Origin: Exiguobacterium sp. s146
Lineage (GTDB): Bacteria; Bacillota; Bacilli; Exiguobacteriales; Exiguobacteriaceae
Reading direction: 5' to 3'
Assembly: GCF_018618415.1 (NCBI RefSeq)
Contig: NZ_JACSMA010000001.1
Span: forward strand, 310,001-374,000
Length of the DNA: 64,000 bases
The notes under the pieces were generated by a model that had not been told where the DNA came from, made no database searches, and worked only from the letters and a program-made list of their open reading frames with translations. Positions 1 to 64,000 of this stretch are shown here, piece by piece (the stretch's first letter is position 1; every line of letters starts with the position of its first letter). Position numbers and translations under genes: made by a program.

Positions 1-105
1 GTCACCTTTTCCGGGGAACTGTTCGTCACACGCCGCCTTAACGGAATGGACGTCGAACAAGGTCCCGTATACATCGAACACGAATGCTTTAATCGTCGGT
101 TTCAT
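1..105 (-). CDS. Haloacid dehalogenase type II-like hydrolase, N-terminal part only
   Basis: The gene runs off the left edge; only the first 35 codons are visible. The peptide begins [18 protein letters not shown], which carries the HAD motif I with the D-x-Y-G-T form typical of L-2-haloacid dehalogenases rather than the more common DxDGT of sugar phosphatases. The ATG lies 6-7 bases after an AAGGAGGGA ribosome site (112-119). It is divergent from the PaiB-like gene. Family assignment rests on this motif alone, so substrate cannot be stated. Confidence 0.75.
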
Positions 106-212
106 AGAGATCCCTCCTTGGTTGAATCGCGTCATCTACTCTTTACCCTAGTTGGCATGAATTATACAGGAGGGCCAGTCAGTTGATGAACGAACCAGAC
201 AGGAGGAATACG

Positions 213-809
213 ATGTACGTCCCAAAACTTTACGCCGTGAACGATCCGAAAGAAGTGCACGATTTCTTGAAGGCGCATCCGTTCGGCACCATCGTCACGT
301 ATGATGGGCAAAAACCGATCGCGACGCACGTGCCACTCCGTTTCCATAAGGAAGAGGGCCGCGTCTGGTTCACGACCCACATCGCCAAAAACAATCCACA
401 ATGGCAAACGATTGAAGACCAGACCGTGCTCCTGATCGTCCAAGGTCCGGACGCCTACGTCTCGGCATCGTGGTACGGCCATGAGGACGTGTCGACGTGG
501 AACTATCAGGCCGTCCATGCATACGGACAGGCGACTATCCTGAATGCGGAACAACTCGAGGAAGACTTGGCCGGACTGCTTCAAGACCATGAAGGGGACC
601 GAGAGCACGCTGTCGTCTGGGAGGAACTGTCCGAACCGGTGCAGCGGCAGAAATATGGCGTCGTCGGGTTCCGCATCGACATTTCGGAGGTGCAGGCGGC
701 GTTCAAGCTGAGCCAAAATCGAAACGAAACGGATTATGCACGCATCGTCTCCGAACTCAAACAGGCGGGGTGTCCGATGGCAGATGTGATGCGAGCACAT
801 AAAAAATAA
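213..809 (+). CDS. PaiB-like FMN-binding negative transcriptional regulator / flavin-binding split barrel
   Basis: 198 residues starting MYVPKLYAVNDPKEVHDFL, followed by a segment reading GTIVTYDGQKPIATHVPL, typical of the PaiB family of split-barrel flavin-binding proteins. In Bacillus subtilis PaiB is linked to control of sporulation and degradative enzymes; here the biochemical role is inferred from family only. An upstream in-frame TTG exists, but the AGGAGG at 201-206 sits 6 bases before the chosen ATG. The gene is monocistronic, with a terminator directly downstream facing the convergent DUF624 gene. Confidence 0.85.
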   Translation: MYVPKLYAVNDPKEVHDFLKAHPFGTIVTYDGQKPIATHVPLRFHKEEGRVWFTTHIAKNNPQWQTIEDQTVLLIVQGPDAYVSASWYGHEDVSTWNYQAVHAYGQATILNAEQLEEDLAGLLQDHEGDREHAVVWEELSEPVQRQKYGVVGFRIDISEVQAAFKLSQNRNETDYARIVSELKQAGCPMADVMRAHKK

Positions 810-810
810 C

Positions 811-857
811 CCTTCCCTCGTCTGCGTGACTTAATCGCAGATGGAGGAAGGGTTTGT
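811..857 (+). terminator. Intrinsic terminator after the paiB-like gene
   Basis: Inverted CCCTTCC...GGAAGGG arms, with inner pairing around TCTGCG/CGCAGA, are followed by TTTGTTT. It lies between convergent genes. Confidence 0.8.
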
Positions 858-858
858 T

Positions 859-1479
859 TCATGAAGACTTGATGTCGACATGACGGTTCATGATGGCGCG
901 GTCTAACTGGTGGAGGTACAGTTTCGTCATTAAAAACACGATGAACGAAAAGCCGAACAACAAATAGAGCGGAGAGCGATACGCGAGCATACCAAGCGCT
1001 GTGAATAACAAGAGCGCGAGCACGACAATATAGCCATATCGCATGATGCTGAATAACGCCAACTTCAAGGCATCCATCGTCTTCATCTCGTAGTGCGTCA
1101 AAATCGGAAACAGGAATAACGATAGGGAGGTGAAGACAAATCCGATCACGAACAGACCGGTGAAGAGAATCGTTTGCCCGGTATCGATTTGACGAATGAG
1201 CAAAAAGTCGATCAATAAGACGAATACAAACAAGGTCCAGGCTACACCTAGCTTATAATGACGGCGCACTCCTTCATTAAAGAAGCGGAAGTAGGCGCGG
1301 AACACGCTGTAATCTTGGTTGACCGACCATTGCCGTGTGACGGCATGTAAAGCGTACAAGGCCGGGAACAACGTGATGACAGGCAGAATGCTCAGTAAGA
1401 AGACCACGTTCAGTTGCACCAGGCTGGTGACAAATTCGAGCGCTTGGAATAGCTTGTTGTGTTCATGTTTTAAATTCAT
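859..1479 (-). CDS. YesL/DUF624 family integral membrane protein
   Basis: 206 residues with about five hydrophobic segments (near residues 20-42, 75-90, 100-125, 145-165, 168-190). The N-terminal pattern, a soluble start followed by a segment like VFLLSILPVITLFPAL, matches the DUF624/YesL family, which is usually found beside carbohydrate ABC transporters and polysaccharide lyases. That context holds here, next to araR and the arabinan importer. The start was placed at the internal ATG because GGAGGT precedes it by about 5 bases; the longer reading frame would begin inside that ribosome site. The biochemical role of the family is unknown. Confidence 0.8.
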   Translation of the reverse strand: MNLKHEHNKLFQALEFVTSLVQLNVVFLLSILPVITLFPALYALHAVTRQWSVNQDYSVFRAYFRFFNEGVRRHYKLGVAWTLFVFVLLIDFLLIRQIDTGQTILFTGLFVIGFVFTSLSLFLFPILTHYEMKTMDALKLALFSIMRYGYIVVLALLLFTALGMLAYRSPLYLLFGFSFIVFLMTKLYLHQLDRAIMNRHVDIKSS

Positions 1480-1506
1480 GAGGACCTCCAAGAAGTTAGC
1501 AGAGAA

Positions 1507-2631
1507 TCAGCCTAATTTAGATTCGAGACGATTATAGGGTGCGGTCGAGTTACGAACGATCAATTCAGGTTCATACGTATGTGACGGTGGCGTATCCTTT
1601 TTCTCGACAGCCGCGATAATCCACTCGGCTGCGGCACGGCCTAATTCTTGCTTCGGGTGGATGATTGAAGTCAGTTTCACCTCTGTCGCGACGGCAAGCA
1701 CCGAGTCGTCATATCCGACGAGTGAGACGTCTTGCGGGACAGAGAGGCGCAGATTTCTCAACTGGTCCAACACGTTAAGGGCGAGTTGGTCGTTATAACA
1801 GACGATAGCACTCGGCCGTTCGTCCGCGTTCTCGAACACTTGATGAATCACGTCATAAAAAGAAGGCACAAGTTCTTCTGTCGTATACGTTATAATTAAT
1901 TCTGGCTCTAGGGGGAGATTGTATTCTCGGAACGCACGTATAAAGCCGCGCATCCGATGGACCCCTTGAAGATCATCTGTTTTGAAGAGTCCCATGATGC
2001 GCTCATGGCCAAGTTTGATGAGATGTTCGGCAGCCAAGAACCCACCTTTCTCGTCATCCATAATCAGATAAGGAGGCGTTAATTGCGAATAGTATTGGTT
2101 AATCATCAAATACGGCGTATGCTGTTGTTCGAGTTCTAAATAATATTTGATGTTCGGATTGTAGCTACTGCTCTTCGTCGGCTCGACGATCAACCCATCA
2201 ATTTGACGATCTAACATCATCTCGAGGCATTGCCGTTCTTTCTCGACGTTGTTATCCGTACAAGATAAGGTCAATGTGTATCCTTTCGAAGCCAAGTGAG
2301 ATTCAATCCCCCGAATGATAGACGGAAAGATATAATCAGACATGTAGGTCGTGATGACACCGATATTTTTACCGTTGCCTAAACGTTCAATCGTTTGGGG
2401 AGTCGAGGTCGGAAGGACCGGGGAGCAATACGTGCCCGAGCCTTGTTCACGGTAAAGATAGCCTTCGTTCACTAGTTCTCCTACAGCTTGTCGAATCGTA
2501 TGACGGCTCACTCCAAATGATTGGACCAATTCATTTTCAGAAGGAATTTTTTCACCTGGCCTTACCGTTCCATCTTTTATCCAGTCAAGAATATGATCTT
2601 TAACCATATTGTACTTTGTGCGTTGTGCCAT
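1507..2631 (-). CDS. araR: AraR, arabinose-responsive repressor (GntR-type DNA-binding, LacI-type ligand domain)
   Basis: 374 residues. Residues about 1-70 form a GntR winged helix (SENELVQSFGVSRHTIRQAV), followed by a periplasmic-binding-protein-like effector domain (IGVITTYMSDYIFPSIIRGIE ... NDQLALNVLDQL ... VGYDDS). This chimeric architecture is diagnostic of AraR, which represses arabinose and arabinan genes and is released by L-arabinose. It is divergent from araN across a regulatory region rich in GTAC-centred operators, one of which (2668-2685) lies just upstream of its own start, so autoregulation is likely. A longer TTG-initiated form starting at 2667 cannot be excluded; the ATG at 2631 is preferred by homology to the family N terminus. 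Confidence 0.93.
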   Translation of the reverse strand: MAQRTKYNMVKDHILDWIKDGTVRPGEKIPSENELVQSFGVSRHTIRQAVGELVNEGYLYREQGSGTYCSPVLPTSTPQTIERLGNGKNIGVITTYMSDYIFPSIIRGIESHLASKGYTLTLSCTDNNVEKERQCLEMMLDRQIDGLIVEPTKSSSYNPNIKYYLELEQQHTPYLMINQYYSQLTPPYLIMDDEKGGFLAAEHLIKLGHERIMGLFKTDDLQGVHRMRGFIRAFREYNLPLEPELIITYTTEELVPSFYDVIHQVFENADERPSAIVCYNDQLALNVLDQLRNLRLSVPQDVSLVGYDDSVLAVATEVKLTSIIHPKQELGRAAAEWIIAAVEKKDTPPSHTYEPELIVRNSTAPYNRLESKLG

Positions 2632-2667
2632 CTGGCGTCCCTGCTTTCTCTCGTGTACGTTGAACAA

Positions 2668-2685
2668 CTCATCCGTACAAGATAT
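2668..2685. promoter_or_regulatory. AraR-like operator in front of araR
   Basis: Contains ATCCGTACAAGAT. The same TTGTACGGAT core, on the opposite strand, recurs at 2763-2777 and 9111-9124. Its position close to the araR start suggests autorepression. Operator identity is inferred from recurrence and from the GTAC-centred AraR sites known in B. subtilis. Confidence 0.55.
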
Positions 2686-2762
2686 GATCTTACATACATA
2701 TTAACAAACAAATGTCCTGTTTACTATGAATAAGCAAAAATAGCATCTGAATTTTCTATGAA

Positions 2763-2777
2763 TATGTACGGATGAAA
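2763..2777. promoter_or_regulatory. AraR-like operator upstream of the araN promoter
   Basis: TATGTACGGATGAAA, sharing GTACGGATGAAA with the site at 9111-9124. It sits about 25 bases upstream of the -35 box of the araN promoter. Confidence 0.55.
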
Positions 2778-2800
2778 TACAAAAATATACAAAAATCAAA

Positions 2801-2829
2801 TTGACATGTCCGAACGTGTGTAATAGACT
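2801..2829 (+). promoter_or_regulatory. Sigma-A type promoter for the arabinan importer operon
   Basis: TTGACA at 2801-2806, 17-base spacer, TAGACT at 2824-2829. A perfect -35 with a weaker -10; a cre site begins 11 bases downstream. Confidence 0.6.
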
Positions 2830-2839
2830 CAAATTGTAC

Positions 2840-2853
2840 AGAAAACGCTTTCA
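2840..2853 (-). promoter_or_regulatory. cre site (CcpA catabolite repression) of the arabinan operon
   Basis: On the minus strand the site reads TGAAAGCGTTTTCT, a full match to the degenerate consensus TGWAARCGYTWNCW. It overlaps the expected transcription start of the araN promoter, so glucose repression of arabinan uptake is likely. Confidence 0.8.
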
Positions 2854-2937
2854 TTACTAATTACATTGGTTTCTTAGCTAGTGCATGTATAGTGTCGTGT
2901 GGGCTTCATTATACAGTTTGCTTTTTTATTTAACTCA

Positions 2938-2953
2938 ACATGTACGTACATCT
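2938..2953. promoter_or_regulatory. Palindromic AraR-like operator in the araN leader
   Basis: ACATGTACGTACATCT contains the perfect palindrome ATGTACGTACAT (2940-2951). Placed downstream of the promoter and about 45 bases before the araN start; with the 2763 site it could support looping, as known for paired AraR operators in B. subtilis. Confidence 0.65.
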
Positions 2954-2998
2954 TTATCATGCTTTGCACATGAATATAAACTGATGGAGGAATTCACA

Positions 2999-4348
2999 AT
3001 GAATCGTAAATCGAAAAAAATGTTTGCGTTAACGATGTCAGCACTGATGACAACTTCTTTAGCCCTCGCCGGCTGTTCGGGAGACGAGGCGGGCGCTGAC
3101 GGAAAAGTTGAACTGACGTTTATGTTCCGTGGAAATCCAGAAGAGTTAAAGGCCTATCAAGCGACGGTGAAACGTTTTGAAGAAGCCAATAAAGATGTGA
3201 AGGTAACGATGGTTCAGACGGCGCCGGATCAGTACGATACAAAACTCAAATCGGCCATCGCAGGTCGTAAAATCCCAGACGTCTTCTTCTATAATCCTGC
3301 CCAAGTGAAAGCATACGTAAACTCGGGTGTGCTACTCGATATAACAGAGGCGGTCGAAACTTCAGAAGACGTCAAGTTGGACGACATTTGGGAGAAGGGT
3401 GTCGACAAGTATCGTTTCGATGGGAAGACGCTTGGAGAAGGCGCGATTTACGGACTACCGAAAGACTTAGGTCCGTTCGCACTCGGTTACAACAAGACGA
3501 TGTTCGAAGATGCGGGCGTTCCGCTTCCGGATAAAGATAAGCCATATACATGGGATGAATTTGTAGACGTGGCCAAACAGTTGACGAAAGACACAAACGG
3601 TGACGGGAAGATGGATCAGTACGGTACGGGCTTTAACGTAAACTGGGCCCTTCAGCCTTTCGTTTGGAGTAATGGAGCGGACTGGATCAACGAAGACGGC
3701 ACGAAAGTGACGATTGATGATCCGAAATTCATCGAAGCGTTACAGTTCTTCGTCGATCAACAGTTGAAACATGGGATCACACCGTCAATCGGGGAAACAC
3801 AGACGCTCGACACGTACCAACGTTGGTTGAAAGGACAACTTGCCTTCTTCCCGGTCGGTCCTTGGGATATGGCAGCATTTAAAGAACAGCTGAAATTCGA
3901 ATATGACTTACTCCCGTGGCCAGCCGGTTCGACCGGTAAAGCGTCAGGATGGGTCGGTTCGCTTGGAATCGGCGTCGGTTCGACGACGAAACATAAAGAG
4001 GAAGCAGCGGAGTTGGCGATGTACCTATCAGCGGATCAAGAAGGACAACAAGCGCTCGTAGACGCACAAGTTCAATTGCCGAACAGTATGGAAATCGCGG
4101 ACAACTGGGCAGCGGACACTTCAATCAAACCAGACAACAAACAAGAGTTCCTTGATTTAATCAATGATTATGGCCGCGGCTTCCCGGCTGAGAAAACATA
4201 CACGGCAGAATGGTACGATGAGTTCTTCAAAAACATCCAGCCTGTCCTCGACGGTAAAACATCGGTCGAAGACTATGTGAAGACGGCGCAACCGAAGATG
4301 CAGAAATTGCTCGATGCGGCGATCGAACAAGAGAAACAGGCGAACTGA
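2999..4348 (+). CDS. araN: AraN-type arabino-oligosaccharide-binding lipoprotein
   Basis: 449 residues. A lysine-rich N terminus and hydrophobic stretch end in the lipobox L-A-G-C with Cys26 as the lipidated residue. The rest is an extracellular solute-binding protein of the family-1 type ([19 protein letters not shown], later [12 protein letters not shown]). It delivers sugars to the two permeases encoded next. Start chosen at the ATG after TGGAGG (about 2985-2990); an in-frame upstream TTG-like extension would destroy the lipoprotein signal. Gene order binding protein-permease-permease, directly under AraR-like operators, matches araNPQ, which imports arabinose oligomers. Confidence 0.85.
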
Positions 4349-4417
4349 TCAGAGAGTCGAAACGGGGGTGGCGAAGTTCGCCACCCGCGTCTCTGACGTT
4401 GAAAGGATGGAAGAACA

Positions 4418-5314
4418 ATGAAAACAAAATCGATTTCCAAGTTATATCGAACTGAACAACGGTATGCCTACTTGTTCGTTGCGGCACCGGTCATTGGGTT
4501 CTTCCTCTTCGCGTTCGTACCGTTGATGTATTCCGTTTACGGCGCCTTCACGAATTGGAACGGTCTCGGCCAAATGAAATTTATCGGGTTTGAAAATTTC
4601 GTTAACTTGTTCCAAGATGAATATTTTTATAAATCGATGTACAACACAATCTTTATGATGATTGGAATCCCAATCGGCATCGTCCTCGCCCTTCTGCTTG
4701 CTCTCGCGTTGAATCGAAAGATTTTCGGGACGGACACATTCCGCGTAATTTACTATATTCCCGTCATCTCGTCGATTGCTGCCGTCTCCATCTTATGGCA
4801 ATGGGCATACAACGGGGACTATGGATTGGTCAACCAATTCTTGGCGTTGATCGGCATCGACGGGCCGAACTGGCTCCAAAACACCGAAACCGTCAAACCC
4901 GCGCTCATTCTCATGGCGATTTGGAAAGGCCTCGGTTACACGATGCTTCTTTACTTGGCGGCGCTTCAAAGTGTCCCGAAATCATTTTATGAGGCAGCGA
5001 AACTCGATGGGGCCAACGCGTGGCAAAGCTTTTGGCACATCACGCTCCCGATGGTCAAACCGGTCACGTTCTTTATCATCGTGACGAACATCATCGGTGG
5101 GGCACAGATTTTCACGGAAATTAACGTCATGACACCAACCGGAGGTCCAGAGTACTCGTCTGCCTCTGCGGTCTTCTACATTTGGCAAAAATCGTTCGGG
5201 AACTTCCAACTCGGTTACGCTTCGGCGATGGCGCTCGTCCTCGGGCTCTTCATTTTCATCGTCACGTTGCTCCAATTCCGGATGAATGAAAAATCATCGT
5301 TCGATCTTGATTGA
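4418..5314 (+). CDS. araP: AraP-type ABC transporter permease
   Basis: 298 residues with six predicted membrane helices, beginning with a helix around residues 20-42 (FVAAPVIGFFLFAFVPLM). The cytoplasmic ATPase-docking loop is visible as EAAKLDGANAWQSFWHITLP near residue 190, the MalF/UgpA class signature. It forms the membrane channel with the next gene. Neither gene is accompanied by an ATPase; in B. subtilis AraNPQ shares the general ATPase MsmX, and the same is inferred here. Ribosome site GAAAGGATGG precedes the ATG. Confidence 0.85.
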   Translation: MKTKSISKLYRTEQRYAYLFVAAPVIGFFLFAFVPLMYSVYGAFTNWNGLGQMKFIGFENFVNLFQDEYFYKSMYNTIFMMIGIPIGIVLALLLALALNRKIFGTDTFRVIYYIPVISSIAAVSILWQWAYNGDYGLVNQFLALIGIDGPNWLQNTETVKPALILMAIWKGLGYTMLLYLAALQSVPKSFYEAAKLDGANAWQSFWHITLPMVKPVTFFIIVTNIIGGAQIFTEINVMTPTGGPEYSSASAVFYIWQKSFGNFQLGYASAMALVLGLFIFIVTLLQFRMNEKSSFDLD

Positions 5315-5344
5315 GCGATTCGCGTATAGGAAAGGAGAATGACC

Positions 5345-6229
5345 ATGCAATTAGCTCTCTCGCGAAAAAAAGAGAAAGTGGAGACGATGTCGGTGAAGAA
5401 GAAGGACCGGATCACGGATTTCTTCATCTTTATCTTCCTGTCTATCGGAGCGGTCGTCATGATTGCGCCGTTGCTCTGGATGGTGTCGACGTCGTTAAAA
5501 TCAAAAGAGGATGTGTTCGCGCTCCCGCCAGTGTGGATTCCGACAGATATTTCGTTTAGCAAGTACACGGAAATTTGGAGTATGGGTCCGCTGTTGTCCG
5601 GGATATCGAACAGTTTGATCGTCGCATTATCCGTCACAATCGTCGGGACGTTCACGTCGAGCTTGGCTGCGTTCGCCTTTGCGAAGTTGAACTTCAGAGG
5701 AAAGAATAAAATATTCCTCCTTTTGTTCGCTTCCGTCATGATCCCGTACCCGGTACTCATGATTCCCCAGTTCATGATGTTCTCGAGCATCGGCTGGGTG
5801 GATACGTTGTTACCATTGATTGTACCGGGACTGTTCGGGAATATTTTCATGATTTTCTTCTTGCGTCAATTTTTGAACAGCATTCCGAACTCGATTATCG
5901 AAGCGGCCAAGATTGATGGCTGCTCGTACTTCCAAATCTTCTATAAGATTATCTTCCCATTGATCAAGCCGGCCGTGGCCGCGCAATTGATTCTTTGGTT
6001 CATGGCAATCTGGAACGACTACCTCGGGCCGATTCTGTATTTGAATTCGCCGGAGAAACAGACGCTTCAACTTGTCATCGCGAACTTTAACGCATCGTAT
6101 GCAATTCAAAGTGATTATCCGTTAATCATGGCTGCGTCCGTCGTGGCGTTACTCCCGATGTTAATCGTCTTCATGATCTTCCAAAAACAGATCATCGAGT
6201 CGATTGCGATTTCTGGTGTGAAGGGCTGA
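5345..6229 (+). CDS. araQ: AraQ-type ABC transporter permease
   Basis: 294 residues of the MalG class with six helices. The EAA loop reads EAAKIDGCSYFQIFYKIIFP in the second half. The ATG at 5345 was preferred to the ATG at 5339 because AAAGGAG (5331-5337) is only one base from the first and seven from the second. It pairs with AraP for uptake of arabinose oligomers. The operon's importer part ends with a strong terminator at 6243-6277, which probably lowers expression of the following hydrolase genes relative to the importer. Confidence 0.85.
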   Translation: MQLALSRKKEKVETMSVKKKDRITDFFIFIFLSIGAVVMIAPLLWMVSTSLKSKEDVFALPPVWIPTDISFSKYTEIWSMGPLLSGISNSLIVALSVTIVGTFTSSLAAFAFAKLNFRGKNKIFLLLFASVMIPYPVLMIPQFMMFSSIGWVDTLLPLIVPGLFGNIFMIFFLRQFLNSIPNSIIEAAKIDGCSYFQIFYKIIFPLIKPAVAAQLILWFMAIWNDYLGPILYLNSPEKQTLQLVIANFNASYAIQSDYPLIMAASVVALLPMLIVFMIFQKQIIESIAISGVKG

Positions 6230-6242
6230 GGTGTGACAGGAC

Positions 6243-6277
6243 AAAGGCACCCGTCTTTTTAAGGCGGGTGCCTTTTT
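6243..6277 (+). terminator. Intrinsic terminator between araQ and the GH43 genes
   Basis: AAAGGCACCCG (6243-6253) pairs with CGGGTGCCTTT (6265-6275), followed by more T residues. The next gene starts only 20 bases later, so read-through or a separate promoter must feed it; none was obvious. Confidence 0.9.
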
Positions 6278-6297
6278 GATGGAGAAAGGAGATTAAA

Positions 6298-7586
6298 ATG
6301 AAAAAAATAATGGTCTGGATGGCGTTACTCGCCATCGTGGGAGGAGTCTTCTTCTGGCAGACGACGAGTGCGTCAATCGATGAGTTGGCACTCCCGAAAG
6401 CGCCTTTTGATCAAAAGGTGGAAGATGTGACGCCAGACGTGCTCAACAAAGAGAGCGAGTGGACGACGAACTTTACGCATGACGGGGCAATCTTTAAAGA
6501 TGGTGACACGTACTACGTTTTCTCGACGGATTACATGGTGGGTAGTCCTCCGACGCCCGGCATTCAAATTCGTAAATCGACCGATCTCGTTCACTGGGAG
6601 TTCGTCGGTCGTGTGTTCGATCAAGTGTCTGAAGAGGCGTTCGCTTGGGCCGGTGGGAACACGTTCTGGGCCCCAGCGATCACGAAAATCGGAGATCGGT
6701 TCCACTTGTACTATTCCGTATCAGGGGTCGGGAGTCGCACGTCGTACATCGGGCTAGCGACAGCATCAACGATCGAAGGGCCTTGGAAAGACGAAGGTGC
6801 CGTCGTGACGTCGAAAGATGGGGACGGGGGTGTCGCCAACGCGATTGATCCTCATGTGACACAAGATGCATCAGGCAAATGGTGGATGACATATGGGTCG
6901 TACTTTGGGGGAATCTTTTTGACGGAGATTGATCCAGGAACCGGGAAGCGAGTGGACGAATCGTCAGAAGGAACGCTACTCGCCAAACGGAAAGACATGT
7001 CGATGGGAATCGAAGGACCGGAAATCTTATATAACGAGGAGATGGGTTATTACTATTTGATGGTGTCATATGGGTGGTTAGAAGATACGTACAATGTCCG
7101 TATCGTTTCGAAGGAGATGACGGATACGTCGGGACCGGGCATTCGGCATTTTTACAAGACGGGACTGACACGTTCGTGTTGCATCAGGCGCGACCGAGTG
7201 AAGACATCTACTGGTCACAGCTGCACGTTCGAAAAGTGTATTGGACAAAAGACGGTTGGCCGGTCGTTTCGCCCGAGCGCTATGCAGGCGAAGGAGACGT
7301 TGAGGTCGACGACGCCCATCTGGTCGGGGACTGGGAGGTCATCACGTTCCCTCGGTTCGACGATGGGAAGCAAGAATCGAGCGCGTTGACGTTGGAACGA
7401 GGCGGGAAGCTCGGAAGCGGGGACGGATCTTGGCGATTGAATGGCTCGGTCCTCAAGGTTGAAGTCGGACAAGAGACGTATGAGACGCAAGTCGGAGCGG
7501 CTTGGGACTGGGAGAATTGGCAACCGACGATTATCTTCACAGGATTAAGTCAGGACGGCACAGCCATATGGGGCAAAAAACAATAG
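6298..7586 (+). pseudogene. Secreted endo-1,5-alpha-L-arabinanase (GH43), broken by an internal deletion and frameshift
   Basis: The first part (6298 to about 7110) encodes a signal peptide (MKKIMVWMALLAIVGGVFFW, then TTSA) and most of a GH43 five-bladed propeller: the catalytic base region THDGAIFKDG, the pKa-modulating Asp in NAIDPHV and the acid Glu in IEGPEIL. Near 7107-7112 the frame moves. The continuing GH43 sequence (YRFEGDDGYVGTGHSAF ... AWDWENWQP) is in another frame to 7586. Compared with the intact paralogue downstream, about 36 codons plus one base are missing at the junction between TYNVR and YRFEG. The gene therefore cannot make the full enzyme, unless the deletion is an assembly error. 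It would have been the extracellular depolymerase that supplies AraNPQ. Confidence 0.85.
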
Positions 7587-7602
7587 AAGGAGAAACGGGA
7601 AC

Positions 7603-8913
7603 ATGCAAAAGGTGAACGGTCCGAAACGAGAAGAACGTTATGTGTTAGAACGATTGTCGAATGAAACGATGTGGGGCGTACACAACGCCCATGACCCGGC
7701 CTCCATCAAGGTGGGGGATTGGTATTACGTGTTCTCGACGGACGCAGCCCACGGACATCACATCAACGGGGGGATTCAAGTGCGCCGCTCATATGACTTG
7801 ATCCATTGGGAATACGTCGGTTTAGCGTTTGAAGAACTTCCGCACGAGGCTGTGGAGTGGACGGGGGCGCCAGGGCTTTGGGCGCCGGAAGTCGTGTTCA
7901 TGGGTGGTCGCTATGTCATGTACTATGCGGCGTCACAGTTTGGGCAGACGCAGTCATATATCGGTGTCGCCAGCGCGGAAACGATAGACGGGCCTTGGAA
8001 GGATCACGGGCTCGTCGTGAAGAGCGAGGCGGGGACATTGGGGCCGAATGCGATTGATCCGAATATCACGTTCGATGCGCAAGGAGAACCGTGGCTCGTC
8101 TACGGCAGCTTCTTCGGTGGGCTGTATGTGTTCCCGGTCGATCCGGAAACGGGAAAGAAACGCTTAGGGAGTGAGGAGACGTTGATTGCGAAACGTCACC
8201 AAAGCGTTGAAGGGGCAATCGAGGGACCGTATATCGTTTATCGGGAGGCGGATCGCCATTATTACTTGTTCGTCTCGTACGACTCCTTATTCAAGGACTA
8301 TCACATCCGTGTGGCCCGCTCGACTTCGATCACCGGACCGTACGTCGATTTTGATGGGAACGTCATGACCGACCTCGAGATCGACCCACAACAAGTCGGC
8401 ATGAAAATTCTAGGAGGCTATCGGTTCGGGGTTGGGGAAGGTTGGGTTGGTCCTGGTCATAACTCCGTCTTGCAGGACGGCGACAAGGATTATCTCGTCC
8501 ATCACGTCAGAGGTGAGCAAGACCCGCACTGGCACGAACTGCATATTCGGAAAATCATCTGGACGGAATCGGGTTGGCCGCTCGTGTCTCCGCAACGATA
8601 TGCCGGGGAAGAAGAACGGCCCATCGAGATGGAAGAGCTCGTCGGGGAGTGGGAGTGGATCTACATGGACCGGACGAAACATGGCGTCCTGCCTTCGAGT
8701 AAGATTGAACTTCTAGCTGACGGGACGTTCGTGACAGAGGACGGCGAACGAGGGCGTTATGAGAAGCTGACGGATACGACCATCAAACTCTACGGTCCTG
8801 AAGGGATCACTTGGCATGTGTTACCGGGCTGGGACTGGGAGAATTGGCGAGAAACGCTCGTGTTCGCGGGATTGTCTGACCAAGGACACGTCTTTATCGG
8901 CAAACGACTGTAA
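7603..8913 (+). CDS. GH43 arabinan endo-1,5-alpha-L-arabinosidase, without signal peptide
   Basis: 436 residues. Catalytic Asp31 in HNAHDPASIK, the modulating Asp in NAIDPNI and the acid Glu in AIEGPYIVY are all present, as is the propeller segment GEGWVGPGHNSVLQDG. The last 110 residues form the beta-barrel C-terminal domain found in long GH43 arabinanases (ending WDWENWRETLVFAGLS). There is no signal peptide, so it probably acts on imported oligomers inside the cell. It follows the broken secreted copy by 16 bases, with AAGGAGAAACGG as ribosome site, and is clearly its paralogue. Confidence 0.88.
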   Translation: MQKVNGPKREERYVLERLSNETMWGVHNAHDPASIKVGDWYYVFSTDAAHGHHINGGIQVRRSYDLIHWEYVGLAFEELPHEAVEWTGAPGLWAPEVVFMGGRYVMYYAASQFGQTQSYIGVASAETIDGPWKDHGLVVKSEAGTLGPNAIDPNITFDAQGEPWLVYGSFFGGLYVFPVDPETGKKRLGSEETLIAKRHQSVEGAIEGPYIVYREADRHYYLFVSYDSLFKDYHIRVARSTSITGPYVDFDGNVMTDLEIDPQQVGMKILGGYRFGVGEGWVGPGHNSVLQDGDKDYLVHHVRGEQDPHWHELHIRKIIWTESGWPLVSPQRYAGEEERPIEMEELVGEWEWIYMDRTKHGVLPSSKIELLADGTFVTEDGERGRYEKLTDTTIKLYGPEGITWHVLPGWDWENWRETLVFAGLSDQGHVFIGKRL

Positions 8914-8928
8914 ATATCCGTACAACTT
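8912..8928. promoter_or_regulatory. AraR-like operator just after the GH43 gene
   Basis: AAATATCCGTACAACTT, overlapping the stop region of the preceding gene and sharing the CCGTACAA core with the araR site. It is one of four such sites spread over 200 bases upstream of araB. Confidence 0.5.
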
Positions 8929-9025
8929 GTCGCGTTCTCTTTAAAGATGAGTGTCACAGTTTTTTCAGAACTGACGCAAAAACATTCAAATAAAATGTTG
9001 AAAACAGTTGATTAATTTAAAATAG

Positions 9026-9061
9026 TTGATACAATCAAGGTGTAAGTTATACGTACAACTT
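9026..9061 (+). promoter_or_regulatory. Candidate araB promoter with embedded AraR-like operator
   Basis: TTGATA (9026-9031), 16-base spacer, TATACG (9048-9053). The -10 lies inside GTTATACGTACAACTT (9046-9061), a GTAC-centred inverted repeat AAGTT...AACTT. A repressor bound there would cover the -10 and start site. The promoter assignment is tentative because both hexamers are imperfect. Confidence 0.45.
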
Positions 9062-9076
9062 GATTGTATCTTTTTG
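9028..9076 (+). terminator. Terminator-like hairpin overlapping the araB control region
   Basis: A perfect 12-base inverted repeat, GATACAATCAAG (9028-9039) and CTTGATTGTATC (9059-9070), is followed by TTTTTG. The 19-base loop contains most of the operator/-10 region. It probably terminates read-through from the GH43 genes while serving as a promoter/operator for araB. Confidence 0.7.
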
Positions 9077-9080
9077 TTTT

Positions 9081-9124
9081 CTGTACGAATCAGGCACAGT
9101 ATTTGAATAGTTGTACGGATGAAA
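9081..9124. promoter_or_regulatory. Two further AraR-like operators upstream of araB
   Basis: CTGTACGAATCAG begins at 9081, and TTGTACGGATGAAA occupies 9111-9124. The latter is nearly identical to the site upstream of araN (2763-2777). Confidence 0.5.
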
Positions 9125-9165
9125 AAGAAAGGAGTGCCCACACACTTTATTTTTTTCATCCTATA

Positions 9166-9179
9166 TGTAAGCGCATTCT
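9166..9179 (+). promoter_or_regulatory. cre-like site immediately upstream of araB
   Basis: TGTAAGCGCATTCT differs from the cre consensus at one position (A for T at position 10). It lies 15 bases before the araB start, where bound CcpA would act as a roadblock. Confidence 0.55.
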
Positions 9180-9194
9180 TTTGGAGGTAGGGTG

Positions 9195-10892
9195 ATGAAT
9201 ATGGCCAACTATACAATCGGCGTCGACTACGGGACGCAATCAGGACGTGCGGTCCTCGTCGACGTAGCGACAGGTCGAGAAGTGGCGACCGCGGTCAAAC
9301 CGTACACACATGGCGTCATGGATGAATATTTACCGGACGGGGTGACCCGTCTCGAGCATGATTGGGCGCTCCAACATCCACAAGACTATTTAGAAGTGTT
9401 AGAACTCACCATCCCGGCCGTCGTCAAAGAGGCGGGGATCACGGCTGACCAAGTCGTAGGACTCGGTATCGATTTCACAGCCTGCACGATCTTACCGATT
9501 GACGAACACTTGAACCCGCTTTGTTTCCGCAAGGAACATCAGCAAAACCCGCACAGCTACGTGAAGCTTTGGAAGCACCACGCCGCGCAAGACGAGGCGG
9601 ACGAGTTGAACCGCATCGCGGCCGAACGGGGCGAAGCGTTCTTGAAACGATACGGCGGGAAAATCTCATCGGAATGGATGATCCCGAAAGTATGGCAAAT
9701 CCTGAACGAGGCCCCGGCCATTTATGAAGCGGCAGATCAGATTCTAGAAGCGACGGATTGGGTCGTCTCCCAGATGACGGGACGTGTCGTTCGGAACAGT
9801 TGCACGGCTGGTTATAAAGCCATTTGGCACAAACAAGACGGTTACCCGTCGAACGAATTCTTTAAAGCGCTCGACCCGCGTCTAGAGAACGTTGTCGAAG
9901 AGAAACTATCGCGCAACATCGCGCCAATCGGGTCCAAGGCGGGTGAACTGACAGAGGCGTTCGCCGCCCGGATTGGACTCCTTCCAGGCACGGCCGTCGC
10001 GGTCGCGAACGTCGACGCCCACGTGGCGGTACCGGCTGTCGGAATCGCCGAACCTGGCAAGATGCTGATGGTCATGGGTACGTCGACGTGCCATATCTTG
10101 CTCGGTGAAGACGAACAAGTCGTCCCAGGCATGTGCGGTGTCGTCGAAGACGGCGTCATCCCAGGATTGATGGGCTATGAAGCTGGCCAATCGTGTGTCG
10201 GGGACCATTTTGAATGGTTCACCGAGGCGTGTGTCCCAGGACATTACGTGGAAGAGGCCGCCTTGAAAGGTATCGGTATCCATCAGTTGTTGACGGAGAA
10301 AGCAGCCCGGCAACGTGTCGGAGAGAGCGGTCTCGTCGCCCTCGACTGGTGGAACGGGAACCGATCGACGCTCGTCGATACGAATTTGACGGGCGTCCTC
10401 CTCGGAGCGACATTGCTCACAAAGCCTGAAGACATTTACCGGGCATTGATTGAAGCGACAGCGTATGGGACACGGACGATTGTGGAAGCGTTCCGGAACA
10501 GCGGTGTCCCTGTGCATGAAGTATATGCAGCCGGCGGGATCGCCGAGAAGAACGCCCTCATGATGCAAATCTATGCGGACGTGTTGAACATGGAAATCAA
10601 AATCTCCGCCTCCTCGCAAACGCCTGCCCTCGGGTCGGCCATGTTCGGAGCGGTGGCGGCTGGTGCGGAGCGAGGCGGTTACGCCACGATCACGGAAGCG
10701 GCAGCGAAGATGGGCCGTGTCAAAGAAGAGACGTACAAGCCGATCCCGGAAAACGTCGCGACGTATGATGCTCTGTTCGCCGAATACACGAAACTATACG
10801 ACTACTTCGGTCGCGGTGAAAACGATGTGATGAAACGCTTGAAAAAAATCAAAGCCGACGCGTCACGCGTGAAGGAGGAGCCGGTATGGTAA
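9195..10892 (+). CDS. araB: L-ribulokinase AraB
   Basis: 565 residues of the FGGY carbohydrate kinase family. The N-terminal phosphate-binding motif reads [18 protein letters not shown], and the ATP-side motif [13 protein letters not shown] and the late [18 protein letters not shown] are typical of AraB. It phosphorylates L-ribulose made by AraA; AraD then epimerises the product. GGAGGT (9183-9188) sits six bases before the ATG at 9195; GTG at 9192 or ATG at 9201 are alternatives. It overlaps araD by seven bases, so the two are translationally coupled. Confidence 0.95.
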
Positions 10893-11584
10893 GCCGTCAT
10901 TTGAAGGAAGCCGTGCTCGAAGCGAACTTGGCCCTCCCGCAGCACGGTTTGGTCACGTTCACATGGGGCAACGTCAGTGGCATCGACCGTAACGCCGGAT
11001 TGGTCGTCATCAAGCCGAGTGGTGTCCCTTACGAACGGTTAACCGTGGAAGACATGGTCGTCGTCGACTTGGAAGGTAACGTCGTCGAAGGCGAGCTTCG
11101 TCCCTCATCGGACACACCGACCCATCTCGCGCTCTACCGGTCTCTTCCTGAAATCGGTGGGGTCGTGCATACCCATTCGCCATGGGCGACGAGCTGGGCC
11201 CAAGCGAAGCGGGCAATCCCGGCGTTCGGAACAACACACGCCGATTACTTTTATGGCGAGATTCCGTGCACGCGTGAATTGACAGATGAAGAAATCGAGA
11301 CGGCGTACGAGCTCGAGACGGGACATGTCATCTTAGAAACGCTCGACGAGTTAATGCTCGAAGCGGTCGCCGTACCCGGCGTGCTCGTGGCCAACCACGC
11401 ACCGTTTTGCTGGGGCAAAGACGCGAATGAGGCGGTTCACAATGCGGTCGTCCTCGAGGAAGTCGCCAAGATGGGCCTTCACGCCTTGAACTTGAACCCT
11501 AGCCTGACACCGATTAAACAGAGCATCTTAGATAAACACTATTTGCGAAAACATGGGGCGAACGCATACTACGGCCAAAAATGA
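10886..11584 (+). CDS. araD: L-ribulose-5-phosphate 4-epimerase AraD
   Basis: 232 residues, the usual length for this class II aldolase-type enzyme. The zinc-binding His pair is in [14 protein letters not shown], with further conserved residues in [18 protein letters not shown]. It converts L-ribulose 5-phosphate to D-xylulose 5-phosphate for the pentose phosphate pathway. The start overlaps the end of araB and is preceded by GAAGGAGGAG. Confidence 0.95.
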
Positions 11585-11619
11585 CCGGCGCTTCGCCCTC
11601 ACATTAGGGGGGACTTTGG

Positions 11620-13107
11620 ATGTTGACAGCAAAAACATATGAATTTTGGTTCGTGACAGGAAGCCAAATGCTTTACGGCGAAGACGTGCTTCGACAAGTG
11701 GCGGATCATTCAAAAGAGATGGTGGCCGGACTCGATGCGGCCGACGTCTTCAGCGACCGAATCGTCTTCAAAGGCGTCGTCAAAAATGCAGAAGAGATCC
11801 GTCAAATGATGCTTCAGGCGAATGCGGACGACTCATGTGCGGGCGTGATCACTTGGATGCACACGTTCTCGCCATCGAAGATGTGGATCAGTGGCATGCG
11901 CGTCCTACAAAAACCGTTGCTCCATTTCGGGACACAGTTCAACCGTGACATCCCTTGGGATGCAATCGATATGGACTTCATGAACTTGAACCAATCGGCG
12001 CACGGCGACCGGGAACACGGCTTCATCACGAGCCGGATGAACGTCAAACGCAAAGTGCTCGTCGGGCACTGGGAAGACGAGACGACACGAGGCAAGATGG
12101 CGAGCTGGATGAAAGTTGCTCATGCGTTGGCCGAAAGCAAAGTGTTAAAAGTGGCTCGTTTCGGTGATAACATGCGCAATGTCGCCGTGACGGAAGGCGA
12201 CAAAGTCGAAGCGCAGATTCGCCTCGGCTGGACGGTGGACGGATTTGGGGTCGGTGATCTCGTCGCATACATGGACGCCGTGACCGACGCAGATCTTGAT
12301 GCGCTGATGGACGAATACGCGTCTCGTTACGCGCTGACGAACAAAGGGATGGCTGAAGAGGAGTTTCTCGCCTCGGTCCGGTACCAAGGCCGGATCGAAC
12401 TCGGCATGAAAGCCTTCCTCGAGGCAGGTGGCTATACCGCCTTCACGACGACGTTCGAAGACTTGCACGGCATGAAGCAGTTGCCGGGTCTCGCCGTCCA
12501 ACGCTTGATGGAACAAGGCTATGGTTTTGCTGGAGAAGGTGACTGGAAGACCGCAGCTCTCGTCCGTCTCATGAAAATCATGGCAAATAACGAGCGGACA
12601 TCGTTCATGGAAGATTACACATACCACTTCGAGCCAGGCAACGAGATGGTGCTTGGCGCCCACATGTTGGAGATTTGTCCGACGATTGCGGTTGATCAAC
12701 CAAGAATCGAAGTCCACCCGCTCGGTATCGGAGACCGGGAAGCGCCGGCCCGGATCGTCTTTGAAGGACAGAGCGGAAAGGCGTTGAACGCGAGTATCAT
12801 CGATCTCGGTCATCGCTTCCGTCTCCTCGTCAACACGGTCGAAGGCATTCAGCCCGAAGAGGCGATGCCGAACTTGCCGGTCGCACGCGTTCTTTGGAAA
12901 ACAGAACCTTCGATGGCGCAAGCGGTCGAAAACTGGATTCAAGCCGGTGGGGCGCACCACACCTGTTATTCGTATGAAGTGACGACCGATCAGCTACGGG
13001 ACTTCGCGGAACTGCTCGACGTTGAAATCGCGGTCATCGACGCCAAGACGGAGACGGTCCAATTCAACAATGAACTGCGTTGGAACGAACTTTACTATCG
13101 ACCATAA
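11620..13107 (+). CDS. araA: L-arabinose isomerase AraA
   Basis: 495 residues, close to the usual length. The N terminus (YEFWFVTGSQMLYGED) and the metal-site region around HFEPGNEMVLGAHMLE, with the conserved Glu and His ligands, are diagnostic. It isomerises L-arabinose to L-ribulose and starts the B-D-A route, here encoded in the order araB-araD-araA. A G-rich ribosome site (AGGGGGGA) precedes the ATG by 8 bases. A short hairpin follows the stop. Confidence 0.96.
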   Translation: MLTAKTYEFWFVTGSQMLYGEDVLRQVADHSKEMVAGLDAADVFSDRIVFKGVVKNAEEIRQMMLQANADDSCAGVITWMHTFSPSKMWISGMRVLQKPLLHFGTQFNRDIPWDAIDMDFMNLNQSAHGDREHGFITSRMNVKRKVLVGHWEDETTRGKMASWMKVAHALAESKVLKVARFGDNMRNVAVTEGDKVEAQIRLGWTVDGFGVGDLVAYMDAVTDADLDALMDEYASRYALTNKGMAEEEFLASVRYQGRIELGMKAFLEAGGYTAFTTTFEDLHGMKQLPGLAVQRLMEQGYGFAGEGDWKTAALVRLMKIMANNERTSFMEDYTYHFEPGNEMVLGAHMLEICPTIAVDQPRIEVHPLGIGDREAPARIVFEGQSGKALNASIIDLGHRFRLLVNTVEGIQPEEAMPNLPVARVLWKTEPSMAQAVENWIQAGGAHHTCYSYEVTTDQLRDFAELLDVEIAVIDAKTETVQFNNELRWNELYYRP

Positions 13108-13111
13108 TCTA

Positions 13112-13133
13112 AAGGGCCACTTCGTTGGCCCTT
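13112..13133 (+). repeat. Small hairpin between araA and abfA
   Basis: AAGGGCCA (13112-13119) and TGGCCCTT (13126-13133) around a six-base loop. There is no real T tract, so it is more likely an mRNA-stability or processing element, or a weak terminator, than an operon end. Confidence 0.5.
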
Positions 13134-13151
13134 CTTCACGGAGGAGATACT

Positions 13152-14675
13152 ATGAACAACCAACTCATCAACTCGACACACGTGGCGACAGGAACGACAC
13201 AGCTCATCGTCAATGCCGACTTAACCAAAGGGACGATTAGCAAGCATATCTATGGTCACTTCGCCGAGCATTTGGGTCGTTGTATTTATGAAGGGCTCTG
13301 GGTCGGTCCCGAATCACCGATTCCAAACACGGATGGCATCCGCAACGACGTGCTCGCCGCCTTGAAGAAATTGAACGTTCCGGTCCTTCGTTGGCCGGGC
13401 GGCTGTTTTGCCGACGAGTATCACTGGAAGGATGGGGTCGGTCGGAACGGGAACCGCAAACGGATGGTCAACACGCACTGGGGCGGAGTGGTCGAAAACA
13501 ACCACTTCGGTACCCATGAATTCATGCGCCTCTGCGAATTGCTTGAGTGTGAACCGTATATCTGCGGAAACGTCGGAAGCGGAACGGTACAAGAGATGTC
13601 GGAATGGGTGGAGTACATGACGTTCGGTGGCGAATCACCGATGTCGAACTGGCGACAAGAGAACGGCCGGACCGAGCCGTGGGAACTCACCTACTTTGGC
13701 GTCGGGAATGAGAACTGGGGCTGCGGCGGCAACATGCGTCCTGAATATTACGCGGACCTGTATCGCCGCTATCAGACGTACGTCCGTAACTATGACGGCA
13801 ACAAGCTCTATAAAATCGCCGGTGGGGCGAACATCGACGACTATAAATGGACAGAGGTCCTGATGCGGGAAGCAGGGACGATGATGGACGGGCTCAGCCT
13901 CCATTACTACACGATCCCAGGTGACTTCTGGTTGGGCAAAGGCTCGGCTCTCGATTTCACGGAGGACGAATGGTTCATCACATTGAAGCGCGCCCTCCAT
14001 ATGGACGAGTTGATCACGAAACACGGCCAAATCATGGACCAGTATGACCCAGATAAACGCGTCGGCTTGATTGTCGACGAGTGGGGCACTTGGTTCGATG
14101 TGGAGCCGGGGACGAATCCAGGTTTCTTGTATCAACAAAACTCGATCCGGGATGCACTCGTGGCGGCGATCCACTTCAATATCTTCCATAACCATAACGA
14201 CCGCGTTCATATGGCGAACATTGCTCAAATGGTCAACGTGCTGCAGGCGATGATCTTGACAGAAGGAGACCAATTCATCCTCACGCCGACATACCATGTG
14301 TTCGAGATGTACAGCGTCCACCAAGATGCCGAACGCGTCGAACTCGCCGCACACACACGTAACTATGTGGCCAAAGATGAAGCCATTCCGGCCGTGAACG
14401 CCACTGCTTCGCGAAATGCGGAAGGTGTGCTCCACATCAGCCTCTGCCAACTCGACCACGAGCAAGGCGATACGGTCGAAATCGATTTGCGGGGAATCGG
14501 CACTGTCTCTAGCGTGTCGGCCCGGATTTTGACGGCAGACCATTTGAACGCCCATAACACGTTCGAACAGCCTGACCTCGTCTCACCAGGGGACCATGAG
14601 GTGACAGTCACGGAAGACGGCAAGCTCGTCCTCGACGTGCCGGCGATGAGCGTCATCACCATCGCGGTCCGCTGA
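13152..14675 (+). CDS. abfA: GH51 alpha-L-arabinofuranosidase AbfA, intracellular
   Basis: 507 residues without a signal peptide. The acid/base Glu is in [11 protein letters not shown] and the nucleophile Glu in [11 protein letters not shown], the two signatures of GH51. The N terminus [21 protein letters not shown] is also typical. It releases arabinose from imported oligomers. GGAGGAGA at 13140-13147 sets the start; the longer reading frame begins inside the upstream hairpin. The stop is separated by one base from the next small gene. Confidence 0.94.
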
Positions 14676-14676
14676 G

Positions 14677-14916
14677 ATGACAGTGGCGGAGACGCGGCGA
14701 TGCCGGACCTGTCCACCGCAAGCGACAGACCAAGACTGGCTGTTGACCATCGATGCGGAAGTCATGGAGCAGGTGTCGGATACGGAATACGAGGCACGCC
14801 TCACCCATTGCGCGGCTTGCCCGTTCCAGCAACAAGATACTTGCTTGAAATGTGGGTGTTATGTCTCGTATCGGGCACGACTCGCGACGAAGCACTGTCC
14901 GGTGAACGTTTGGTAA
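14677..14916 (+). CDS. Small Cys-rich protein (DUF6171-like), possible metal binder
   Basis: 79 residues with eight cysteines, arranged CRTC near the N terminus and then CAAC, CLKCGC and a final HCP. Such pairs suggest one or two zinc sites. The C-terminal half (CPFQQQDTCLKCGCYVSYRARLA) resembles the DUF6171 family of short Bacilli proteins; this assignment is by memory of the pattern. The gene begins one base after the abfA stop and ends 15 bases before galM, so it is co-transcribed with arabinan genes, but no function is known. Confidence 0.75.
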   Translation: MTVAETRRCRTCPPQATDQDWLLTIDAEVMEQVSDTEYEARLTHCAACPFQQQDTCLKCGCYVSYRARLATKHCPVNVW

Positions 14917-14931
14917 AAAGGAGTGGATGTC

Positions 14932-15936
14932 ATGAAGCGGCAACTAGAAACAGCGATTGACGAGTCGACGATCACGCTCGAAAACGATGTGTATCGATTG
15001 AGCATATTGACTTACGGAGCGACGTTGCAAGAATTCTCGATTCAGGACGATGGCTGGAAAAATATCGTCTTGTCGTACGGCACAGTCGAGGCTTACATGC
15101 AGGACACGTATTATTTAGGTGCGACGATCGGGCGGGTCGCCGGACGGATCGACCAGAGTACGTTCGACCTGGAGGGCGTGACGTATCACGTGCCCTCAAA
15201 TGAAGGTGTCCATCACCTTCACGGCGGAGAAGGGTTGCACCGTCGCATCTGGTCGGTCGAACAGAGCACATCCGACCGTGTGACGCTTCATTGCGTCAGC
15301 CCTGACGGAGAGAACGGATATCCCGGGACACTCGACGTCCGTGCCACGTTCGAACTGGTCGACCACGGGGTCACCATCACGTACGAGGCGACCTCTGATC
15401 AAGACACGTTGTGTGATTTGACGAACCATGCGTATTTCAATTTGAGCGGAGGCGAGCGGGACATCTTGAACCATGAGCTTATGTTGTCCGCCGACACGTT
15501 CGCTGAGCTGCGGGATGATTTGATTCCGACGGGTCGCTTGCTGGAAGTCGATCAGACAGCGTTCGATTTCCGGTCTGGTCGTGTCTTGGCGGACGGTCTC
15601 GAGTCAACCCATCCACAAAACGAATTGGTCAACGGCTATGACCACCCGTTCGTCTTCACGGAGCAACGGGAAGCGAAACTGTATGACCGAGAGTCACAGC
15701 GTGAGTTGACGATTTCGACAACGGCCCCCGCTATCGTCCTCTATTCGGGCAATCAGATGAATGAGACGACTTCATTGCGTGAAGGGACGTCGAGACGTTA
15801 CTACGGCGTCTGTCTGGAACCGCAACACCTCCCTGATGCGGTTCACCACGAGACGTTCCCGTCAATTCGCTTGAAGGCGGGAGACACGTACCGTTGGCAA
15901 ACGACATACCGCGTCGAGACAGGAGTCAGCCGATGA
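14932..15936 (+). CDS. Aldose 1-epimerase (mutarotase), GalM-like
   Basis: 334 residues. The catalytic His is in CDLTNHAYFNLSG and the substrate-binding motif CLEPQHLPDA lies near the C terminus. It interconverts anomers of free aldoses, here probably L-arabinose released by the hydrolases; galM-like genes in ara operons are common. The ATG at 14932 has AAAGGAG eight bases upstream; the GTG at 14923 overlaps that site and is unlikely. The stop overlaps the araM start by four bases (ATGA). Confidence 0.9.
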   Translation: MKRQLETAIDESTITLENDVYRLSILTYGATLQEFSIQDDGWKNIVLSYGTVEAYMQDTYYLGATIGRVAGRIDQSTFDLEGVTYHVPSNEGVHHLHGGEGLHRRIWSVEQSTSDRVTLHCVSPDGENGYPGTLDVRATFELVDHGVTITYEATSDQDTLCDLTNHAYFNLSGGERDILNHELMLSADTFAELRDDLIPTGRLLEVDQTAFDFRSGRVLADGLESTHPQNELVNGYDHPFVFTEQREAKLYDRESQRELTISTTAPAIVLYSGNQMNETTSLREGTSRRYYGVCLEPQHLPDAVHHETFPSIRLKAGDTYRWQTTYRVETGVSR

Positions 15937-17102
15937 ACCTCGAACAAATTAATGAACACGTTCAAGCTTGTGATTGCGGGAATCCCCATCACCCAATCAC
16001 GATTGAACGGATGGTCGCGTCTGAATATGTCTGGATCGAATTGGCTGCGTTCGTCCACGAAAAAGAGTGGGACCACCTCCTCGTCGTCGCCGACACGAAT
16101 ACCGAGCACGTCGGGTTTCTCCCGCTACGAGAAGCCTTGACGGACATCGGAGTCGATGTGTCACTCGTCTCGCTCCAAGCGGACGAGCAAGGAGACGTCT
16201 TGGCGGAGGAACGCTCGGTCGTACAAGTATTGCTTCAACAAGATGAAACCGTTGACGCGCTCATCGCGCTAGGGGCCGGCACGATTCATGACGTCACCCG
16301 GTTCTGTGCGGCCAAAACGAAAGTACCGTTCATCTCGGTGCCGACCGCGCCGTCAGTGGATGGCTTCACGTCGAAAGGGGCGCCTCTCATTGTGAGAGGC
16401 AAGAAAATTACGTACCAGCTCGTTTCTCCGATTGCGGTGTTCGTCCCGAGTCAGGTGATTCGGAAGGCGCCGGACGTGTTGATTGCGGCCGGGGTCGGCG
16501 ATATGCTCGGGAAATACACGTCCTTGTTGGACTGGCGGTTCGGAGCATTGGACGGCGGTGAACCGTATTGTCCGGTCGCCGCATTGCTGACGGAACAGGC
16601 GTTACAATCGTGTGTGGACGCCTTGCCTGCCATCTATAAACGAGACGCGGACGGGTTGGATCAACTGATTGAGTCGCTATTGTTGTCCGGAGTCGCCATG
16701 TTGATTTTCGGTCATTCGCATCCAGCTTCCGGTGGTGAGCATCACTTGTCCCACTATTGGGAGATGGACTTTATCGCCAACCATCGTCCGGCGGCCCTCC
16801 ATGGAACGAAAGTCGCCATTGCCACGATGGAACTCATCGATTCCTATAAAACAATGATGCTTGAATGGTCCGACACGCCGGAATCTCTCCGGGAGTGGGC
16901 CGAACAGATGCCGACACGCCAAGAACTCGAACACATATTCCACGCGTTACAGGCACCGCTGCGACCCGAAGGAATCGGGGTCTCCTCGCTCCTGTTAGCG
17001 AGTAGCAAGCGAGAGGCGTACCGTTTGAGAGAACGGCACACACTGTTAAAGCAGTTGAGTTTGAACCGAACACAATCTGAGGTAGGGGAGAGTACTTTAT
17101 GA
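15933..17102 (+). CDS. araM: AraM, NAD(P)-dependent glycerol-1-phosphate dehydrogenase
   Basis: 389 residues of the iron-containing alcohol dehydrogenase-like superfamily. The nucleotide-binding motif is ALGAGTIHDVTRFCA. The metal ligands appear as Asp in AAGVGDMLGKY and His in IFGHSHPASGGEHHLSHYWEM and ALHGTKVA. In B. subtilis AraM makes glycerol 1-phosphate for heptaprenylglyceryl lipids, yet lies in the ara operon. The same placement is conserved here although no direct role in arabinose use is evident. ATGA overlaps couple it to both neighbours. Confidence 0.88.
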   Translation: MNLEQINEHVQACDCGNPHHPITIERMVASEYVWIELAAFVHEKEWDHLLVVADTNTEHVGFLPLREALTDIGVDVSLVSLQADEQGDVLAEERSVVQVLLQQDETVDALIALGAGTIHDVTRFCAAKTKVPFISVPTAPSVDGFTSKGAPLIVRGKKITYQLVSPIAVFVPSQVIRKAPDVLIAAGVGDMLGKYTSLLDWRFGALDGGEPYCPVAALLTEQALQSCVDALPAIYKRDADGLDQLIESLLLSGVAMLIFGHSHPASGGEHHLSHYWEMDFIANHRPAALHGTKVAIATMELIDSYKTMMLEWSDTPESLREWAEQMPTRQELEHIFHALQAPLRPEGIGVSSLLLASSKREAYRLRERHTLLKQLSLNRTQSEVGESTL

Positions 17103-18046
17103 GAGAGACGATCACGAATCCGCTAGTGGAACAACGAGCGGACCCATGGATTATGCGCCATACAGACGGCTATTATTACTTCACGGCCTCATTGCCGGAC
17201 TTCACGGGCATCCCACTCCGTCGAGCGAAGACACTCGCGGCCTTGACCGAAGCCGAAGAACGAGTCGTTTGGACGAAACGTGAGACGGGCATCATGAGCG
17301 CGAACATTTGGGCCCCGGAATTGCATCACATCCAAGGGAAATGGTACCTCTACTTTGCTGCCGCGCGAGAAGATCACGTCTTCGACCACCGGATGTATGT
17401 GCTCGAGAACGGCTCGGCGAATCCGCTAGAAGGGGAATGGGTCGAAAAAGGACAGGTCCGGACTTGGTGCGAATCGTTCGCGCTTGATGCGACGATGTTC
17501 GAGCATGAGGGGCGCCTCTATTATGTGTGGGCCCAAAAAGACCCGACCATCGATGGCAACTCGAACCTTTACATCTCAGAGATGGAGAACCCGTGGACGC
17601 TCACAGGGCCACAGACGATGATTGCGACACCAGAATATGATTGGGAGAAGATTGGGTTCCTCGTGAACGAAGGCCCGGCCGTCTTGAAACGGAATGGCCA
17701 TATCTACATCACGTTCTCTGCAAGTGCGACGGACCATCACTACTGCATGGGCCTTCTGCGCGCCGAGGAGACGAGTAATCTATTGGATGCGGCGAGTTGG
17801 ACGAAGCATCCCGAACCGGTTTTTGGAACCGATGAAGCGGCCGGTCAATTCGGACCGGGCCACAACAGTTTTACGACATTAGAAGACGGGACAGACATAC
17901 TTGTTTACCATGCCCGCAACTATAAAGAAATCGTCGGGGACCCGCTCTGGGACCCGAATCGACATACGCGGATCCAGCCGTTCGCATGGGATGAGGCAGG
18001 CCCGGTGTTCGGCCGACCGATTCGCGACGAGGAGGCTGTACGATGA
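17099..18046 (+). CDS. GH43 exo-acting arabinanase/arabinofuranosidase, copy 1
   Basis: 315 residues, a single GH43 propeller without signal peptide or accessory domain. The catalytic base is the Asp in EQRADPWIM; other conserved segments are WAPELHHI, SFALDATMFEH and GFLVNEGPAVL, the last probably carrying the acid Glu. Short GH43 enzymes of this type act from chain ends on arabino-oligosaccharides. The context, inside the arabinan operon with ATGA overlaps on both sides, supports that substrate. It is a paralogue of the next gene, about two thirds identical by eye. Confidence 0.85.
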   Translation: MRETITNPLVEQRADPWIMRHTDGYYYFTASLPDFTGIPLRRAKTLAALTEAEERVVWTKRETGIMSANIWAPELHHIQGKWYLYFAAAREDHVFDHRMYVLENGSANPLEGEWVEKGQVRTWCESFALDATMFEHEGRLYYVWAQKDPTIDGNSNLYISEMENPWTLTGPQTMIATPEYDWEKIGFLVNEGPAVLKRNGHIYITFSASATDHHYCMGLLRAEETSNLLDAASWTKHPEPVFGTDEAAGQFGPGHNSFTTLEDGTDILVYHARNYKEIVGDPLWDPNRHTRIQPFAWDEAGPVFGRPIRDEEAVR

Positions 18047-18987
18047 AGCAAGTTGAGGATCGACATTTGATTTTAGAACAGCGAGCCGACCCATGGGTCT
18101 ACTTGCATACGGATGGCTATTACTACTTCACGGCGTCGGTGCCTGAGTATGACTTGATTGAGTTACGACGCGCCAATTCGCTTCAAGCGCTGCGGACGGC
18201 TGAGCCGGTGACCGCATGGGTCAAACACGAGATAGGTCCGATGAGCGACTTGATTTGGGCGCCTGAATTGCATCACATTCACGGCAAGTGGTATCTCTAT
18301 TTTGCGGCCGCGAAGTCGCGGGACATCGTCAACGGTCTGTTCGACCACCGCATGTTCGTATTGGAGAACGAGTCGGCAAATCCGCTCGAAGGAGAGTGGG
18401 TCGAAAAAGGCCAAATTCAGACTGAGTGGGATTCGTTCGCACTCGATGCGACCGTGTTCGAACATAAAGGAACTCACTATTTGGTGTGGGCTCAAAAGGA
18501 TCCGGCCATCGATGGGAACTCTAATCTATACATCGCCGAACTCGAAAATCCATGGACGATTAAATTGCCACAAGTCATGCTGACGAAGCCGGAGTATGAT
18601 TGGGAGACTCGTGGTTTCCTCGTCAACGAGGGGGCGGCCGTGTTGAAACGGAACGGCCATATCTTCATCACGTATTCCGCGAGTGCGACCGATGAGAACT
18701 ATTGTATGGGTATGTTGTGCGCCTCGGACGACGCTGATTTGTTGAACCCGGCGTCGTGGTCGAAATCATTCCGACCGGTGTTCCAGACGAACGCCGACGT
18801 GAATCAATTCGGTCCCGGGCACAACAGCTTTACCGTGAATGAAAAGGGAGAAGACATCCTGATTTACCATGCACGGACGTATACGGAAATCGAAGGGGAC
18901 CCCCTTTACGATCCGAACCGTCATACGCGCGCACAAGTGTTCACATGGAATGAAGAAGGGCGCCCGGAATTTGGGAAACCGCTCTAA
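18043..18987 (+). CDS. GH43 exo-acting arabinanase/arabinofuranosidase, copy 2
   Basis: 314 residues, tandem paralogue of the preceding gene. Conserved parts include EQRADPWVY, IWAPELHHI, SFALDATVFEH, DGNSNLYIAELENPW and GFLVNEGAAVLKRNGH. It has a short extra loop (SRDIVNG) after FAAAK and differs near position 45-60, where the substrate cleft is expected. This suggests the copies may have separated in oligomer length or branch preference. No signal peptide. It is the last gene of the locus and is followed by a strong terminator. Confidence 0.85.
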   Translation: MKQVEDRHLILEQRADPWVYLHTDGYYYFTASVPEYDLIELRRANSLQALRTAEPVTAWVKHEIGPMSDLIWAPELHHIHGKWYLYFAAAKSRDIVNGLFDHRMFVLENESANPLEGEWVEKGQIQTEWDSFALDATVFEHKGTHYLVWAQKDPAIDGNSNLYIAELENPWTIKLPQVMLTKPEYDWETRGFLVNEGAAVLKRNGHIFITYSASATDENYCMGMLCASDDADLLNPASWSKSFRPVFQTNADVNQFGPGHNSFTVNEKGEDILIYHARTYTEIEGDPLYDPNRHTRAQVFTWNEEGRPEFGKPL

Positions 18988-18992
18988 TCAAT

Positions 18993-19026
18993 AACAGACG
19001 CTCATAAATTGCGAGCGTCTGTTTTT
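18993..19026 (+). terminator. Terminator ending the arabinan locus
   Basis: AACAGACGCTC (18993-19003) pairs with GAGCGTCTGTT (19013-19023), followed by TTT. Confidence 0.9.
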
Positions 19027-19170
19027 ATGTTACGGGAGTAGGCGTCACGAACCACATTTGATGAGATGCACCCTCTCTCTGATTTTCTTATTGAATCAAC
19101 TCCAATCCTGCACCAACGCGCACAGTTTTGTATAATTGAAAGCGAGAGCTAGGAAGGGAGAAACGATTCG

Positions 19171-20151
19171 ATGAAACCAAAGATTGAGGACGTAGCCAAA
19201 TTGGCTGGGGTTTCTCCGACAACCGTGTCACGTGTGTTGAACAATCGTGGCTATATCAGTGAAAAGACGAAAACAAAAGTTGAGGCGGCGATGCAAGAAC
19301 TCAACTATTTTCCGAACGACGTGGCGCGTTCGCTGTTCAACAAACGCTCGCATTTGATCGGCTTGATTTTACCGACAACGGCCAACCCGTTCTTCGGGGA
19401 GCTCACGTTCCATATCGAGAATTATTGTGCGGCGAACGGATATAAAGTGCTCCTCTGCAACAGTTTGAACCAAGTCGATAAAGAAGAGCGTTACTTGGAG
19501 ATGTTGCTTAGAAACCAAGTCGATGGCATCATCGTTGGCACACATAACCGGGGGATTGTCGATTACCATAAGCAAAACTTGGCGGTCGTGGCGATTGACC
19601 GTTATTTGTCTGACACGATTCCGGTTGTCAGCTCCGATAATTATCAAGGGGGCAAACTGGCGACCGATTATTTATGGGCAAAAGGATGTCGCCGGATCGC
19701 GTTGATTGATGGGGAAGGGTCACTCGAGACACCGGCCCGCCTGAGACGGCAAGCCTATCTCGATGTGATGAAAGCGCATGGGCAAGAACCGATTGTGTAT
19801 GAGGTCGAGGAAGTCTTTGATCGCGCGAGCCAAGAAGCTGTCATGCAAAAATTGGTTGACGAACAACCGGAGCTCGATGGTGTGTTCGCGACGAACGACT
19901 TGTTCGCGGCTTCCTTCATGCGCGTCATGAAATCGTCGAAATGTGCATCCCAAACCATCGAAGTGGTCGGCTATGACGGGACCGAAGCCGTCCGCTCGCT
20001 CTTGCCGGAACTCGCGACCATTCAACAACCGATTGAAGAAATCGCCAAGACGGCCATCGATTTGTTATTAAAAGAAATCGACGGTGAATTCACAGATGAA
20101 GGCAGAGAGATTCAACTTCCTGTCCGCTTGCTTCAAGGGATTGACGCTTAA
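19171..20151 (+). CDS. LacI-family repressor of the sucrose genes (ScrR-like)
   Basis: 326 residues. The N-terminal LacI helix-turn-helix and hinge read IEDVAKLAGVSPTTVSRVLNN, followed by a sugar-binding domain (LIGLILPTTANPFF ... FATNDLFAASFMR ... VVGYDGTEAV). It resembles ScrR/SacR-type repressors of sucrose genes. The adjoining promoter has a perfect 22-base palindrome with central CCGG, as expected for a LacI-family dimer. Ribosome site GGAAGGGAG. The effector, sucrose or fructose, is inferred from context. Confidence 0.85.
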   Translation: MKPKIEDVAKLAGVSPTTVSRVLNNRGYISEKTKTKVEAAMQELNYFPNDVARSLFNKRSHLIGLILPTTANPFFGELTFHIENYCAANGYKVLLCNSLNQVDKEERYLEMLLRNQVDGIIVGTHNRGIVDYHKQNLAVVAIDRYLSDTIPVVSSDNYQGGKLATDYLWAKGCRRIALIDGEGSLETPARLRRQAYLDVMKAHGQEPIVYEVEEVFDRASQEAVMQKLVDEQPELDGVFATNDLFAASFMRVMKSSKCASQTIEVVGYDGTEAVRSLLPELATIQQPIEEIAKTAIDLLLKEIDGEFTDEGREIQLPVRLLQGIDA

Positions 20152-20156
20152 CGTCG

Positions 20157-20187
20157 AACCCGCTCCTCATGTAGGAGCGGGCTTTTT
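20157..20187 (+). terminator. Terminator after the sucrose repressor gene
   Basis: CCCGCTCCT (20159-20167) pairs with AGGAGCGGG (20173-20181), then CTTTTT. Confidence 0.9.
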
Positions 20188-20209
20188 CGTGCAAGAAAAC
20201 ATGACAACT

Positions 20210-20251
20210 ATATGTCAACCGGTTGACATATGAAAGCGGTTGACATATTAT
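20210..20251 (+). promoter_or_regulatory. Sucrose promoter with LacI-type operator
   Basis: A perfect 22-base palindrome occupies 20210-20231 (halves ATATGTCAACC / GGTTGACATAT). Its right half contains TTGACA (20223-20228). After a 17-base spacer lies TATTAT (20246-20251). A second copy of CGGTTGACATAT (20237-20248) overlaps the -10, giving a full operator plus a half-site 17 bases apart. Binding would block polymerase directly. Confidence 0.85.
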
Positions 20252-20256
20252 GATTT

Positions 20257-20270
20257 TGAAAGTGCTTTCA
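20257..20270. promoter_or_regulatory. cre-like site at the sucrose promoter start
   Basis: TGAAAGTGCTTTCA is palindromic apart from its centre, where the usual CG is TG. It covers the expected transcription start, consistent with CcpA repression. Confidence 0.65.
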
Positions 20271-20309
20271 AAAAATGTAGTTCATTCTATTTTTGAGGGA
20301 GACAGCATC

Positions 20310-21551
20310 ATGAAAACGTCAAAAATCTTGTATTGGAAACTGAGTGCCTATTTCTTCTTCTTCTTTTTCACGTGGTCGTCGAGTTATTCATTGTTCTCGA
20401 TTTGGCTCGGGCAAGAGATGCAATTGACTGGCGCCCAGACTGGCTTGGTCTTTTCTGTAAACGCTATCTTTGCGCTGTTGATGCAACCGCTCTATGGATT
20501 TATCTCCGATAAGATCGGCTTAAAGAAAAACATTCTGTTCTTCATCAGCATGTTGCTCGTGTTCGTTGGACCGTTCTATATCTATGTGTACGGACCTCTC
20601 CTTCAGTACAATGTCATCATCGGAGCCGCTGTCGGAGGACTTTATCTTGGGACGGCCTTCCTTGCCGGGATTGGAGCCATCGAGTCATATATCGAAAAAG
20701 TGGGGCGGAAATACGATTTTGAGTACGGCAAAGCGCGCATGTGGGGCTCGCTCGGATGGGCGGCAGCGACGTTCTTCGCAGGACAGTTGTTCAACATCAA
20801 CCCGAACATCAACTTCTGGGTGGCGTCGGTCTCGGCCATCGTCTTGGTCGCAATCATCTTGTCCATCAAGGTAGAAGTCACGGACGTCGAGATGGAACGG
20901 GCCGCCTCGGTCACATTGAAAGACGTCGGTCATTTGTTCACATTGAAAGATTTTTGGTATTTGATGCTGTATGTGATTGGGGTCGCCTGCGTGTACGGCG
21001 TGTATGACCAACAGTTCCCGGTCTATTACTCGTCGCTCTTCCCGACAGAAGCACAAGGGAACCAGGTGTTCGGCTATTTGAATTCACTCCAGGTCTTCTT
21101 GGAAGCCGGGATGATGTTCGCCGCACCGTTCATCGTCAATAAACTTGGAGCGAAGAACAGTTTGATTCTTGCCGGCTACTTGATGGCGTTCCGAATCGTC
21201 GGTTCGGGTCTTGTCGAGGGACCGATCGGCATCTCGTCAATGAAGTTGATTCACGCGTTGGAATTACCGATTATGCTCGTCGCAATCTTTAAATACTTAG
21301 CGGCCAATTTCGATACGCGTCTATCATCGGTGCTGTATCTCGTCGGTTTCCAGTTCGCCAAACAAGTTGGGGAGTCAATCATGTCACCGGCAGCCGGCTA
21401 CTTCTATGACAGTATCGGTTTCAGACAGACGTATTTAGCGATGGGAGCCATCGTTCTCGCGTTCACGGTCATCTCGATGTTCACGTTGTTGAACGAGAAG
21501 AAGACCAATCTTCAAAAACCAACATCAAAAGATATGGGACAGGTCATTTAA
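20310..21551 (+). CDS. Sucrose/oligosaccharide:H+ symporter, MFS (LacY/CscB type)
   Basis: 413 residues with about twelve membrane helices. The opening (KILYWKLSAYFFFFFFTWSSSYSLFSIWL) and the loop DKIGLKK between helices 2 and 3 are typical of the oligosaccharide:H+ symporter family that includes LacY, RafB and CscB. Because it does not phosphorylate sucrose, the downstream GH32 enzyme must act on free sucrose. The start was set by GAGGGAGA before ATG 20310. The upstream in-frame extension overlaps the promoter and cre site and is not coding. Confidence 0.87.
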   Translation: MKTSKILYWKLSAYFFFFFFTWSSSYSLFSIWLGQEMQLTGAQTGLVFSVNAIFALLMQPLYGFISDKIGLKKNILFFISMLLVFVGPFYIYVYGPLLQYNVIIGAAVGGLYLGTAFLAGIGAIESYIEKVGRKYDFEYGKARMWGSLGWAAATFFAGQLFNINPNINFWVASVSAIVLVAIILSIKVEVTDVEMERAASVTLKDVGHLFTLKDFWYLMLYVIGVACVYGVYDQQFPVYYSSLFPTEAQGNQVFGYLNSLQVFLEAGMMFAAPFIVNKLGAKNSLILAGYLMAFRIVGSGLVEGPIGISSMKLIHALELPIMLVAIFKYLAANFDTRLSSVLYLVGFQFAKQVGESIMSPAAGYFYDSIGFRQTYLAMGAIVLAFTVISMFTLLNEKKTNLQKPTSKDMGQVI

Positions 21552-21572
21552 CTTACTTAAAGGAGCGATCAT

Positions 21573-23057
21573 ATGTTAACGCACACAACACAGACAGAGG
21601 CAGACAAAGCAGTGGCCGAAGCGAAAGCGAATCTGGACACGACGTATCGGCTCGGCTATCACATCATGGCACCTGCCAATTGGATCAATGACCCCAACGG
21701 ACTGATTCATTATAAAGATGAATATCACGTTTTTTATCAACATCATCCGTACGACGAAAATTGGGGACCGATGCATTGGGGACATGTGAAGAGTAAAGAC
21801 CTTGTCCATTGGGAGCACCTGCCGATTGCGCTCGCCCCGAAAGAAGACTATGAACGGGACGGCTGTTTCTCTGGCAGTGCGGTCGATGACGATGGGGTCC
21901 TCACGCTGATTTATACAGGCAACATCTTCATCGATCAGGAGAAAGACATCCTCGATCAATCGCAATGCATCGCCACGAGCACCGACGGGATTCATTTCGA
22001 GAAGCATCCTCAGAATCCGGTCATCCCGATGCATCCAGAAGACGGTTCGGGTCATTTCCGTGACCCGAAAGTATGGAAGCATGAAGGGAACTGGTACATG
22101 GTCCTCGGTACTCGGAAAGGTGACATCGGGAAGGCCATTCTCTACAAGTCAGCGGATTTAAAAGCATGGCAGTATCTCGGCGTTCTCGGAGAGAGTGACG
22201 GGACGGAGGGATACATGTGGGAATGTCCCGATTTCTTTGAACTCGACGGCGAGCATGTCCTCTTATTTTCACCGCAAGGGATAAAACCGGAAGGGGACCG
22301 GTATCAGAACTTGTTCCAAACGGGTTACGTGACAGGTTCGTTCGATTATGAGACGAACACGTTTGAACGAGGTGATTTCAAAGAGCTCGACCACGGTCAT
22401 GATTTCTATGCCGTCCAGACGTTGCTCGATGACAAAGGACGCCGCATCGCCATCGGCTGGATGGACATGTGGGAGTCGGAGATGCCGACGAAAGAGCATG
22501 GCTGGGCTGGGGCATTGACGTTACCACGTGTGCTTACGCGGATGGAGGACGGCCGCATCAAGATGGAGCCGGTCGAGGAGTTGAAAGCCTTGCGTTCTAA
22601 ACGGCTGGACGTTCAGATGACGACGATTGAAGAGACTGAAATCGTCACGGATGTGGCGGAAGAGTTGCTTGAGGTAGAGGTTGAGTTTTCTTTACGTGAT
22701 GTGACGGCAGATACGTTCGGTATCAAATTACGTCGGAGTGAAGATGGCTCAGAAGAGACCGTCATCCACTTCTCGCCTCAAACTCGTCAATTGACGCTCG
22801 ATCGAACGAAGTCAGGGACGGGCGTCGATGGAATCAGAACGGCTGAGGTCGACGTGGAAGGGGATGTGCTCCAGTTACGGATTTTCCTCGACCGGTCTTC
22901 GGTGGAGGTGTTCGCCAACGCTGGGACGACGGTGATGACAAGTCGAATCTATCCGAATCCGACGAGTCTCGGGTTATCGTTCTATGCCGAAGGTGGAAGT
23001 GTCAACGTCAAAACGTGCAACGTGTGGCAATTGAAAGATGTATGGACTGAACAATGA
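21573..23057 (+). CDS. GH32 sucrose hydrolase (beta-fructofuranosidase)
   Basis: 494 residues without a signal peptide. The nucleophile Asp is in NWINDPNGLIHY, the transition-state Asp in GHFRDPKVW, and the acid/base Glu in MWECPDFFEL, so all three GH32 sites are intact. A C-terminal beta-sandwich follows from about residue 345 and includes LFLDRSSVEVFANAG-like sequence. The partner is a symporter rather than a PTS, so it probably cleaves unphosphorylated sucrose to glucose and fructose. No fructokinase is present nearby. RBS AAGGAGCG. Confidence 0.92.
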   Translation: MLTHTTQTEADKAVAEAKANLDTTYRLGYHIMAPANWINDPNGLIHYKDEYHVFYQHHPYDENWGPMHWGHVKSKDLVHWEHLPIALAPKEDYERDGCFSGSAVDDDGVLTLIYTGNIFIDQEKDILDQSQCIATSTDGIHFEKHPQNPVIPMHPEDGSGHFRDPKVWKHEGNWYMVLGTRKGDIGKAILYKSADLKAWQYLGVLGESDGTEGYMWECPDFFELDGEHVLLFSPQGIKPEGDRYQNLFQTGYVTGSFDYETNTFERGDFKELDHGHDFYAVQTLLDDKGRRIAIGWMDMWESEMPTKEHGWAGALTLPRVLTRMEDGRIKMEPVEELKALRSKRLDVQMTTIEETEIVTDVAEELLEVEVEFSLRDVTADTFGIKLRRSEDGSEETVIHFSPQTRQLTLDRTKSGTGVDGIRTAEVDVEGDVLQLRIFLDRSSVEVFANAGTTVMTSRIYPNPTSLGLSFYAEGGSVNVKTCNVWQLKDVWTEQ

Positions 23058-23064
23058 ACTAAAG

Positions 23065-23101
23065 AACCGTGCCGATCTCATAAAGAGTAGGTACGGTTTT
23101 G
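23065..23101 (+). terminator. Terminator after the sucrose hydrolase gene
   Basis: AACCGTGCC pairs with GGTACGGTT through one G-U pair, with CTC/GAG inside, then TTG. Confidence 0.75.
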
Positions 23102-23212
23102 TTATAAATATATACAATTGACTTTTCACAACAAAACGCTCTGTAAGTTGTGGTTAAATGGGTCGTATCATGAGTGTAGAACGCAAATTACTTATGAATT
23201 GAGCGGAGACAG

Positions 23213-23710
23213 ATGAACATGAAACGATTGATAAGGTTATTAGGTTGGCTGATTGTTATTTTAGCGTTGTTTGAATTAGCGACGGATTGGCCTGATTCAC
23301 CAAACCCACCGATTGAACACACGTTTGAAGAACCGATTGTGTTTCCGTTTGAAATCACTCGGCGTTACAGTGAAATCGATATCGCGAAGCCGCACTACAT
23401 GCACCAATTCGTATTTCACTATGTGAATGAGGAGACGACACAGGAGTTACGCTACATCGTCCATAGAGTCGTCGATGAACCTGATGACATAGAGGATATT
23501 TCGTCATACGGAGACCAATACGTACTTGCGGACGGGACCTCTGCCTTCTATGATGAAGCGGAATCGACGTCGCAAGGTTTATGGTGGATTAACAAAAACG
23601 GCTTCACTGCTCGAATCATTTATTATATCGATGGCAACTCCGTCGAACTCGACAACGAGACCCGCTTACCGGTCCAACAACTGATCAACTTGGCCAATCA
23701 AACGTTATGA
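23213..23710 (+). CDS. Membrane-anchored hypothetical protein
   Basis: 165 residues. A basic start and one hydrophobic helix (about residues 7-22) anchor an extracytoplasmic domain of about 135 residues with several aromatic beta-strand-like segments (QYVLADGTSAFYDE, GLWWINKNGFTARIIYYI). The pattern of an LADGT strand followed by a W-rich strand recalls DUF4367-type domains found in sporulation and anti-sigma proteins, but this is weak. Two in-frame ATGs, 23213 and 23219, are both plausible. Flanked by terminators on both sides, so it is transcribed alone. Function unknown. Confidence 0.7.
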   Translation: MNMKRLIRLLGWLIVILALFELATDWPDSPNPPIEHTFEEPIVFPFEITRRYSEIDIAKPHYMHQFVFHYVNEETTQELRYIVHRVVDEPDDIEDISSYGDQYVLADGTSAFYDEAESTSQGLWWINKNGFTARIIYYIDGNSVELDNETRLPVQQLINLANQTL

Positions 23711-23714
23711 CGAA

Positions 23715-23758
23715 AGCCCGCGTCTCACCAGTTGAGAAAGGCGGGCTGTTTCTATTTT
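23715..23758 (+). terminator. Terminator after the anchored hypothetical gene
   Basis: AGCCCGC (23715-23721) pairs with GCGGGCT (23741-23747), with an inner TCTCA/TGAGA, then a T-rich run. Confidence 0.8.
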
Positions 23759-23782
23759 CCGAAAGATATCTTGAAGTTCACA

Positions 23783-23833
23783 TTGACAGCGCCACTCGAT
23801 TCATCCTATACTCATAAATGATAATGATTATCA
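23783..23833 (+). promoter_or_regulatory. Iron-regulated promoter with Fur box
   Basis: TTGACA (23783-23788), 18-base spacer, TATACT (23807-23812). Immediately downstream lies TGATAATGATTATCA (23819-23833), a perfect 7-1-7 Fur box covering the transcription start. Iron repression of the siderophore importer is therefore expected. Confidence 0.9.
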
Positions 23834-23877
23834 ATGTCGGCGTAAAACGTTGTCATAGAGAAAAAGGGGATTCGAAC

Positions 23878-24915
23878 ATGAACAGTTACAAGAAATTGCT
23901 ACATATGTTCATCATCATGTCTGCTTTCGTGCTCGTGCTCGCAGGATGCGGCACGAACAATGAAGATGCAGCCACGACAGATGAATCTGCTGAAACGGCA
24001 GAAGGCTATCCAATCACAATCAAACACGCGTTAGGCGAGACGGTCATCGACAAGAAGCCGGAACGCGTCGCAACGGTCGGTTGGTCGAACCAAGACGTCG
24101 CGCTCGCACTTGACGTCGTGCCAGTCGGATTCTCGGCTGCGAACTACGGTGTCCAAGACGGCAGCGGCATGTTGCCATGGACAGCTGACAAGTTGAAAGA
24201 GCTCGGTGAAGAGAACCCGAACATCTATCAAGACACGGACGGCCTCGACTTCGAAGCCATCGCCGACTCACAGCCGGACGTCATTCTCGCCGCCTACTCA
24301 GGCATCACGCAAGAAGACTACGACACGTTGACACAAATCGCTCCGGTCGTCGCGTACCAAGAGACACCTTGGGTCTCTTCATGGCAGGACACGGTCCGTT
24401 ACGACTCGATGGCCATGGGCATGGAAGAAGAAGGTCAACAGTTGATTGAAGACACAGAGAAGCTCATCGCCGACAAGGCTGCTGAAGTACCGGAGATGAA
24501 AGGCAAGAAAGCGGCGTTCGTCGCGCTCAGCCCGGACGATCTCTCGAAGTTCTACATCTACACGACCGGTGACCCGCGTGGCGCCTTCATCGAAGAGCTC
24601 GGCATGGAGTATCCGGAGAACATCACGAGCCAAATCAAAGATGAGAACAGCTTCTACCTCGAGCTCAGCTCAGAGAACGCTGACATCTTGAACGACGTCG
24701 ACATCTTCGTCGCCTACGGGAACGAAGAGACGTTGAAAGCACTTCAAGCTGACCCGCTCTACAGCAAAGTGCCGGCCATCAAACGCGGTTCGGTCGTCAT
24801 GATTGAAGACAACACGCCGCTCGCGGCTGCTGGGACACCATCACCACTCTCAATCGAATACACGATTGACGACTACGTGAAACTCGTCTCAGAAGCACTC
24901 GCGAAAGTCGAGTAA
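23878..24915 (+). CDS. Iron-siderophore ABC transporter binding lipoprotein
   Basis: 345 residues. A signal sequence ends in the lipobox L-A-G-C (VLVLAGCGTN), followed by an acidic linker and a FhuD/FepB-type domain (ERVATVGWSNQDVALAL, then QPDVILAAYSG). It binds ferric siderophore and feeds the two permeases encoded next. The ATG at 23878 is preferred; the longer frame starts inside the Fur box. The order binding protein-permease-permease without ATPase matches B. subtilis yfiY-yfiZ-yfhA (YfiY-like). The exact siderophore cannot be told from sequence. Confidence 0.9.
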   Translation: MNSYKKLLHMFIIMSAFVLVLAGCGTNNEDAATTDESAETAEGYPITIKHALGETVIDKKPERVATVGWSNQDVALALDVVPVGFSAANYGVQDGSGMLPWTADKLKELGEENPNIYQDTDGLDFEAIADSQPDVILAAYSGITQEDYDTLTQIAPVVAYQETPWVSSWQDTVRYDSMAMGMEEEGQQLIEDTEKLIADKAAEVPEMKGKKAAFVALSPDDLSKFYIYTTGDPRGAFIEELGMEYPENITSQIKDENSFYLELSSENADILNDVDIFVAYGNEETLKALQADPLYSKVPAIKRGSVVMIEDNTPLAAAGTPSPLSIEYTIDDYVKLVSEALAKVE

Positions 24916-24919
24916 TCAA

Positions 24920-25939
24920 ATGAATATTCCGAAGAAGTTACACACGCCGAAGCGGTTCGGGCTCCTCCTCGTAGGGTCGCTCGTCCTGCTCGTCGTCTGT
25001 ATGCTCGCTTCGCTTGCTTTCGGCTCACGGACAGTCGGATGGGATGAACTGCTTGACGGTTTATTCCGTCCGGCTGTTCAGTCGTATGAAGCGGACATCG
25101 TCCGACAGCGGGTCGTCCGGACGGTGTTCAGTTTCATGTGTGGGGCGGCACTCGGGGTCTCAGGCGCATTGATGCAGTCGGTGACGCGTAATCCGATCGC
25201 CGACCCAAGCATTCTCGGGGTCAATACGGGGGCGGCCTTATTCGTCGTCGTCGGGATTGCCTTCTTCAACATCTCGACCGCGAGCGACTACATTTGGTAT
25301 GCACTCGTCGGGGCGTTACTCACGGCGGCGTTCGTGTTCGGAATTGGGTCGCTCGGGCGGGGCGGTTCGACACCGCTCAAGCTCGTCTTGGCCGGTGCGG
25401 CGACGAGTGCAGCCTTGTCGTCACTCGTCATGGCCATCATGATTCCACGCTCGAACGTCATGGACCAGTTCCGGTTCTGGCAAGTCGGCAGCGTCGGCGC
25501 CGGGACGATGGACTCGATTATGACGTTCCTGCCGTTCTTTATCGGCGGCATCATCATCGCCATCTTGGCGGCACCATCCCTCAATATCTTGGCGCTCGGG
25601 GAAGAGCTTGCCACGGGACTCGGTGTCCGCATCGGCACGTTGAAACTGATTGCCTCGTTCGCCGGCGTGATTTTATGCGGGGCGGCGACGGCACTGGCCG
25701 GTCCGATCGGCTTTATCGGGCTGCTCGCGCCACACCTCGTCCGCTTGGTCATCGGGGCGGATGAACGCTACATCATCCCGATGTCGGCATTGACGGGTGC
25801 GATTTTACTCACGTTCGCTGACGTGGCGGGCCGTTTGCTCGGCAGTCCGGGTGAACTCGAAGTCGGCATCGTCACGGCGTTCGTCGGGGCACCGATTTTG
25901 ATTGCTTTGACGATGAAAGTGAAGGTGCGTGGCGTATGA
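24920..25939 (+). CDS. FecCD-family siderophore permease 1
   Basis: 339 residues with nine or ten helices of the BtuC/FecCD fold. Visible signatures are GVSGALMQSVTRNPIADPSILG and, near the C terminus, GPIGFIGLLAPHLVRL (ATPase coupling helix region). It begins four bases after the lipoprotein stop with no strong ribosome site, so it probably relies on translational coupling. It overlaps the next permease by four bases. Confidence 0.92.
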   Translation: MNIPKKLHTPKRFGLLLVGSLVLLVVCMLASLAFGSRTVGWDELLDGLFRPAVQSYEADIVRQRVVRTVFSFMCGAALGVSGALMQSVTRNPIADPSILGVNTGAALFVVVGIAFFNISTASDYIWYALVGALLTAAFVFGIGSLGRGGSTPLKLVLAGAATSAALSSLVMAIMIPRSNVMDQFRFWQVGSVGAGTMDSIMTFLPFFIGGIIIAILAAPSLNILALGEELATGLGVRIGTLKLIASFAGVILCGAATALAGPIGFIGLLAPHLVRLVIGADERYIIPMSALTGAILLTFADVAGRLLGSPGELEVGIVTAFVGAPILIALTMKVKVRGV

Positions 25940-26964
25940 ACCAATCCATTCAACCGATTATCCATAACAGTCGCAAGCGCCGGCAACGGACTGTCTTTGT
26001 GACGCTCATCTTGTTCGCGCTCGCCCTTGGCTTGAGCGCGACGATGCTCATGCTCGGCAACACGATTTATCCGGTCACGGACGTCATCCGTGTCTTGTTC
26101 GGGGAACAAGTACCGGGCGCCTCGTTCGCCGTCGGCACGATTCGTCTGCCGCGCATGCTCGCAGGTGTCTTCGCCGGACTTGCGTTCGGCATCGCCGGGA
26201 CGGTGTTCCAGACGATGCTCCGCAACCCGCTCGCCAACCCGAACGTCATCGGCATCACGACCGGTTCGAGTGCGGCGGCCGTGTTCGGCATCGTCGTCTT
26301 GCAGGCGAGCGATACGTTCGTCTCGATCATCTCGATCATCGGCGGCCTGTTGACCGTCCTCGCCATCTATTTCTTGTCGAAAGGTGCCGCTTTCTCGATC
26401 GGCCGGCTCGTCTTGGTCGGAATCGGGATTCAAGCGATGCTGACGGCGGTCATCAACTATCTGTTGCTCATCAGCCGCCAGAACGATGTCGGGACGGCGA
26501 TGCGCTGGTTGAGCGGTAGCTTGAACGGGGCGAAGATGGAGACGCTCCCGCCGCTCATGATCGCTGTCGCGCTCTGCCTCCCGGTCATCCTCCGACTCAG
26601 CCGACAACTGCAGATTTTAGAGCTCGGGGAGATGACGGCGACGTCGCTCGGTGTCAAGACGAACCAGACGCGCGTCCTCCTCATTGTCGCCTCGGTGCTC
26701 ATGCTCGCGCTCGCGACGGCGACGACCGGACCGATTGCTTTCGTCGCCTTCCTGGCGGGACCGATTGCGAAGCGTCTCGTCGGGGATGGGCGTTCGACGA
26801 TCATTCCGGCGGCACTCGTTGGCGTCATCTTGGTGCTCGCGGCCGATCTCATCGGCCAGTTCGCTTTTACGGCCCGCTATCCGGTCGGTGTCATCACCGG
26901 CATGGTCGGGGCGCCGTATTTGATTTACCTCTTGATTCGGATGAACCGGCGAGGGGAGCTGTAA
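25936..26964 (+). CDS. FecCD-family siderophore permease 2
   Basis: 342 residues, a paralogue of the preceding permease and its heterodimer partner. It contains GIAGTVFQTMLRNPLANPNVIG and the late GPIAFVAFLAGPIAKRL. The C-terminal region ends VGVITGMVGAPYLIYLLIR. The ATGA overlap with the upstream gene shows coupling. No ATPase gene follows; a terminator closes the operon three bases after the stop, so an ATPase must come from elsewhere. Confidence 0.92.
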   Translation: MNQSIQPIIHNSRKRRQRTVFVTLILFALALGLSATMLMLGNTIYPVTDVIRVLFGEQVPGASFAVGTIRLPRMLAGVFAGLAFGIAGTVFQTMLRNPLANPNVIGITTGSSAAAVFGIVVLQASDTFVSIISIIGGLLTVLAIYFLSKGAAFSIGRLVLVGIGIQAMLTAVINYLLLISRQNDVGTAMRWLSGSLNGAKMETLPPLMIAVALCLPVILRLSRQLQILELGEMTATSLGVKTNQTRVLLIVASVLMLALATATTGPIAFVAFLAGPIAKRLVGDGRSTIIPAALVGVILVLAADLIGQFAFTARYPVGVITGMVGAPYLIYLLIRMNRRGEL

Positions 26965-26966
26965 GC

Positions 26967-27002
26967 AAAAGGAGCTGTGTCCCACCAGACACGGCTCCTT
27001 TT
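26967..27002 (+). terminator. Terminator of the siderophore operon
   Basis: AAAAGGAGC plus TGTGTC pairs with GACACG plus GCTCCTTTT around a CCACCA loop. Confidence 0.9.
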
Positions 27003-27129
27003 GTTGAAAGCGTCATCAAAAAGTCGTTGACTTCTCTGTCGGTTGAGGTGTATGCTAAAAATCCTGCCCAAAACAGAGAGGCCGGGAACTGGCATCAGTT
27101 CATTTCGAGTCAGAGAGGACCATGATCCC

Positions 27130-27528
27130 ATGAACCAACAACAATTAGTCGAGCGTGCCCGCCAAGTAAAAGAGAACGCCTACTCCCCGTATTCGAACTT
27201 CCGCGTCGGAGCAGCGCTTCTCATGAAAGACGGAACGGTCATTGACGGCGTCAACGTCGAGAACGTCTCGTTCGGTGCGACGAACTGTGCCGAGCGTACG
27301 GCCATCTTCACAGCGGTCGCGCAAGGCTATAAAAAAGGTGACTTCGAAGCCGTCGCGGTGTCAGGTGACACGGTCGACTTCTTGCCGCCATGCAGCATCT
27401 GTCGTCAAGTGCTCGTCGAGTTCGGTGGCCCGGATTTCAAAGTGTTGCTCACGAACGGCAACGCCGACGTGAAAGAAGTGACGCTTGACGAGCTCGTCCC
27501 GCTCGCGTTCACGGAACTCGAGATGTAA
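27130..27528 (+). CDS. cdd: Cytidine deaminase
   Basis: 132 residues, the length of the homotetrameric type. The catalytic Cys-Ala-Glu is in NCAERTAIFTA and the zinc-binding PCSICRQV follows about 35 residues later. The N-terminal YSPYSNFRVGAALL is highly conserved. It deaminates cytidine and deoxycytidine in nucleoside salvage. The start at 27130 fits the family N terminus; the ribosome site is modest (AGAGGACC). Monocistronic between terminators. Confidence 0.95.
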   Translation: MNQQQLVERARQVKENAYSPYSNFRVGAALLMKDGTVIDGVNVENVSFGATNCAERTAIFTAVAQGYKKGDFEAVAVSGDTVDFLPPCSICRQVLVEFGGPDFKVLLTNGNADVKEVTLDELVPLAFTELEM

Positions 27529-27530
27529 TC

Positions 27531-27566
27531 AAAAATGCTGAGTCCATAAGGGCTCAGCATTTTTTT
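27531..27566 (+). terminator. Terminator after cdd
   Basis: AAAAATGCTGAG (27531-27542) pairs with CTCAGCATTTTTTT (27553-27566). It is symmetric enough to serve the convergent deacetylase gene too. Confidence 0.92.
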
Positions 27567-28282
27567 CATTCATTCGGTTCCCACGGATTGAAAAAGTTGT
27601 ACGCGGGATGCACCCCTTCTAGCGTCCGGAATTCATAGTCGCGTTCTTTCGCATAGCGGATGATTGTATCAAGCGCTTGCGGTGTCATCGAGTGATCGTG
27701 TGCCAAAATGATCGAGGCGATATTCATCTCATAGTTCGCCTCGAGCCGGTCGAACACCCGCTGCTCGATTGGTGCATTGTCTTTCTTATAGATATGATCG
27801 AGACTGCCGACGTTCCAGTCCCAAATCTCGAAACCGGCCTCGTCCATCGCTTGCCAGTGCGCCGGCGTCATCCCGGCGTCACTTCCATAGATGGTACGAG
27901 CCATATTCGTATGGATACCCGTCACTTCATAGATGAGGCGTTGCACGTCCTTCATTTGACGCACGGCCGTCATCGGCGACTCATAAAACTCTTCGCGCAC
28001 GTGTGTCATCCCATGCAAGGCGATGAGATGGCCTTCGGCGACGATGCGTCGGATGAGATGCTCATTGCCCTCGATATTCTTCCCAAGGATGAAGAAGGTC
28101 GCCTTTACCCGATGTTTCTTCAAGACGTTGAGTAGCGCTCCCGTCTTTCGATTCGGTCCGTCATCGAGCGTCAAATAGATAAGGCTGCGGTCGTTATAGG
28201 CTTTCGGTTTCGGAATCGCTGCCTGTGACAGGGAGCTGATCAACAAAAAAATCGACATGAGCAAAATGACACGTTTCATCAT
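27566..28282 (-). CDS. Secreted polysaccharide deacetylase (NodB/CE4 domain)
   Basis: 238 residues. A signal peptide (KRVILLMSIFLLISSLSQA) precedes a CE4 domain: motif 1 is YLTLDDGP with the catalytic base and metal Asp, motif 2 is HGMTHV with the two His ligands, and a late LAHDHSMTP carries the catalytic His. It resembles the PdaA/YlxY class that removes N-acetyl groups from peptidoglycan sugars or related polymers. Either of two adjacent ATGs may be used; GAGGGAG lies 11-14 bases upstream. Confidence 0.88.
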   Translation of the reverse strand: MMKRVILLMSIFLLISSLSQAAIPKPKAYNDRSLIYLTLDDGPNRKTGALLNVLKKHRVKATFFILGKNIEGNEHLIRRIVAEGHLIALHGMTHVREEFYESPMTAVRQMKDVQRLIYEVTGIHTNMARTIYGSDAGMTPAHWQAMDEAGFEIWDWNVGSLDHIYKKDNAPIEQRVFDRLEANYEMNIASIILAHDHSMTPQALDTIIRYAKERDYEFRTLEGVHPAYNFFNPWEPNE

Positions 28283-28417
28283 TCAAACAAAACTCCCTCG
28301 AGGCAAAAACAGGTGACATAGTATCGGTTTGAAAGTTAGAGTACCATACATCTGATTCAAATTTGAAGTGAATTTTGCCCCTGAAATTGAAAATCAGGAA
28401 CGAGGATGTGAGTCGGT

Positions 28418-28888
28418 TCATTTCGTTACATGGAGCGCATAAATCCGTTCATCATCTTCCGTCGTGACATAGGTGAAGTTCAACTTTTTCAAGAGGGAGA
28501 TGGACGCCTCATTCGTCGGAAGGGCACCGGCTTTGATTGTCTCAGCCCCTTGGTCGGACAAATGACGAATCAGACCAGACACGACCTCGAAAGCATAGCC
28601 TTGGCGCGCATAACGGGGTGAAATCGTATAGCCGATCCAATACGTCGTCCCGTCTTGCTGCACGTACAAATCGCCAATCAAGTCATTCGTCGCTTGATGG
28701 ATGATGGCGAGTTGCATCCCGTTTACGATGGATGTGGGCTTAAGTAGGGCGTGTCTATATTCTTCGAACGTTAATCCTTTGAACGATTGGTGCTGCATCC
28801 AGTCCAAGTCGTTTCGATAGTCCATGAACGGTTCGATGTCCTGTTGTTCGAACGGTCGGATGAGGCAGCGGGTCGTCGTGAATGTCAT
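28418..28888 (-). CDS. GNAT-family N-acetyltransferase
   Basis: 156 residues. The fold is shown by IGYTISPRYARQGYAFEVV, the acetyl-CoA pyrophosphate loop being R-x-x-G-x-A-like, and by the C-terminal NEASISLLKKLNF. It is of the RimJ/RimL-like type that begins with TTRCLIRPFEQQDIEPF. AGGAGGGA lies 4-8 bases before two adjacent ATGs (28891 and 28888); the second has better spacing. The substrate is unknown. Confidence 0.85.
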   Translation of the reverse strand: MTFTTTRCLIRPFEQQDIEPFMDYRNDLDWMQHQSFKGLTFEEYRHALLKPTSIVNGMQLAIIHQATNDLIGDLYVQQDGTTYWIGYTISPRYARQGYAFEVVSGLIRHLSDQGAETIKAGALPTNEASISLLKKLNFTYVTTEDDERIYALHVTK

Positions 28889-28933
28889 CATGAATCCCTC
28901 CTGTATCTCCTTAGTGTACCGTGAATCATCAGA

Positions 28934-28962
28934 GAAAAGCCCCTCAATCCTAAGATTGAAGG
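28934..28962 (-). terminator. Minus-strand terminator downstream of the WYL regulator
   Basis: On the minus strand GCCCTTCAATC and GATTGAGGGGC pair around TTAG with one G-U pair, followed by TTTTCTCT. It lies about 160 bases after the regulator stop. Confidence 0.75.
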
Positions 28963-28970
28963 GCATGTCG

Positions 28971-29123
28971 TCAGTTTGTGACCGACGGTGCTTTGTAGTG
29001 TTGGACAAACTTGATAAGTGTCGATGCGACGAGACCAATGCTGAGCGGCTCCTTGAGTCTGTTCGTCAGCTTCAACAAAAATCGACCTAAAATGGACTCG
29101 CACTTTTCCCGGTATGAGTCCAT
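28971..29123 (-). CDS. Possible 50-residue small protein downstream of the WYL regulator
   Basis: An ATG three bases after the regulator stop opens a 50-codon frame: MDSYREKCESILGRFLLKL, then TNRLKEPLSIGLVASTLIK and a polar end. It is amphipathic to moderately hydrophobic and ends just before the terminator at 28934-28962. Against it: there is no ribosome site, and its first codons lie in one arm of an inverted repeat (29089-29126). It could be translated by reinitiation or may be chance. Confidence 0.25.
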   Translation of the reverse strand: MDSYREKCESILGRFLLKLTNRLKEPLSIGLVASTLIKFVQHYKAPSVTN

Positions 29124-29126
29124 TTT
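29089..29126. terminator. Inverted repeat after the WYL regulator stop
   Basis: AAAATGGACTC (29089-29099) and GAGTCCATTTT (29116-29126) form an 11-base stem with T tracts on both strands. It may act as a bidirectional terminator. Confidence 0.65.
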
Positions 29127-30017
29127 TTATTCATACATATTCCACAACCGCTCCGCTTGCTCCCGCATCATCTCCCGCAGTTCAGTCGGCTCCAACACCT
29201 CGACTTCCGCCCCGGCCGCGAGCAATTGCCGCGACAAGAAAGGGAGCTCGACTTCCGGTACGTCCCACTCATTCTTTTCAGCGATATCGGGTAATACGTC
29301 TTCAAGCAGACGCCGGCCGAGCGGGGTGATGTTGAGTCGGACATTCACACCGATTCGTTCGTCACTCGCCTTGAGGAGTGTCGCCAAATCGTCCGCTTCG
29401 AACGTGTCATCAAGGAGACGCAGCGCTTCAATCCGGTCAATCCGATATTGGCGTAGTCCGTATTCCGAGAGACCATACACATACCATTTCAAATCGAGGA
29501 GCGCCATCCCGACCGGCGCGACGATGAACTTGCGTGCTCCTTTCGTTGTCGCATACGTTAACTCGATCTTCTGTCTCTGTTCGACGGCACGATAGACGTC
29601 TTTCGTGAACGGGGCCGGTGGTACGGTCTTGTTCCCGAGCCAAAGGATATTCTTTTCCAGCCGAGCGATTTTCGTCTCCAGGTCGTGTGGCAATTCGTTC
29701 ACGTACCAGTCGGACAGCGTATCGCGCAGATCGCCGAACGGTACGTCCGGAATCTGTTCCATCCATTTGAGGGTGAGGTAGAGCGCGACCGCTTCTTGCT
29801 CTCGAAGTTGAAATGGGGGGAGCAGGCGATTCGGCAACATCTCATAACCGCCGCCTGTGCCGGGGACGCTCCAAATCGGATAGCCGAGTTCCTCGAGCGT
29901 CAGCATGTCGCGCTGAATCGTCCGGATGGAGGCGCCCGTCTCATGGGCAAGCTCGTCCGCCGTGAACCGTCGACCCCGATTCAACAATCGAATCAACTGC
30001 AGGTGTCGTTTTTTCAT
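29127..30017 (-). CDS. YafY-type HTH-WYL transcriptional regulator
   Basis: 296 residues. The N-terminal winged helix reads RRFTADELAHETGASIRTIQRDMLTLEELGYP, followed by a WYL domain (TYATTKGARKFIVAPVGMAL, with the signature triad as WYV) and a WCX-like C-terminal part. WYL proteins sense small ligands or nucleic acid. It is divergent from the DHFR-like gene with 75 bases between, suggesting it controls that gene. Start at the ATG of MKKRHLQLI; upstream in-frame ATGs lack better ribosome sites. Confidence 0.87.
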   Translation of the reverse strand: MKKRHLQLIRLLNRGRRFTADELAHETGASIRTIQRDMLTLEELGYPIWSVPGTGGGYEMLPNRLLPPFQLREQEAVALYLTLKWMEQIPDVPFGDLRDTLSDWYVNELPHDLETKIARLEKNILWLGNKTVPPAPFTKDVYRAVEQRQKIELTYATTKGARKFIVAPVGMALLDLKWYVYGLSEYGLRQYRIDRIEALRLLDDTFEADDLATLLKASDERIGVNVRLNITPLGRRLLEDVLPDIAEKNEWDVPEVELPFLSRQLLAAGAEVEVLEPTELREMMREQAERLWNMYE

Positions 30018-30092
30018 TATTCTCATTCCCGTCAAGTTTTGTCGTGTTTGTCAGTTAAGCTGAATGTATCACGAATCAAGGAGGAATGCATC

Positions 30093-30611
30093 ATGGTAAA
30101 CGTCGTCTTATATATCGCGGCGAGTTTAGATGGGAAGATTGCGCGAACGAACAATCAACTCGATTGGTTGTTCGCGGTCGAGGGGGAAGGGGACAACGGC
30201 TACACCGACTTCTTTCAAACGGTCGGGGCCGTCATCATGGGACGGAAGACGTACGAGGAAGTGCTCGTGTTGGAGCCGGACGGTTATCCGTACGACAAGA
30301 TTCCAAACTATATTTTGACACGGAGCCCGGACCGAGAGGCCGAGCATGTCACGTTCACCGATGAGCCAATCGAGCAGCTCATCGAACGGTTGAAGCAAAA
30401 CATCGACGGAGACATCTGGCTCGTCGGGGGAGGCGAGGTCATCAAGGCGGCGATGGCGCATGACTTGATTGACCGCTATGAGATTGCGATTGCGCCGGTC
30501 GTATTAGGGGAAGGGGTTCCACTGTTCCCGGAAGGCACGAAAGAGACGAAATTAAAACTGACGGGTCAACGTGCGTCTGGACAGTTCGTCATGGTGACGT
30601 ACGAACGATAA
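30093..30611 (+). CDS. Dihydrofolate reductase-like protein (RibD C-terminal domain family)
   Basis: 172 residues with the motifs YIAASLDGKIA at the N terminus, GAVIMGRKTYEE, and IWLVGGGEVIKAAM, characteristic of the RibD_C/DHFR-like family of NADPH-dependent reductases (YwjB/YyaP type). These proteins are widespread, but their substrate is mostly unknown; it should not be taken as the folate enzyme. AAGGAGGA at 30078-30085 sets the start. A terminator shared with the convergent gntK follows. Confidence 0.87.
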   Translation: MVNVVLYIAASLDGKIARTNNQLDWLFAVEGEGDNGYTDFFQTVGAVIMGRKTYEEVLVLEPDGYPYDKIPNYILTRSPDREAEHVTFTDEPIEQLIERLKQNIDGDIWLVGGGEVIKAAMAHDLIDRYEIAIAPVVLGEGVPLFPEGTKETKLKLTGQRASGQFVMVTYER

Positions 30612-30616
30612 ACGAA

Positions 30617-30650
30617 AGGCCGAGTTCACGATGAACTCGGCCTCTTCTTA
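30617..30650. terminator. Bidirectional terminator between the DHFR-like gene and gntK
   Basis: AGGCCGAGTTCA and TGAACTCGGCCT pair perfectly around a three-base loop (CGA), followed by CTTCTT. Confidence 0.85.
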
Positions 30651-32147
30651 TACATGCTTCCGCTGGAACGCGGAAATCGCTTCATATTCTTCCGCGAGAT
30701 GACGCGAAAGTCGGATATAGATTGGGAGCAGCTCCCGGTAAATCGTCGTCGCTTCATGATTCGGCGCATGCTCATGCGTCACTTGCGGCACGGCCGTGAA
30801 GTCGTCGATGTCGCCGAACGCATACTCCCCAAGCATGACGGCACCTAAGCACGAGCTCTCATGGCTCTCCGGCACGACGACCGGCGTATCGAAGATGTCC
30901 GCCATCATCTGGCGCCACAGGCTCGATTGGGCGAACCCGCCCGTCGCGTGAATCCGGTTCGGTGCACCCGTCAATTCGTCGAGCGCCAGCATGACCGTAT
31001 ACAAGTTGAAGATGACGCCTTCTAACACAGCGCGGATGAAGTGCTCGCGCTTGTGGTGGATACTCAAGCCGAAGAACGAGCCGCGTGCGTTCGAGTCCCA
31101 GAGCGGGGCTCGTTCGCCCATCAAATATGGATGGAACAGCAGCCCGTCCGAGCCCGGTTTGACCGTCTCGGCGATGCGCGTCAACACGTCATAGGCGTCC
31201 ATGCCGAGACGTTTCGCCGTCTCGACCTCGCTCGCCGCGAACTCGTCGCGGAGCCAACGCAAGATGATGCCGCCGTTATTGACCGGCCCGCCGATGACCC
31301 AATGCTTGTCGGTCAAGGCGTAACAGAAGATGCGGCCTTTCGGGTCCTCGACCGGCTCGCGGACGACCGTGCGGATGGCACCGCTCGTCCCGATCGTGAC
31401 GGCGACGACACCCGGTTCGAATGCTCCGACGCCGAGGTTCGACAGCACCCCGTCACTCGCCCCGATGACGAGCGGGAAGTCCCAACCGAGCGTCTCGGTG
31501 ACGTCGGGTTTAAGCGAGAGAATCTCCGTCGTCGGTACGAGCTCAGACAACTGGTTTGGTGTGACGCCAGCGACAGCGAGCGCCTCCGCATCCCAGTCGC
31601 AATCCTTCAAGTTGAACAGTCCCGTTGCCGAGGCAATCGAGTGATCGATGACGAAGCGCCCGGTCAACCGATAGAAGACGTACTCTTTGATGGAGACAAA
31701 TTTTGTTGCCTGCTGGAACACGTCCAGATGCTCGGCCTTCAGCCAACGCAGCTTCGACAACGGCGCCATCGGATGGACCGGTGTGCCGGTGCGCATATGG
31801 AGCGCGCTCGCATCAAACTCGCGTTTAATCTCCTGCGTGTATGGGTTGGCCCGGCTATCGGCCCACGTGATGCTGTGGGTGAGCGGACGCCCCGACGCGT
31901 CGAGCGCGATCAGGCTGTGCATCGCCGAGCTGAACGAGGCGAACCGGATTGGCCCGTCCACTTTCGCGCGAACGGCCGAAATCGCCTCGAGCACGGCCCC
32001 GTAGATGACGACCGGGTCTTGCTCGGCCGTCTCCGTGTCGGGGGTGAGGAGCGGGTACAGCACATTATGTACCGCGAGTTGTTGCTGGTTATGGAACAGG
32101 ACGGCCTTCGTGCTCGTCGTCCCGATATCGACGCCAATCGTGTACAT
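30648..32147 (-). CDS. gntK: Gluconokinase GntK (FGGY family)
   Basis: 499 residues. FGGY kinase signatures: YTIGVDIGTTSTKAVLF at the N terminus, VTIGTSGAIRTV for the phosphate loop, and HATGGFAQSSLWRQMMADIF. Length and pattern match bacillar gluconate kinases. It phosphorylates gluconate brought in by GntP, giving 6-phosphogluconate for the dehydrogenase encoded upstream. AGGAAG is spaced eight bases from the ATG at 32147, which was chosen over ATG 32153 and GTG 32156. It is the third gene of the minus-strand gnd-gntP-gntK unit. Confidence 0.9.
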   Translation of the reverse strand: MYTIGVDIGTTSTKAVLFHNQQQLAVHNVLYPLLTPDTETAEQDPVVIYGAVLEAISAVRAKVDGPIRFASFSSAMHSLIALDASGRPLTHSITWADSRANPYTQEIKREFDASALHMRTGTPVHPMAPLSKLRWLKAEHLDVFQQATKFVSIKEYVFYRLTGRFVIDHSIASATGLFNLKDCDWDAEALAVAGVTPNQLSELVPTTEILSLKPDVTETLGWDFPLVIGASDGVLSNLGVGAFEPGVVAVTIGTSGAIRTVVREPVEDPKGRIFCYALTDKHWVIGGPVNNGGIILRWLRDEFAASEVETAKRLGMDAYDVLTRIAETVKPGSDGLLFHPYLMGERAPLWDSNARGSFFGLSIHHKREHFIRAVLEGVIFNLYTVMLALDELTGAPNRIHATGGFAQSSLWRQMMADIFDTPVVVPESHESSCLGAVMLGEYAFGDIDDFTAVPQVTHEHAPNHEATTIYRELLPIYIRLSRHLAEEYEAISAFQRKHV

Positions 32148-32164
32148 CCACATCACTTCCTAAC

Positions 32165-33508
32165 TTAAATAATGAACAGGCTGATCAAGAAGACGACCGC
32201 AAAACCGGTCAGTCCGATAATCGTTTCCATGACGGTCCACGACTTGAGCGTGTCTTTTACATCCAAACCGAAGTAACGGTTGACGAGCCAGAAGCCCGAG
32301 TCGTTGACGTGTGACAAGACGGTCGCACCTGACGCGATCGAGATGACGATGAGACCGAGCGCCGCACCGGTGATATTTTGAAGTTCGAGAAGCGGCGTGA
32401 TGAGTCCTGCCGCCGTGACCATCGAGACGGTCGCCGACCCTTGGGCGACACGGACGACAGCTGCAATCAAGAAGGCGAGCACGATGGCAGGTAACGCTGA
32501 CCCGGCCATCATTTCCCCGAGCACGTCACCGACACCTGAGTCGATCAATACTTGTTTGAACACGCCACCGGCACCGGTGACGAGGATGATAATCCCGGCC
32601 GGTTCGAGCGCTTTCGTCGCAATCTCTTGGACTTCGTCACGTGTATAACCGCGGCGTGTGCCGAGGAAGATGAACGTGAGCAACGTCGCGATCGTCAAGG
32701 CGACGAACGGGTGACCCATGAACGTGAAGAACGTGCGGATGCTGTTGCCTTCTTCTAATAACACTGCAGACAACGTGTTAGCGAGAATCAACACGAGCGG
32801 AATCGAGATGAGCGAGACGATCATCTTGAAGCTCGGTAATTCTTTCGACGTGTCAATCTCTTCGAACTCCATATAGTCCGGGATATTGACGTGAATCTTC
32901 TTGGCGATATACTTCGCAAAAATCGGACCGGCGAGAATCGTCGCTGGAATCCCGGCGAGGACCCCGAACAAGATGACCCAGCCGAGCTCGGCACCGATCA
33001 AGTTGGCGACGGCAATCGGACCTGGTGTCGGCGGGATGAAGCTGTGCGTGACGGCGAGACCCGCGAGGAGCGGAATCCCGTAGTAGAGCAGCGAACGGCC
33101 TGTTCTCTTGGCGAGACCGTAGACGATTGGAACGAGAATGATGAACCCGACATCGAAGAAGACCGGGACGGCGACGATGAAGCCGGTGAGGGCGAGCGCC
33201 CATTGTGCCTTGTCTTCCCCGAACTTATTGACGAGTGTCTGGGCGAGGCGTTCTGCGCCACCCGACACTTCTAACATCTTGCCGAACATGGCACCGAGAC
33301 CGACGACGACGGCGACGAAGCCGAGCGTTCCGCCCATCCCGTTCTGAATCGAGGCAATGACGTCCCCGAGCGGCATACCGGCCGCGATCCCGACGAGCAG
33401 ACTGACGAGGAGAAGTGAGACGAACGCGTGAAGCTTCGTCCGCATGACTAAGAATAAGAGCAAGAAAATTCCTGCGACTGCGATAAGTATAAGTGTAGAG
33501 CCAGACAT
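32165..33508 (-). CDS. gntP: Gluconate:H+ symporter GntP
   Basis: 447 residues, very hydrophobic, with about 12-14 helices. Typical GntP segments include VPVFFDVGFIILVPIVYGLA and LPPTPGP-like sequence FIPPTPGPIAVANLIGAELG. It imports D-gluconate. AAAGGGGGA precedes the ATG. A cre-like site lies 25 bases upstream, in the short gap after gnd, so gntP-gntK may have their own regulated promoter. Confidence 0.93.
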   Translation of the reverse strand: MSGSTLILIAVAGIFLLLFLVMRTKLHAFVSLLLVSLLVGIAAGMPLGDVIASIQNGMGGTLGFVAVVVGLGAMFGKMLEVSGGAERLAQTLVNKFGEDKAQWALALTGFIVAVPVFFDVGFIILVPIVYGLAKRTGRSLLYYGIPLLAGLAVTHSFIPPTPGPIAVANLIGAELGWVILFGVLAGIPATILAGPIFAKYIAKKIHVNIPDYMEFEEIDTSKELPSFKMIVSLISIPLVLILANTLSAVLLEEGNSIRTFFTFMGHPFVALTIATLLTFIFLGTRRGYTRDEVQEIATKALEPAGIIILVTGAGGVFKQVLIDSGVGDVLGEMMAGSALPAIVLAFLIAAVVRVAQGSATVSMVTAAGLITPLLELQNITGAALGLIVISIASGATVLSHVNDSGFWLVNRYFGLDVKDTLKSWTVMETIIGLTGFAVVFLISLFII

Positions 33509-33532
33509 TATGTTTTCCCCCTTTATTGGTTG

Positions 33533-33546
33533 TGTAACCGTTTACA
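33533..33546 (-). promoter_or_regulatory. cre-like site upstream of gntP
   Basis: On the minus strand TGTAAACGGTTACA, one mismatch from the cre consensus and itself an imperfect palindrome. It lies between gnd and gntP. Confidence 0.55.
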
Positions 33547-33558
33547 AATATTACCAAA

Positions 33559-33584
33559 GGAAAAGGCCACCCCTGACCTTTTCC
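33559..33584 (-). terminator. Weak hairpin after gnd
   Basis: GGAAAAGG and CCTTTTCC form an eight-base stem; only three T residues follow on the minus strand. Likely partial termination before gntP. Confidence 0.45.
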
Positions 33585-33590
33585 TCCGCA

Positions 33591-34475
33591 TTATTTCTTG
33601 ACGACCGCGTGACCCCCGAACTCGTTGCGGAGCGCGGCGACGACTTTCCCTGAGAACGTATCGTCCTCGAGTGAGCGGTAGCGCATCATGAGCGACATGG
33701 CGATGACCGGGGCCGCCGCCTGTAATTCGAGCGCCGTCTCGACCGTCCATTTTCCTTCCCCAGAGGAATGCATGACGCCACGGATGTCATCGAGTTTCGC
33801 ATCTTTCGAGAACGCGTTCTCCGTCAACTCCATGAGCCATGAACGGACGACCGACCCATGGTTCCAGACGCGGGCGACCTGTTCGTAATCGTAATCGAAC
33901 GGGCTCTTCTCCAAGATATCGAACCCTTCAGCGATCGCCTGCATCATGCCGTACTCGATGCCGTTGTGAATCATCTTCAAGAAGTGACCGCTGCCGGCTG
34001 GGCCCGTGTACAAGTAGCCGTTCTCGACTGATAGGTCCTTGAAGATCGGCTCGATTGTCGGCCAGGCGTCGGCGTCACCGCCGACCATCGTGCAGGCGCC
34101 GTTGCGGGCACCTTCCGTGCCACCGCTCGTCCCGCAGTCGAAGAAGGCGATTTGCTTCGCAGCGAACTGTTTGGCGCGAGCGATCGACAGTTTATAGTTC
34201 GAGTTGCCGCCGTCGATGACGATGTCACCTGGCTCAAGTTTCTCGAGGAGCTCGGCGAGTACGGCCTCGGTGATGTCACCGGCCGGCACCATCGCCCAGA
34301 CGACGCGCGGCGTCTCGAGTGCGTTGACGACGTCTTCGAGCGTCGGCACGATGTCGAACTTCGCTGTCGCCTCGACGTTCCCGGCGTCCGTCCCGACGAC
34401 GCTGTGACCGTGGTCGCTCAAGTTGAGCGCCAAGTTGTATCCCATCTTGCCTAATCCAATCAAACCGATTTGCAT
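33591..34475 (-). CDS. 6-phosphogluconate dehydrogenase (short type) in the gluconate unit
   Basis: 294 residues, the short class of decarboxylating 6-phosphogluconate dehydrogenase (YqeC/GndA-like) rather than the 470-residue form. Rossmann motif GLIGLGKMGYNLALNL; catalytic-domain motifs GGNSNYKLS, CGTSGGTEGARNGACTMVGG and HNGIEYGMMQAIAEG. It oxidises 6-phosphogluconate to ribulose 5-phosphate. A close paralogue is at 45394-46275. The upstream region carries a 16-base motif also found before the RpiR gene. Confidence 0.9.
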   Translation of the reverse strand: MQIGLIGLGKMGYNLALNLSDHGHSVVGTDAGNVEATAKFDIVPTLEDVVNALETPRVVWAMVPAGDITEAVLAELLEKLEPGDIVIDGGNSNYKLSIARAKQFAAKQIAFFDCGTSGGTEGARNGACTMVGGDADAWPTIEPIFKDLSVENGYLYTGPAGSGHFLKMIHNGIEYGMMQAIAEGFDILEKSPFDYDYEQVARVWNHGSVVRSWLMELTENAFSKDAKLDDIRGVMHSSGEGKWTVETALELQAAAPVIAMSLMMRYRSLEDDTFSGKVVAALRNEFGGHAVVKK

Positions 34476-34552
34476 ATCGTCACCTCAAAATCGAATTTTT
34501 TTCCATCTCTCCTCTATGGTATCAAATTAAATTCGATTTACAAGTCGAATCA

Positions 34553-34568
34553 CGGAATTTTTTTCGAA
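34553..34568. promoter_or_regulatory. Shared 16-base motif upstream of gnd
   Basis: CGGAATTTTTTTCGAA, identical to 38767-38782 before the RpiR-family gene. A related CGAATTTTTTTCC is found nearer the gnd start (around 34490-34503). Candidate operator. Confidence 0.5.
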
Positions 34569-34573
34569 GAATA

Positions 34574-34608
34574 CAAAAAACGTCCCGACCTAACGAGTAG
34601 GCGGGACG
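34574..34608 (-). terminator. Terminator of the GGDEF-EAL gene
   Basis: On the minus strand CGTCCCGCC and GGTCGGGACG pair with one offset around TACTCGTTA, followed by TTTTTT. Confidence 0.85.
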
Positions 34609-34612
34609 AGGG

Positions 34613-37039
34613 TCAAACACTTTTCTTATACGGATACAGGAACGAGTCGAGCTCTTCGGCCGGCATCGGCTTGTTGTAATAGTAGCCTTGCGCTTGATTG
34701 CAATCCTCGGCCTTGAGGAACGCGACTTGTTCTTTCGTCTCGACCCCTTCGGCGATGACGTTAAGCCCGAGCTCGTGCGCCATCCGGATGATCGTCTTGA
34801 CGAGGGCGGCGTCTTTCGAGTCGGTCTCGATATTCTTCGTGAAATGCTGGTCAATTTTCAGCGTGTCGATCGGGAACAGCTTCAAGTAGCTGAGCGACGA
34901 GTAGCCGGTCCCGAAGTCGTCGATCGACAGGTGGACGCCGAGCGCGACGAGTTCTTCCATCGTCTCGATGGCGCTCTGGGCGCTTTGGATGACCGTCTCC
35001 GTCAGCTCGAGCTCGAGATATTCCGGCGCGAGACCCGACGCCTCGAGCGCTTGGCTGACGATGACCGGCAAATCTTTCTGCGCGAACTGGAGTGCCGAGA
35101 TGTTGACGGCGACGCGGAACGGGGTGACGCCCGCATCCTGCCATGCCTTGTTCTGGTGGCACGCCTCATTCAAGACGAACTCGCCGAGACGATGGATGCT
35201 GCCGGTCTCTTCGGCGATTGGGATGAACTCGGCCGGGGAAATCATTCCGAGCTCCGGATGCGTCCAACGTACGAGTGCCTCGACGCCAATCAAGGCCTCG
35301 GTTTCAAGATTGATTTGCGGTTGATAATGGATCGTGAACTCGCCGCGACCGATGCCTTTTCGGAGCGCCATCGCGAGCTGCGACTTCCGGGCGACGGACT
35401 CGTTCATCTCTTTCGTGAAGAACTGGAAGCCGTTCTTGCCGTCCTCTTTCGCCCGATACATGGCGATGTCGGCGTTCTTCAATAAATCGTCGGCTGTCTG
35501 GCCGTCAGACGGATAGAGGGAGATGCCGACGGACAGGCTCGTGAACACTTCTTCGCCCTCGAGTACGAACGATTGGTTCAACGCGTTCGTGATCTGCTGG
35601 GCGCGATGGGCCGCCAAGTTGCTGCCGGTGTTCGGCGACAGGATGACGAACTCGTCCCCGCCGAGCCGGGCGAGGGTGTCGCTCTTATGGATCGTCGTCA
35701 ACAACCGGTCCGTCACTTGACGCAAGAAGACGTCACCCGATGAGTGACCGAACCGATCGTTGATGACCTTGAAGTTGTCGAGATCGATATAAAAGAGCGT
35801 GAACGTCGCTTCGTTGGCTTGAGCGAGCAAGGCGTCGAGTCGATCGTTGAACAGGCGTCGGTTCGGCAGGCCGGTCAACGTGTCCAAATAGACGAGGTTA
35901 TTGATCTGCTCCTCAATCTGTTTCCGTTCGCTGATGTCGCGGATGATGCTGCTGAAGAACAGACCCTCCTCCGTCTCCCATGTGCCAAGTGACATCTCGA
36001 ACGGGAATTCGGTCCCGTCTTTATGCAACCCGACGAGCTCGACCGTGCGGCCGATGACGTTCGCTTCACGGGTCTGATTGTAACGTTTCATGCCATGCTC
36101 GTGTGCCGCCTTGAACCGTTCAGGCATGATGAGCGTGATTGACTCTCCGAGCACCTCACTTGGGGCATATCCGAACAGTCGCTCGGCCCCGTGGTTCCAT
36201 TGGACGATTTGACGTTCGGCGTCCGCGACAATGATGGCATCGTTCGCCGACTCGATGACGGATTGGAACTTCGTCTCCGAGTCAATCGATTGGCGCTCGA
36301 GTTGCTTCTCATTGCGAAGCGAGATGAGCATCAGCACGAACAGCGTCGTGACACTGCCGCCAATCCAGAAGGCGAGAAGGGTACTGTCCATCGAGAAGCC
36401 GGTCAATGTTTGTGGCGTCGCGAGCGGCGTGAACTCGGCCGCGCCCATGCCGATGTAGTGCATCCCCGAGACGGCGAGACCGATCAACAGCGAACAGACG
36501 AGCCTCCGCCAATGGAACCGCGACACGTCCGGGAGCGAGAACAACAGATACAGCCCGACGAGCGAGGCGAGAAATGCGACGATGGCCGACAACAGCCACA
36601 TGACCGGGTCGTACGTCAATACGGCGTTCATCTGCATCGCTTCCATACCGACGTAATGCATCGAGACGATGCCGATACTGATGAAGACGGCGCTGATGAC
36701 GAGGTCACGCGGCCGTGCCGTCTGCAGGCTGACGATATAGAAGGCGAACCCGGACGAGACGATGGCCGGGATGATCGAGGCGATAACGATGCCGATATGG
36801 TAGGACACGTCGGCTTCTAAATGGAACGCCAACATGCCGATGAAATGCATCGCCCAAATCCCGAGCCCGAGACTGAGGGCACCGGCGCTCACCCAACGGA
36901 TGCGCGACACCCGTTCGGCGTACTTGAGCCGGCTACTAATATCGAGCGAGACAAAGGCCGAGAAGACGGCGACGGCGATGGATAACAAGACGAGGGGAAG
37001 ACTGTATGTACTATGGAGGTGGTGTTCGATGGGGACCAA
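34613..37039 (-). CDS. MHYT-PAS-GGDEF-EAL cyclic-di-GMP signalling protein
   Basis: 808 residues. Residues 10-240 are a seven-helix MHYT sensor with three MHxxGM motifs (near 64, 127 and 193), proposed in this family to bind copper and sense a gas or redox signal. A PAS domain spans about 255-375, GGDEF about 385-545 with GGDEF intact at 460-464, and EAL about 555-800 with EAL at 587-589 and DDFGTGYSSL later. Both diguanylate cyclase and phosphodiesterase motifs look intact, so net activity cannot be predicted. The only possible start is a TTG with a close GAAAGGG; no in-frame ATG lies near it. Confidence 0.92.
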   Translation of the reverse strand: MVPIEHHLHSTYSLPLVLLSIAVAVFSAFVSLDISSRLKYAERVSRIRWVSAGALSLGLGIWAMHFIGMLAFHLEADVSYHIGIVIASIIPAIVSSGFAFYIVSLQTARPRDLVISAVFISIGIVSMHYVGMEAMQMNAVLTYDPVMWLLSAIVAFLASLVGLYLLFSLPDVSRFHWRRLVCSLLIGLAVSGMHYIGMGAAEFTPLATPQTLTGFSMDSTLLAFWIGGSVTTLFVLMLISLRNEKQLERQSIDSETKFQSVIESANDAIIVADAERQIVQWNHGAERLFGYAPSEVLGESITLIMPERFKAAHEHGMKRYNQTREANVIGRTVELVGLHKDGTEFPFEMSLGTWETEEGLFFSSIIRDISERKQIEEQINNLVYLDTLTGLPNRRLFNDRLDALLAQANEATFTLFYIDLDNFKVINDRFGHSSGDVFLRQVTDRLLTTIHKSDTLARLGGDEFVILSPNTGSNLAAHRAQQITNALNQSFVLEGEEVFTSLSVGISLYPSDGQTADDLLKNADIAMYRAKEDGKNGFQFFTKEMNESVARKSQLAMALRKGIGRGEFTIHYQPQINLETEALIGVEALVRWTHPELGMISPAEFIPIAEETGSIHRLGEFVLNEACHQNKAWQDAGVTPFRVAVNISALQFAQKDLPVIVSQALEASGLAPEYLELELTETVIQSAQSAIETMEELVALGVHLSIDDFGTGYSSLSYLKLFPIDTLKIDQHFTKNIETDSKDAALVKTIIRMAHELGLNVIAEGVETKEQVAFLKAEDCNQAQGYYYNKPMPAEELDSFLYPYKKSV

Positions 37040-37215
37040 CCCTTTCTTTAATGAAGTCGGGACAAATGGACGAAAACGGACAGTTTCTCAAAAATGAGCT
37101 TTCCTAGCTTAGCATATTTGTTTTGACGTGAAGGGAATGTTTTCCACAGTGGGTCAATAGTTTGGCACATTGGAAGAGTAAACCGATTATCAACAAATAT
37201 TGAAAGCATATAAAT

Positions 37216-37251
37216 GAAAAACCGTCCCACTTCTTTGTTGAGAGGGACGGT
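37216..37251 (-). terminator. Terminator of the two-gene AT-rich cassette
   Basis: ACCGTCCC (minus-strand left arm at 37244-37251) pairs with GGGACGGT (37221-37228), then TTTTT on the minus strand. Confidence 0.9.
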
Positions 37252-37276
37252 CAAACATATCAAAAATCGAGAAATG

Positions 37277-37870
37277 TTAAAGTGAATCGAAGGTCTTGAA
37301 TATTTTGTCCACTACATTGTCAGCAGTGACATCCATCAGAGGGATTTGTGTGCTTACGATATGTTGGACGCCCCAGTAGTGACGATCACTGCTTTCTTGG
37401 TTGATTGGGGTGATACGCGAATGACCATTTTCTAATTCGATGTTCATTAAATCTGCATTGCGTAATGGGTAATAGAATCTCCAATGGTTGGATGGAGAAC
37501 ATCCTTTACCCCAGTCCTGCATCGTTTCATTGTTATATACAAATTTGGATAGTCGAATACAAGGAAGCTGACTTTCTTTCAACTCTAATTCCTCATCATA
37601 CAACTCAATCTCCATGACATATAACGGTCCGTCCCGCCATTCATTTTCAAACTCGTTATGGTCCTTGTTTTGAAAGATAAGGATGAAATCACCGATGAAC
37701 CAACCGGCGAAATCATTGTCTGACTTGTAGCGTAGAAACTTATCGACGACACTGACGTAATGGCTTTTCTCTGGGGCGATGGTTTTCGTATAGTCCATTA
37801 ACTTATGGATGTTCTCGTATGTATTATAGACAACATAGAAGGCGTTTCTTACATTCTCAGTTGAATTCAT
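37277..37870 (-). CDS. Unknown protein, second gene of the AT-rich cassette
   Basis: 197 residues, not recognised. It starts MNSTENVRNAFYVVYNTYENI and is rich in acidic and aromatic residues, with segments DFAGWFIGDFILIFQNKDHNEF, NHWRFYYPLRNADLMNIE and HYWGVQHIVSTQIPLMDVT. No signal peptide or membrane helix, so cytosolic. GAGGAG eight bases before ATG 37870 sets the start, overlapping the end of the upstream nuclease-like gene by 14 bases, so the two are coupled. GC content is well below the flanking genes. It may be a partner or immunity component of the first gene, but that is inference. Confidence 0.75.
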   Translation of the reverse strand: MNSTENVRNAFYVVYNTYENIHKLMDYTKTIAPEKSHYVSVVDKFLRYKSDNDFAGWFIGDFILIFQNKDHNEFENEWRDGPLYVMEIELYDEELELKESQLPCIRLSKFVYNNETMQDWGKGCSPSNHWRFYYPLRNADLMNIELENGHSRITPINQESSDRHYWGVQHIVSTQIPLMDVTADNVVDKIFKTFDSL

Positions 37871-38621
37871 AATATAGCTCCTCATTGATTGATGGATTGG
37901 TTATAAAATCGATTGTTACTTCATTGCTTAAAATGTTGAAGTCGAATAATTGATTTGTATGTATGATTGGTGCTTCGTAGATGTCCATCCTGATAAAATC
38001 TTCAAATCCTTTTCTCGTCAACAGCTCGATTAAATCTTGGATGATAATCTGTTGAAAATGATCTAATCCATTCAATTGTTTTAATTCATGCAAAAAATCC
38101 TGCCATGCTACGTATTCTAGTTCGACATCATCTTCGATTATTGAGTTGTCTAAAGATCCAACGCTTTTTTCTACAGCCTTACACATCTGTCGATCCGCAA
38201 TGAAGAGAAGCACCTTTTTCTTGTTGCCACCTTTCTTTGCAACAATTTGCGATTCCCTTGCGAGTTGATGTTTACTCGACGTGTTCGGGTCATGGTCAGC
38301 GTCGTCCACAGAAGAGAGTCCACTGAGAAATTTTACTTCAACGCCAATCATGACGTTCTTGAAAGTGAGTAGGGCATCTAGTTCACCCTCTTGGTCATAG
38401 GGCCAAAATTCAATTCGATCTGCCCAAAATCTGTCCGGAATTTCTTCAATGATTGATTTGACTGTAGATGTTTTAACCACATTCGCCAACACTTTTCCGA
38501 GTCCGTCTGAGAAGGGGAGGTAACGCAAGACACCAAATACATTGCCCGTTAAATTGTCTTCTAGTCGTTCGGAAAGGTTTGAACCAGTTCGGCTGACTTT
38601 CCCTTTAATTTCAGCTAACAC
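37857..38621 (-). CDS. PD-(D/E)XK nuclease-like protein, first gene of the AT-rich cassette
   Basis: 254 residues. The segment GELDALLTFKNVMIGVEVKF fits the PD-(D/E)XK core: Asp82, then Glu95-x-Lys97 after a hydrophobic strand, with a Gln-x-x-Arg (QLARE, about 119-123) on the following helix. The N terminus (ERLEDNLTGNVFGVLRYLP) is a helical lead-in seen in several restriction-like families. Start is a GTG at 38621 with AGGAGG seven bases upstream; the ATG-initiated longer frame would bury that site. AT-rich and flanked by conserved housekeeping or regulatory genes, as acquired cassettes often are. Biological role unknown. Confidence 0.75.
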   Translation of the reverse strand: MLAEIKGKVSRTGSNLSERLEDNLTGNVFGVLRYLPFSDGLGKVLANVVKTSTVKSIIEEIPDRFWADRIEFWPYDQEGELDALLTFKNVMIGVEVKFLSGLSSVDDADHDPNTSSKHQLARESQIVAKKGGNKKKVLLFIADRQMCKAVEKSVGSLDNSIIEDDVELEYVAWQDFLHELKQLNGLDHFQQIIIQDLIELLTRKGFEDFIRMDIYEAPIIHTNQLFDFNILSNEVTIDFITNPSINEELYYEFN

Positions 38622-38766
38622 AAATCGACCTCCTGATTGAATAGATTCATAAGAATACATACACGTATTCGCTAAAAGTAATTTTTTTCCTTTTATTAAA
38701 ACTTCAGGATGTCAGGTTCCAAGTGATTAGCAAGGAAATGACTAATTGATGATTAGTCTTTGATTG

Positions 38767-38782
38767 CGGAATTTTTTTCGAA
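38767..38782. promoter_or_regulatory. Shared 16-base motif upstream of the RpiR gene
   Basis: CGGAATTTTTTTCGAA, identical to 34553-34568 upstream of the gluconate unit; 32 bases before the RpiR-type start. Confidence 0.5.
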
Positions 38783-38814
38783 ACGGTATCGTAAAAAGAA
38801 AAAGGGTGAGACAT

Positions 38815-39663
38815 ATGGAATCGATGAACGGCCTGGCCCGCATCCGCGGTGCTTATTCGACACTCGGTAAGAAAGAGCAACGCATCGCCGACTATATCTT
38901 GAAGCAACCGGAACGCATCATCCACCATACGATCAATCAAGTCGCCGACGACCTCGACGTCGCCGAGTCGACCGTTTTCCGTTTCTGCCAACGCGTCGGC
39001 TTCAAAGGCTATCAGGCTCTGAAAATCGCGCTCGCCACCGACGTTGTCGCACCGCTCCAAGACATCCATGAGGACATCTCGACCGAGGACACGACGCATG
39101 AGATCGCCGAGAAGATTTTCACGTCGAACGTGAAGACGCTCGAGGCGACCCGGCAGATACTCGATGCCGCCGCTCTCGACGAGACCGTGGCGCTGCTCTT
39201 GTCGGCCCGGCGCATCGAGTTCTTCGGGAGCGGGGGCTCGGCCGTCATCGCGCTCGATGCGTATCACAAGTTCGTCCGGAGCGGCCTGTTTGTCACGGCG
39301 AACCTCGAGTCGCACATGCAGCTCATGTCGGCGTCGCAACTCACGAACGACGACGTCGCTGTCCTCATCTCGCACTCGGGCGCCTCGAAAGACACGCTCG
39401 ACGTCGCGAAAGTGTTGAACGAGCGCGGCGTCCCGACCGTCGCCATCACGAACTATGCGAAGTCACCGCTCTCGAAGCTGTGTGACGTCGCCCTGTATAC
39501 CGTGTCGCAAGAGACCGAGTTCCGCTCCGAGGCGCTCGCCTCGCGAATCGCCGAACTCAGTCTAATCGATGCCTTGTTCACCGTCGTCATGATGCGGCGC
39601 GGGGAAGCGGGCAGGGAATCGCTCCAGAAGATGCGCGAGGCGATCTCGCTCCGGCGCATGTGA
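38815..39663 (+). CDS. RpiR-family transcriptional regulator (HTH plus SIS domain)
   Basis: 282 residues. The N-terminal HTH_6 domain contains INQVADDLDVAESTVFRFCQRVGFKGYQ, and a SIS sugar-phosphate-binding domain follows (EFFGSGGSAVIALDAYHKF, AVLISHSGASKDT). Such proteins respond to phosphosugars such as 6-phosphogluconate. The shared 16-base motif with gnd makes control of the gluconate unit the simplest proposal. AAAGGGTGAG precedes ATG 38815; ATG 38824 is an alternative. Confidence 0.9.
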   Translation: MESMNGLARIRGAYSTLGKKEQRIADYILKQPERIIHHTINQVADDLDVAESTVFRFCQRVGFKGYQALKIALATDVVAPLQDIHEDISTEDTTHEIAEKIFTSNVKTLEATRQILDAAALDETVALLLSARRIEFFGSGGSAVIALDAYHKFVRSGLFVTANLESHMQLMSASQLTNDDVAVLISHSGASKDTLDVAKVLNERGVPTVAITNYAKSPLSKLCDVALYTVSQETEFRSEALASRIAELSLIDALFTVVMMRRGEAGRESLQKMREAISLRRM

Positions 39664-39694
39664 AACGGCTGACCATTCGGGCAGTCGTTTTTTT
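39663..39694 (+). terminator. Terminator after the RpiR gene
   Basis: AAACGGCTG pairs with CAGTCGTTT (one G-U pair), followed by TTTT. Confidence 0.8.
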
Positions 39695-39800
39695 ATGTGG
39701 TTTACCCGGCATGACATCTGACAAGAGGATTATAAATAGGCAAAACGTGGAATTAGTATAAACAGATTAATTTTTGTCAATACAGAGAGGAAAGACCGAT

Positions 39801-40187
39801 ATGAACAACCTTGAATTCTTGACGACCGAACACTATGATGTGTTCAAACAGTTGGCCCAGCGTCTCAACAATCCCGGCGACGTCAAGAAAGAATATTTCT
39901 CCGCCCTGTACGTGATTGCCGGGAATGAGCGGGTACGGAACCTGTTGCTGCCGTATATGGATCTCGAAGACGGCAAGATCAGTACGGCGACCATCATCGA
40001 TGACAACACGTTCGAGAAGCAGGATTTCATCCTCGTCAAACTCGTTATTCATCTGTATAACAACAAGGAATGGGTGTTACCGACGGAGCTGATCACCTTG
40101 CCTGAACCAGACTATCAGCTCGCGATGCAGGCAATCACGCTCTGCCGCGACCAACAGTTCGACGACGTCACCATCCCGAACAAGTGA
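39801..40187 (+). CDS. Small hypothetical protein, DUF6075-like
   Basis: 128 residues, cytosolic and acidic. The pattern FLTTEHYDVFKQL ... FSALYVIAGNERVRNLLLPYMDLEDG ... LIHLYNN-like (VKLVIHLYNNKEWVLP) resembles the DUF6075 family of small Bacilli proteins, named from memory and not verified. The upstream extension to a TTG was rejected because AGAGGAAAG precedes ATG 39801. Monocistronic, with a terminator downstream. Function unknown. Confidence 0.75.
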   Translation: MNNLEFLTTEHYDVFKQLAQRLNNPGDVKKEYFSALYVIAGNERVRNLLLPYMDLEDGKISTATIIDDNTFEKQDFILVKLVIHLYNNKEWVLPTELITLPEPDYQLAMQAITLCRDQQFDDVTIPNK

Positions 40188-40188
40188 G

Positions 40189-40218
40189 CCTGTCCCGAAT
40201 CAGTCGGGACGGGTTCTT
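40189..40218 (+). terminator. Terminator after the DUF6075-like gene
   Basis: CCTGTCCCGA pairs with TCGGGACGGG around ATCAG-type loop (one G-U pair); TTCTTCGT follows. Confidence 0.75.
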
Positions 40219-40242
40219 CGTCTAGTTGAAGGAGGACACGCC

Positions 40243-41533
40243 ATGTCTGTAAATACGACGATGTTGGCCATTTTGCTCGTGCTCGTGCTGGCGATGATTG
40301 CCGCCCCGTTTTTGATCGTCTTGTACTTATGGCGCAAGGACCGTCATCAGCGCGAGCATTCCGTCCTCCGCAACTTCCCGATTCTCGGCAAGGTCCGCTA
40401 CATCTTGGAGGAAGTCGGGCCGGAGATGCGGCAGTACTTGTTCTTGAACGACAATGAGGCGAAGCCGTTATCGCGGAACGACTATGAGGCCGCCGTTATT
40501 TCCGGGAAATATAAGTCACGCATTATTGGGTTCGGTTCGGAACGGGACTGCGAACGGGGCGGATTCTATCTGCAGAACGTGCTCTATCCGACGAACCGGA
40601 ACGAGCTCCGGATCGATAACCGTGAGACTGTGACGACCCATCTGTATCACGTCGAAGAGGATAATCTGTTTACCCGTAAAGAGCGAATCATCGAACGCGA
40701 CGTCGGTCCGTACTTGTTGACGGAAGAAGACAGCATCGTCATCGGGAGGCAGACGTGCCGGGAACCGTTCCAACTCCGCGGACTCGTCGGTCAATCGGCG
40801 ATGAGTTTGGCTCGCTCGGCGAGAATGCCATCACGGCGCTCTCCATCGGGCTCGGCCGGGCCAAGGGAACGTGGATGAACACCGGCGAGGGTGGGCTGTC
40901 GGACCATCACTTGAAGGGCGGGGTCGACCTGATCTGTCAAATCGGGCCGGCGCTGTTCGGCTCGCGGACGTCGAGGCGCTCGTTCACGAGATGGTGTCAT
41001 CCGGCAAACATCCCGATTTCATCACGGTCGACGGCGGGGAAGGGGGGACCGGGGCGACGTATCAAGAACTTGCCGATACGGTCGGCCTGCCGTTGAAGGC
41101 GGCACTTCCGTATGTGCATCGCTTACTCGACGAACACGGGCTCCGTGACCGCATCACCTTGTTCGCCTCCGGCAAACTTGTCACGGCCGATAAGATCGCC
41201 GTCGCCCTCGCGCTCGGGACCGACTGCGTCAACATCGCCCGCGGGCTCATGTTCAACGTCGGTTGCATCCAGGCGCAAGTGTGCCACACGAACCGATGCC
41301 CGGTCGGCGTCGCGACGACCGACCCGAAACTGCAGCACGCCCTCGTCGTCGACGAGAAGAGCTACCGCGTGACGAACTACATCATCTCGCTCCGGGAAGG
41401 GCTCTACAACATGACAGCCGCAGCCGGACTTGATACGCCGACGAAGCTGTCGCTCGAGCACGTCGCCTACAAGTATCCGGACGGACGGGTGAAGCGCGGC
41501 GAGGAATTGTATGAACAGACGAAAGACGGATGA
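40243..41533 (+). pseudogene. Glutamate synthase-like FMN protein (YerD type), decayed
   Basis: The first frame encodes an N-terminal membrane helix (LAILLVLVLAMIAAPFLIVLYL) and the start of the GltB-like domain up to REPFQLRGLVGQSAMS. A one-base loss in a T run at 40806-40808 shifts the frame: adding one T restores SAMSFGSLGENAITALS. The continuation then reads to QIGPALFG near 40965 and jumps directly to ADVEALVHEMVSSGKHPDFITVDGGEGGTGATYQE in a third frame. Relative to the family (about 525 residues), around 100 codons of the barrel are missing at that point. The C-terminal part, including the Cys-rich VGCIQAQVCHTNRCPVG, is intact. It cannot produce a full enzyme. Confidence 0.85.
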
Positions 41534-41557
41534 CCGCCGTGGGTCATCCGTCTTGTT
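41524..41557. terminator. Bidirectional terminator between the yerD remnant and the MFS gene
   Basis: AGACGGATGACC and GGTCATCCGTCT pair perfectly around a six-base loop; the yerD stop lies in the left arm. T-rich sequence follows. Confidence 0.85.
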
Positions 41558-42743
41558 GTGTGAGCTGGTGGAACAATTTGTCGTACAACGCCATCCCGAT
41601 GAGCGCCGACAGCAAGATGAGCGTGAACACGGCGAGCGGGGAGACGAAGCCTGAGACGAGTACCGTCACCGGCGCCAGGAACTTGCCAATCGTATTTTGA
41701 AGCGTGTCGGCCGCGAGATATTGTCCGCGTGACTCGGCCGGCGCGTAGCGGCTGACGAAGCTCTGGCTGACCGGGGAACGGATCAACTCGCCGAACGTGA
41801 ACATGGTCGTGACGACGAGCAAGTACCAGATGTTCGACGAGAAGACGACGAGGAACGTCCCGAAGCCGGCGAGAAACGTCGACAACAGAAAGACGCGACG
41901 TTCGTCCCACGCTCGGAACACGCGCGTGACCGGGATGATGAAGACGACGAACAAGAGACCGTTATAGGCGACGAGCCAGCCGAACAGGACCGTGTTCGAG
42001 ATGTCGAACGTGACCGGGGCCTGTTCAATTAAATAGACCGGTAAATAGACATCGAGCTGCATGATCGGGATCAAGGCGAACACCCCGGCAATCAAATAGA
42101 GCCGGAACAACGGGTCGCGCAAAATCGTCACATACGACCGGCCCTGGGTACGGAATGTCGTCGCGACCGTCTTCCCGGTCGCGGCCGGTCGTGTCTCACG
42201 GGTGAGTGCCGCGAGCAACAACCCGTATCCAAACAGGACGACGGCGCAGCCGAGGAGGAGCGCCTGGCGATGTTCGAAGAACAGGACTGCCCCGAGGATG
42301 GGACCGAGCACGGCACCGATATTGTTCGACGCCATGAACGTCGCGAACACGTCCCGCAAGTGTTCGGCCGGCACGAGGTCGGCGACCATGGCCGAGCTGG
42401 CCGGCTTATAGATGGCGCCCATGAAGCCGATGCCGATATAGGTGATGTAATCGATGTAGCCGTTCGTCGAGAAGGCGAAGGCGAGGAACAAGATCCCTTG
42501 CGCGAACGTCCCGACGAGCATGACGGGGCGGCGTCCGATCTTGTCTGCGAGCGAACCGCCGATTAAACTGCCAAGCAACAGAAACAGCGGCGGCACGGCC
42601 ATGAACAGGCCGGCCAGCTCGACGCCGAGCGTTTGAGCGAAATAGACGGTGATGAACGGGAAGTACATCCAAAACAACAGGTTGAACAGGCCTTCGCCAA
42701 ATAAGCGGACCTTCAGGTTGAGGTCCCAGCGGTATGATTCCAT
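41544..42743 (-). CDS. MFS transporter, multidrug-exporter type
   Basis: 399 residues and about twelve helices. The MFS loop 2-3 motif is visible as GGSLADKIGRRPVMLVG. Loop content and length suggest the drug:H+ antiporter-1 group (MdtH/YttB-like), but the substrate is unknown. Ribosome site AAAGGAG. The 137-base upstream leader holds an inverted repeat CGAACATATGTTTG, possibly an operator. Confidence 0.85.
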   Translation of the reverse strand: MESYRWDLNLKVRLFGEGLFNLLFWMYFPFITVYFAQTLGVELAGLFMAVPPLFLLLGSLIGGSLADKIGRRPVMLVGTFAQGILFLAFAFSTNGYIDYITYIGIGFMGAIYKPASSAMVADLVPAEHLRDVFATFMASNNIGAVLGPILGAVLFFEHRQALLLGCAVVLFGYGLLLAALTRETRPAATGKTVATTFRTQGRSYVTILRDPLFRLYLIAGVFALIPIMQLDVYLPVYLIEQAPVTFDISNTVLFGWLVAYNGLLFVVFIIPVTRVFRAWDERRVFLLSTFLAGFGTFLVVFSSNIWYLLVVTTMFTFGELIRSPVSQSFVSRYAPAESRGQYLAADTLQNTIGKFLAPVTVLVSGFVSPLAVFTLILLSALIGMALYDKLFHQLTQQDG

Positions 42744-42879
42744 TGAGGTGCTCCTTTCCAGAGTCTATCTTTACTGTAGGGAGTCGGAGCGAAAAAGAAT
42801 AGACTTATGTTGCGGGATTTGCTACGCTAAGAATAGAAAATGCGAATATATAGGCGCTTGTTTGCGCTGTACTATAAAA

Positions 42880-42893
42880 CGAACATATGTTTG
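42880..42893. promoter_or_regulatory. LexA-like palindrome upstream of the MFS gene
   Basis: CGAACATATGTTTG matches the Bacillus LexA box (CGAACRNRYGTTYC) at 13 of 14 positions. On the minus strand it falls in a spacer after TTTACA. It could equally be the site of an unlinked drug-responsive repressor. Confidence 0.4.
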
Positions 42894-42894
42894 T

Positions 42895-42936
42895 AAAAAT
42901 GACCTCCGATGGATTCATCGGAGGTCATTTTTATTG
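42895..42936. terminator. Bidirectional terminator upstream of the MFS region
   Basis: AAAAATGACCTCCGATG and CATCGGAGGTCATTTTT form a 17-base perfect stem; it ends the metallophosphoesterase gene on the minus strand. Confidence 0.9.
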
Positions 42937-43917
42937 AGTCGTCTTCGTCGCTTTGAAACTGCGAGCGAAGAATTCCTCGAATCGCTCGTCATCTTCTAGC
43001 AGTGATCTTCCGGTCATCGAGAGACGTCTCGTCGGATAACCTTTCGAACGACTCGGCGTGACGAAGTAATCATTAGGATAGCGTATCAACGTGGAGCGGA
43101 TCAGTTCACGTAGCGTGGTGGCATTGTCTTCAATCCATTGTTCGGAAGGCGCATCGATATTATCGCGTGTGACCAGAATGCGCGATCCGTCTCGGAGAAA
43201 CGGGTTGAAACTGATTCGTCGCGTCTCAGGTCCCTTGAACGTGCGGAACTCGTGATTGATGCCCGACGGTGTGACCTCGCCGATGATATAGCCGGTCGGC
43301 CATGCTTTACCGCATCCATCCCAGACGGAGAAGATGTGGCCGGGGTAGACGAGCTTGGCGCCCCCGCGACAAGTGACCTCATAGCGATGGTGGTGTCCGA
43401 GGGCGTAATAATTAAATCCGAGTTCACAAACGACCGATGCGGGGAACTGATTTCGGTCTCCGTGGCTGAGAAAGATGTTCGGATACGAGTCGTCCCGCAC
43501 CGGGGCATGCGCAATCTGTCCTTTCAATCCTGCCTGGTTCGTTTCACAGCTTAACCCGTATATGCCCGCACCGAGCGCTTCATCGAAGATATAACCAGGT
43601 TGAAGGAAGGTGTGTACGTGCTCGATTTGACGCCAACACGCGTCGTAAGCGAGCCTGTTAATATCATGATCCCCGTACACCAAGTAAACGGATGCGCCAA
43701 GAGCGGTCCATGTCTTTAAATACGGGATGAAATCTTGCGGGTCGCTCACTTCGATGTCCCCGGCAATGCATACGGCCTTGATTGATTCCTCTCGAATCAC
43801 GTCAGCGAGTTGGGCGAGCTTATCAGCTTGGATATCAAAACTCGTCCGTTCGGTCGTGATGGCATTCCCGGTATGTCTCGCGTGGTGTAAATCGGCAATA
43901 TGGATGAAGCGTGTCAT
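42931..43917 (-). CDS. Calcineurin-like metallophosphoesterase (SbcD/YhaO type)
   Basis: 328 residues. Motifs in order: FIHIADLHHARH (metal Asp and His), AGDIEVSD, VYGDHDINR (in place of the usual GNHD/E), FLSHGD and YALGHHHRYE. These match the exonuclease-like YhaO/SbcD branch. No SbcC-like ATPase is adjacent, so an independent nuclease or phosphodiesterase role is possible. AGGAGG lies seven bases before ATG 43917. The GDHD variant retains the metal-binding His. Confidence 0.85.
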   Translation of the reverse strand: MTRFIHIADLHHARHTGNAITTERTSFDIQADKLAQLADVIREESIKAVCIAGDIEVSDPQDFIPYLKTWTALGASVYLVYGDHDINRLAYDACWRQIEHVHTFLQPGYIFDEALGAGIYGLSCETNQAGLKGQIAHAPVRDDSYPNIFLSHGDRNQFPASVVCELGFNYYALGHHHRYEVTCRGGAKLVYPGHIFSVWDGCGKAWPTGYIIGEVTPSGINHEFRTFKGPETRRISFNPFLRDGSRILVTRDNIDAPSEQWIEDNATTLRELIRSTLIRYPNDYFVTPSRSKGYPTRRLSMTGRSLLEDDERFEEFFARSFKATKTTQ

Positions 43918-44041
43918 GGGCAGTGCCTCCTGAATCTGGTCTATTCTGATTTTCCCATGTGGAGATAGACATGTCGACAAGATTAAGCTTCCAACGCACC
44001 GGGAACACCTAACTGTTGATCACATAATAAGGAGGAATTTG

Positions 44042-44656
44042 ATGAAAGCCCTATTTTTGAACTGTTCATTGAAGGGCGGGGAAACGACCTCGCACACAGA
44101 AGGGTTGATAAAGGATATCATTCCGCACTTCGACAAACTCGGGGTCGACTCGGAAATCGTCCGTGTCGTCGACTACAACGTCGCCTTCGGCGTGACCGAA
44201 GATGAAGGCGACGGGGATGAGTGGCCAAAAATCTTTGAGAAAGTAAAAGCCGCCGACATCCTTCTCATCGGAACACCGCTTTGGCTCGGCGAGAAGAGCA
44301 GCGTCGCCACGCAAGTCATCGAGCGGTTATATGGGGGCAGTGCCTTGACGAACGACAAAGGCCAGGCCATCTATTACAACAAGGTCGGCGGTGTCGTTGT
44401 GACGGGGAACGAGGACGGGGCGAAGCACGCCTGTGCATCCATCTTGTACGGGCTATCCCATATCGGCTTCACCGTCCCGCCGAACGTCGACACGTACTGG
44501 GTCGGCGAGGCCGGACCAGGGGACTCGTATATCGATGCGGGCCGCGATAACGCCTTCACGAAAAAGAACGGGCGCGTGATGGCGTATAACTTGTATCACT
44601 TCGCCAATATGTTAAAACAGACGCCAATCCCGGCGGAAGGCAATGTAATGGAATAA
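44042..44656 (+). CDS. Flavodoxin-fold NAD(P)H-dependent oxidoreductase
   Basis: 204 residues of the NADPH-dependent FMN reductase/flavodoxin-like fold. The phosphate-binding start is KALFLNCSLKGGETTSHTE; ADILLIGTPLWLGEKSSVATQVIERLYG and VGGVVVTGNEDGAKHA form the flavin pocket. Electron acceptor unknown. AAGGAGGA is well spaced from ATG 44042; the TTG just before it is less likely. Confidence 0.87.
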   Translation: MKALFLNCSLKGGETTSHTEGLIKDIIPHFDKLGVDSEIVRVVDYNVAFGVTEDEGDGDEWPKIFEKVKAADILLIGTPLWLGEKSSVATQVIERLYGGSALTNDKGQAIYYNKVGGVVVTGNEDGAKHACASILYGLSHIGFTVPPNVDTYWVGEAGPGDSYIDAGRDNAFTKKNGRVMAYNLYHFANMLKQTPIPAEGNVME

Positions 44657-44666
44657 CACGCAGCGC

Positions 44667-44700
44667 AACAGCCCCTAGACATGAGGGGCTGTTCTTGTTA
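44667..44700 (+). terminator. Terminator after the flavodoxin-like gene
   Basis: AACAGCCCCT pairs with AGGGGCTGTT, followed by CTTGTT. Confidence 0.85.
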
Positions 44701-45186
44701 GAAACGCGCCTTGATTTCCAGCTTATGAAATTTTTCTAACAACCAGATGGAGATTTCATCGATGAAGTTGTCCCCGACCCAGCGCGGTTCCAAGTGTAAC
44801 CAATTCACAGACGAGTCCGATTGGAGAACCATGATCCCGTTCGATAGCCAGGCCGTTCTCACTCGCTGCATTGTTTTACCGACACGGAGTGTGGCATAGA
44901 TGTTCTCCATTCCCTTCTGATAAATCATGATCATCTCGACGCCACTACCATCCTCGGCCGTTCGTCGGAGTCTGAGAAAATGGACGCGGGTGGCGGGGAT
45001 GGCGTAGGCCTGACAGAAGAATAGGCCGCCATGTTCCCACGCATGAAACGCTTGCTTGACGAGACGGTTGAAGCAATCGTCCAAATCGCGCCAGTCATGT
45101 GTCTGTTTCCGGAATACTGGCCTGTCTCCTGGTTCATAAAGCTCTTTCGGGATGTGAATCTTATAGTCGGGAAGTTTACGCATCAT
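44698..45186 (-). CDS. Hypothetical cytosolic protein
   Basis: 162 residues, not recognised. It starts MMRKLPDYKIHIPKELYEPG, with aromatic-rich middle segments (HAWEHGGLFFCQAYAIP, RVHFLRLRRTAEDG) and WLHLEPRWVGDNFIDEISIWLLEKF near the end. No signal peptide or membrane helix. AGAAGGAGCC precedes two adjacent ATGs. It lies alone between terminators, so context gives no hint of function. Confidence 0.7.
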   Translation of the reverse strand: MMRKLPDYKIHIPKELYEPGDRPVFRKQTHDWRDLDDCFNRLVKQAFHAWEHGGLFFCQAYAIPATRVHFLRLRRTAEDGSGVEMIMIYQKGMENIYATLRVGKTMQRVRTAWLSNGIMVLQSDSSVNWLHLEPRWVGDNFIDEISIWLLEKFHKLEIKARF

Positions 45187-45349
45187 GCTGGCTCCTTCTG
45201 TGTCACAAGATATGCTGCTCTTTCATCATACGCTTAGGTGATACAAAAGAGTTTTACAGAAATTAGTACATTCCATCGCCAAATCGATAGACGTTCCCTT
45301 CATATCAACGTTTGTTCGCAACGAGGCGAGCGGATAACTGTCACAGTAC

Positions 45350-45384
45350 AAAAAAACGTCGCCCGAGTTCGACTCGACCGACGC
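45350..45384 (-). terminator. Terminator of the second 6-phosphogluconate dehydrogenase gene
   Basis: On the minus strand CGTCGGTCGAGT and ACTCGGGCGACG pair around a CGA loop with a small internal mismatch, followed by TTTTTTT. Confidence 0.85.
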
Positions 45385-45393
45385 TGATTACGA

Positions 45394-46275
45394 TTATTTT
45401 TTCTCCACCGCATGCCCACCGAACTCGTACCGCAGGGCAGCGACGACTTTTCCGGAGAAGGTGTCCTCCTCGAGCGACCGTTGCCGCATCATGAGCGACA
45501 TCGCGATGACCGGTGCCGGTACCCCGTACTCGAGCGCCGTCTCGACCGTCCATTTTCCTTCGCCCGACGCATGCATGATCCCTTTGATCTCGTCGAGCTT
45601 CGCATCCTTATGGAACGCGCTCTCGGTCAGCTCCATCAGCCACGAGCGGACGACCGAGCCGTGGTTCCAGACGCGGGCGACTTGCTCGTGGTCGTATTCG
45701 AACGGACTCTTCTCGAGAATCTCGAACCCTTCGGCGATGGCCTGCATCATGCCGTACTCGATGCCGTTGTGAATCATCTTCAAGAAGTGGCCACTACCAC
45801 TCGGCCCGGCGTATAAGTAGCCGTTGTCCGTCGACACGTCGCGGAACAACTCCTCGATTTTGCCGAACGCCTCCAAGTCGCCACCGATCATCGTACAGGC
45901 GCCGTGACGCGCCCCTTCCATGCCGCCACTCGTCCCGACGTCAAAGAAATAGATGAGCTTGTCTTTGAAATGCTCGGCCCGCCGCATCGATTCCTTATAG
46001 TTCGAGTTGCCGCCGTCGATGACGATATCCCCTGGTGACAAGAGCGCATGCAAGTCGTTCAAGACGTGCTCCGTCACGTCGCCAGCCGGTACCATTACCC
46101 AGACGACGCGCGGCGCCTTCAAGTTCTCGATGACTTCTTGTAGCGTGGCCGTCGTTTCGAACTGACTCGTCGACACGTTGCCCGGGTCGTAGCCGAGCAC
46201 GCGGTGTCCACCGTCCGTCAAGTTGAGCGCCAAGTTCATCCCCATCTTGCCAAGTCCGATCATCCCTAATTCCAT
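45394..46275 (-). CDS. 6-phosphogluconate dehydrogenase (short type), second copy
   Basis: 293 residues, close paralogue of 33591-34475 with the same motifs: MIGLGKMGMNLALNL, GGNSNYKES, VGTSGGMEGARHGACTMIGG and HNGIEYGMMQAIAEG. It lacks gluconate neighbours and is flanked by unrelated small genes, so it is probably the constitutive pentose-phosphate enzyme, whereas the first copy is gluconate-induced; this is inference. GGGGTGA precedes the ATG. Confidence 0.9.
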   Translation of the reverse strand: MELGMIGLGKMGMNLALNLTDGGHRVLGYDPGNVSTSQFETTATLQEVIENLKAPRVVWVMVPAGDVTEHVLNDLHALLSPGDIVIDGGNSNYKESMRRAEHFKDKLIYFFDVGTSGGMEGARHGACTMIGGDLEAFGKIEELFRDVSTDNGYLYAGPSGSGHFLKMIHNGIEYGMMQAIAEGFEILEKSPFEYDHEQVARVWNHGSVVRSWLMELTESAFHKDAKLDEIKGIMHASGEGKWTVETALEYGVPAPVIAMSLMMRQRSLEEDTFSGKVVAALRYEFGGHAVEKK

Positions 46276-46336
46276 ATCGATTCACCCCGTTCGTTGTATT
46301 GGTTTCCTTATAAGGGTTACCCGATATGACGAGACT

Positions 46337-46549
46337 TCAAAAGAGCGGCTTCACTTCATCGATGCGGTAGGCGAGGATGGAACCGACCTTCACTTGCTTG
46401 CCGTCACTCAACTCCACGTAATCGTTTAAGGGACTTGCATCTTTCAACGTCTTCTCGAACATGAAGGAAGCCTCGTGAATGGAGGCTCCATAAACGATAA
46501 ATGAACATGGATCTTCTTTCTCTAAATAACACGTGACGACGTAACGCAT
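46337..46549 (-). CDS. Small hypothetical protein
   Basis: 70 residues: MRYVVTCYLEKEDPCSF, a helix-like IHEASFMFEKTLKD, and a C-terminal strand region KQVKVGSILAYRIDEVKP. Acidic, soluble, no known family recognised. The GGAGGAG about nine bases upstream of ATG 46549 supports translation; the longer frame starts before that site. Confidence 0.65.
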   Translation of the reverse strand: MRYVVTCYLEKEDPCSFIVYGASIHEASFMFEKTLKDASPLNDYVELSDGKQVKVGSILAYRIDEVKPLF

Positions 46550-46984
46550 CTGCCAATCTCCTCCGACCATCAATTGGGTTTCTTTTTACATTTAACATAC
46601 AAGCAATACAATTATTACAAAAAATCATTCATATGTCCCAAAAAGGTTTTTAAATATAAGGAAACAGACCTATAAAATCACATATTTGACGCATATTCGA
46701 CATGAATTCAAATATTTCTGGACTAAAAAGCAGGACCTTATACATATGAGCAAAAAGTGATGACGGTTTCATCTATACCAAGACGTGGTACTCTTACAAA
46801 GGAATCTGGACGGAAAGCTAAACTTTCCAAGAGGGAAACCCGATATTTAGAAACGAACGAATATTTCGACAACAAATCGCATTAATTTACCTTTTTTATA
46901 AAAAATAACAGTGTCGAAATGAGTAACGTGATAAACTAAAACCTGGTCTATTTCATTCAAAGGTTCGAGGAAAGGTGTTATGTC
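46550..46984. other. Long AT-rich gap upstream of the first LCP gene
   Basis: No open frame of any promise. The left half is very AT-rich and probably contains the promoter of the small minus-strand gene. The middle (46759-46841) has a row of hairpins described separately. The right part, including TTTATAAAAAATAACAG and GATAAACT, may hold the LCP promoter, but no convincing -35/-10 pair was found. Confidence 0.6.
46759..46841 (+). ncRNA. Hairpin-rich leader upstream of the first LCP gene
   Basis: Successive stems: GATGA (46759-46763)/TCATC (46769-46773); TACCA (46776-46780)/TGGTA (46786-46790); CTCTT (46791-46795)/AAGAG (46829-46833) enclosing GGAAAG (46812-46817)/CTTTCC (46823-46828); then GGGAAACCC (46833-46841). 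Each loop is five bases in the first, second and inner stems. The regular packing suggests a structured RNA, but no known riboswitch family fits. Strand is assumed from the downstream gene. Confidence 0.4.
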
Positions 46985-47938
46985 ATGGAAGAGCAAAAGA
47001 AAAAGAGAGTCAAGAAGCGCCGTAGAAAGAAATCGCCCGCCAAACGTATCGCGATGATTGCGGGCATCGTCGTAGGACTGTTCCTGCTCATTGGAGTTGG
47101 GGTGGCTACATACCTATATAATCAAGTTGATTCGACCGTCGAACGATTGAACGAGTCGACGGGTCTCAGCCCGGAACGCATGACGACAGAAGCCATCAAG
47201 GATAAGAAGCCGATTTCGGTCCTTCTCCTCGGTGTCGACCGTCGTGCCGACGAGCAGGGTCGCAGTGACTCGATTATCGTCATGACGCTTAACCCGAACA
47301 CGGATCAAAGCGCGATGCTCAGCATCCCGCGTGACACGAAGACGGAGATCGTCGGCAAAGATACGTCTGATAAAATCAACCACGCCTATGCGTTCGGTGG
47401 AGCCGAGATGGCACTCGATACGGTCGAGAACCTACTCGACATCCCAATCGATTACGTGGCCGAAGTTGATATGAAAGGCTTCCAAGACACGGTCGACCTT
47501 CTCGGCGGCGTCAACGTGACGAACAACTTGGCGTTCACGTCAGGTGAGCATACGTTCGAACCGGGCGCGCTCACGCTCAACGGTTCAGAGGCGCTCGCGT
47601 ACACGCGCATGCGCTATGACGATCCGAGCGGAGATTTCGGTCGCCAAGAGCGCCAACGTGACGTCATCACGGCGCTCGTCAACAAAGGCAAAGACGACTT
47701 CTCGATTTCGAAGTTCAACAACATGCTCGACGTGCTCGGCAACAACGCCAAGACGAACATGACGTTCAAAGACATCCGGACGCTCTCGAGCGACTATATG
47801 GCCGCTTTCAAAAACCAGGACGTCCTTCGCCTCGAAGGAGCGGGCGGGAAAGAAAGCGACGGCATCTACTACTGGAACCCGGACGCTGCTTCACTCGAAG
47901 ACGTGAAGTCGTATCTCGGACAATTGATGGAACAATGA
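46985..47938 (+). CDS. LytR-CpsA-Psr (LCP) family protein, copy 1
   Basis: 317 residues. A strongly basic cytoplasmic start and one helix (IAMIAGIVVGLFLLIGVGVA) anchor an external LCP domain: SVLLLGVDRRADEQGRSDSIIVM, SIPRDTKTEIVG, HAYAFGGAEMALDTVENLLDIPIDYVAEVD and YTRMRYDDPSGDFGRQERQRDV, with the Arg and Asp residues that bind pyrophosphate. LCP enzymes transfer teichoic acid or other polymers from lipid carriers to peptidoglycan. A second copy is at 48960. RBS AGGAAAGGTG. Confidence 0.93.
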   Translation: MEEQKKKRVKKRRRKKSPAKRIAMIAGIVVGLFLLIGVGVATYLYNQVDSTVERLNESTGLSPERMTTEAIKDKKPISVLLLGVDRRADEQGRSDSIIVMTLNPNTDQSAMLSIPRDTKTEIVGKDTSDKINHAYAFGGAEMALDTVENLLDIPIDYVAEVDMKGFQDTVDLLGGVNVTNNLAFTSGEHTFEPGALTLNGSEALAYTRMRYDDPSGDFGRQERQRDVITALVNKGKDDFSISKFNNMLDVLGNNAKTNMTFKDIRTLSSDYMAAFKNQDVLRLEGAGGKESDGIYYWNPDAASLEDVKSYLGQLMEQ

Positions 47939-47941
47939 CGC

Positions 47942-47976
47942 ATCGCCTCATCCGACACGGATGAGGCGATTTGTTT
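47942..47976 (+). terminator. Terminator after LCP copy 1
   Basis: ATCGCCTCATCC pairs perfectly with GGATGAGGCGAT, followed by TTGTTTT. Confidence 0.92.
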
Positions 47977-48009
47977 TATGTCATAATAAAAAGAAAAGGA
48001 GTGACGCGC

Positions 48010-48855
48010 GTGCTCGACCGCCTGATCCGCCTCGTCATCGACGTCCGCCATCGGTTCAAGGACCACCATATCAACGACTATAGCGCGACGCTAGCGTTCT
48101 TTTGGTTTCTCGCCATCTTCCCGACGTTCGTCCTCTTGTTCGCCGTCATGGCGTGGCTCGGCATCGATGACGCCTTGTTGATCGAACAGATCGAGATTCT
48201 CATCCCGGGCTCGAGCGTGCGCGAGATGCTGTCGATCGTCTATGACGTCAGCGGCAACATCAACGCCGGGCTCGTCTCGATCGGGGCCATCATCGCCGTC
48301 TGGTCGGCGTCGAACGGCACAGCCCGTCTCGTCAAGCTGACCGTGTTCGCCTACGGGGAGGCGGAGGCACGGAACTACGTCGTCCGCCGCTTGATTGGGC
48401 TGCTCACGCTCATCGCTTTCAGCATCGGTGCCGTCATTTTGATCGTGTTCCACATCTTCGGCCGCGAGTTCGTCGAGCTCATGTACACGTGGTTCCCTCG
48501 GCTCGAGGACTTCGACCGGCTGGCGACGCTCACGCGCTACACGGTGTCGACCGTCATCCTCATCTTCGCGTTCTCGCTCTTCTATAAGATCGCCCCGCAA
48601 CAATACGTCAAGTTCACCGAGACGCTCCCGGGTGCCGTCTTCGCCGTCATCTCGTGGCAGCTGTTGTCGACGGGCTATAGCGTCTACGTCGACCGATTCT
48701 CGATGTTTGGCGACACGTATGGGACGATTGGTGTCGTCATCCTGTTACAGATTTGGCTCTACTTGACGGCGGCGACGATGTTGCTCGGGGCCGAGATCAA
48801 TGCGGCCTGGCCGAATCACATGCGACGCACACGGTATAAGACGCATTTCCCATGA
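48010..48855 (+). CDS. YihY/virulence factor BrkB family membrane protein
   Basis: 281 residues with about six helices. Typical of the YihY family (once called ribonuclease BN): DYSATLAFFWFLAIFPTFVLLFAV near the start and, later, DTYGTIGVVILLQIWLYLTAATMLLGAEINAAW. Function uncertain, proposed lipid or envelope roles. AAAAGGAG is eight bases before a GTG at 48010; the longer frame begins in the upstream terminator. Confidence 0.87.
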   Translation: MLDRLIRLVIDVRHRFKDHHINDYSATLAFFWFLAIFPTFVLLFAVMAWLGIDDALLIEQIEILIPGSSVREMLSIVYDVSGNINAGLVSIGAIIAVWSASNGTARLVKLTVFAYGEAEARNYVVRRLIGLLTLIAFSIGAVILIVFHIFGREFVELMYTWFPRLEDFDRLATLTRYTVSTVILIFAFSLFYKIAPQQYVKFTETLPGAVFAVISWQLLSTGYSVYVDRFSMFGDTYGTIGVVILLQIWLYLTAATMLLGAEINAAWPNHMRRTRYKTHFP

Positions 48856-48872
48856 AAATCCAAAAGAAATGG

Positions 48873-48909
48873 TTAGCATTTTTTGACAACGTGCTATAAT
48901 ACAACACGT
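48873..48909 (+). promoter_or_regulatory. Promoter of LCP copy 2 with flanking inverted repeat
   Basis: TTAGCA (48873-48878), 16-base spacer, TATAAT (48895-48900). ACGTG (48889-48893) and CACGT (48905-48909) flank the -10 as an 11-base-spaced inverted repeat, a possible operator. Confidence 0.5.
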
Positions 48910-48959
48910 GATGCGGGAAATAAATCCATATCTAACGATTTTTGAAAGCAGGTGCACGC

Positions 48960-49883
48960 ATGGCGAGACATAAGAAAAAATCAAGCTGGAAAAAGGTGTT
49001 GGCGGTTACGCTAGGCGTCATGACGGTCTTCCTCGTCGCCGGGGGCTTGTTCGTCTGGTCGATGTACCGCGACGTCAACGAGACGGTGACGAAAGTGAAT
49101 GACAACCTCGACATCAGTCAGGAACGGAAGCAGGTCGAGACGATCGAGCAGAAAGAATCGATTTCGGTGCTCCTTCTCGGCATCGACCGACGGGACGGGG
49201 AGCAGGGGCGGAGTGACTCGATTATCGTCATGACGCTCAACCCGACGACGGACGAAGGGGCGATGCTCAGCATCCCGCGCGACACGAAGACGGAGATCGT
49301 CGGCAAAGGCATGAACGACAAAATCAATCACGCCTACGCGTTCGGTGGCGCCGAGATGGCGATGGACACGGTCGAAGGACTGTTGGACATCCCAATCGAT
49401 TACGTCGTCGAGGCGGACATGGAGGCGTTCACCGAGGTCGTCGACGCGCTCGGTGGCATCACGGTGACGAACAACTTCGCGTTCTCTTCGGACGGCTACA
49501 ACTATCCGGTCGGTCAGGTCGATTTAAACGGGGCCTCGGCACTCTCATACGCGCGGATGCGCTATGACGACCCGAACGGTGACTTCGGTCGTCAGGAGCG
49601 GCAACGCGCCGTTGTCGCGGCCATCGTCGAGAAGGGACGTTCCGACTTCTCGGTCGACAAAGTGACGAAGCTGTTGGATGTCGCCGGCAACCGGGCCAAG
49701 ACGAACATCGAGTTCAATGAGCTCGTAACGTTGTCGACGGACTATATGAAGGCGTTCCGCAACGCCAGTACGCTCCGCATCGAAGGGTCGGGCGGCTTGG
49801 AGGCGGACGGGATTTATTACTGGAACCCGGATGCGGCCTCACTCGCTGACGTCCAAACCGAGCTCAAACGCTTGATGAACTAA
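48960..49883 (+). CDS. LytR-CpsA-Psr (LCP) family protein, copy 2
   Basis: 307 residues, paralogue of the gene at 46985. Basic start, one helix (VLAVTLGVMTVFLVAGGLFVW), then SVLLLGIDRRDGEQGRSDSIIVM, SIPRDTKTEIVG, HAYAFGGAEMAMDTVEGLLDIP and YARMRYDDPNGDFGRQERQRAV, so the catalytic pocket is intact. Probably attaches cell-wall polymers. The ribosome site (AAAGCAGGTG) is moderate. The copies are separated by the YihY-like gene and have separate promoters. Confidence 0.92.
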   Translation: MARHKKKSSWKKVLAVTLGVMTVFLVAGGLFVWSMYRDVNETVTKVNDNLDISQERKQVETIEQKESISVLLLGIDRRDGEQGRSDSIIVMTLNPTTDEGAMLSIPRDTKTEIVGKGMNDKINHAYAFGGAEMAMDTVEGLLDIPIDYVVEADMEAFTEVVDALGGITVTNNFAFSSDGYNYPVGQVDLNGASALSYARMRYDDPNGDFGRQERQRAVVAAIVEKGRSDFSVDKVTKLLDVAGNRAKTNIEFNELVTLSTDYMKAFRNASTLRIEGSGGLEADGIYYWNPDAASLADVQTELKRLMN

Positions 49884-49910
49884 GTCGTTCCTGACGGGAC
49901 GGCTTTTTTT
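49882..49910 (+). terminator. Terminator after LCP copy 2
   Basis: AAGTCGTTCC pairs with GGGACGGCTT through two G-U pairs, then a T tract. Confidence 0.8.
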
Positions 49911-49967
49911 GCGTTTGAAAAGATGGTATCGGTGGGACTGATTAAGAGACACTTGAGGAGGGATCGC

Positions 49968-51167
49968 ATGAATGTTGAGACGATTGAACCGATTATCAAC
50001 CGATTAGAGGATGACCATACCGTTGAAGCGTGGCGGGAACTGTTCATCAAGTGGGACAATCACGCTTGGCACGACGGGGAAGGGGTGACCGAGAAGACGA
50101 GCGTCCTGTTGATGGACGCGAACGCCGTCACGAACGACGGCAGTCCAGACTTGGATGCGCTCCATGAGCTGTTGAAGGACCACGTCCAGGCGTCAATCAG
50201 CGACTTGTATCTCGTCTCGCTCTTCCCGTACAAGGCGAAGCCGACCGATACGGCCGTCAATCCGCGCATCCGCTTATATGAGGACCTCGGGCGCTTCAAG
50301 CATGAATTCGACCTCATGTACGATATGGATCCGGACGTCTATAACGAGATGCAGCTCGATTTGTTAGACGAGACGGACGCCTTCATCGAGCGGCTCGCCC
50401 AAGGCGCGACGAAACTGCGCGTCCACGTCCAGTCGTTCCGGGGCATGCCCGAGGAACGGATTCGACTCGTCCTTGAGCTGTGGCACGCCGTGCTTCATCA
50501 CTATAAGCCGCACGGGCAACTCATCCTCGCCTATGAAGGAGACCCGTCCTTGATTCCCGATTACTTCGCCGTCGCCGATGCCGTCTGCCACTTTGACCTC
50601 GCGTCGCATACGCTGCTGGCATTCGCACAAGGGGATGCGAAGAAGTTATCCGACTGGGCGAAGCGGATCGAGGCGCCGGGGGACGGGAAGACGTACTTCA
50701 ACTACTTGTCGAGCCGGGAGCGTGACCCGTTCGAGAAGAATCTAATCGAGCCGAGCGTCGAGCAGATTCTCGCGGCCCACAGCATTTTGTTCTCGCTGCA
50801 AGGCATCCCGGCCATCGACTACCGGACGCTCCTCGGCGTTGAAACACCGGTCGAGCATGATGAACTTATCCAAGACCTGAAGACCAATCCGTATCGCTTG
50901 CAGGTGTTCTCAGGGATTCTGAGTCAACTGAACGTCAAACGGACGCATCCGGCATTCTCGCCGTACGCTGAGCAACGGATCGATACGTCAGATAAGCGTG
51001 TCTTCACGGTCGAGCGGAAGGGTGGAGGAGAGACGCTCATGCTCTATACGAACGTAAGTGCAGAGCCGAGAACGATCCATGCGAACGGAACGAACCTGTT
51101 CACAGGTGAGCCTGTGGACACGATTGAGCTCGACGCATATGGGTTTGTTTGGGTGAAATCTGAATAG
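49968..51167 (+). CDS. GH13 (sucrose phosphorylase-like) homologue without catalytic residues
   Basis: 399 residues. The order of segments follows GH13 subfamily 18: DLDALHELLKDHV, SLFPYKAKPTDTAVNPR (for the usual PFFPYSSDDGFSV), FDLMYDMDPDVYNEM (for DLVINHVS), LILAYEGDP, and TYFNYLSSRERDPFEKN then ILAAHSILFSLQGIPAIDYRTLLG. The three catalytic positions appear lost: the nucleophile region RLDA reads LRVHV, the acid/base region ILPEVH reads ILAYEG, and SHDGIG reads SSRERD. About 80-100 residues shorter than active relatives. GAGGAGGGA six bases before ATG 49968 sets the start. An intact frame and strong ribosome site argue it is a functional pseudoenzyme rather than a decaying gene. Confidence 0.75.
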   Translation: MNVETIEPIINRLEDDHTVEAWRELFIKWDNHAWHDGEGVTEKTSVLLMDANAVTNDGSPDLDALHELLKDHVQASISDLYLVSLFPYKAKPTDTAVNPRIRLYEDLGRFKHEFDLMYDMDPDVYNEMQLDLLDETDAFIERLAQGATKLRVHVQSFRGMPEERIRLVLELWHAVLHHYKPHGQLILAYEGDPSLIPDYFAVADAVCHFDLASHTLLAFAQGDAKKLSDWAKRIEAPGDGKTYFNYLSSRERDPFEKNLIEPSVEQILAAHSILFSLQGIPAIDYRTLLGVETPVEHDELIQDLKTNPYRLQVFSGILSQLNVKRTHPAFSPYAEQRIDTSDKRVFTVERKGGGETLMLYTNVSAEPRTIHANGTNLFTGEPVDTIELDAYGFVWVKSE

Positions 51168-51294
51168 GTCTTTTGGTTCAAAAGTAAATTGTGTAAATTA
51201 GGTGTATTGACTCACGATTCATTTGGTAGGAAAATGGAGATAGAAGGAATTTCCATGACAAAAAATCCTACATACACCTAAGGAGCGAATTCCG

Positions 51295-51645
51295 ATGAAT
51301 GAATCATTATTTATTCAATTGCTTAGCATGACGTTCCAATCGTTCTCATACTGGATGTTCGCGACGTTGTTCATCGCCTTGGCAGGCTACGTCGTCTTCT
51401 ATATGTGGGACCGCGAGTTTGCGATTGAGTATCGGACGCTGTGGCGCAAGTTCTACTATTTGACGTTTGCAGCGTTCGTCTTGTTTGGCTTAATCGTTGA
51501 AGCGTTCACGTTCGACGCCGCTTGGGCGCTCGCTGGGATCGCCATCGTCATCGCCGTCCTTGACTTTGGGGTGCTCGTCACGCCGGGCAAGGAACCAGAA
51601 ATCATCGAAATCGACATGACAAAACCCCTTACGGAAGAACAGTGA
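51295..51645 (+). CDS. Small membrane protein
   Basis: 116 residues with three predicted helices (about 16-36, 52-70, 74-94) and an acidic C-terminal tail (PEIIEIDMTKPLTEEQ). A DREFAIEYRTLWRKFYY loop joins the first two. Family not recognised. AAGGAGCG precedes the ATG by 8-9 bases. Transcribed alone; its stop lies within the terminator that faces galE. Confidence 0.75.
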   Translation: MNESLFIQLLSMTFQSFSYWMFATLFIALAGYVVFYMWDREFAIEYRTLWRKFYYLTFAAFVLFGLIVEAFTFDAAWALAGIAIVIAVLDFGVLVTPGKEPEIIEIDMTKPLTEEQ

Positions 51646-51667
51646 TGTTCTCGTAAGGGGTTTTTCT
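51621..51667. terminator. Bidirectional terminator between the small membrane protein gene and galE
   Basis: AAAACCCCTTACG and CGTAAGGGGTTTTT pair around a loop that includes AGAAC/GTTCT; both genes end in it. Confidence 0.88.
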
Positions 51668-52683
51668 TATGCCCGGTAACCGTTCGGATTGTTCGATTGC
51701 CAGTTCCAGGCGTCACGGCACATGGCGCGAACGTCATGTTTTGCTTCCCAGCCGAGCGCTTGTTTCGACTTCGACGGGTCAGCGAAGCAGATGGCGATAT
51801 CGCCCGGGCGACGTGGTGTCACTTTGTAAGGAACAGGTTTACCACTCTCGGCCTCGAACGCTTGGACGAGGTCGAGTACGCTGTAACCTGTGCCCGTTCC
51901 GAGGTTGAACGCTTCGGCACCAGTGTGATCCATGACGTAGTCGAGCGCCTTCAAGTGACCCTCGGCCAAGTCGACGACGTGGATATAGTCGCGGACGCCG
52001 GTGCCGTCCGGTGTGTCGTAATCATCACCGAATACGCTCAATTCGTTCAAGCGACCGACGGCGACTTGCGTGATGTACGGCATTAAGTTGTTCGGGATGT
52101 CGAACGGATCCTCACCGATACGACCCGATTCATGGGCGCCGATCGGGTTGAAGTAACGCAAGAGCGCAATGCTCCATGACGGGTCAGCCACGGCGAGGTC
52201 ACGCATGATGTCTTCTATCATCAGTTTCGTGCGACCGTATGGGTTCGTCGCGCTAAGCGGGAACGACTCGTCAATAGGTGTCCGTTCCGGCATACCATAT
52301 ACAGTCGCCGAAGAGCTGAAAACGATCCGTTTCACGTCGAACGCATTCATGACTTCAAGTAACACGGTCGTGCCGACGACGTTGTTCTCGTAATAGCGGA
52401 GTGGTTCTGATACGGATTCACCGACAGCTTTCAGTCCAGCAAAGTGGATGACGGCATCGATTGTATGTGTCAAAAAGATTTGTTCGAGTAACTCACGATC
52501 AAGGATATCGCCGAGGTAGAATGTGACTGACTTTCCGGTCATTTCTTCAACACGTTCGAGTGCTTCACGACGACTGTTTGATAAGTTGTCGAGGACGATA
52601 ACGTCCTGTCCTGCCTCAAGTAATTGTAAGACGGTATGGGTACCGATATAACCGGCACCACCTGTGACTAAAATGGTGGTCAT
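51667..52683 (-). CDS. galE: UDP-glucose 4-epimerase GalE
   Basis: 338 residues of the short-chain dehydrogenase fold. The NAD motif is [19 protein letters not shown]; the catalytic Ser-Tyr-Lys are in FSSSATVYG and [12 protein letters not shown]. It interconverts UDP-glucose and UDP-galactose, supplying galactose for surface polymers made by the nearby exopolysaccharide genes. AAGGAG is eight bases before ATG 52683. Transcribed opposite to the exopolysaccharide operon. Confidence 0.95.
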
Positions 52684-52716
52684 ATGAATAACTCCTTCCA
52701 AAAACCCTCTATATGA

Positions 52717-53949
52717 TTACTTCTCTGTTAAACGTACGCGTGTCTGTCCGTTCGTACCTTCGAATAAGCGGAGTGAATATGTTTCACTCTCGTAAACCAC
52801 TGCATCCTCCGTCTCAAGGACGGGTTCGCCGAGCGAACTGAAGGCGTCGCGTGTCGTTTGCGTGTTCGTCCAATCGATGGCATGAACCTTATCTTGTTGA
52901 ATGACGAAGAAACCACCGTTATAGAACGCGTAGGCGTTCAACGCATCCGTCTCCCGACCATAAGGAGCGCCGATTGTTTCAGTGAGACCTGCTTCGTTCA
53001 TCGCGAAGAAATCAGGAATCGATTCACCGAGCCAGTCGTTGTCCAAGTTCGTGTTCACCCAATCAAGCAGAGTGCTGTCCGTCAACTCGCGCGTCGGCCA
53101 TTCTTTCGTGACGGCGTCAAGTGGGGCCCAAGCGGTTGTCCCATCTAAATCCACTTCGACGTGGTTGTTTTCTTCCTTCATAACTTCGTATCGGTCGCCG
53201 ATATCTCCTATATAGGTAACCGTTGTGCCGTTTGGCTCTGAGACGAGATTGACGTTTTTTGAAGCGAGCCAGACGTAGTTCGTCTCCGGCTCTTGGACGA
53301 CCGGTTCAGGGTCTGGTTTTGGTGTTTCCTCAACGACGGTGGCTTCTTGTTTTGGTTCCAATAAGTCCATTACATATGGATACCCGAGATAACCGCCTCC
53401 TATGAGTAAAGCGAGAAAGAAAAGCACACCAATCCATTTGCCAGACTTTCGGCGTGGACGGGCCGGTTCAATCGTGCGTTGGTACTTGGCGCGTTCGGCA
53501 CGTGATGGGACTGGCACTTCTGGCGTATAACGTGGCTTTGAAGCAGTTGGCTTGTCTTCTACTTTTGGAGCATCAACTGTGGTTGATTTAGGCACTGTTT
53601 CTGTCGACTTATCGACTACTGGAGTCTCATTGACCGTTGTCTTGTCAACTGGTGCCGATTGTAGGACAGTCGCTTCTTTGTTCAACACGGTGTCATACAT
53701 CTCAAGTAAAGAGACATAGTATGGAAGAAACGTAGCATCTTTTTTGCCGTCTTTAATCCAGGCGGCGAAGTCAGTAGCCGATTTTTCTTCTTTTGGTAGT
53801 GCATTGTTTACCGAACCTGTTAGTTCTTCAAAGGACACGCTTAACGATTTTCCGTCCCCTAAATTTTGTTTAATGGTATCTTGCAGTTTTGTACGTGTTG
53901 CCGCATTTGTTTCTGCATACAACTGGAGTAGGCGCTCACTAACGTGCAC
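52717..53949 (-). CDS. Membrane protein with extracellular SH3-like domain
   Basis: 410 residues. An N-terminal cytoplasmic region (about 1-85) is helical, then a Thr/Pro/Lys-rich linker with PEVPVPSRAERAKYQRTIEP, then one helix near 173-193 (WIGVLFFLALLIGGGYLGY). Outside follow an acidic Pro-rich spacer, an SH3b-like domain (KNVNLVSEPNGTTVTYIGDIGDRYEVMKEENN) and a C-terminal domain of about 130 residues. The start is GTG with AAGGAGGAG eight bases upstream. Resembles cell-wall-sensing or scaffold proteins; specific role unknown. The long linker is typical of type II orientation spanning the wall. Confidence 0.75.
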   Translation of the reverse strand: MHVSERLLQLYAETNAATRTKLQDTIKQNLGDGKSLSVSFEELTGSVNNALPKEEKSATDFAAWIKDGKKDATFLPYYVSLLEMYDTVLNKEATVLQSAPVDKTTVNETPVVDKSTETVPKSTTVDAPKVEDKPTASKPRYTPEVPVPSRAERAKYQRTIEPARPRRKSGKWIGVLFFLALLIGGGYLGYPYVMDLLEPKQEATVVEETPKPDPEPVVQEPETNYVWLASKNVNLVSEPNGTTVTYIGDIGDRYEVMKEENNHVEVDLDGTTAWAPLDAVTKEWPTRELTDSTLLDWVNTNLDNDWLGESIPDFFAMNEAGLTETIGAPYGRETDALNAYAFYNGGFFVIQQDKVHAIDWTNTQTTRDAFSSLGEPVLETEDAVVYESETYSLRLFEGTNGQTRVRLTEK

Positions 53950-54053
53950 TATTGTCTCCTCCTTTTGTTAAGTTCTTCCTAACAAAGTTTATCAGATTTA
54001 CATACCAAAAAACCCAAATTTTAAAAAAATGGGTCATCAATTGTGAGGATTTT

Positions 54054-54062
54054 TGCTATAAT
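54054..54062 (+). promoter_or_regulatory. Extended -10 promoter of the exopolysaccharide operon
   Basis: TGCTATAAT is an extended -10 (TGN plus TATAAT). The -35 at the expected distance is poor, as is usual for this class. The operon start codon lies about 85 bases downstream. Confidence 0.5.
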
Positions 54063-54145
54063 GTTTTGGTATTGACATTGTTAAATATTATCTGCGGAAT
54101 TTTTCCAGTAGTGACTTTAGAGAACAGAGGAGAGAAAACACGAGT

Positions 54146-54865
54146 ATGAAAGAAGAAACAATTTCTATTGGAGAATTATTCTCCATCTTAAAGCGAAGCA
54201 AATTGCTCATCGCTAGTTTAGCAATTATCGCGGCACTCATCGCCTTTTTAGCTAGTTCGTTCGTGATTAGTCCGACATACGAAGCGTCAACACAGGTTCT
54301 CGTTGCACCGAAACAATCTGAACAATCGATTGATTTAGGTCAAGTTCAATCTTCAATTAACTTGGTCAACACATATCGTGTGATCATTCAAAGCCCGGCC
54401 ATTTTAGAGCAAGTTCAAGAAAATGTAGTGGGTGCTCCGGAGAACATCAGTAATTTAATCACGGTCAATAGTGAACAAAATTCTCAGGTTATCAATATTA
54501 AAGTCCAACATACAAACCCAGTTTTAGCGACAGATATTGCCAACGAAATCAGTGATGTCTTCTCAAAAGAAGTTCCAGAATTGATGAGTGTTGATAATGT
54601 CAAAGTTCTTTCAAAGGCATCGGTCCCAATGTTCCCGGTAAAGCCGAACATTTTATTAAATACAGCGATTGCATCAGTTCTTGGATTAATGATTGGTGTA
54701 GCCATCGCATTCCTTAAAGTGGTGTTGGATCGCCGGATTAAGACGGAACAAGACGTTGAAAACATCTTGGAACTCCCGGTTCTTGGATCGATTCCTGTCA
54801 TCGATAAAGTTGAAATGCGTCAACAACGTCAAGCTAACGTGAAAGGTGAACAAGCCCATGTTTAA
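54146..54865 (+). CDS. Wzz/CapA-type polysaccharide chain-length and kinase-modulator protein
   Basis: 239 residues with two helices (about 25-45 and 174-195), the Wzz topology. The N-terminal EETISIGELFSILKRSKLLI and the Pro-rich PVKPNILLNTAIASVLGLMIG before the second helix are typical of YwqC/TkmA and CapA. It activates the tyrosine kinase encoded next and controls polymer length and export. It overlaps the kinase gene by eight bases. Confidence 0.9.
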   Translation: MKEETISIGELFSILKRSKLLIASLAIIAALIAFLASSFVISPTYEASTQVLVAPKQSEQSIDLGQVQSSINLVNTYRVIIQSPAILEQVQENVVGAPENISNLITVNSEQNSQVINIKVQHTNPVLATDIANEISDVFSKEVPELMSVDNVKVLSKASVPMFPVKPNILLNTAIASVLGLMIGVAIAFLKVVLDRRIKTEQDVENILELPVLGSIPVIDKVEMRQQRQANVKGEQAHV

Positions 54866-55574
54866 ATTCGGAAAAAAGAAACATAAGCACGTTCAATATG
54901 ACAAAACAGGACGGGATTTAATCACCCTTCTTAAACCGAAGTCACCGATTTCAGAGCAATATCGCACAATCCGGACGAACTTAGAATTTACCGCTGTAGA
55001 TGATGATTTACAAACAATGGTTATTACCTCAGCCTCATCGGGTGAAGGGAAGTCGACCACTTCGTCTAATCTTGCTGTCGTCTACGCACAGCAAGGTAAG
55101 AAAGTTTTGCTCGTCGACTGTGACATGCGCCGCCCGACAGCCCACTTCACGTTCCGTCTTTCGAACGGTATTGGTCTTTCTACCGTGTTAGCGAAAAAGA
55201 CAACCGTTGAAAAAGCGACGCACTCGACTCAAGTCGAAAACCTCGATTTGATTGCGGCTGGTCCAATTCCACCAAATCCGTCAGAGTTGTTGTCATCAAA
55301 AATGATGGATCGTGTCTTAGAAGAACTTCGAGCAAATTATGACGTCATCATTTTAGACGCTCCTCCGATGATGCAAGTGGCGGATACACGTCTTTTGGCA
55401 CGCAAAGTGGATGGTGTCGTCCTCGTCGTCGGTTGTGATAAGTCAGACCGTCAAATGGTTGTCAAAGCAAAAGAACAATTGACGCTCGCGGAGGCACACA
55501 TTCTTGGGGTTGTCTTGAATAAACGTGAACCGCAAGGCAGCGACGATTACTATTACTATTACGCATACGAATAA
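54858..55574 (+). CDS. CpsD/CapB-type bacterial tyrosine kinase
   Basis: 238 residues. Walker A SASSGEGKSTTSSNLA, Walker A' LLVDCDMRRPTAHFTF and Walker B VIILDAPPM identify a BY-kinase. The C terminus carries the autophosphorylated tyrosine cluster DDYYYYYAYE. It works with the upstream modulator and the PHP phosphatase to control exopolysaccharide assembly. ATG 54858 has AAAGGTG nine bases upstream; the GTG at 54846 would overlap that site. Confidence 0.93.
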   Translation: MFKFGKKKHKHVQYDKTGRDLITLLKPKSPISEQYRTIRTNLEFTAVDDDLQTMVITSASSGEGKSTTSSNLAVVYAQQGKKVLLVDCDMRRPTAHFTFRLSNGIGLSTVLAKKTTVEKATHSTQVENLDLIAAGPIPPNPSELLSSKMMDRVLEELRANYDVIILDAPPMMQVADTRLLARKVDGVVLVVGCDKSDRQMVVKAKEQLTLAEAHILGVVLNKREPQGSDDYYYYYAYE

Positions 55575-55588
55575 AAGGAGAGCGTGCC

Positions 55589-56356
55589 ATGATTGATATC
55601 CATTGTCACTTATTGCCGGCCGTTGATGACGGTCCGGAAACAGTCGAACAAGCGGTCGAAATGGCGAAACGCGCCGTAAGTGAAGGGGTGACCGCAATCG
55701 TGGTCACCCCCCACGCGTTTCACCCGCAGTTTGACACAAGTCAGCTCGATGTAGCAAATGCTGTCGCGAGATTACAAAATGTTTTGCGGCAAGAAGGAAT
55801 CGACCTGGATTTATATACAGGGCAAGAAATTCGAGTTTTTGGAGACCTTGCTGAATCATTAGAGCAAAGAAAGGCATTATCACTCGCCGGATCTCGTTAC
55901 GTTTTAGTGGAGTTTCCGAGTGATTCAGTGCCAGCCTATGCGGAACAACTCTTCTTTAGCCTTCAAACGGAAGGCTATACACCCGTCATCGCTCACCCAG
56001 AAAGGAATAAAGAATTTGCTACAAATCCAAAACGATTGATGGACTTCGTCTCGTCTGGAGCACTCTCACAAATCACGACGAGTAGCTTGACTGGCGAGTT
56101 CGGCCAAAATGTGAAGGAACTAGCATTCGCTTACCTTCGTAACGGATTAAGTCACTTGCTTGCATCAGACGCTCATAGTACTGGCCGTCGAACCTTCTAT
56201 TGGACCGAAGTTGAAAAGGTTGTTCGCGAAGAACTTGGTCAAGATAAGTGGGAGAATTACGTAATCAATGCGGAAGCAGTTATGAAAGATGAGTTTGTAT
56301 TCATTGATCCACCAACATTACCGACTAAAAATTGGCGAGGAAAATGGAAAAAATAA
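55589..56356 (+). CDS. CpsB/YwqE-type PHP-domain tyrosine phosphatase
   Basis: 255 residues. The PHP start MIDIHCHLLPAVDDGP carries the metal-binding HxH; further motifs are TPHAFHPQFD, IAHPERNKEF and LASDAHSTGRR. It removes phosphate from the tyrosine cluster of the kinase encoded 14 bases upstream. RBS AAAGGAGAG. The three-gene regulatory set precedes the biosynthetic genes. Confidence 0.93.
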   Translation: MIDIHCHLLPAVDDGPETVEQAVEMAKRAVSEGVTAIVVTPHAFHPQFDTSQLDVANAVARLQNVLRQEGIDLDLYTGQEIRVFGDLAESLEQRKALSLAGSRYVLVEFPSDSVPAYAEQLFFSLQTEGYTPVIAHPERNKEFATNPKRLMDFVSSGALSQITTSSLTGEFGQNVKELAFAYLRNGLSHLLASDAHSTGRRTFYWTEVEKVVREELGQDKWENYVINAEAVMKDEFVFIDPPTLPTKNWRGKWKK

Positions 56357-56501
56357 TTTACTTATTGTCAAAGAGTAGTTATTGAAAATCCATCTAAAAT
56401 ATAATTCTTTTGTCGACAACTGTCGAACGATTTTAGGTTTATTTTACTCCTTGTATGTTTTTATATTAGGTCGAAAGTGATAATCTTAATTTATAATTTT
56501 G

Positions 56502-56527
56502 AAAGGATGTAAGTTACATCCTTTTTT
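56502..56527 (+). terminator. Terminator/attenuator between the phosphatase gene and galU
   Basis: AAAGGATGT (56502-56510) pairs with ACATCCTTT (56516-56524) around AAGTT, followed by TTT. It lies 50 bases before galU, downstream of promoter-like TATATT, so it may act as a leader attenuator as well as an end of the kinase unit. Confidence 0.8.
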
Positions 56528-56576
56528 CTATGAATCATACAGGAAATATATATTTATCCATAAAGGAGTGGTTTAA

Positions 56577-57476
56577 ATGACAACTAAACGAGTGAAAAAA
56601 GCAGTCATCCCGGCAGCAGGTCTCGGTACACGTTTTTTACCGGCAACGAAAGCGATGCCGAAAGAAATGTTACCAATCGTAGATAAGCCGACAATTCAAT
56701 ATATTATCGAAGAGGCAGTCGAATCAGGTATTGAAGACATTTTAATTGTCACTGGTAAAGGTAAACGAGCGATTGAAGATCATTTCGATTCGGTACCAGA
56801 ACTTGAGCAACAATTGATTGAAAAAGGAAAATCAGAATTTTTAAAACTCGTCGAAGAAACAACTAACATTAATATTCATTTCATCCGTCAATCAAAACCG
56901 ATGGGACTAGGACATGCGGTTCTTCAAGCAAAAGCATTCGTCGGAGACGAGCCGTTTGTTGTTATGCTTGGTGATGATATTGTGCAAGCAGAGATTCCTT
57001 GTACGAAACAATTAATCAAACAATACAACAAAACAGAGAGCTCGATTATCGGTGTGCAACCGGTATCTCACGAAGTGACACATCGTTATGGTATCGTCGA
57101 CCCGCAAACGTCGCTAGAAGGTGGGTTACATAAAGTTGAGTCGTTCGTTGAGAAACCGGCACCGGGGACAGAGCCTTCAAACCTCGCTATTCTTGGCCGT
57201 TACTTATTTACACCCCAAATTTTTAAGTTTTTAGAGACACAAGTTCCAGGAGCTGGTGGGGAAATCCAGTTAACAGATGCGATTACACGTTTGAATGAAG
57301 TGCAACGTGTCTTCGCTTATGAATTCACAGGAAAGCGCTATGATGTCGGAGAGAAGCTCGGCTTCATCCAAACGACACTAGAGTTTGCTTTAGCGCGAGA
57401 AGATTTGCGTAAGGACGTGTTGAAGATGATCACGCAACTAGTAGAAGAAAATGCTGCAATGAATGTAGTCAACTAA
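56577..57476 (+). CDS. galU: UTP-glucose-1-phosphate uridylyltransferase
   Basis: 299 residues. The nucleotide-binding motif is [30 protein letters not shown]-type [14 protein letters not shown] and [10 protein letters not shown] (metal site) follow. It makes UDP-glucose, the precursor for GalE and the dehydrogenase at the right edge. AAAGGAGTGG precedes the ATG. It may form the first gene of a sub-operon after the attenuator. Confidence 0.95.
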
Positions 57477-57491
57477 AGGGAGGGAAAGTAA

Positions 57492-59384
57492 TTGTCAATT
57501 CCTGAACTAGGTCGAAAATCATTTCGGACAAGCGTATTAGTAGTTCTTGATGTTTTTGCAATTCTATCTTCAATGTTCGTGACGTACTTTTTCTTGTACC
57601 CTATTGAATTTATTGAAAATGTAGATCGGAATCATTTCGTAGAGTCTGCTTTACTATATAGCGCATTATTTATCGTCATGGCCGGTATCAGCCGCTTGTA
57701 TCGAGTTGCATGGCGCTTTGCAAGTATGTCCGAAGCCATTCGTCTTGCTGTTACTCTTATTATGAGCACGTTAACTTTGTACTTTCTTCAATTTGCTGTT
57801 TACGGGGAAGCGATGGAAAGAATGTTGTTCCTTAGTTTTTGTCTCTCTCTCTTACTATTAGGTGGTATTCGTTTAGGGTCACGAATTTACGTGACGTGGA
57901 AACAAGATCGTCGTTTAATTCTAGGTGCACGAAAGATTAATCGTCGTAAATCTGAAAAACGAACTTTAATTGTTGGAGCTGGTCAAGCTGGTCGAATGCT
58001 AGTCCGTCAAATTAATCAGTCAGATAATCATCGCATGCATCCAGTAGGATTCATTGATGATAATAGTCATCTCCAAAATTTAACTGTTAATGGAGTGAAG
58101 GTGTTGGGGACACTTGAAGAATTAGAGAGTGTAGTCGAACATCATGCGATTGATAAAATTGTATTCGCTATCCCATCTATGAATTATCAAGAACGTCTCA
58201 TAGTTATTAAACGTGCGAAAGCAATTTGTACAAATGTTCATACGTTGCCGATGATTGAAGAAGTCGCAGCCGGTAAAGTTGCGGTCAATCAAATGCGTCA
58301 AGTATCAATTGACGATCTTCTCGGCCGTGAACCAGTTGAACTTGATATTTCGGGTATTCAATCAGAGGTTGAAAATAAAACGGTGCTCGTCACAGGTGCA
58401 GGAGGCTCGATTGGTTCTGAAATTTGTCGCCAAATTTTGAAATTCAATCCTGAACGCTTGTTATTACTCGGTCACGGTGAAAATAGCATTTATTTGATTG
58501 AACGTGAGTTAAGAGAACTAAATTTAGATGTAGAACTCATCCCGGTCATTGCAGATGTTCAGGACGTTGAACGGTTACGCGACATCTTTATGAGACATTC
58601 GCCGCATCTCGTTTTCCATGCGGCGGCGCACAAACATGTCCCTTTAATGGAAGCGAATCCGCATGAAGCAGTTAAAAATAATATTTATGGTACAAAAAAC
58701 GTCGCTGAAATAGCAGATGAATACGGTGCGTCTCGCTTTGTCATGATTTCAACCGATAAAGCGGTCAATCCAACTAACGTCATGGGCTCGACGAAACGAG
58801 TCGCTGAGATGATTATTCAAAATTTGGCAAAGAAAAGTCATACAAAATACGCTGTCGTCCGCTTTGGAAATGTGTTGGGGAGTCGTGGATCGGTTATTCC
58901 TTTATTTAAAACACAGATTGAAAAAGGTGGACCAGTCACGGTGACTCATCCTGATATGACCCGTTATTTCATGACGATTCCTGAAGCAAGTCGTCTTGTC
59001 ATTCAAGCGGGAACGCTTGCGGATGGAGGCGAAGTATTCGTTCTCGATATGGGAGAACCGGTAAAAATTGTTGATCTTGCTCGAAACATGATTAAGTTAA
59101 GTGGCTTTACGGAAGAACAGATTCCGATTGCTTTTAGCGGTATTCGTCCAGGAGAAAAAATGTTTGAGGAGTTGCTGAAAGAAGGAGAAGTTCACCCAGA
59201 AGCAGTATATCCCAAAATTTTTACTGGAATTGTGACGGAAGAGACGAATATGGCTGAAAAACTTGCACGTATGAATGAATTAATGACTAGCGAAGCACTC
59301 AGTTTATATCTTGTTAACTGGGCAAACGATTGTCTGGATTTAAATAATTTGAATGTAAATAAAAACTTACATGAGACAGTCTAA
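57492..59384 (+). CDS. CapD/EpsC-like membrane-bound UDP-sugar 4,6-dehydratase
   Basis: 630 residues. Four N-terminal helices (about 13-120), a Rossmann-like CoA-binding domain (TLIVGAGQAGRMLVRQI) and a C-terminal SDR domain (VLVTGAGGSIGSEICRQIL, then HAAAHKHVPLMEANP and MISTDKAVNPTNVMGSTKR). The SxDK arrangement in place of YxxxK is typical of the PglF/CapD branch acting on UDP-GlcNAc. It likely supplies the 4-keto sugar for the first lipid-linked residue. TTG start with GGGAGGGA upstream. Confidence 0.9.
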   Translation: MSIPELGRKSFRTSVLVVLDVFAILSSMFVTYFFLYPIEFIENVDRNHFVESALLYSALFIVMAGISRLYRVAWRFASMSEAIRLAVTLIMSTLTLYFLQFAVYGEAMERMLFLSFCLSLLLLGGIRLGSRIYVTWKQDRRLILGARKINRRKSEKRTLIVGAGQAGRMLVRQINQSDNHRMHPVGFIDDNSHLQNLTVNGVKVLGTLEELESVVEHHAIDKIVFAIPSMNYQERLIVIKRAKAICTNVHTLPMIEEVAAGKVAVNQMRQVSIDDLLGREPVELDISGIQSEVENKTVLVTGAGGSIGSEICRQILKFNPERLLLLGHGENSIYLIERELRELNLDVELIPVIADVQDVERLRDIFMRHSPHLVFHAAAHKHVPLMEANPHEAVKNNIYGTKNVAEIADEYGASRFVMISTDKAVNPTNVMGSTKRVAEMIIQNLAKKSHTKYAVVRFGNVLGSRGSVIPLFKTQIEKGGPVTVTHPDMTRYFMTIPEASRLVIQAGTLADGGEVFVLDMGEPVKIVDLARNMIKLSGFTEEQIPIAFSGIRPGEKMFEELLKEGEVHPEAVYPKIFTGIVTEETNMAEKLARMNELMTSEALSLYLVNWANDCLDLNNLNVNKNLHETV

Positions 59385-59400
59385 TAATGGAGGGTCAGTA

Positions 59401-60033
59401 ATGCCGTATAGTGAAAAAAAACGAAAAATTGACTTTATACTTTCTTTAATCGGATTGATTTTACTGTCACCATTATTTATAGGAATTATGGTCGCTATTA
59501 AATTGGAGTCGAAAGGCCCGGTTTTTTTTAAGCAAAAACGTATTGGACTTCATCGAACGCCTTTCAATATTTTAAAGTTTCGCACGATGCGTATTGATGC
59601 ACCCAAAGATATGCCAACTCATTTATTAACAGATCCAGACCGATATATTACGAAAATCGGCAAGTTTCTTCGAAAAACGAGTCTCGATGAATTACCACAA
59701 ATCATTAATATTTTAAAAGGTGAGATGGCAGTAATTGGACCACGTCCAGCACTTTGGAACCAATATGATTTGATTGATGAGCGTGAAAAGTATGAAGTTC
59801 ATAGTATATTACCTGGCCTTACAGGATGGGCACAAATCAATGGGAGAGACGAAATACCAATTGAACTCAAAGCCAAAATGGACGGTGACTATGTCAAAAA
59901 AATGTCATTAAAACTAGATGCTTATTGTTTTGTAAAAACCATTTTCAGTGTTTTGAAAAGCGAAGGAGTGTTAGAAGGTGGTACTGGAATGATGAGTAAG
60001 GAAGTTGCAACTGCGAAGGAAAAAGAAAAGTGA
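59401..60033 (+). CDS. Undecaprenyl-phosphate sugar phosphotransferase (monotopic PGT)
   Basis: 210 residues. One N-terminal helix (FILSLIGLILLSPLFIGIMVAI) followed by the short PGT core: GPVFFKQKRIGLHRTPFNILKFRTMR, RKTSLDELPQ with the catalytic Asp-Glu, and IGPRPALWNQ. It transfers the first sugar phosphate to the lipid carrier, starting the repeat unit. GGAGGGTC precedes ATG 59401. It overlaps the next gene by four bases (GTGA). Confidence 0.93.
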   Translation: MPYSEKKRKIDFILSLIGLILLSPLFIGIMVAIKLESKGPVFFKQKRIGLHRTPFNILKFRTMRIDAPKDMPTHLLTDPDRYITKIGKFLRKTSLDELPQIINILKGEMAVIGPRPALWNQYDLIDEREKYEVHSILPGLTGWAQINGRDEIPIELKAKMDGDYVKKMSLKLDAYCFVKTIFSVLKSEGVLEGGTGMMSKEVATAKEKEK

Positions 60034-60890
60034 AGAAAGTACTAGTGGTTGGGAAAAATAGTTATGTAGGTCAAGAGTTAAATAAATGGATTACAAATAA
60101 ATACTCTAGTCAAATTAAATTGGATCTCGTAGGCTCAAAAAACGGAGAATGGGAAACTATAGAATTTTCTAAGTATGATTCAATAATACATGTGGCTGGA
60201 ATTGCACATATCAGAGAAAAAAAAAGTAATGAAAATATTTATAAAGAAATCAATACAAATTTGGCTGAATCTGTTGCTAAAAAAGCGAAAAAAGCAGGTG
60301 TTAAGCAATTTGTATTTTTAAGTTCAATGAGTGTATACGGATTAACAACAGGTGTGATTACTAGAAACACTAAGGCGATACCTAATTCTTATTATGGGAA
60401 ATCTAAATTGGAAGCTGAACATAAAATTAAAAATCTAGTAGATGATAACTTTACTTTGGCAATTGTTAGACCTCCTATGATTTACGGATTGGGATGTAAG
60501 GGTAATTATCAAAAAATATCAAAAATGTCTAAAATAACACCTTTTTTCCCGAAAGTAAACAATTCAAGAAGCATGCTGCATATTTATAATCTTACAGAAT
60601 TACTATCTATAATTATATTAAATCAAAAGTCAGGTTACTTTTTCCCTCAGAATAAAGAATATGTCGATGTTGGTGACTTAGTGATAACTATTGGGGAAAT
60701 ACACTTTCATAAGATTTATTTGATAAGAGGTTTAAAGAAAATCATAAATAATATACGATTAAACGTTTTTGAAAAAGTCTTTGGTAATCTAATTTATGAA
60801 AAAGAAATGTCTTTACTAGATGAAGATTATCATGTGATTGATTACTATAATAGCGTTGTTATATCAGAAAAACAGTCGAAACTCAACTAG
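60030..60890 (+). CDS. NAD-dependent epimerase/dehydratase family protein
   Basis: 286 residues. SDR motif VLVVGKNSYVGQELNKW; catalytic Ser and YxxxK in LSSMSVYGL and SYYGKSKLEAE. The N-terminal glycine motif is relaxed (G-K-N-S-Y-V-G), so nucleotide binding is probable but the substrate, likely a nucleotide sugar, is unknown. GTG start overlaps the previous stop. From here the sequence is markedly AT-rich, around 30 percent GC by eye, unlike the kinase genes upstream. Confidence 0.82.
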   Translation: MKKVLVVGKNSYVGQELNKWITNKYSSQIKLDLVGSKNGEWETIEFSKYDSIIHVAGIAHIREKKSNENIYKEINTNLAESVAKKAKKAGVKQFVFLSSMSVYGLTTGVITRNTKAIPNSYYGKSKLEAEHKIKNLVDDNFTLAIVRPPMIYGLGCKGNYQKISKMSKITPFFPKVNNSRSMLHIYNLTELLSIIILNQKSGYFFPQNKEYVDVGDLVITIGEIHFHKIYLIRGLKKIINNIRLNVFEKVFGNLIYEKEMSLLDEDYHVIDYYNSVVISEKQSKLN

Positions 60891-60903
60891 AATGGAGATT
60901 TAA

Positions 60904-61848
60904 ATGTTATTTTCAGTAATAATCCCTTTATATAATAAAGAAAAACATATTAAAGAAACCATATTGAGTGTCTTAAATCAAACAACTCAAGATTTTGAGA
61001 TAATTGTGGTAGATGATGGCTCAACAGATCAAAGTATCTTAGAAATGGAAAAAGTAAGTTTTAATAACAGCAAAATAAAATTGATAAAGCAAGTGAATCA
61101 AGGAGTTTCTGCTGCGAGAAACGCTGGTCTTAGAGAGGCTAAAGGAGAATATATATCTTTTCTGGATGCGGACGATATCTGGGAAAGTAATTACCTTGAA
61201 GTGATAAATAAATTGATAATTTTATTTCCTAATTGCGATATTTTTACAACAGCTTACACAGTTCATTTAAATGAACACACTTCGAAATTATCAGCAGCGA
61301 TTAGTTATAAGGATACCGATGATGAAAATTATGTGAGTGATTATTGGATGACCATTAACAATAAGTATGAATTTGTTTGGACTTCTGCTACTACAATAAG
61401 AAAAAAAACATTGGATGATATTGGGTTTTTCAATGAAAATGAGACAATCGGTGAAGATTTAGACTTTTTTGCTCGTATTGCTTTGAACAATTCTAATATA
61501 GCCCATTCAATTTTACCTTGTGTAAAATATAATCGATATGCAGAAAACAATGCTAGAACATCTGGGAAAGTCGCTTTTCCAAAAGCCTACTTGGAAATTT
61601 TGAGAAATGAAATGAATAATTTTAACAGAAGTTCTTTGCAAAGACTCAATATCAGACTTAAATATGACAAAAAAATTATAGCCTATACGTATACTTTGAT
61701 TTTAGCAGGCCAACGTAAAAAAGCTCGTGAAGTTCTAAATGATTGGCATCCTCAAAATGTGTCATTTAAAGTTATGCTAGTATTAGCCTCCGCTTTACCT
61801 AACTTCATCATCAAATTTGTATATGGCATCAGGCTAAAAGCTTTTTAA
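60904..61848 (+). CDS. Family 2 glycosyltransferase
   Basis: 314 residues. GT-A fold motifs: FSVIIPLYNKEKHIKETILSVL, IIVVDDGSTDQSI with the nucleotide-binding Asp pair, and ISFLDADDIWES with the DxD-like metal site. It adds one sugar to the growing repeat unit; donor and linkage cannot be predicted. RBS ATGGAG. Strongly AT-rich. Confidence 0.9.
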   Translation: MLFSVIIPLYNKEKHIKETILSVLNQTTQDFEIIVVDDGSTDQSILEMEKVSFNNSKIKLIKQVNQGVSAARNAGLREAKGEYISFLDADDIWESNYLEVINKLIILFPNCDIFTTAYTVHLNEHTSKLSAAISYKDTDDENYVSDYWMTINNKYEFVWTSATTIRKKTLDDIGFFNENETIGEDLDFFARIALNNSNIAHSILPCVKYNRYAENNARTSGKVAFPKAYLEILRNEMNNFNRSSLQRLNIRLKYDKKIIAYTYTLILAGQRKKAREVLNDWHPQNVSFKVMLVLASALPNFIIKFVYGIRLKAF

Positions 61849-61894
61849 TAACAACGATTTTGAAATTTTTTAAATTCAGAAGGGGATTAGATTA

Positions 61895-63094
61895 ATGAAA
61901 GATATTTTGATAGTTGATACTCCGTTTGTGGGTTATCCTTCCAATAATCGCAGTAACTATATTCCGGAAATGCTAATTAAAGAAGGATATGATGTAGAGA
62001 AAGTATCCTCAAATTTCAATCATTTTACAAAAGAGTTGGCTGTACAAGACGATTATCTCAATAGTAAATTTAAAATAACTCTAATTCCAACTATCCCTTA
62101 TAAAAAAAATCTTTCATTGAACAGATACCTAAGCCAAAAGAAATTCGCTAAAAATTTGGAGAAATATTTAAATGAGAGAGAAAAACCAGATTTAATCTAT
62201 AATTTTATACCTTCTCTTGACGTTGGACAGGTAGTTGCAAAATATGCTAAAAAGAACGACATTAAATACGTAATTGACGTTAGGGATTTGTGGCCAGAGG
62301 CTTTTAAAATGGTTATTAAAAATCAAATGATTTCAACTGTTTTATTCTATCCAATGACTAGAAAAGCCAACAGAGTTTACAATGCTGCTGATGGAATCAT
62401 TGCAGTTTCTGATACTTATAGAGAAAGAGCGCTATCTTCGAGAAAAAATAGTACGATTTCTAAAACGGTTTATCTAGGTACTAACTTAGATTTCTTTAAT
62501 TTTAAAACTAGAATGAACAACCTTCTCACTAAACAAACAAATCAGATCAATTTAGTATACACTGGGACTTTGGGTCACAGTTATAATTTACCTTTAATTT
62601 TTGAGGCGATGAAAATATTAAAAGAAGAGGAAGCTTATGATATTAAACTAACTGTTATAGGAAATGGACCACTAGAATCTCATTTTAAAAATGAAGCAAA
62701 AAAATATGAATTAAATGTGAATTTCACTGGAAGAATTTCTTATGAAGAAGTCGTATCATATTTGCAATTAAGTGACATAGCAGTAAATCCAATCGTCCCT
62801 AAAGCGGCACAGAGTATTATCAATAAACATGCAGATTATGCTGCGGCCGGCTTACCAGTTCTTAATACTCAAAATTCAAAAGAATATCGAGATTTAATTG
62901 AATTAAATCAAATAGGAATGAATACTTCAAGTAACCCTCAGGATGTAGCGGAAAAACTAAAATTCCTCATTGAAAATAAAGAACTAAGACATCAAATGTC
63001 AATTAATCATAGGAATCTAGCTGAAGAAATATTTGATAGAGCGAAAACTTATAATGTAATAGTGGACATGATTCAAAGATTGCTGATGAAATAA
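61895..63094 (+). CDS. Family 4 glycosyltransferase
   Basis: 399 residues of the GT-B fold. The N-terminal domain opens DILIVDTPFVGYPSNNRSNY; the C-terminal domain has LVYTGTLGHSYNLPLIFEAMKIL and an E-x7-E-like region around AAAGLPVLNTQN. AAGGGGATTAG lies upstream. Likely adds an internal sugar of the exopolysaccharide unit. Confidence 0.88.
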   Translation: MKDILIVDTPFVGYPSNNRSNYIPEMLIKEGYDVEKVSSNFNHFTKELAVQDDYLNSKFKITLIPTIPYKKNLSLNRYLSQKKFAKNLEKYLNEREKPDLIYNFIPSLDVGQVVAKYAKKNDIKYVIDVRDLWPEAFKMVIKNQMISTVLFYPMTRKANRVYNAADGIIAVSDTYRERALSSRKNSTISKTVYLGTNLDFFNFKTRMNNLLTKQTNQINLVYTGTLGHSYNLPLIFEAMKILKEEEAYDIKLTVIGNGPLESHFKNEAKKYELNVNFTGRISYEEVVSYLQLSDIAVNPIVPKAAQSIINKHADYAAAGLPVLNTQNSKEYRDLIELNQIGMNTSSNPQDVAEKLKFLIENKELRHQMSINHRNLAEEIFDRAKTYNVIVDMIQRLLMK

Positions 63095-63129
63095 GTGAAT
63101 GCTATTTAAAAAATGACAGAGGTGTAGAT

Positions 63130-63918
63130 TTGAATATTCAAGTGTTACTCTCAACAATGCACCAATCAAAAATAGATTGGCTAGACAAATTTAATTTACA
63201 AACAAATGCTATTATTATTAATCAATGTGATAAGAATGAATATATAAAGATTGATAAAAATTTTAAGGAAGTTGAAGTTTATTCTTACAACGAACTTGGA
63301 GTTGGTAAAAGTAGAAACAGTGCTCTTATAAGATCTAATGCTGACATATGTCTAATGGCAGATGACGATATGAGATATGTTGATGGATATGAAAAAATAG
63401 TCCTTGATGCTTTTAGAAATAATCCTTACGCAGATGTGATTCTATTTAACGTCGCCATCGAAGATGCAGAAGGAAATATCAATTTGAAAGTAAAAAAGAA
63501 TTCCAAGGTTAAGTTTTATAATTATTTAAAATATGGAACTGTTAATATTGCATTTCGCCGTGAAGTTATCATAAAAAACAATATATTCTTTTCACTTTTA
63601 TTTGGAGGTGGGGCAAGGTATGGCTCAGGAGAAGATACATTATTCTTAACTGAATGTATAAAAAAAGGACTAACAATATATTCTAACAAAGAAATTATAG
63701 CGGAAATTAAATATCGTCCTTCTTCGTGGTTTAAAGGATATAGCGAAAAGTATTATTATGACAAAGGTGCTTTGTTTGCTGCGATTAACCGAAGGTTTTC
63801 ATATTTATTGATGCTTCAGTATTTAATTAGAAAAAAGAAAAACATAGGTGGAAATATTTCGTTTGTCGAAGCCATGACTTTTATGATAAATGGAATTAAA
63901 GATTTTAATAATAAATAG
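63130..63918 (+). CDS. Glycosyltransferase, GT-A/family 2-like
   Basis: 262 residues. The start NIQVLLSTMHQSKIDWLDKF and the DxD-like ICLMADDDMRYVDGYEK support a GT-A enzyme; the body includes GVGKSRNSALIRSNADI and GGGARYGSGEDTLFL, in which the GEDT segment is typical of the acceptor side of these enzymes. TTG start after AGAGGTG. Function in repeat-unit assembly is inferred from context. Confidence 0.82.
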   Translation: MNIQVLLSTMHQSKIDWLDKFNLQTNAIIINQCDKNEYIKIDKNFKEVEVYSYNELGVGKSRNSALIRSNADICLMADDDMRYVDGYEKIVLDAFRNNPYADVILFNVAIEDAEGNINLKVKKNSKVKFYNYLKYGTVNIAFRREVIIKNNIFFSLLFGGGARYGSGEDTLFLTECIKKGLTIYSNKEIIAEIKYRPSSWFKGYSEKYYYDKGALFAAINRRFSYLLMLQYLIRKKKNIGGNISFVEAMTFMINGIKDFNNK

Positions 63919-63941
63919 AGCTAGGAGTGGTGATAAAAAAA

Positions 63942-64000
63942 ATGAAAGTTACAATTGTGGGAACAGGATATGTTGGGTTGTCTTTAGCAACATTATTATC
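63942..64000 (+). CDS. UDP-glucose/GDP-mannose dehydrogenase family protein, N-terminal part only
   Basis: The gene runs off the right edge. Only MKVTIVGTGYVGLSLATLL is visible, the classic G-x-G-x-x-G NAD motif of UDP-sugar dehydrogenases such as Ugd/TuaD. GGAGTGGTG lies upstream. It would oxidise a UDP-hexose to the uronic acid. Confidence 0.85.
   Translation, partial: MKVTIVGTGYVGLSLATLL

Follow-up and report, generated by a model that had tools for sequence, protein, structure and literature searches.

The closest described counterpart of the gene pair reported here is PDC-M15, one of the PDC systems, which are unpublished or unvalidated candidates found through their embedding in defence loci (PMC11811056, PMC12988326). 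Neither PDC-M15 nor REase-ARP (PF22558), a restriction-endonuclease-type family that weakly matches the A part of a fused homologue, is mentioned in the literature that we examined. We analysed a 64,000-nucleotide stretch of the Exiguobacterium sp. s146 genome (hereafter the window) that carries two adjoining genes, A and B. With a probability of about 0.68, the pair is a horizontally moving two-gene module directed against phages or mobile elements, a relative of PDC-M15 in which A is a nuclease and B a bound partner that controls or directs it.

The whole inserted cassette, comprising both genes, the upstream region and the terminator, spans positions 37173..38750; its edges, good to +/- 4 bp, were set by aligning the flanks with the genomes of two sister species (G002 and G012), where the match ends at 37172 and resumes at 38751/38755. 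All of its features lie on the minus strand. Gene A (37857..38621, 254 aa) opens with a GTG start at 38621 behind the ribosome site AGGAGG (38629..38634), and gene B (37277..37870, 197 aa) opens with an ATG start at 37870, its ribosome site GAGGAG (37878..37883) lying inside gene A. The end of A and the start of B overlap by 14 nt (37857..37870). The first-pass annotation, which described two overlapping minus-strand genes with these starts and ribosome sites, had every coordinate right. It also described a strong terminator, and we located this element at 37252-37214 (37214..37252 in forward numbering) as a 9-pair hairpin (ACCGTCCC/GGGACGGT type) with a T run behind it. The hairpin folds at -19 kcal/mol, and only 3 of 200 shuffles were equally stable (z -2.9); a consensus terminator scanner made no call there because the loop exceeds 8 nt.

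We assigned gene A from homologue alignment, predicted structure, and fold and profile matches. Among 23 aligned homologues, five residues were invariant: E80 and D82 in the first half of the catalytic motif (codons E80-L81-D82, 38376..38384), E95 and K97 in the (D/E)XK half (codons E95-V96-K97, 38331..38339), and Q119 (38265..38267) in the helix that follows the catalytic strand in the predicted structure. The core proposed earlier from the letters thus stood for D82, E95, K97 and Q119, but the R of its Q-x-x-R was not invariant in the same homologues. A structure model (15 input sequences; mean pLDDT 76, above 85 across most of the core and poor in the first 13 and last 40 residues) placed D82 before one strand, E95-x-K97 at the end of the next, and Q119 in the helix after it, which is the order expected of a PD-(D/E)XK fold. 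The nearest solved folds, R.BspD6I2, Nt.BspD6I, EcoO109I, SfsA and McrBC, were mostly restriction-type and scored marginally (E 0.002-0.1); even the best matches, restriction endonucleases among them, reached only E 0.002-0.03. A PDB sequence search with the A profile returned no match, and A could not be named from Pfam, NCBIfam or PHROGs. Weak but significant matches were found to four PADLOC PDC-M15A models (E 1e-7 to 2e-6), the best at E 1.3e-7 and 29 bits over residues 8-207. On the strength of the invariant residues, the model and the nearest folds, A is almost certainly a PD-(D/E)XK protein, and it would be expected to cut nucleic acid.

The partner protein was described beforehand as matching nothing familiar, and this description held: searches of B against Pfam, NCBIfam and PADLOC returned no match and PHROGs none of significance, and its profile found nothing in the PDB sequence search. 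Its predicted structure is confident (pLDDT 88), with a long N-terminal helix, several strands and C-terminal helices, and matched no solved or viral fold significantly.

To place the pair in context, we took 19 homologous loci and compared the four closest genes on either side with genes from the centres of 19 control regions; 17 of these regions lie elsewhere on the contigs of the test loci, and the remaining two come from other carrier genomes. At E 1e-20, the 140 test proteins drew matches to 132 PADLOC families and the 150 control proteins to 1, although the 132 families overlap heavily, one protein matching many models, and do not stand for 132 proteins. Counted by locus, the enrichment was modest, with clear defence genes near about 6 of 19 A-B loci versus at most 2 of 19 controls. 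In G476, BrxF, BrxC, PglXI and PglZ (a BREX set) directly follow the pair; Cas8b/Cas7b of a type I-B CRISPR system lie near it in G487, a type I methyltransferase in both G690 and G403, and a GajB-type (Gabija-type) helicase in G516. Other homologues neighbour ThsB (Thoeris), an LmuA-like protease, PDC-M26A and a type I restriction enzyme. The suggestion that the pair might be a defence unit therefore gains from its homologues, which cluster with known defence genes, whereas the window copy stands alone between house-keeping genes, outside any defence island. At the G476 locus (L115, G476:C123, 1100-11837), A-B lies on the same strand as, and immediately upstream of, brxF-brxC-pglXI-pglZ, and the two sets possibly form one operon; the A gene there looks truncated, at 219 aa.

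These neighbours and the folds nearest to A also bear on a restriction-like enzyme, in which B would be the subunit that recognises DNA or its modification and A the cutter, working either with no dedicated methylase (type IV-like) or alongside the methylases of neighbouring restriction or BREX systems. The heterodimeric R.BspD6I and McrBC are among the fold neighbours of A, and in several genomes the homologues adjoin type I restriction and BREX methylases. Nevertheless, the cassette contains no methylase, many loci, including the window, have none adjoining, and B has no recognisable DNA-binding fold, so that we regard this reading as unlikely, if a serious competitor.

A and B were found in the same three genomes among 61 relatives. 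Across 399 Bacilli genomes, the A profile matched in 12 and the B profile in 10, all within those 12; B lay beside A in all 10, with no orphan B, and the two genomes matched by the A profile alone have, immediately behind A, a B-type gene that has diverged. The survey of related genomes that had been proposed thus showed co-occurrence. Elsewhere, nearly every A homologue likewise has a B-type gene just downstream; the order recurs in named loci of Bacillus, Neobacillus, Clostridium, Syntrophomonas, Herbivorax and others, the exceptions being a short match in a MAG contig and the locus of Clostridium sp. OS1-26, where A is truncated and B is missing. A PDC-M15A search of 398 Bacillota genomes added A genes that are more distant still; apart from two, each either has an adjacent partner of about 180-260 aa or is the fusion described below. 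Over 167 columns, the profile of these distant partners aligned with that of B (94% probability, E 1e-7), and the A profile of the distant group matched that of A at E 7e-40. The two exceptions fall into a remote A-like group; nucleases of such a group, lacking a B partner, occur at L083 and L091, one of them next to a TIR-like protein, and possibly form a separate single-gene system.

Furthermore, one genome, G589, carries a natural A-B fusion, a single 387-aa frame (locus L111, G589:C23, 8630-9793) that matches A at 2-205 (E 1e-42) and B at 200-385 (E 5e-38). Distances among A and among B proteins correlate closely (Mantel r 0.94, p 1e-4, 21 pairs). Between the window copy and that of Exiguobacterium chiriqhucha RW-2 (G018), both genes show purifying selection (omega 0.195 for A, 0.024 for B), and dN is 0.139 for A and 0.015 for B at similar dS. 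A stop or frameshift interrupts A in G242, where B is intact. At the G265 locus (L108, G265:C1, 7670-10900), A is split by an insert of about 2 kb with what looks by eye like an amidase-like gene, and the N-terminal portion of the B frame is missing. Taken together, the fusion, the 14-nt overlap, the strict co-occurrence and the co-divergence point to a complex of A and B.

Such tight pairing, with one fusion, an overlap and no orphan B, fits either a nuclease with its regulator or a toxin-antitoxin-like arrangement. In the latter, A would be a self-toxic nuclease and B its bound antidote, the main function being self-maintenance and defence a side effect. This would accord with the far stronger constraint on B, with the broken A beside an intact B in G242, and with the lack of any intact A without a B-type partner within the A3/A4 family, which is suggestive only. 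However, the putative toxin gene stands first in the operon, one natural fusion joins the two proteins, and B, at about 200 aa, has its own globular fold in the model. The decayed OS1-26 locus, with a truncated A and no B, also counts against it, and the defence-island neighbours exceed what addiction needs, even though toxin-antitoxin modules also gather in such islands. We consider an addiction module unlikely.

The immune reading further holds that the module moves horizontally. The two genes are 39.8% GC and the whole cassette 38.7%, compared with 57.9% for the c-di-GMP gene and 59.4% for the RpiR gene, in agreement with the earlier remark that the pair is more AT-rich than both flanks; none of 104 same-length segments from positions 1-53,500 of the window matched its AT-richness. 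A separate AT-rich tract (28-48% GC) at 54146-63918 is a polysaccharide locus, whose genes, named by eye, include Wzz/Wze-type chain-length and kinase genes, a phosphatase, a UTP-glucose uridylyltransferase, epimerases and glycosyltransferases. The c-di-GMP gene (MHYT/GGDEF/EAL) and the RpiR gene are adjacent in 10 of 19 Exiguobacterium genomes, with a gap of about 180-205 bp; in the window, as in the G018 contig, 1.76 kb separates them. Aligned with G002 and G012, the window carries an insert of about 1.58 kb (37173-38750) in place of 11-15 bp, between flanks 94-97% identical on both sides. The comparison between the same flanks, proposed at the outset, thus revealed empty sites at the same point in two sister species. 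We found no transposase, integrase or clear target duplication with the insert at the window locus.

Within Exiguobacterium, only 2 of 19 species carry the pair, and its nearest relatives are in Bacillaceae, including a copy on a Niallia plasmid; further plasmid searches returned only this same plasmid. The lateral acquisition inferred earlier from composition is therefore borne out by empty sites, patchiness and relatives. Since dS between the window and G018 is 0.71 for A and 0.61 for B, near the 0.49 of the flanking genes, the two copies probably descend from one acquisition. In G014, the same intergenic site holds a different insert with one 1159-aa surface-protein-like gene (L072, G014:C32:384001-392000, about 2788-6267), so the site accepts inserts; it takes unrelated cargo but is no defence hotspot.

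Mobility of this kind would also suit an accessory pair that serves a plasmid or integrative element rather than host defence. The Niallia plasmid copy speaks for it, as do the integrase, transposase or Rpn-type genes seen by eye near some copies. Against it, no transfer or replication genes accompany A-B, the pair stands alone in the Exiguobacterium chromosome, and we found no A or B homologue in phage records or viral contigs and no prophage copy; we hold an element-serving role to be improbable. PD-(D/E)XK proteins also work in repair, but a house-keeping nuclease or repair pair, which the first-pass annotation had allowed for, is refuted by its patchy occurrence, in 2 of 19 Exiguobacterium species and 12 of 399 Bacilli genomes, and by the sites left empty in G002 and G012 where a house-keeping pair would be present in all sister species, with the atypical GC adding to this, and is scarcely credible.

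We return to the immune reading, under which A-B is probably an uncharacterised bacterial immune module that would protect its host from phages or plasmids. A would be a metal-dependent PD-(D/E)XK nuclease, and B would bind A and control or direct it. We favour a scheme in which, until infection, B would either silence A or direct it to foreign DNA, whereupon the A-B complex would degrade nucleic acid. Our estimate takes into account the isolated window cassette, the modest enrichment by locus, the lack of a match between B and PDC-M15B, the marginal fold matches of A and the lack of a prophage or phage copy; we found no published activity test of A or B. A bolder version, in which the pair is an autonomous immune complex matched to no characterised system and widespread at low frequency across Bacillota, with B, from an undescribed family, as the obligate regulator or target-sensor of A, is tentative and falls somewhat short of even odds.

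Among known proteins, the type III secretion chaperones ExsC, VecA and SycE recur among the fold neighbours of B, but at E >0.1 and TM <0.4, and this likeness is only a lead. The R.BspD6I small subunit, EcoO109I, McrBC and SfsA are the closest solved folds of the A core, yet their scores are marginal and A has no PDB sequence match; we know of none of them with a B-type partner. REase-ARP weakly matches the A part of the G589 fusion (E 5e-5, below cut-off), whereas window A does not match PF22558. We dropped it as a name for A, as the true member in G449 is built differently, its N-terminal stretch being rich in cysteine, and no B-type gene adjoins it within the 3.7 kb examined.

PDC-M15 comes closest. 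The matches of A to PDC-M15A models strengthen from those of the window to E 3e-15 in the G589 fusion, the PDC-M15B model PDLC04461 has 197 positions, the same length as B, and A is followed by a B of about 200 aa, a gene order known here from A-B loci alone. In contrast, B and all of its relatives examined match no PDC-M15B model in PADLOC, and PDLC04461 searched directly was negative in G000 and gave no convincing match in 398 Bacillota genomes. The only weak PDC-M15B matches, in G734 and G753, were set aside, as they fall in an unrelated locus or overlie an A gene in a different frame. Because A matches PDC-M15A but B matches no PADLOC model, the pair is best read from its sequences as a divergent Bacillota variant of the unvalidated PDC-M15 candidate, rather than as confirmed PDC-M15. 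PADLOC-DB recognises the nuclease and not its partner, and would therefore probably miss the system. Collectively, our analysis defines two unannotated genes as a two-gene family, in which the partner is obligate and one natural fusion occurs, and extends the PDC-M15 candidate into Bacillota.
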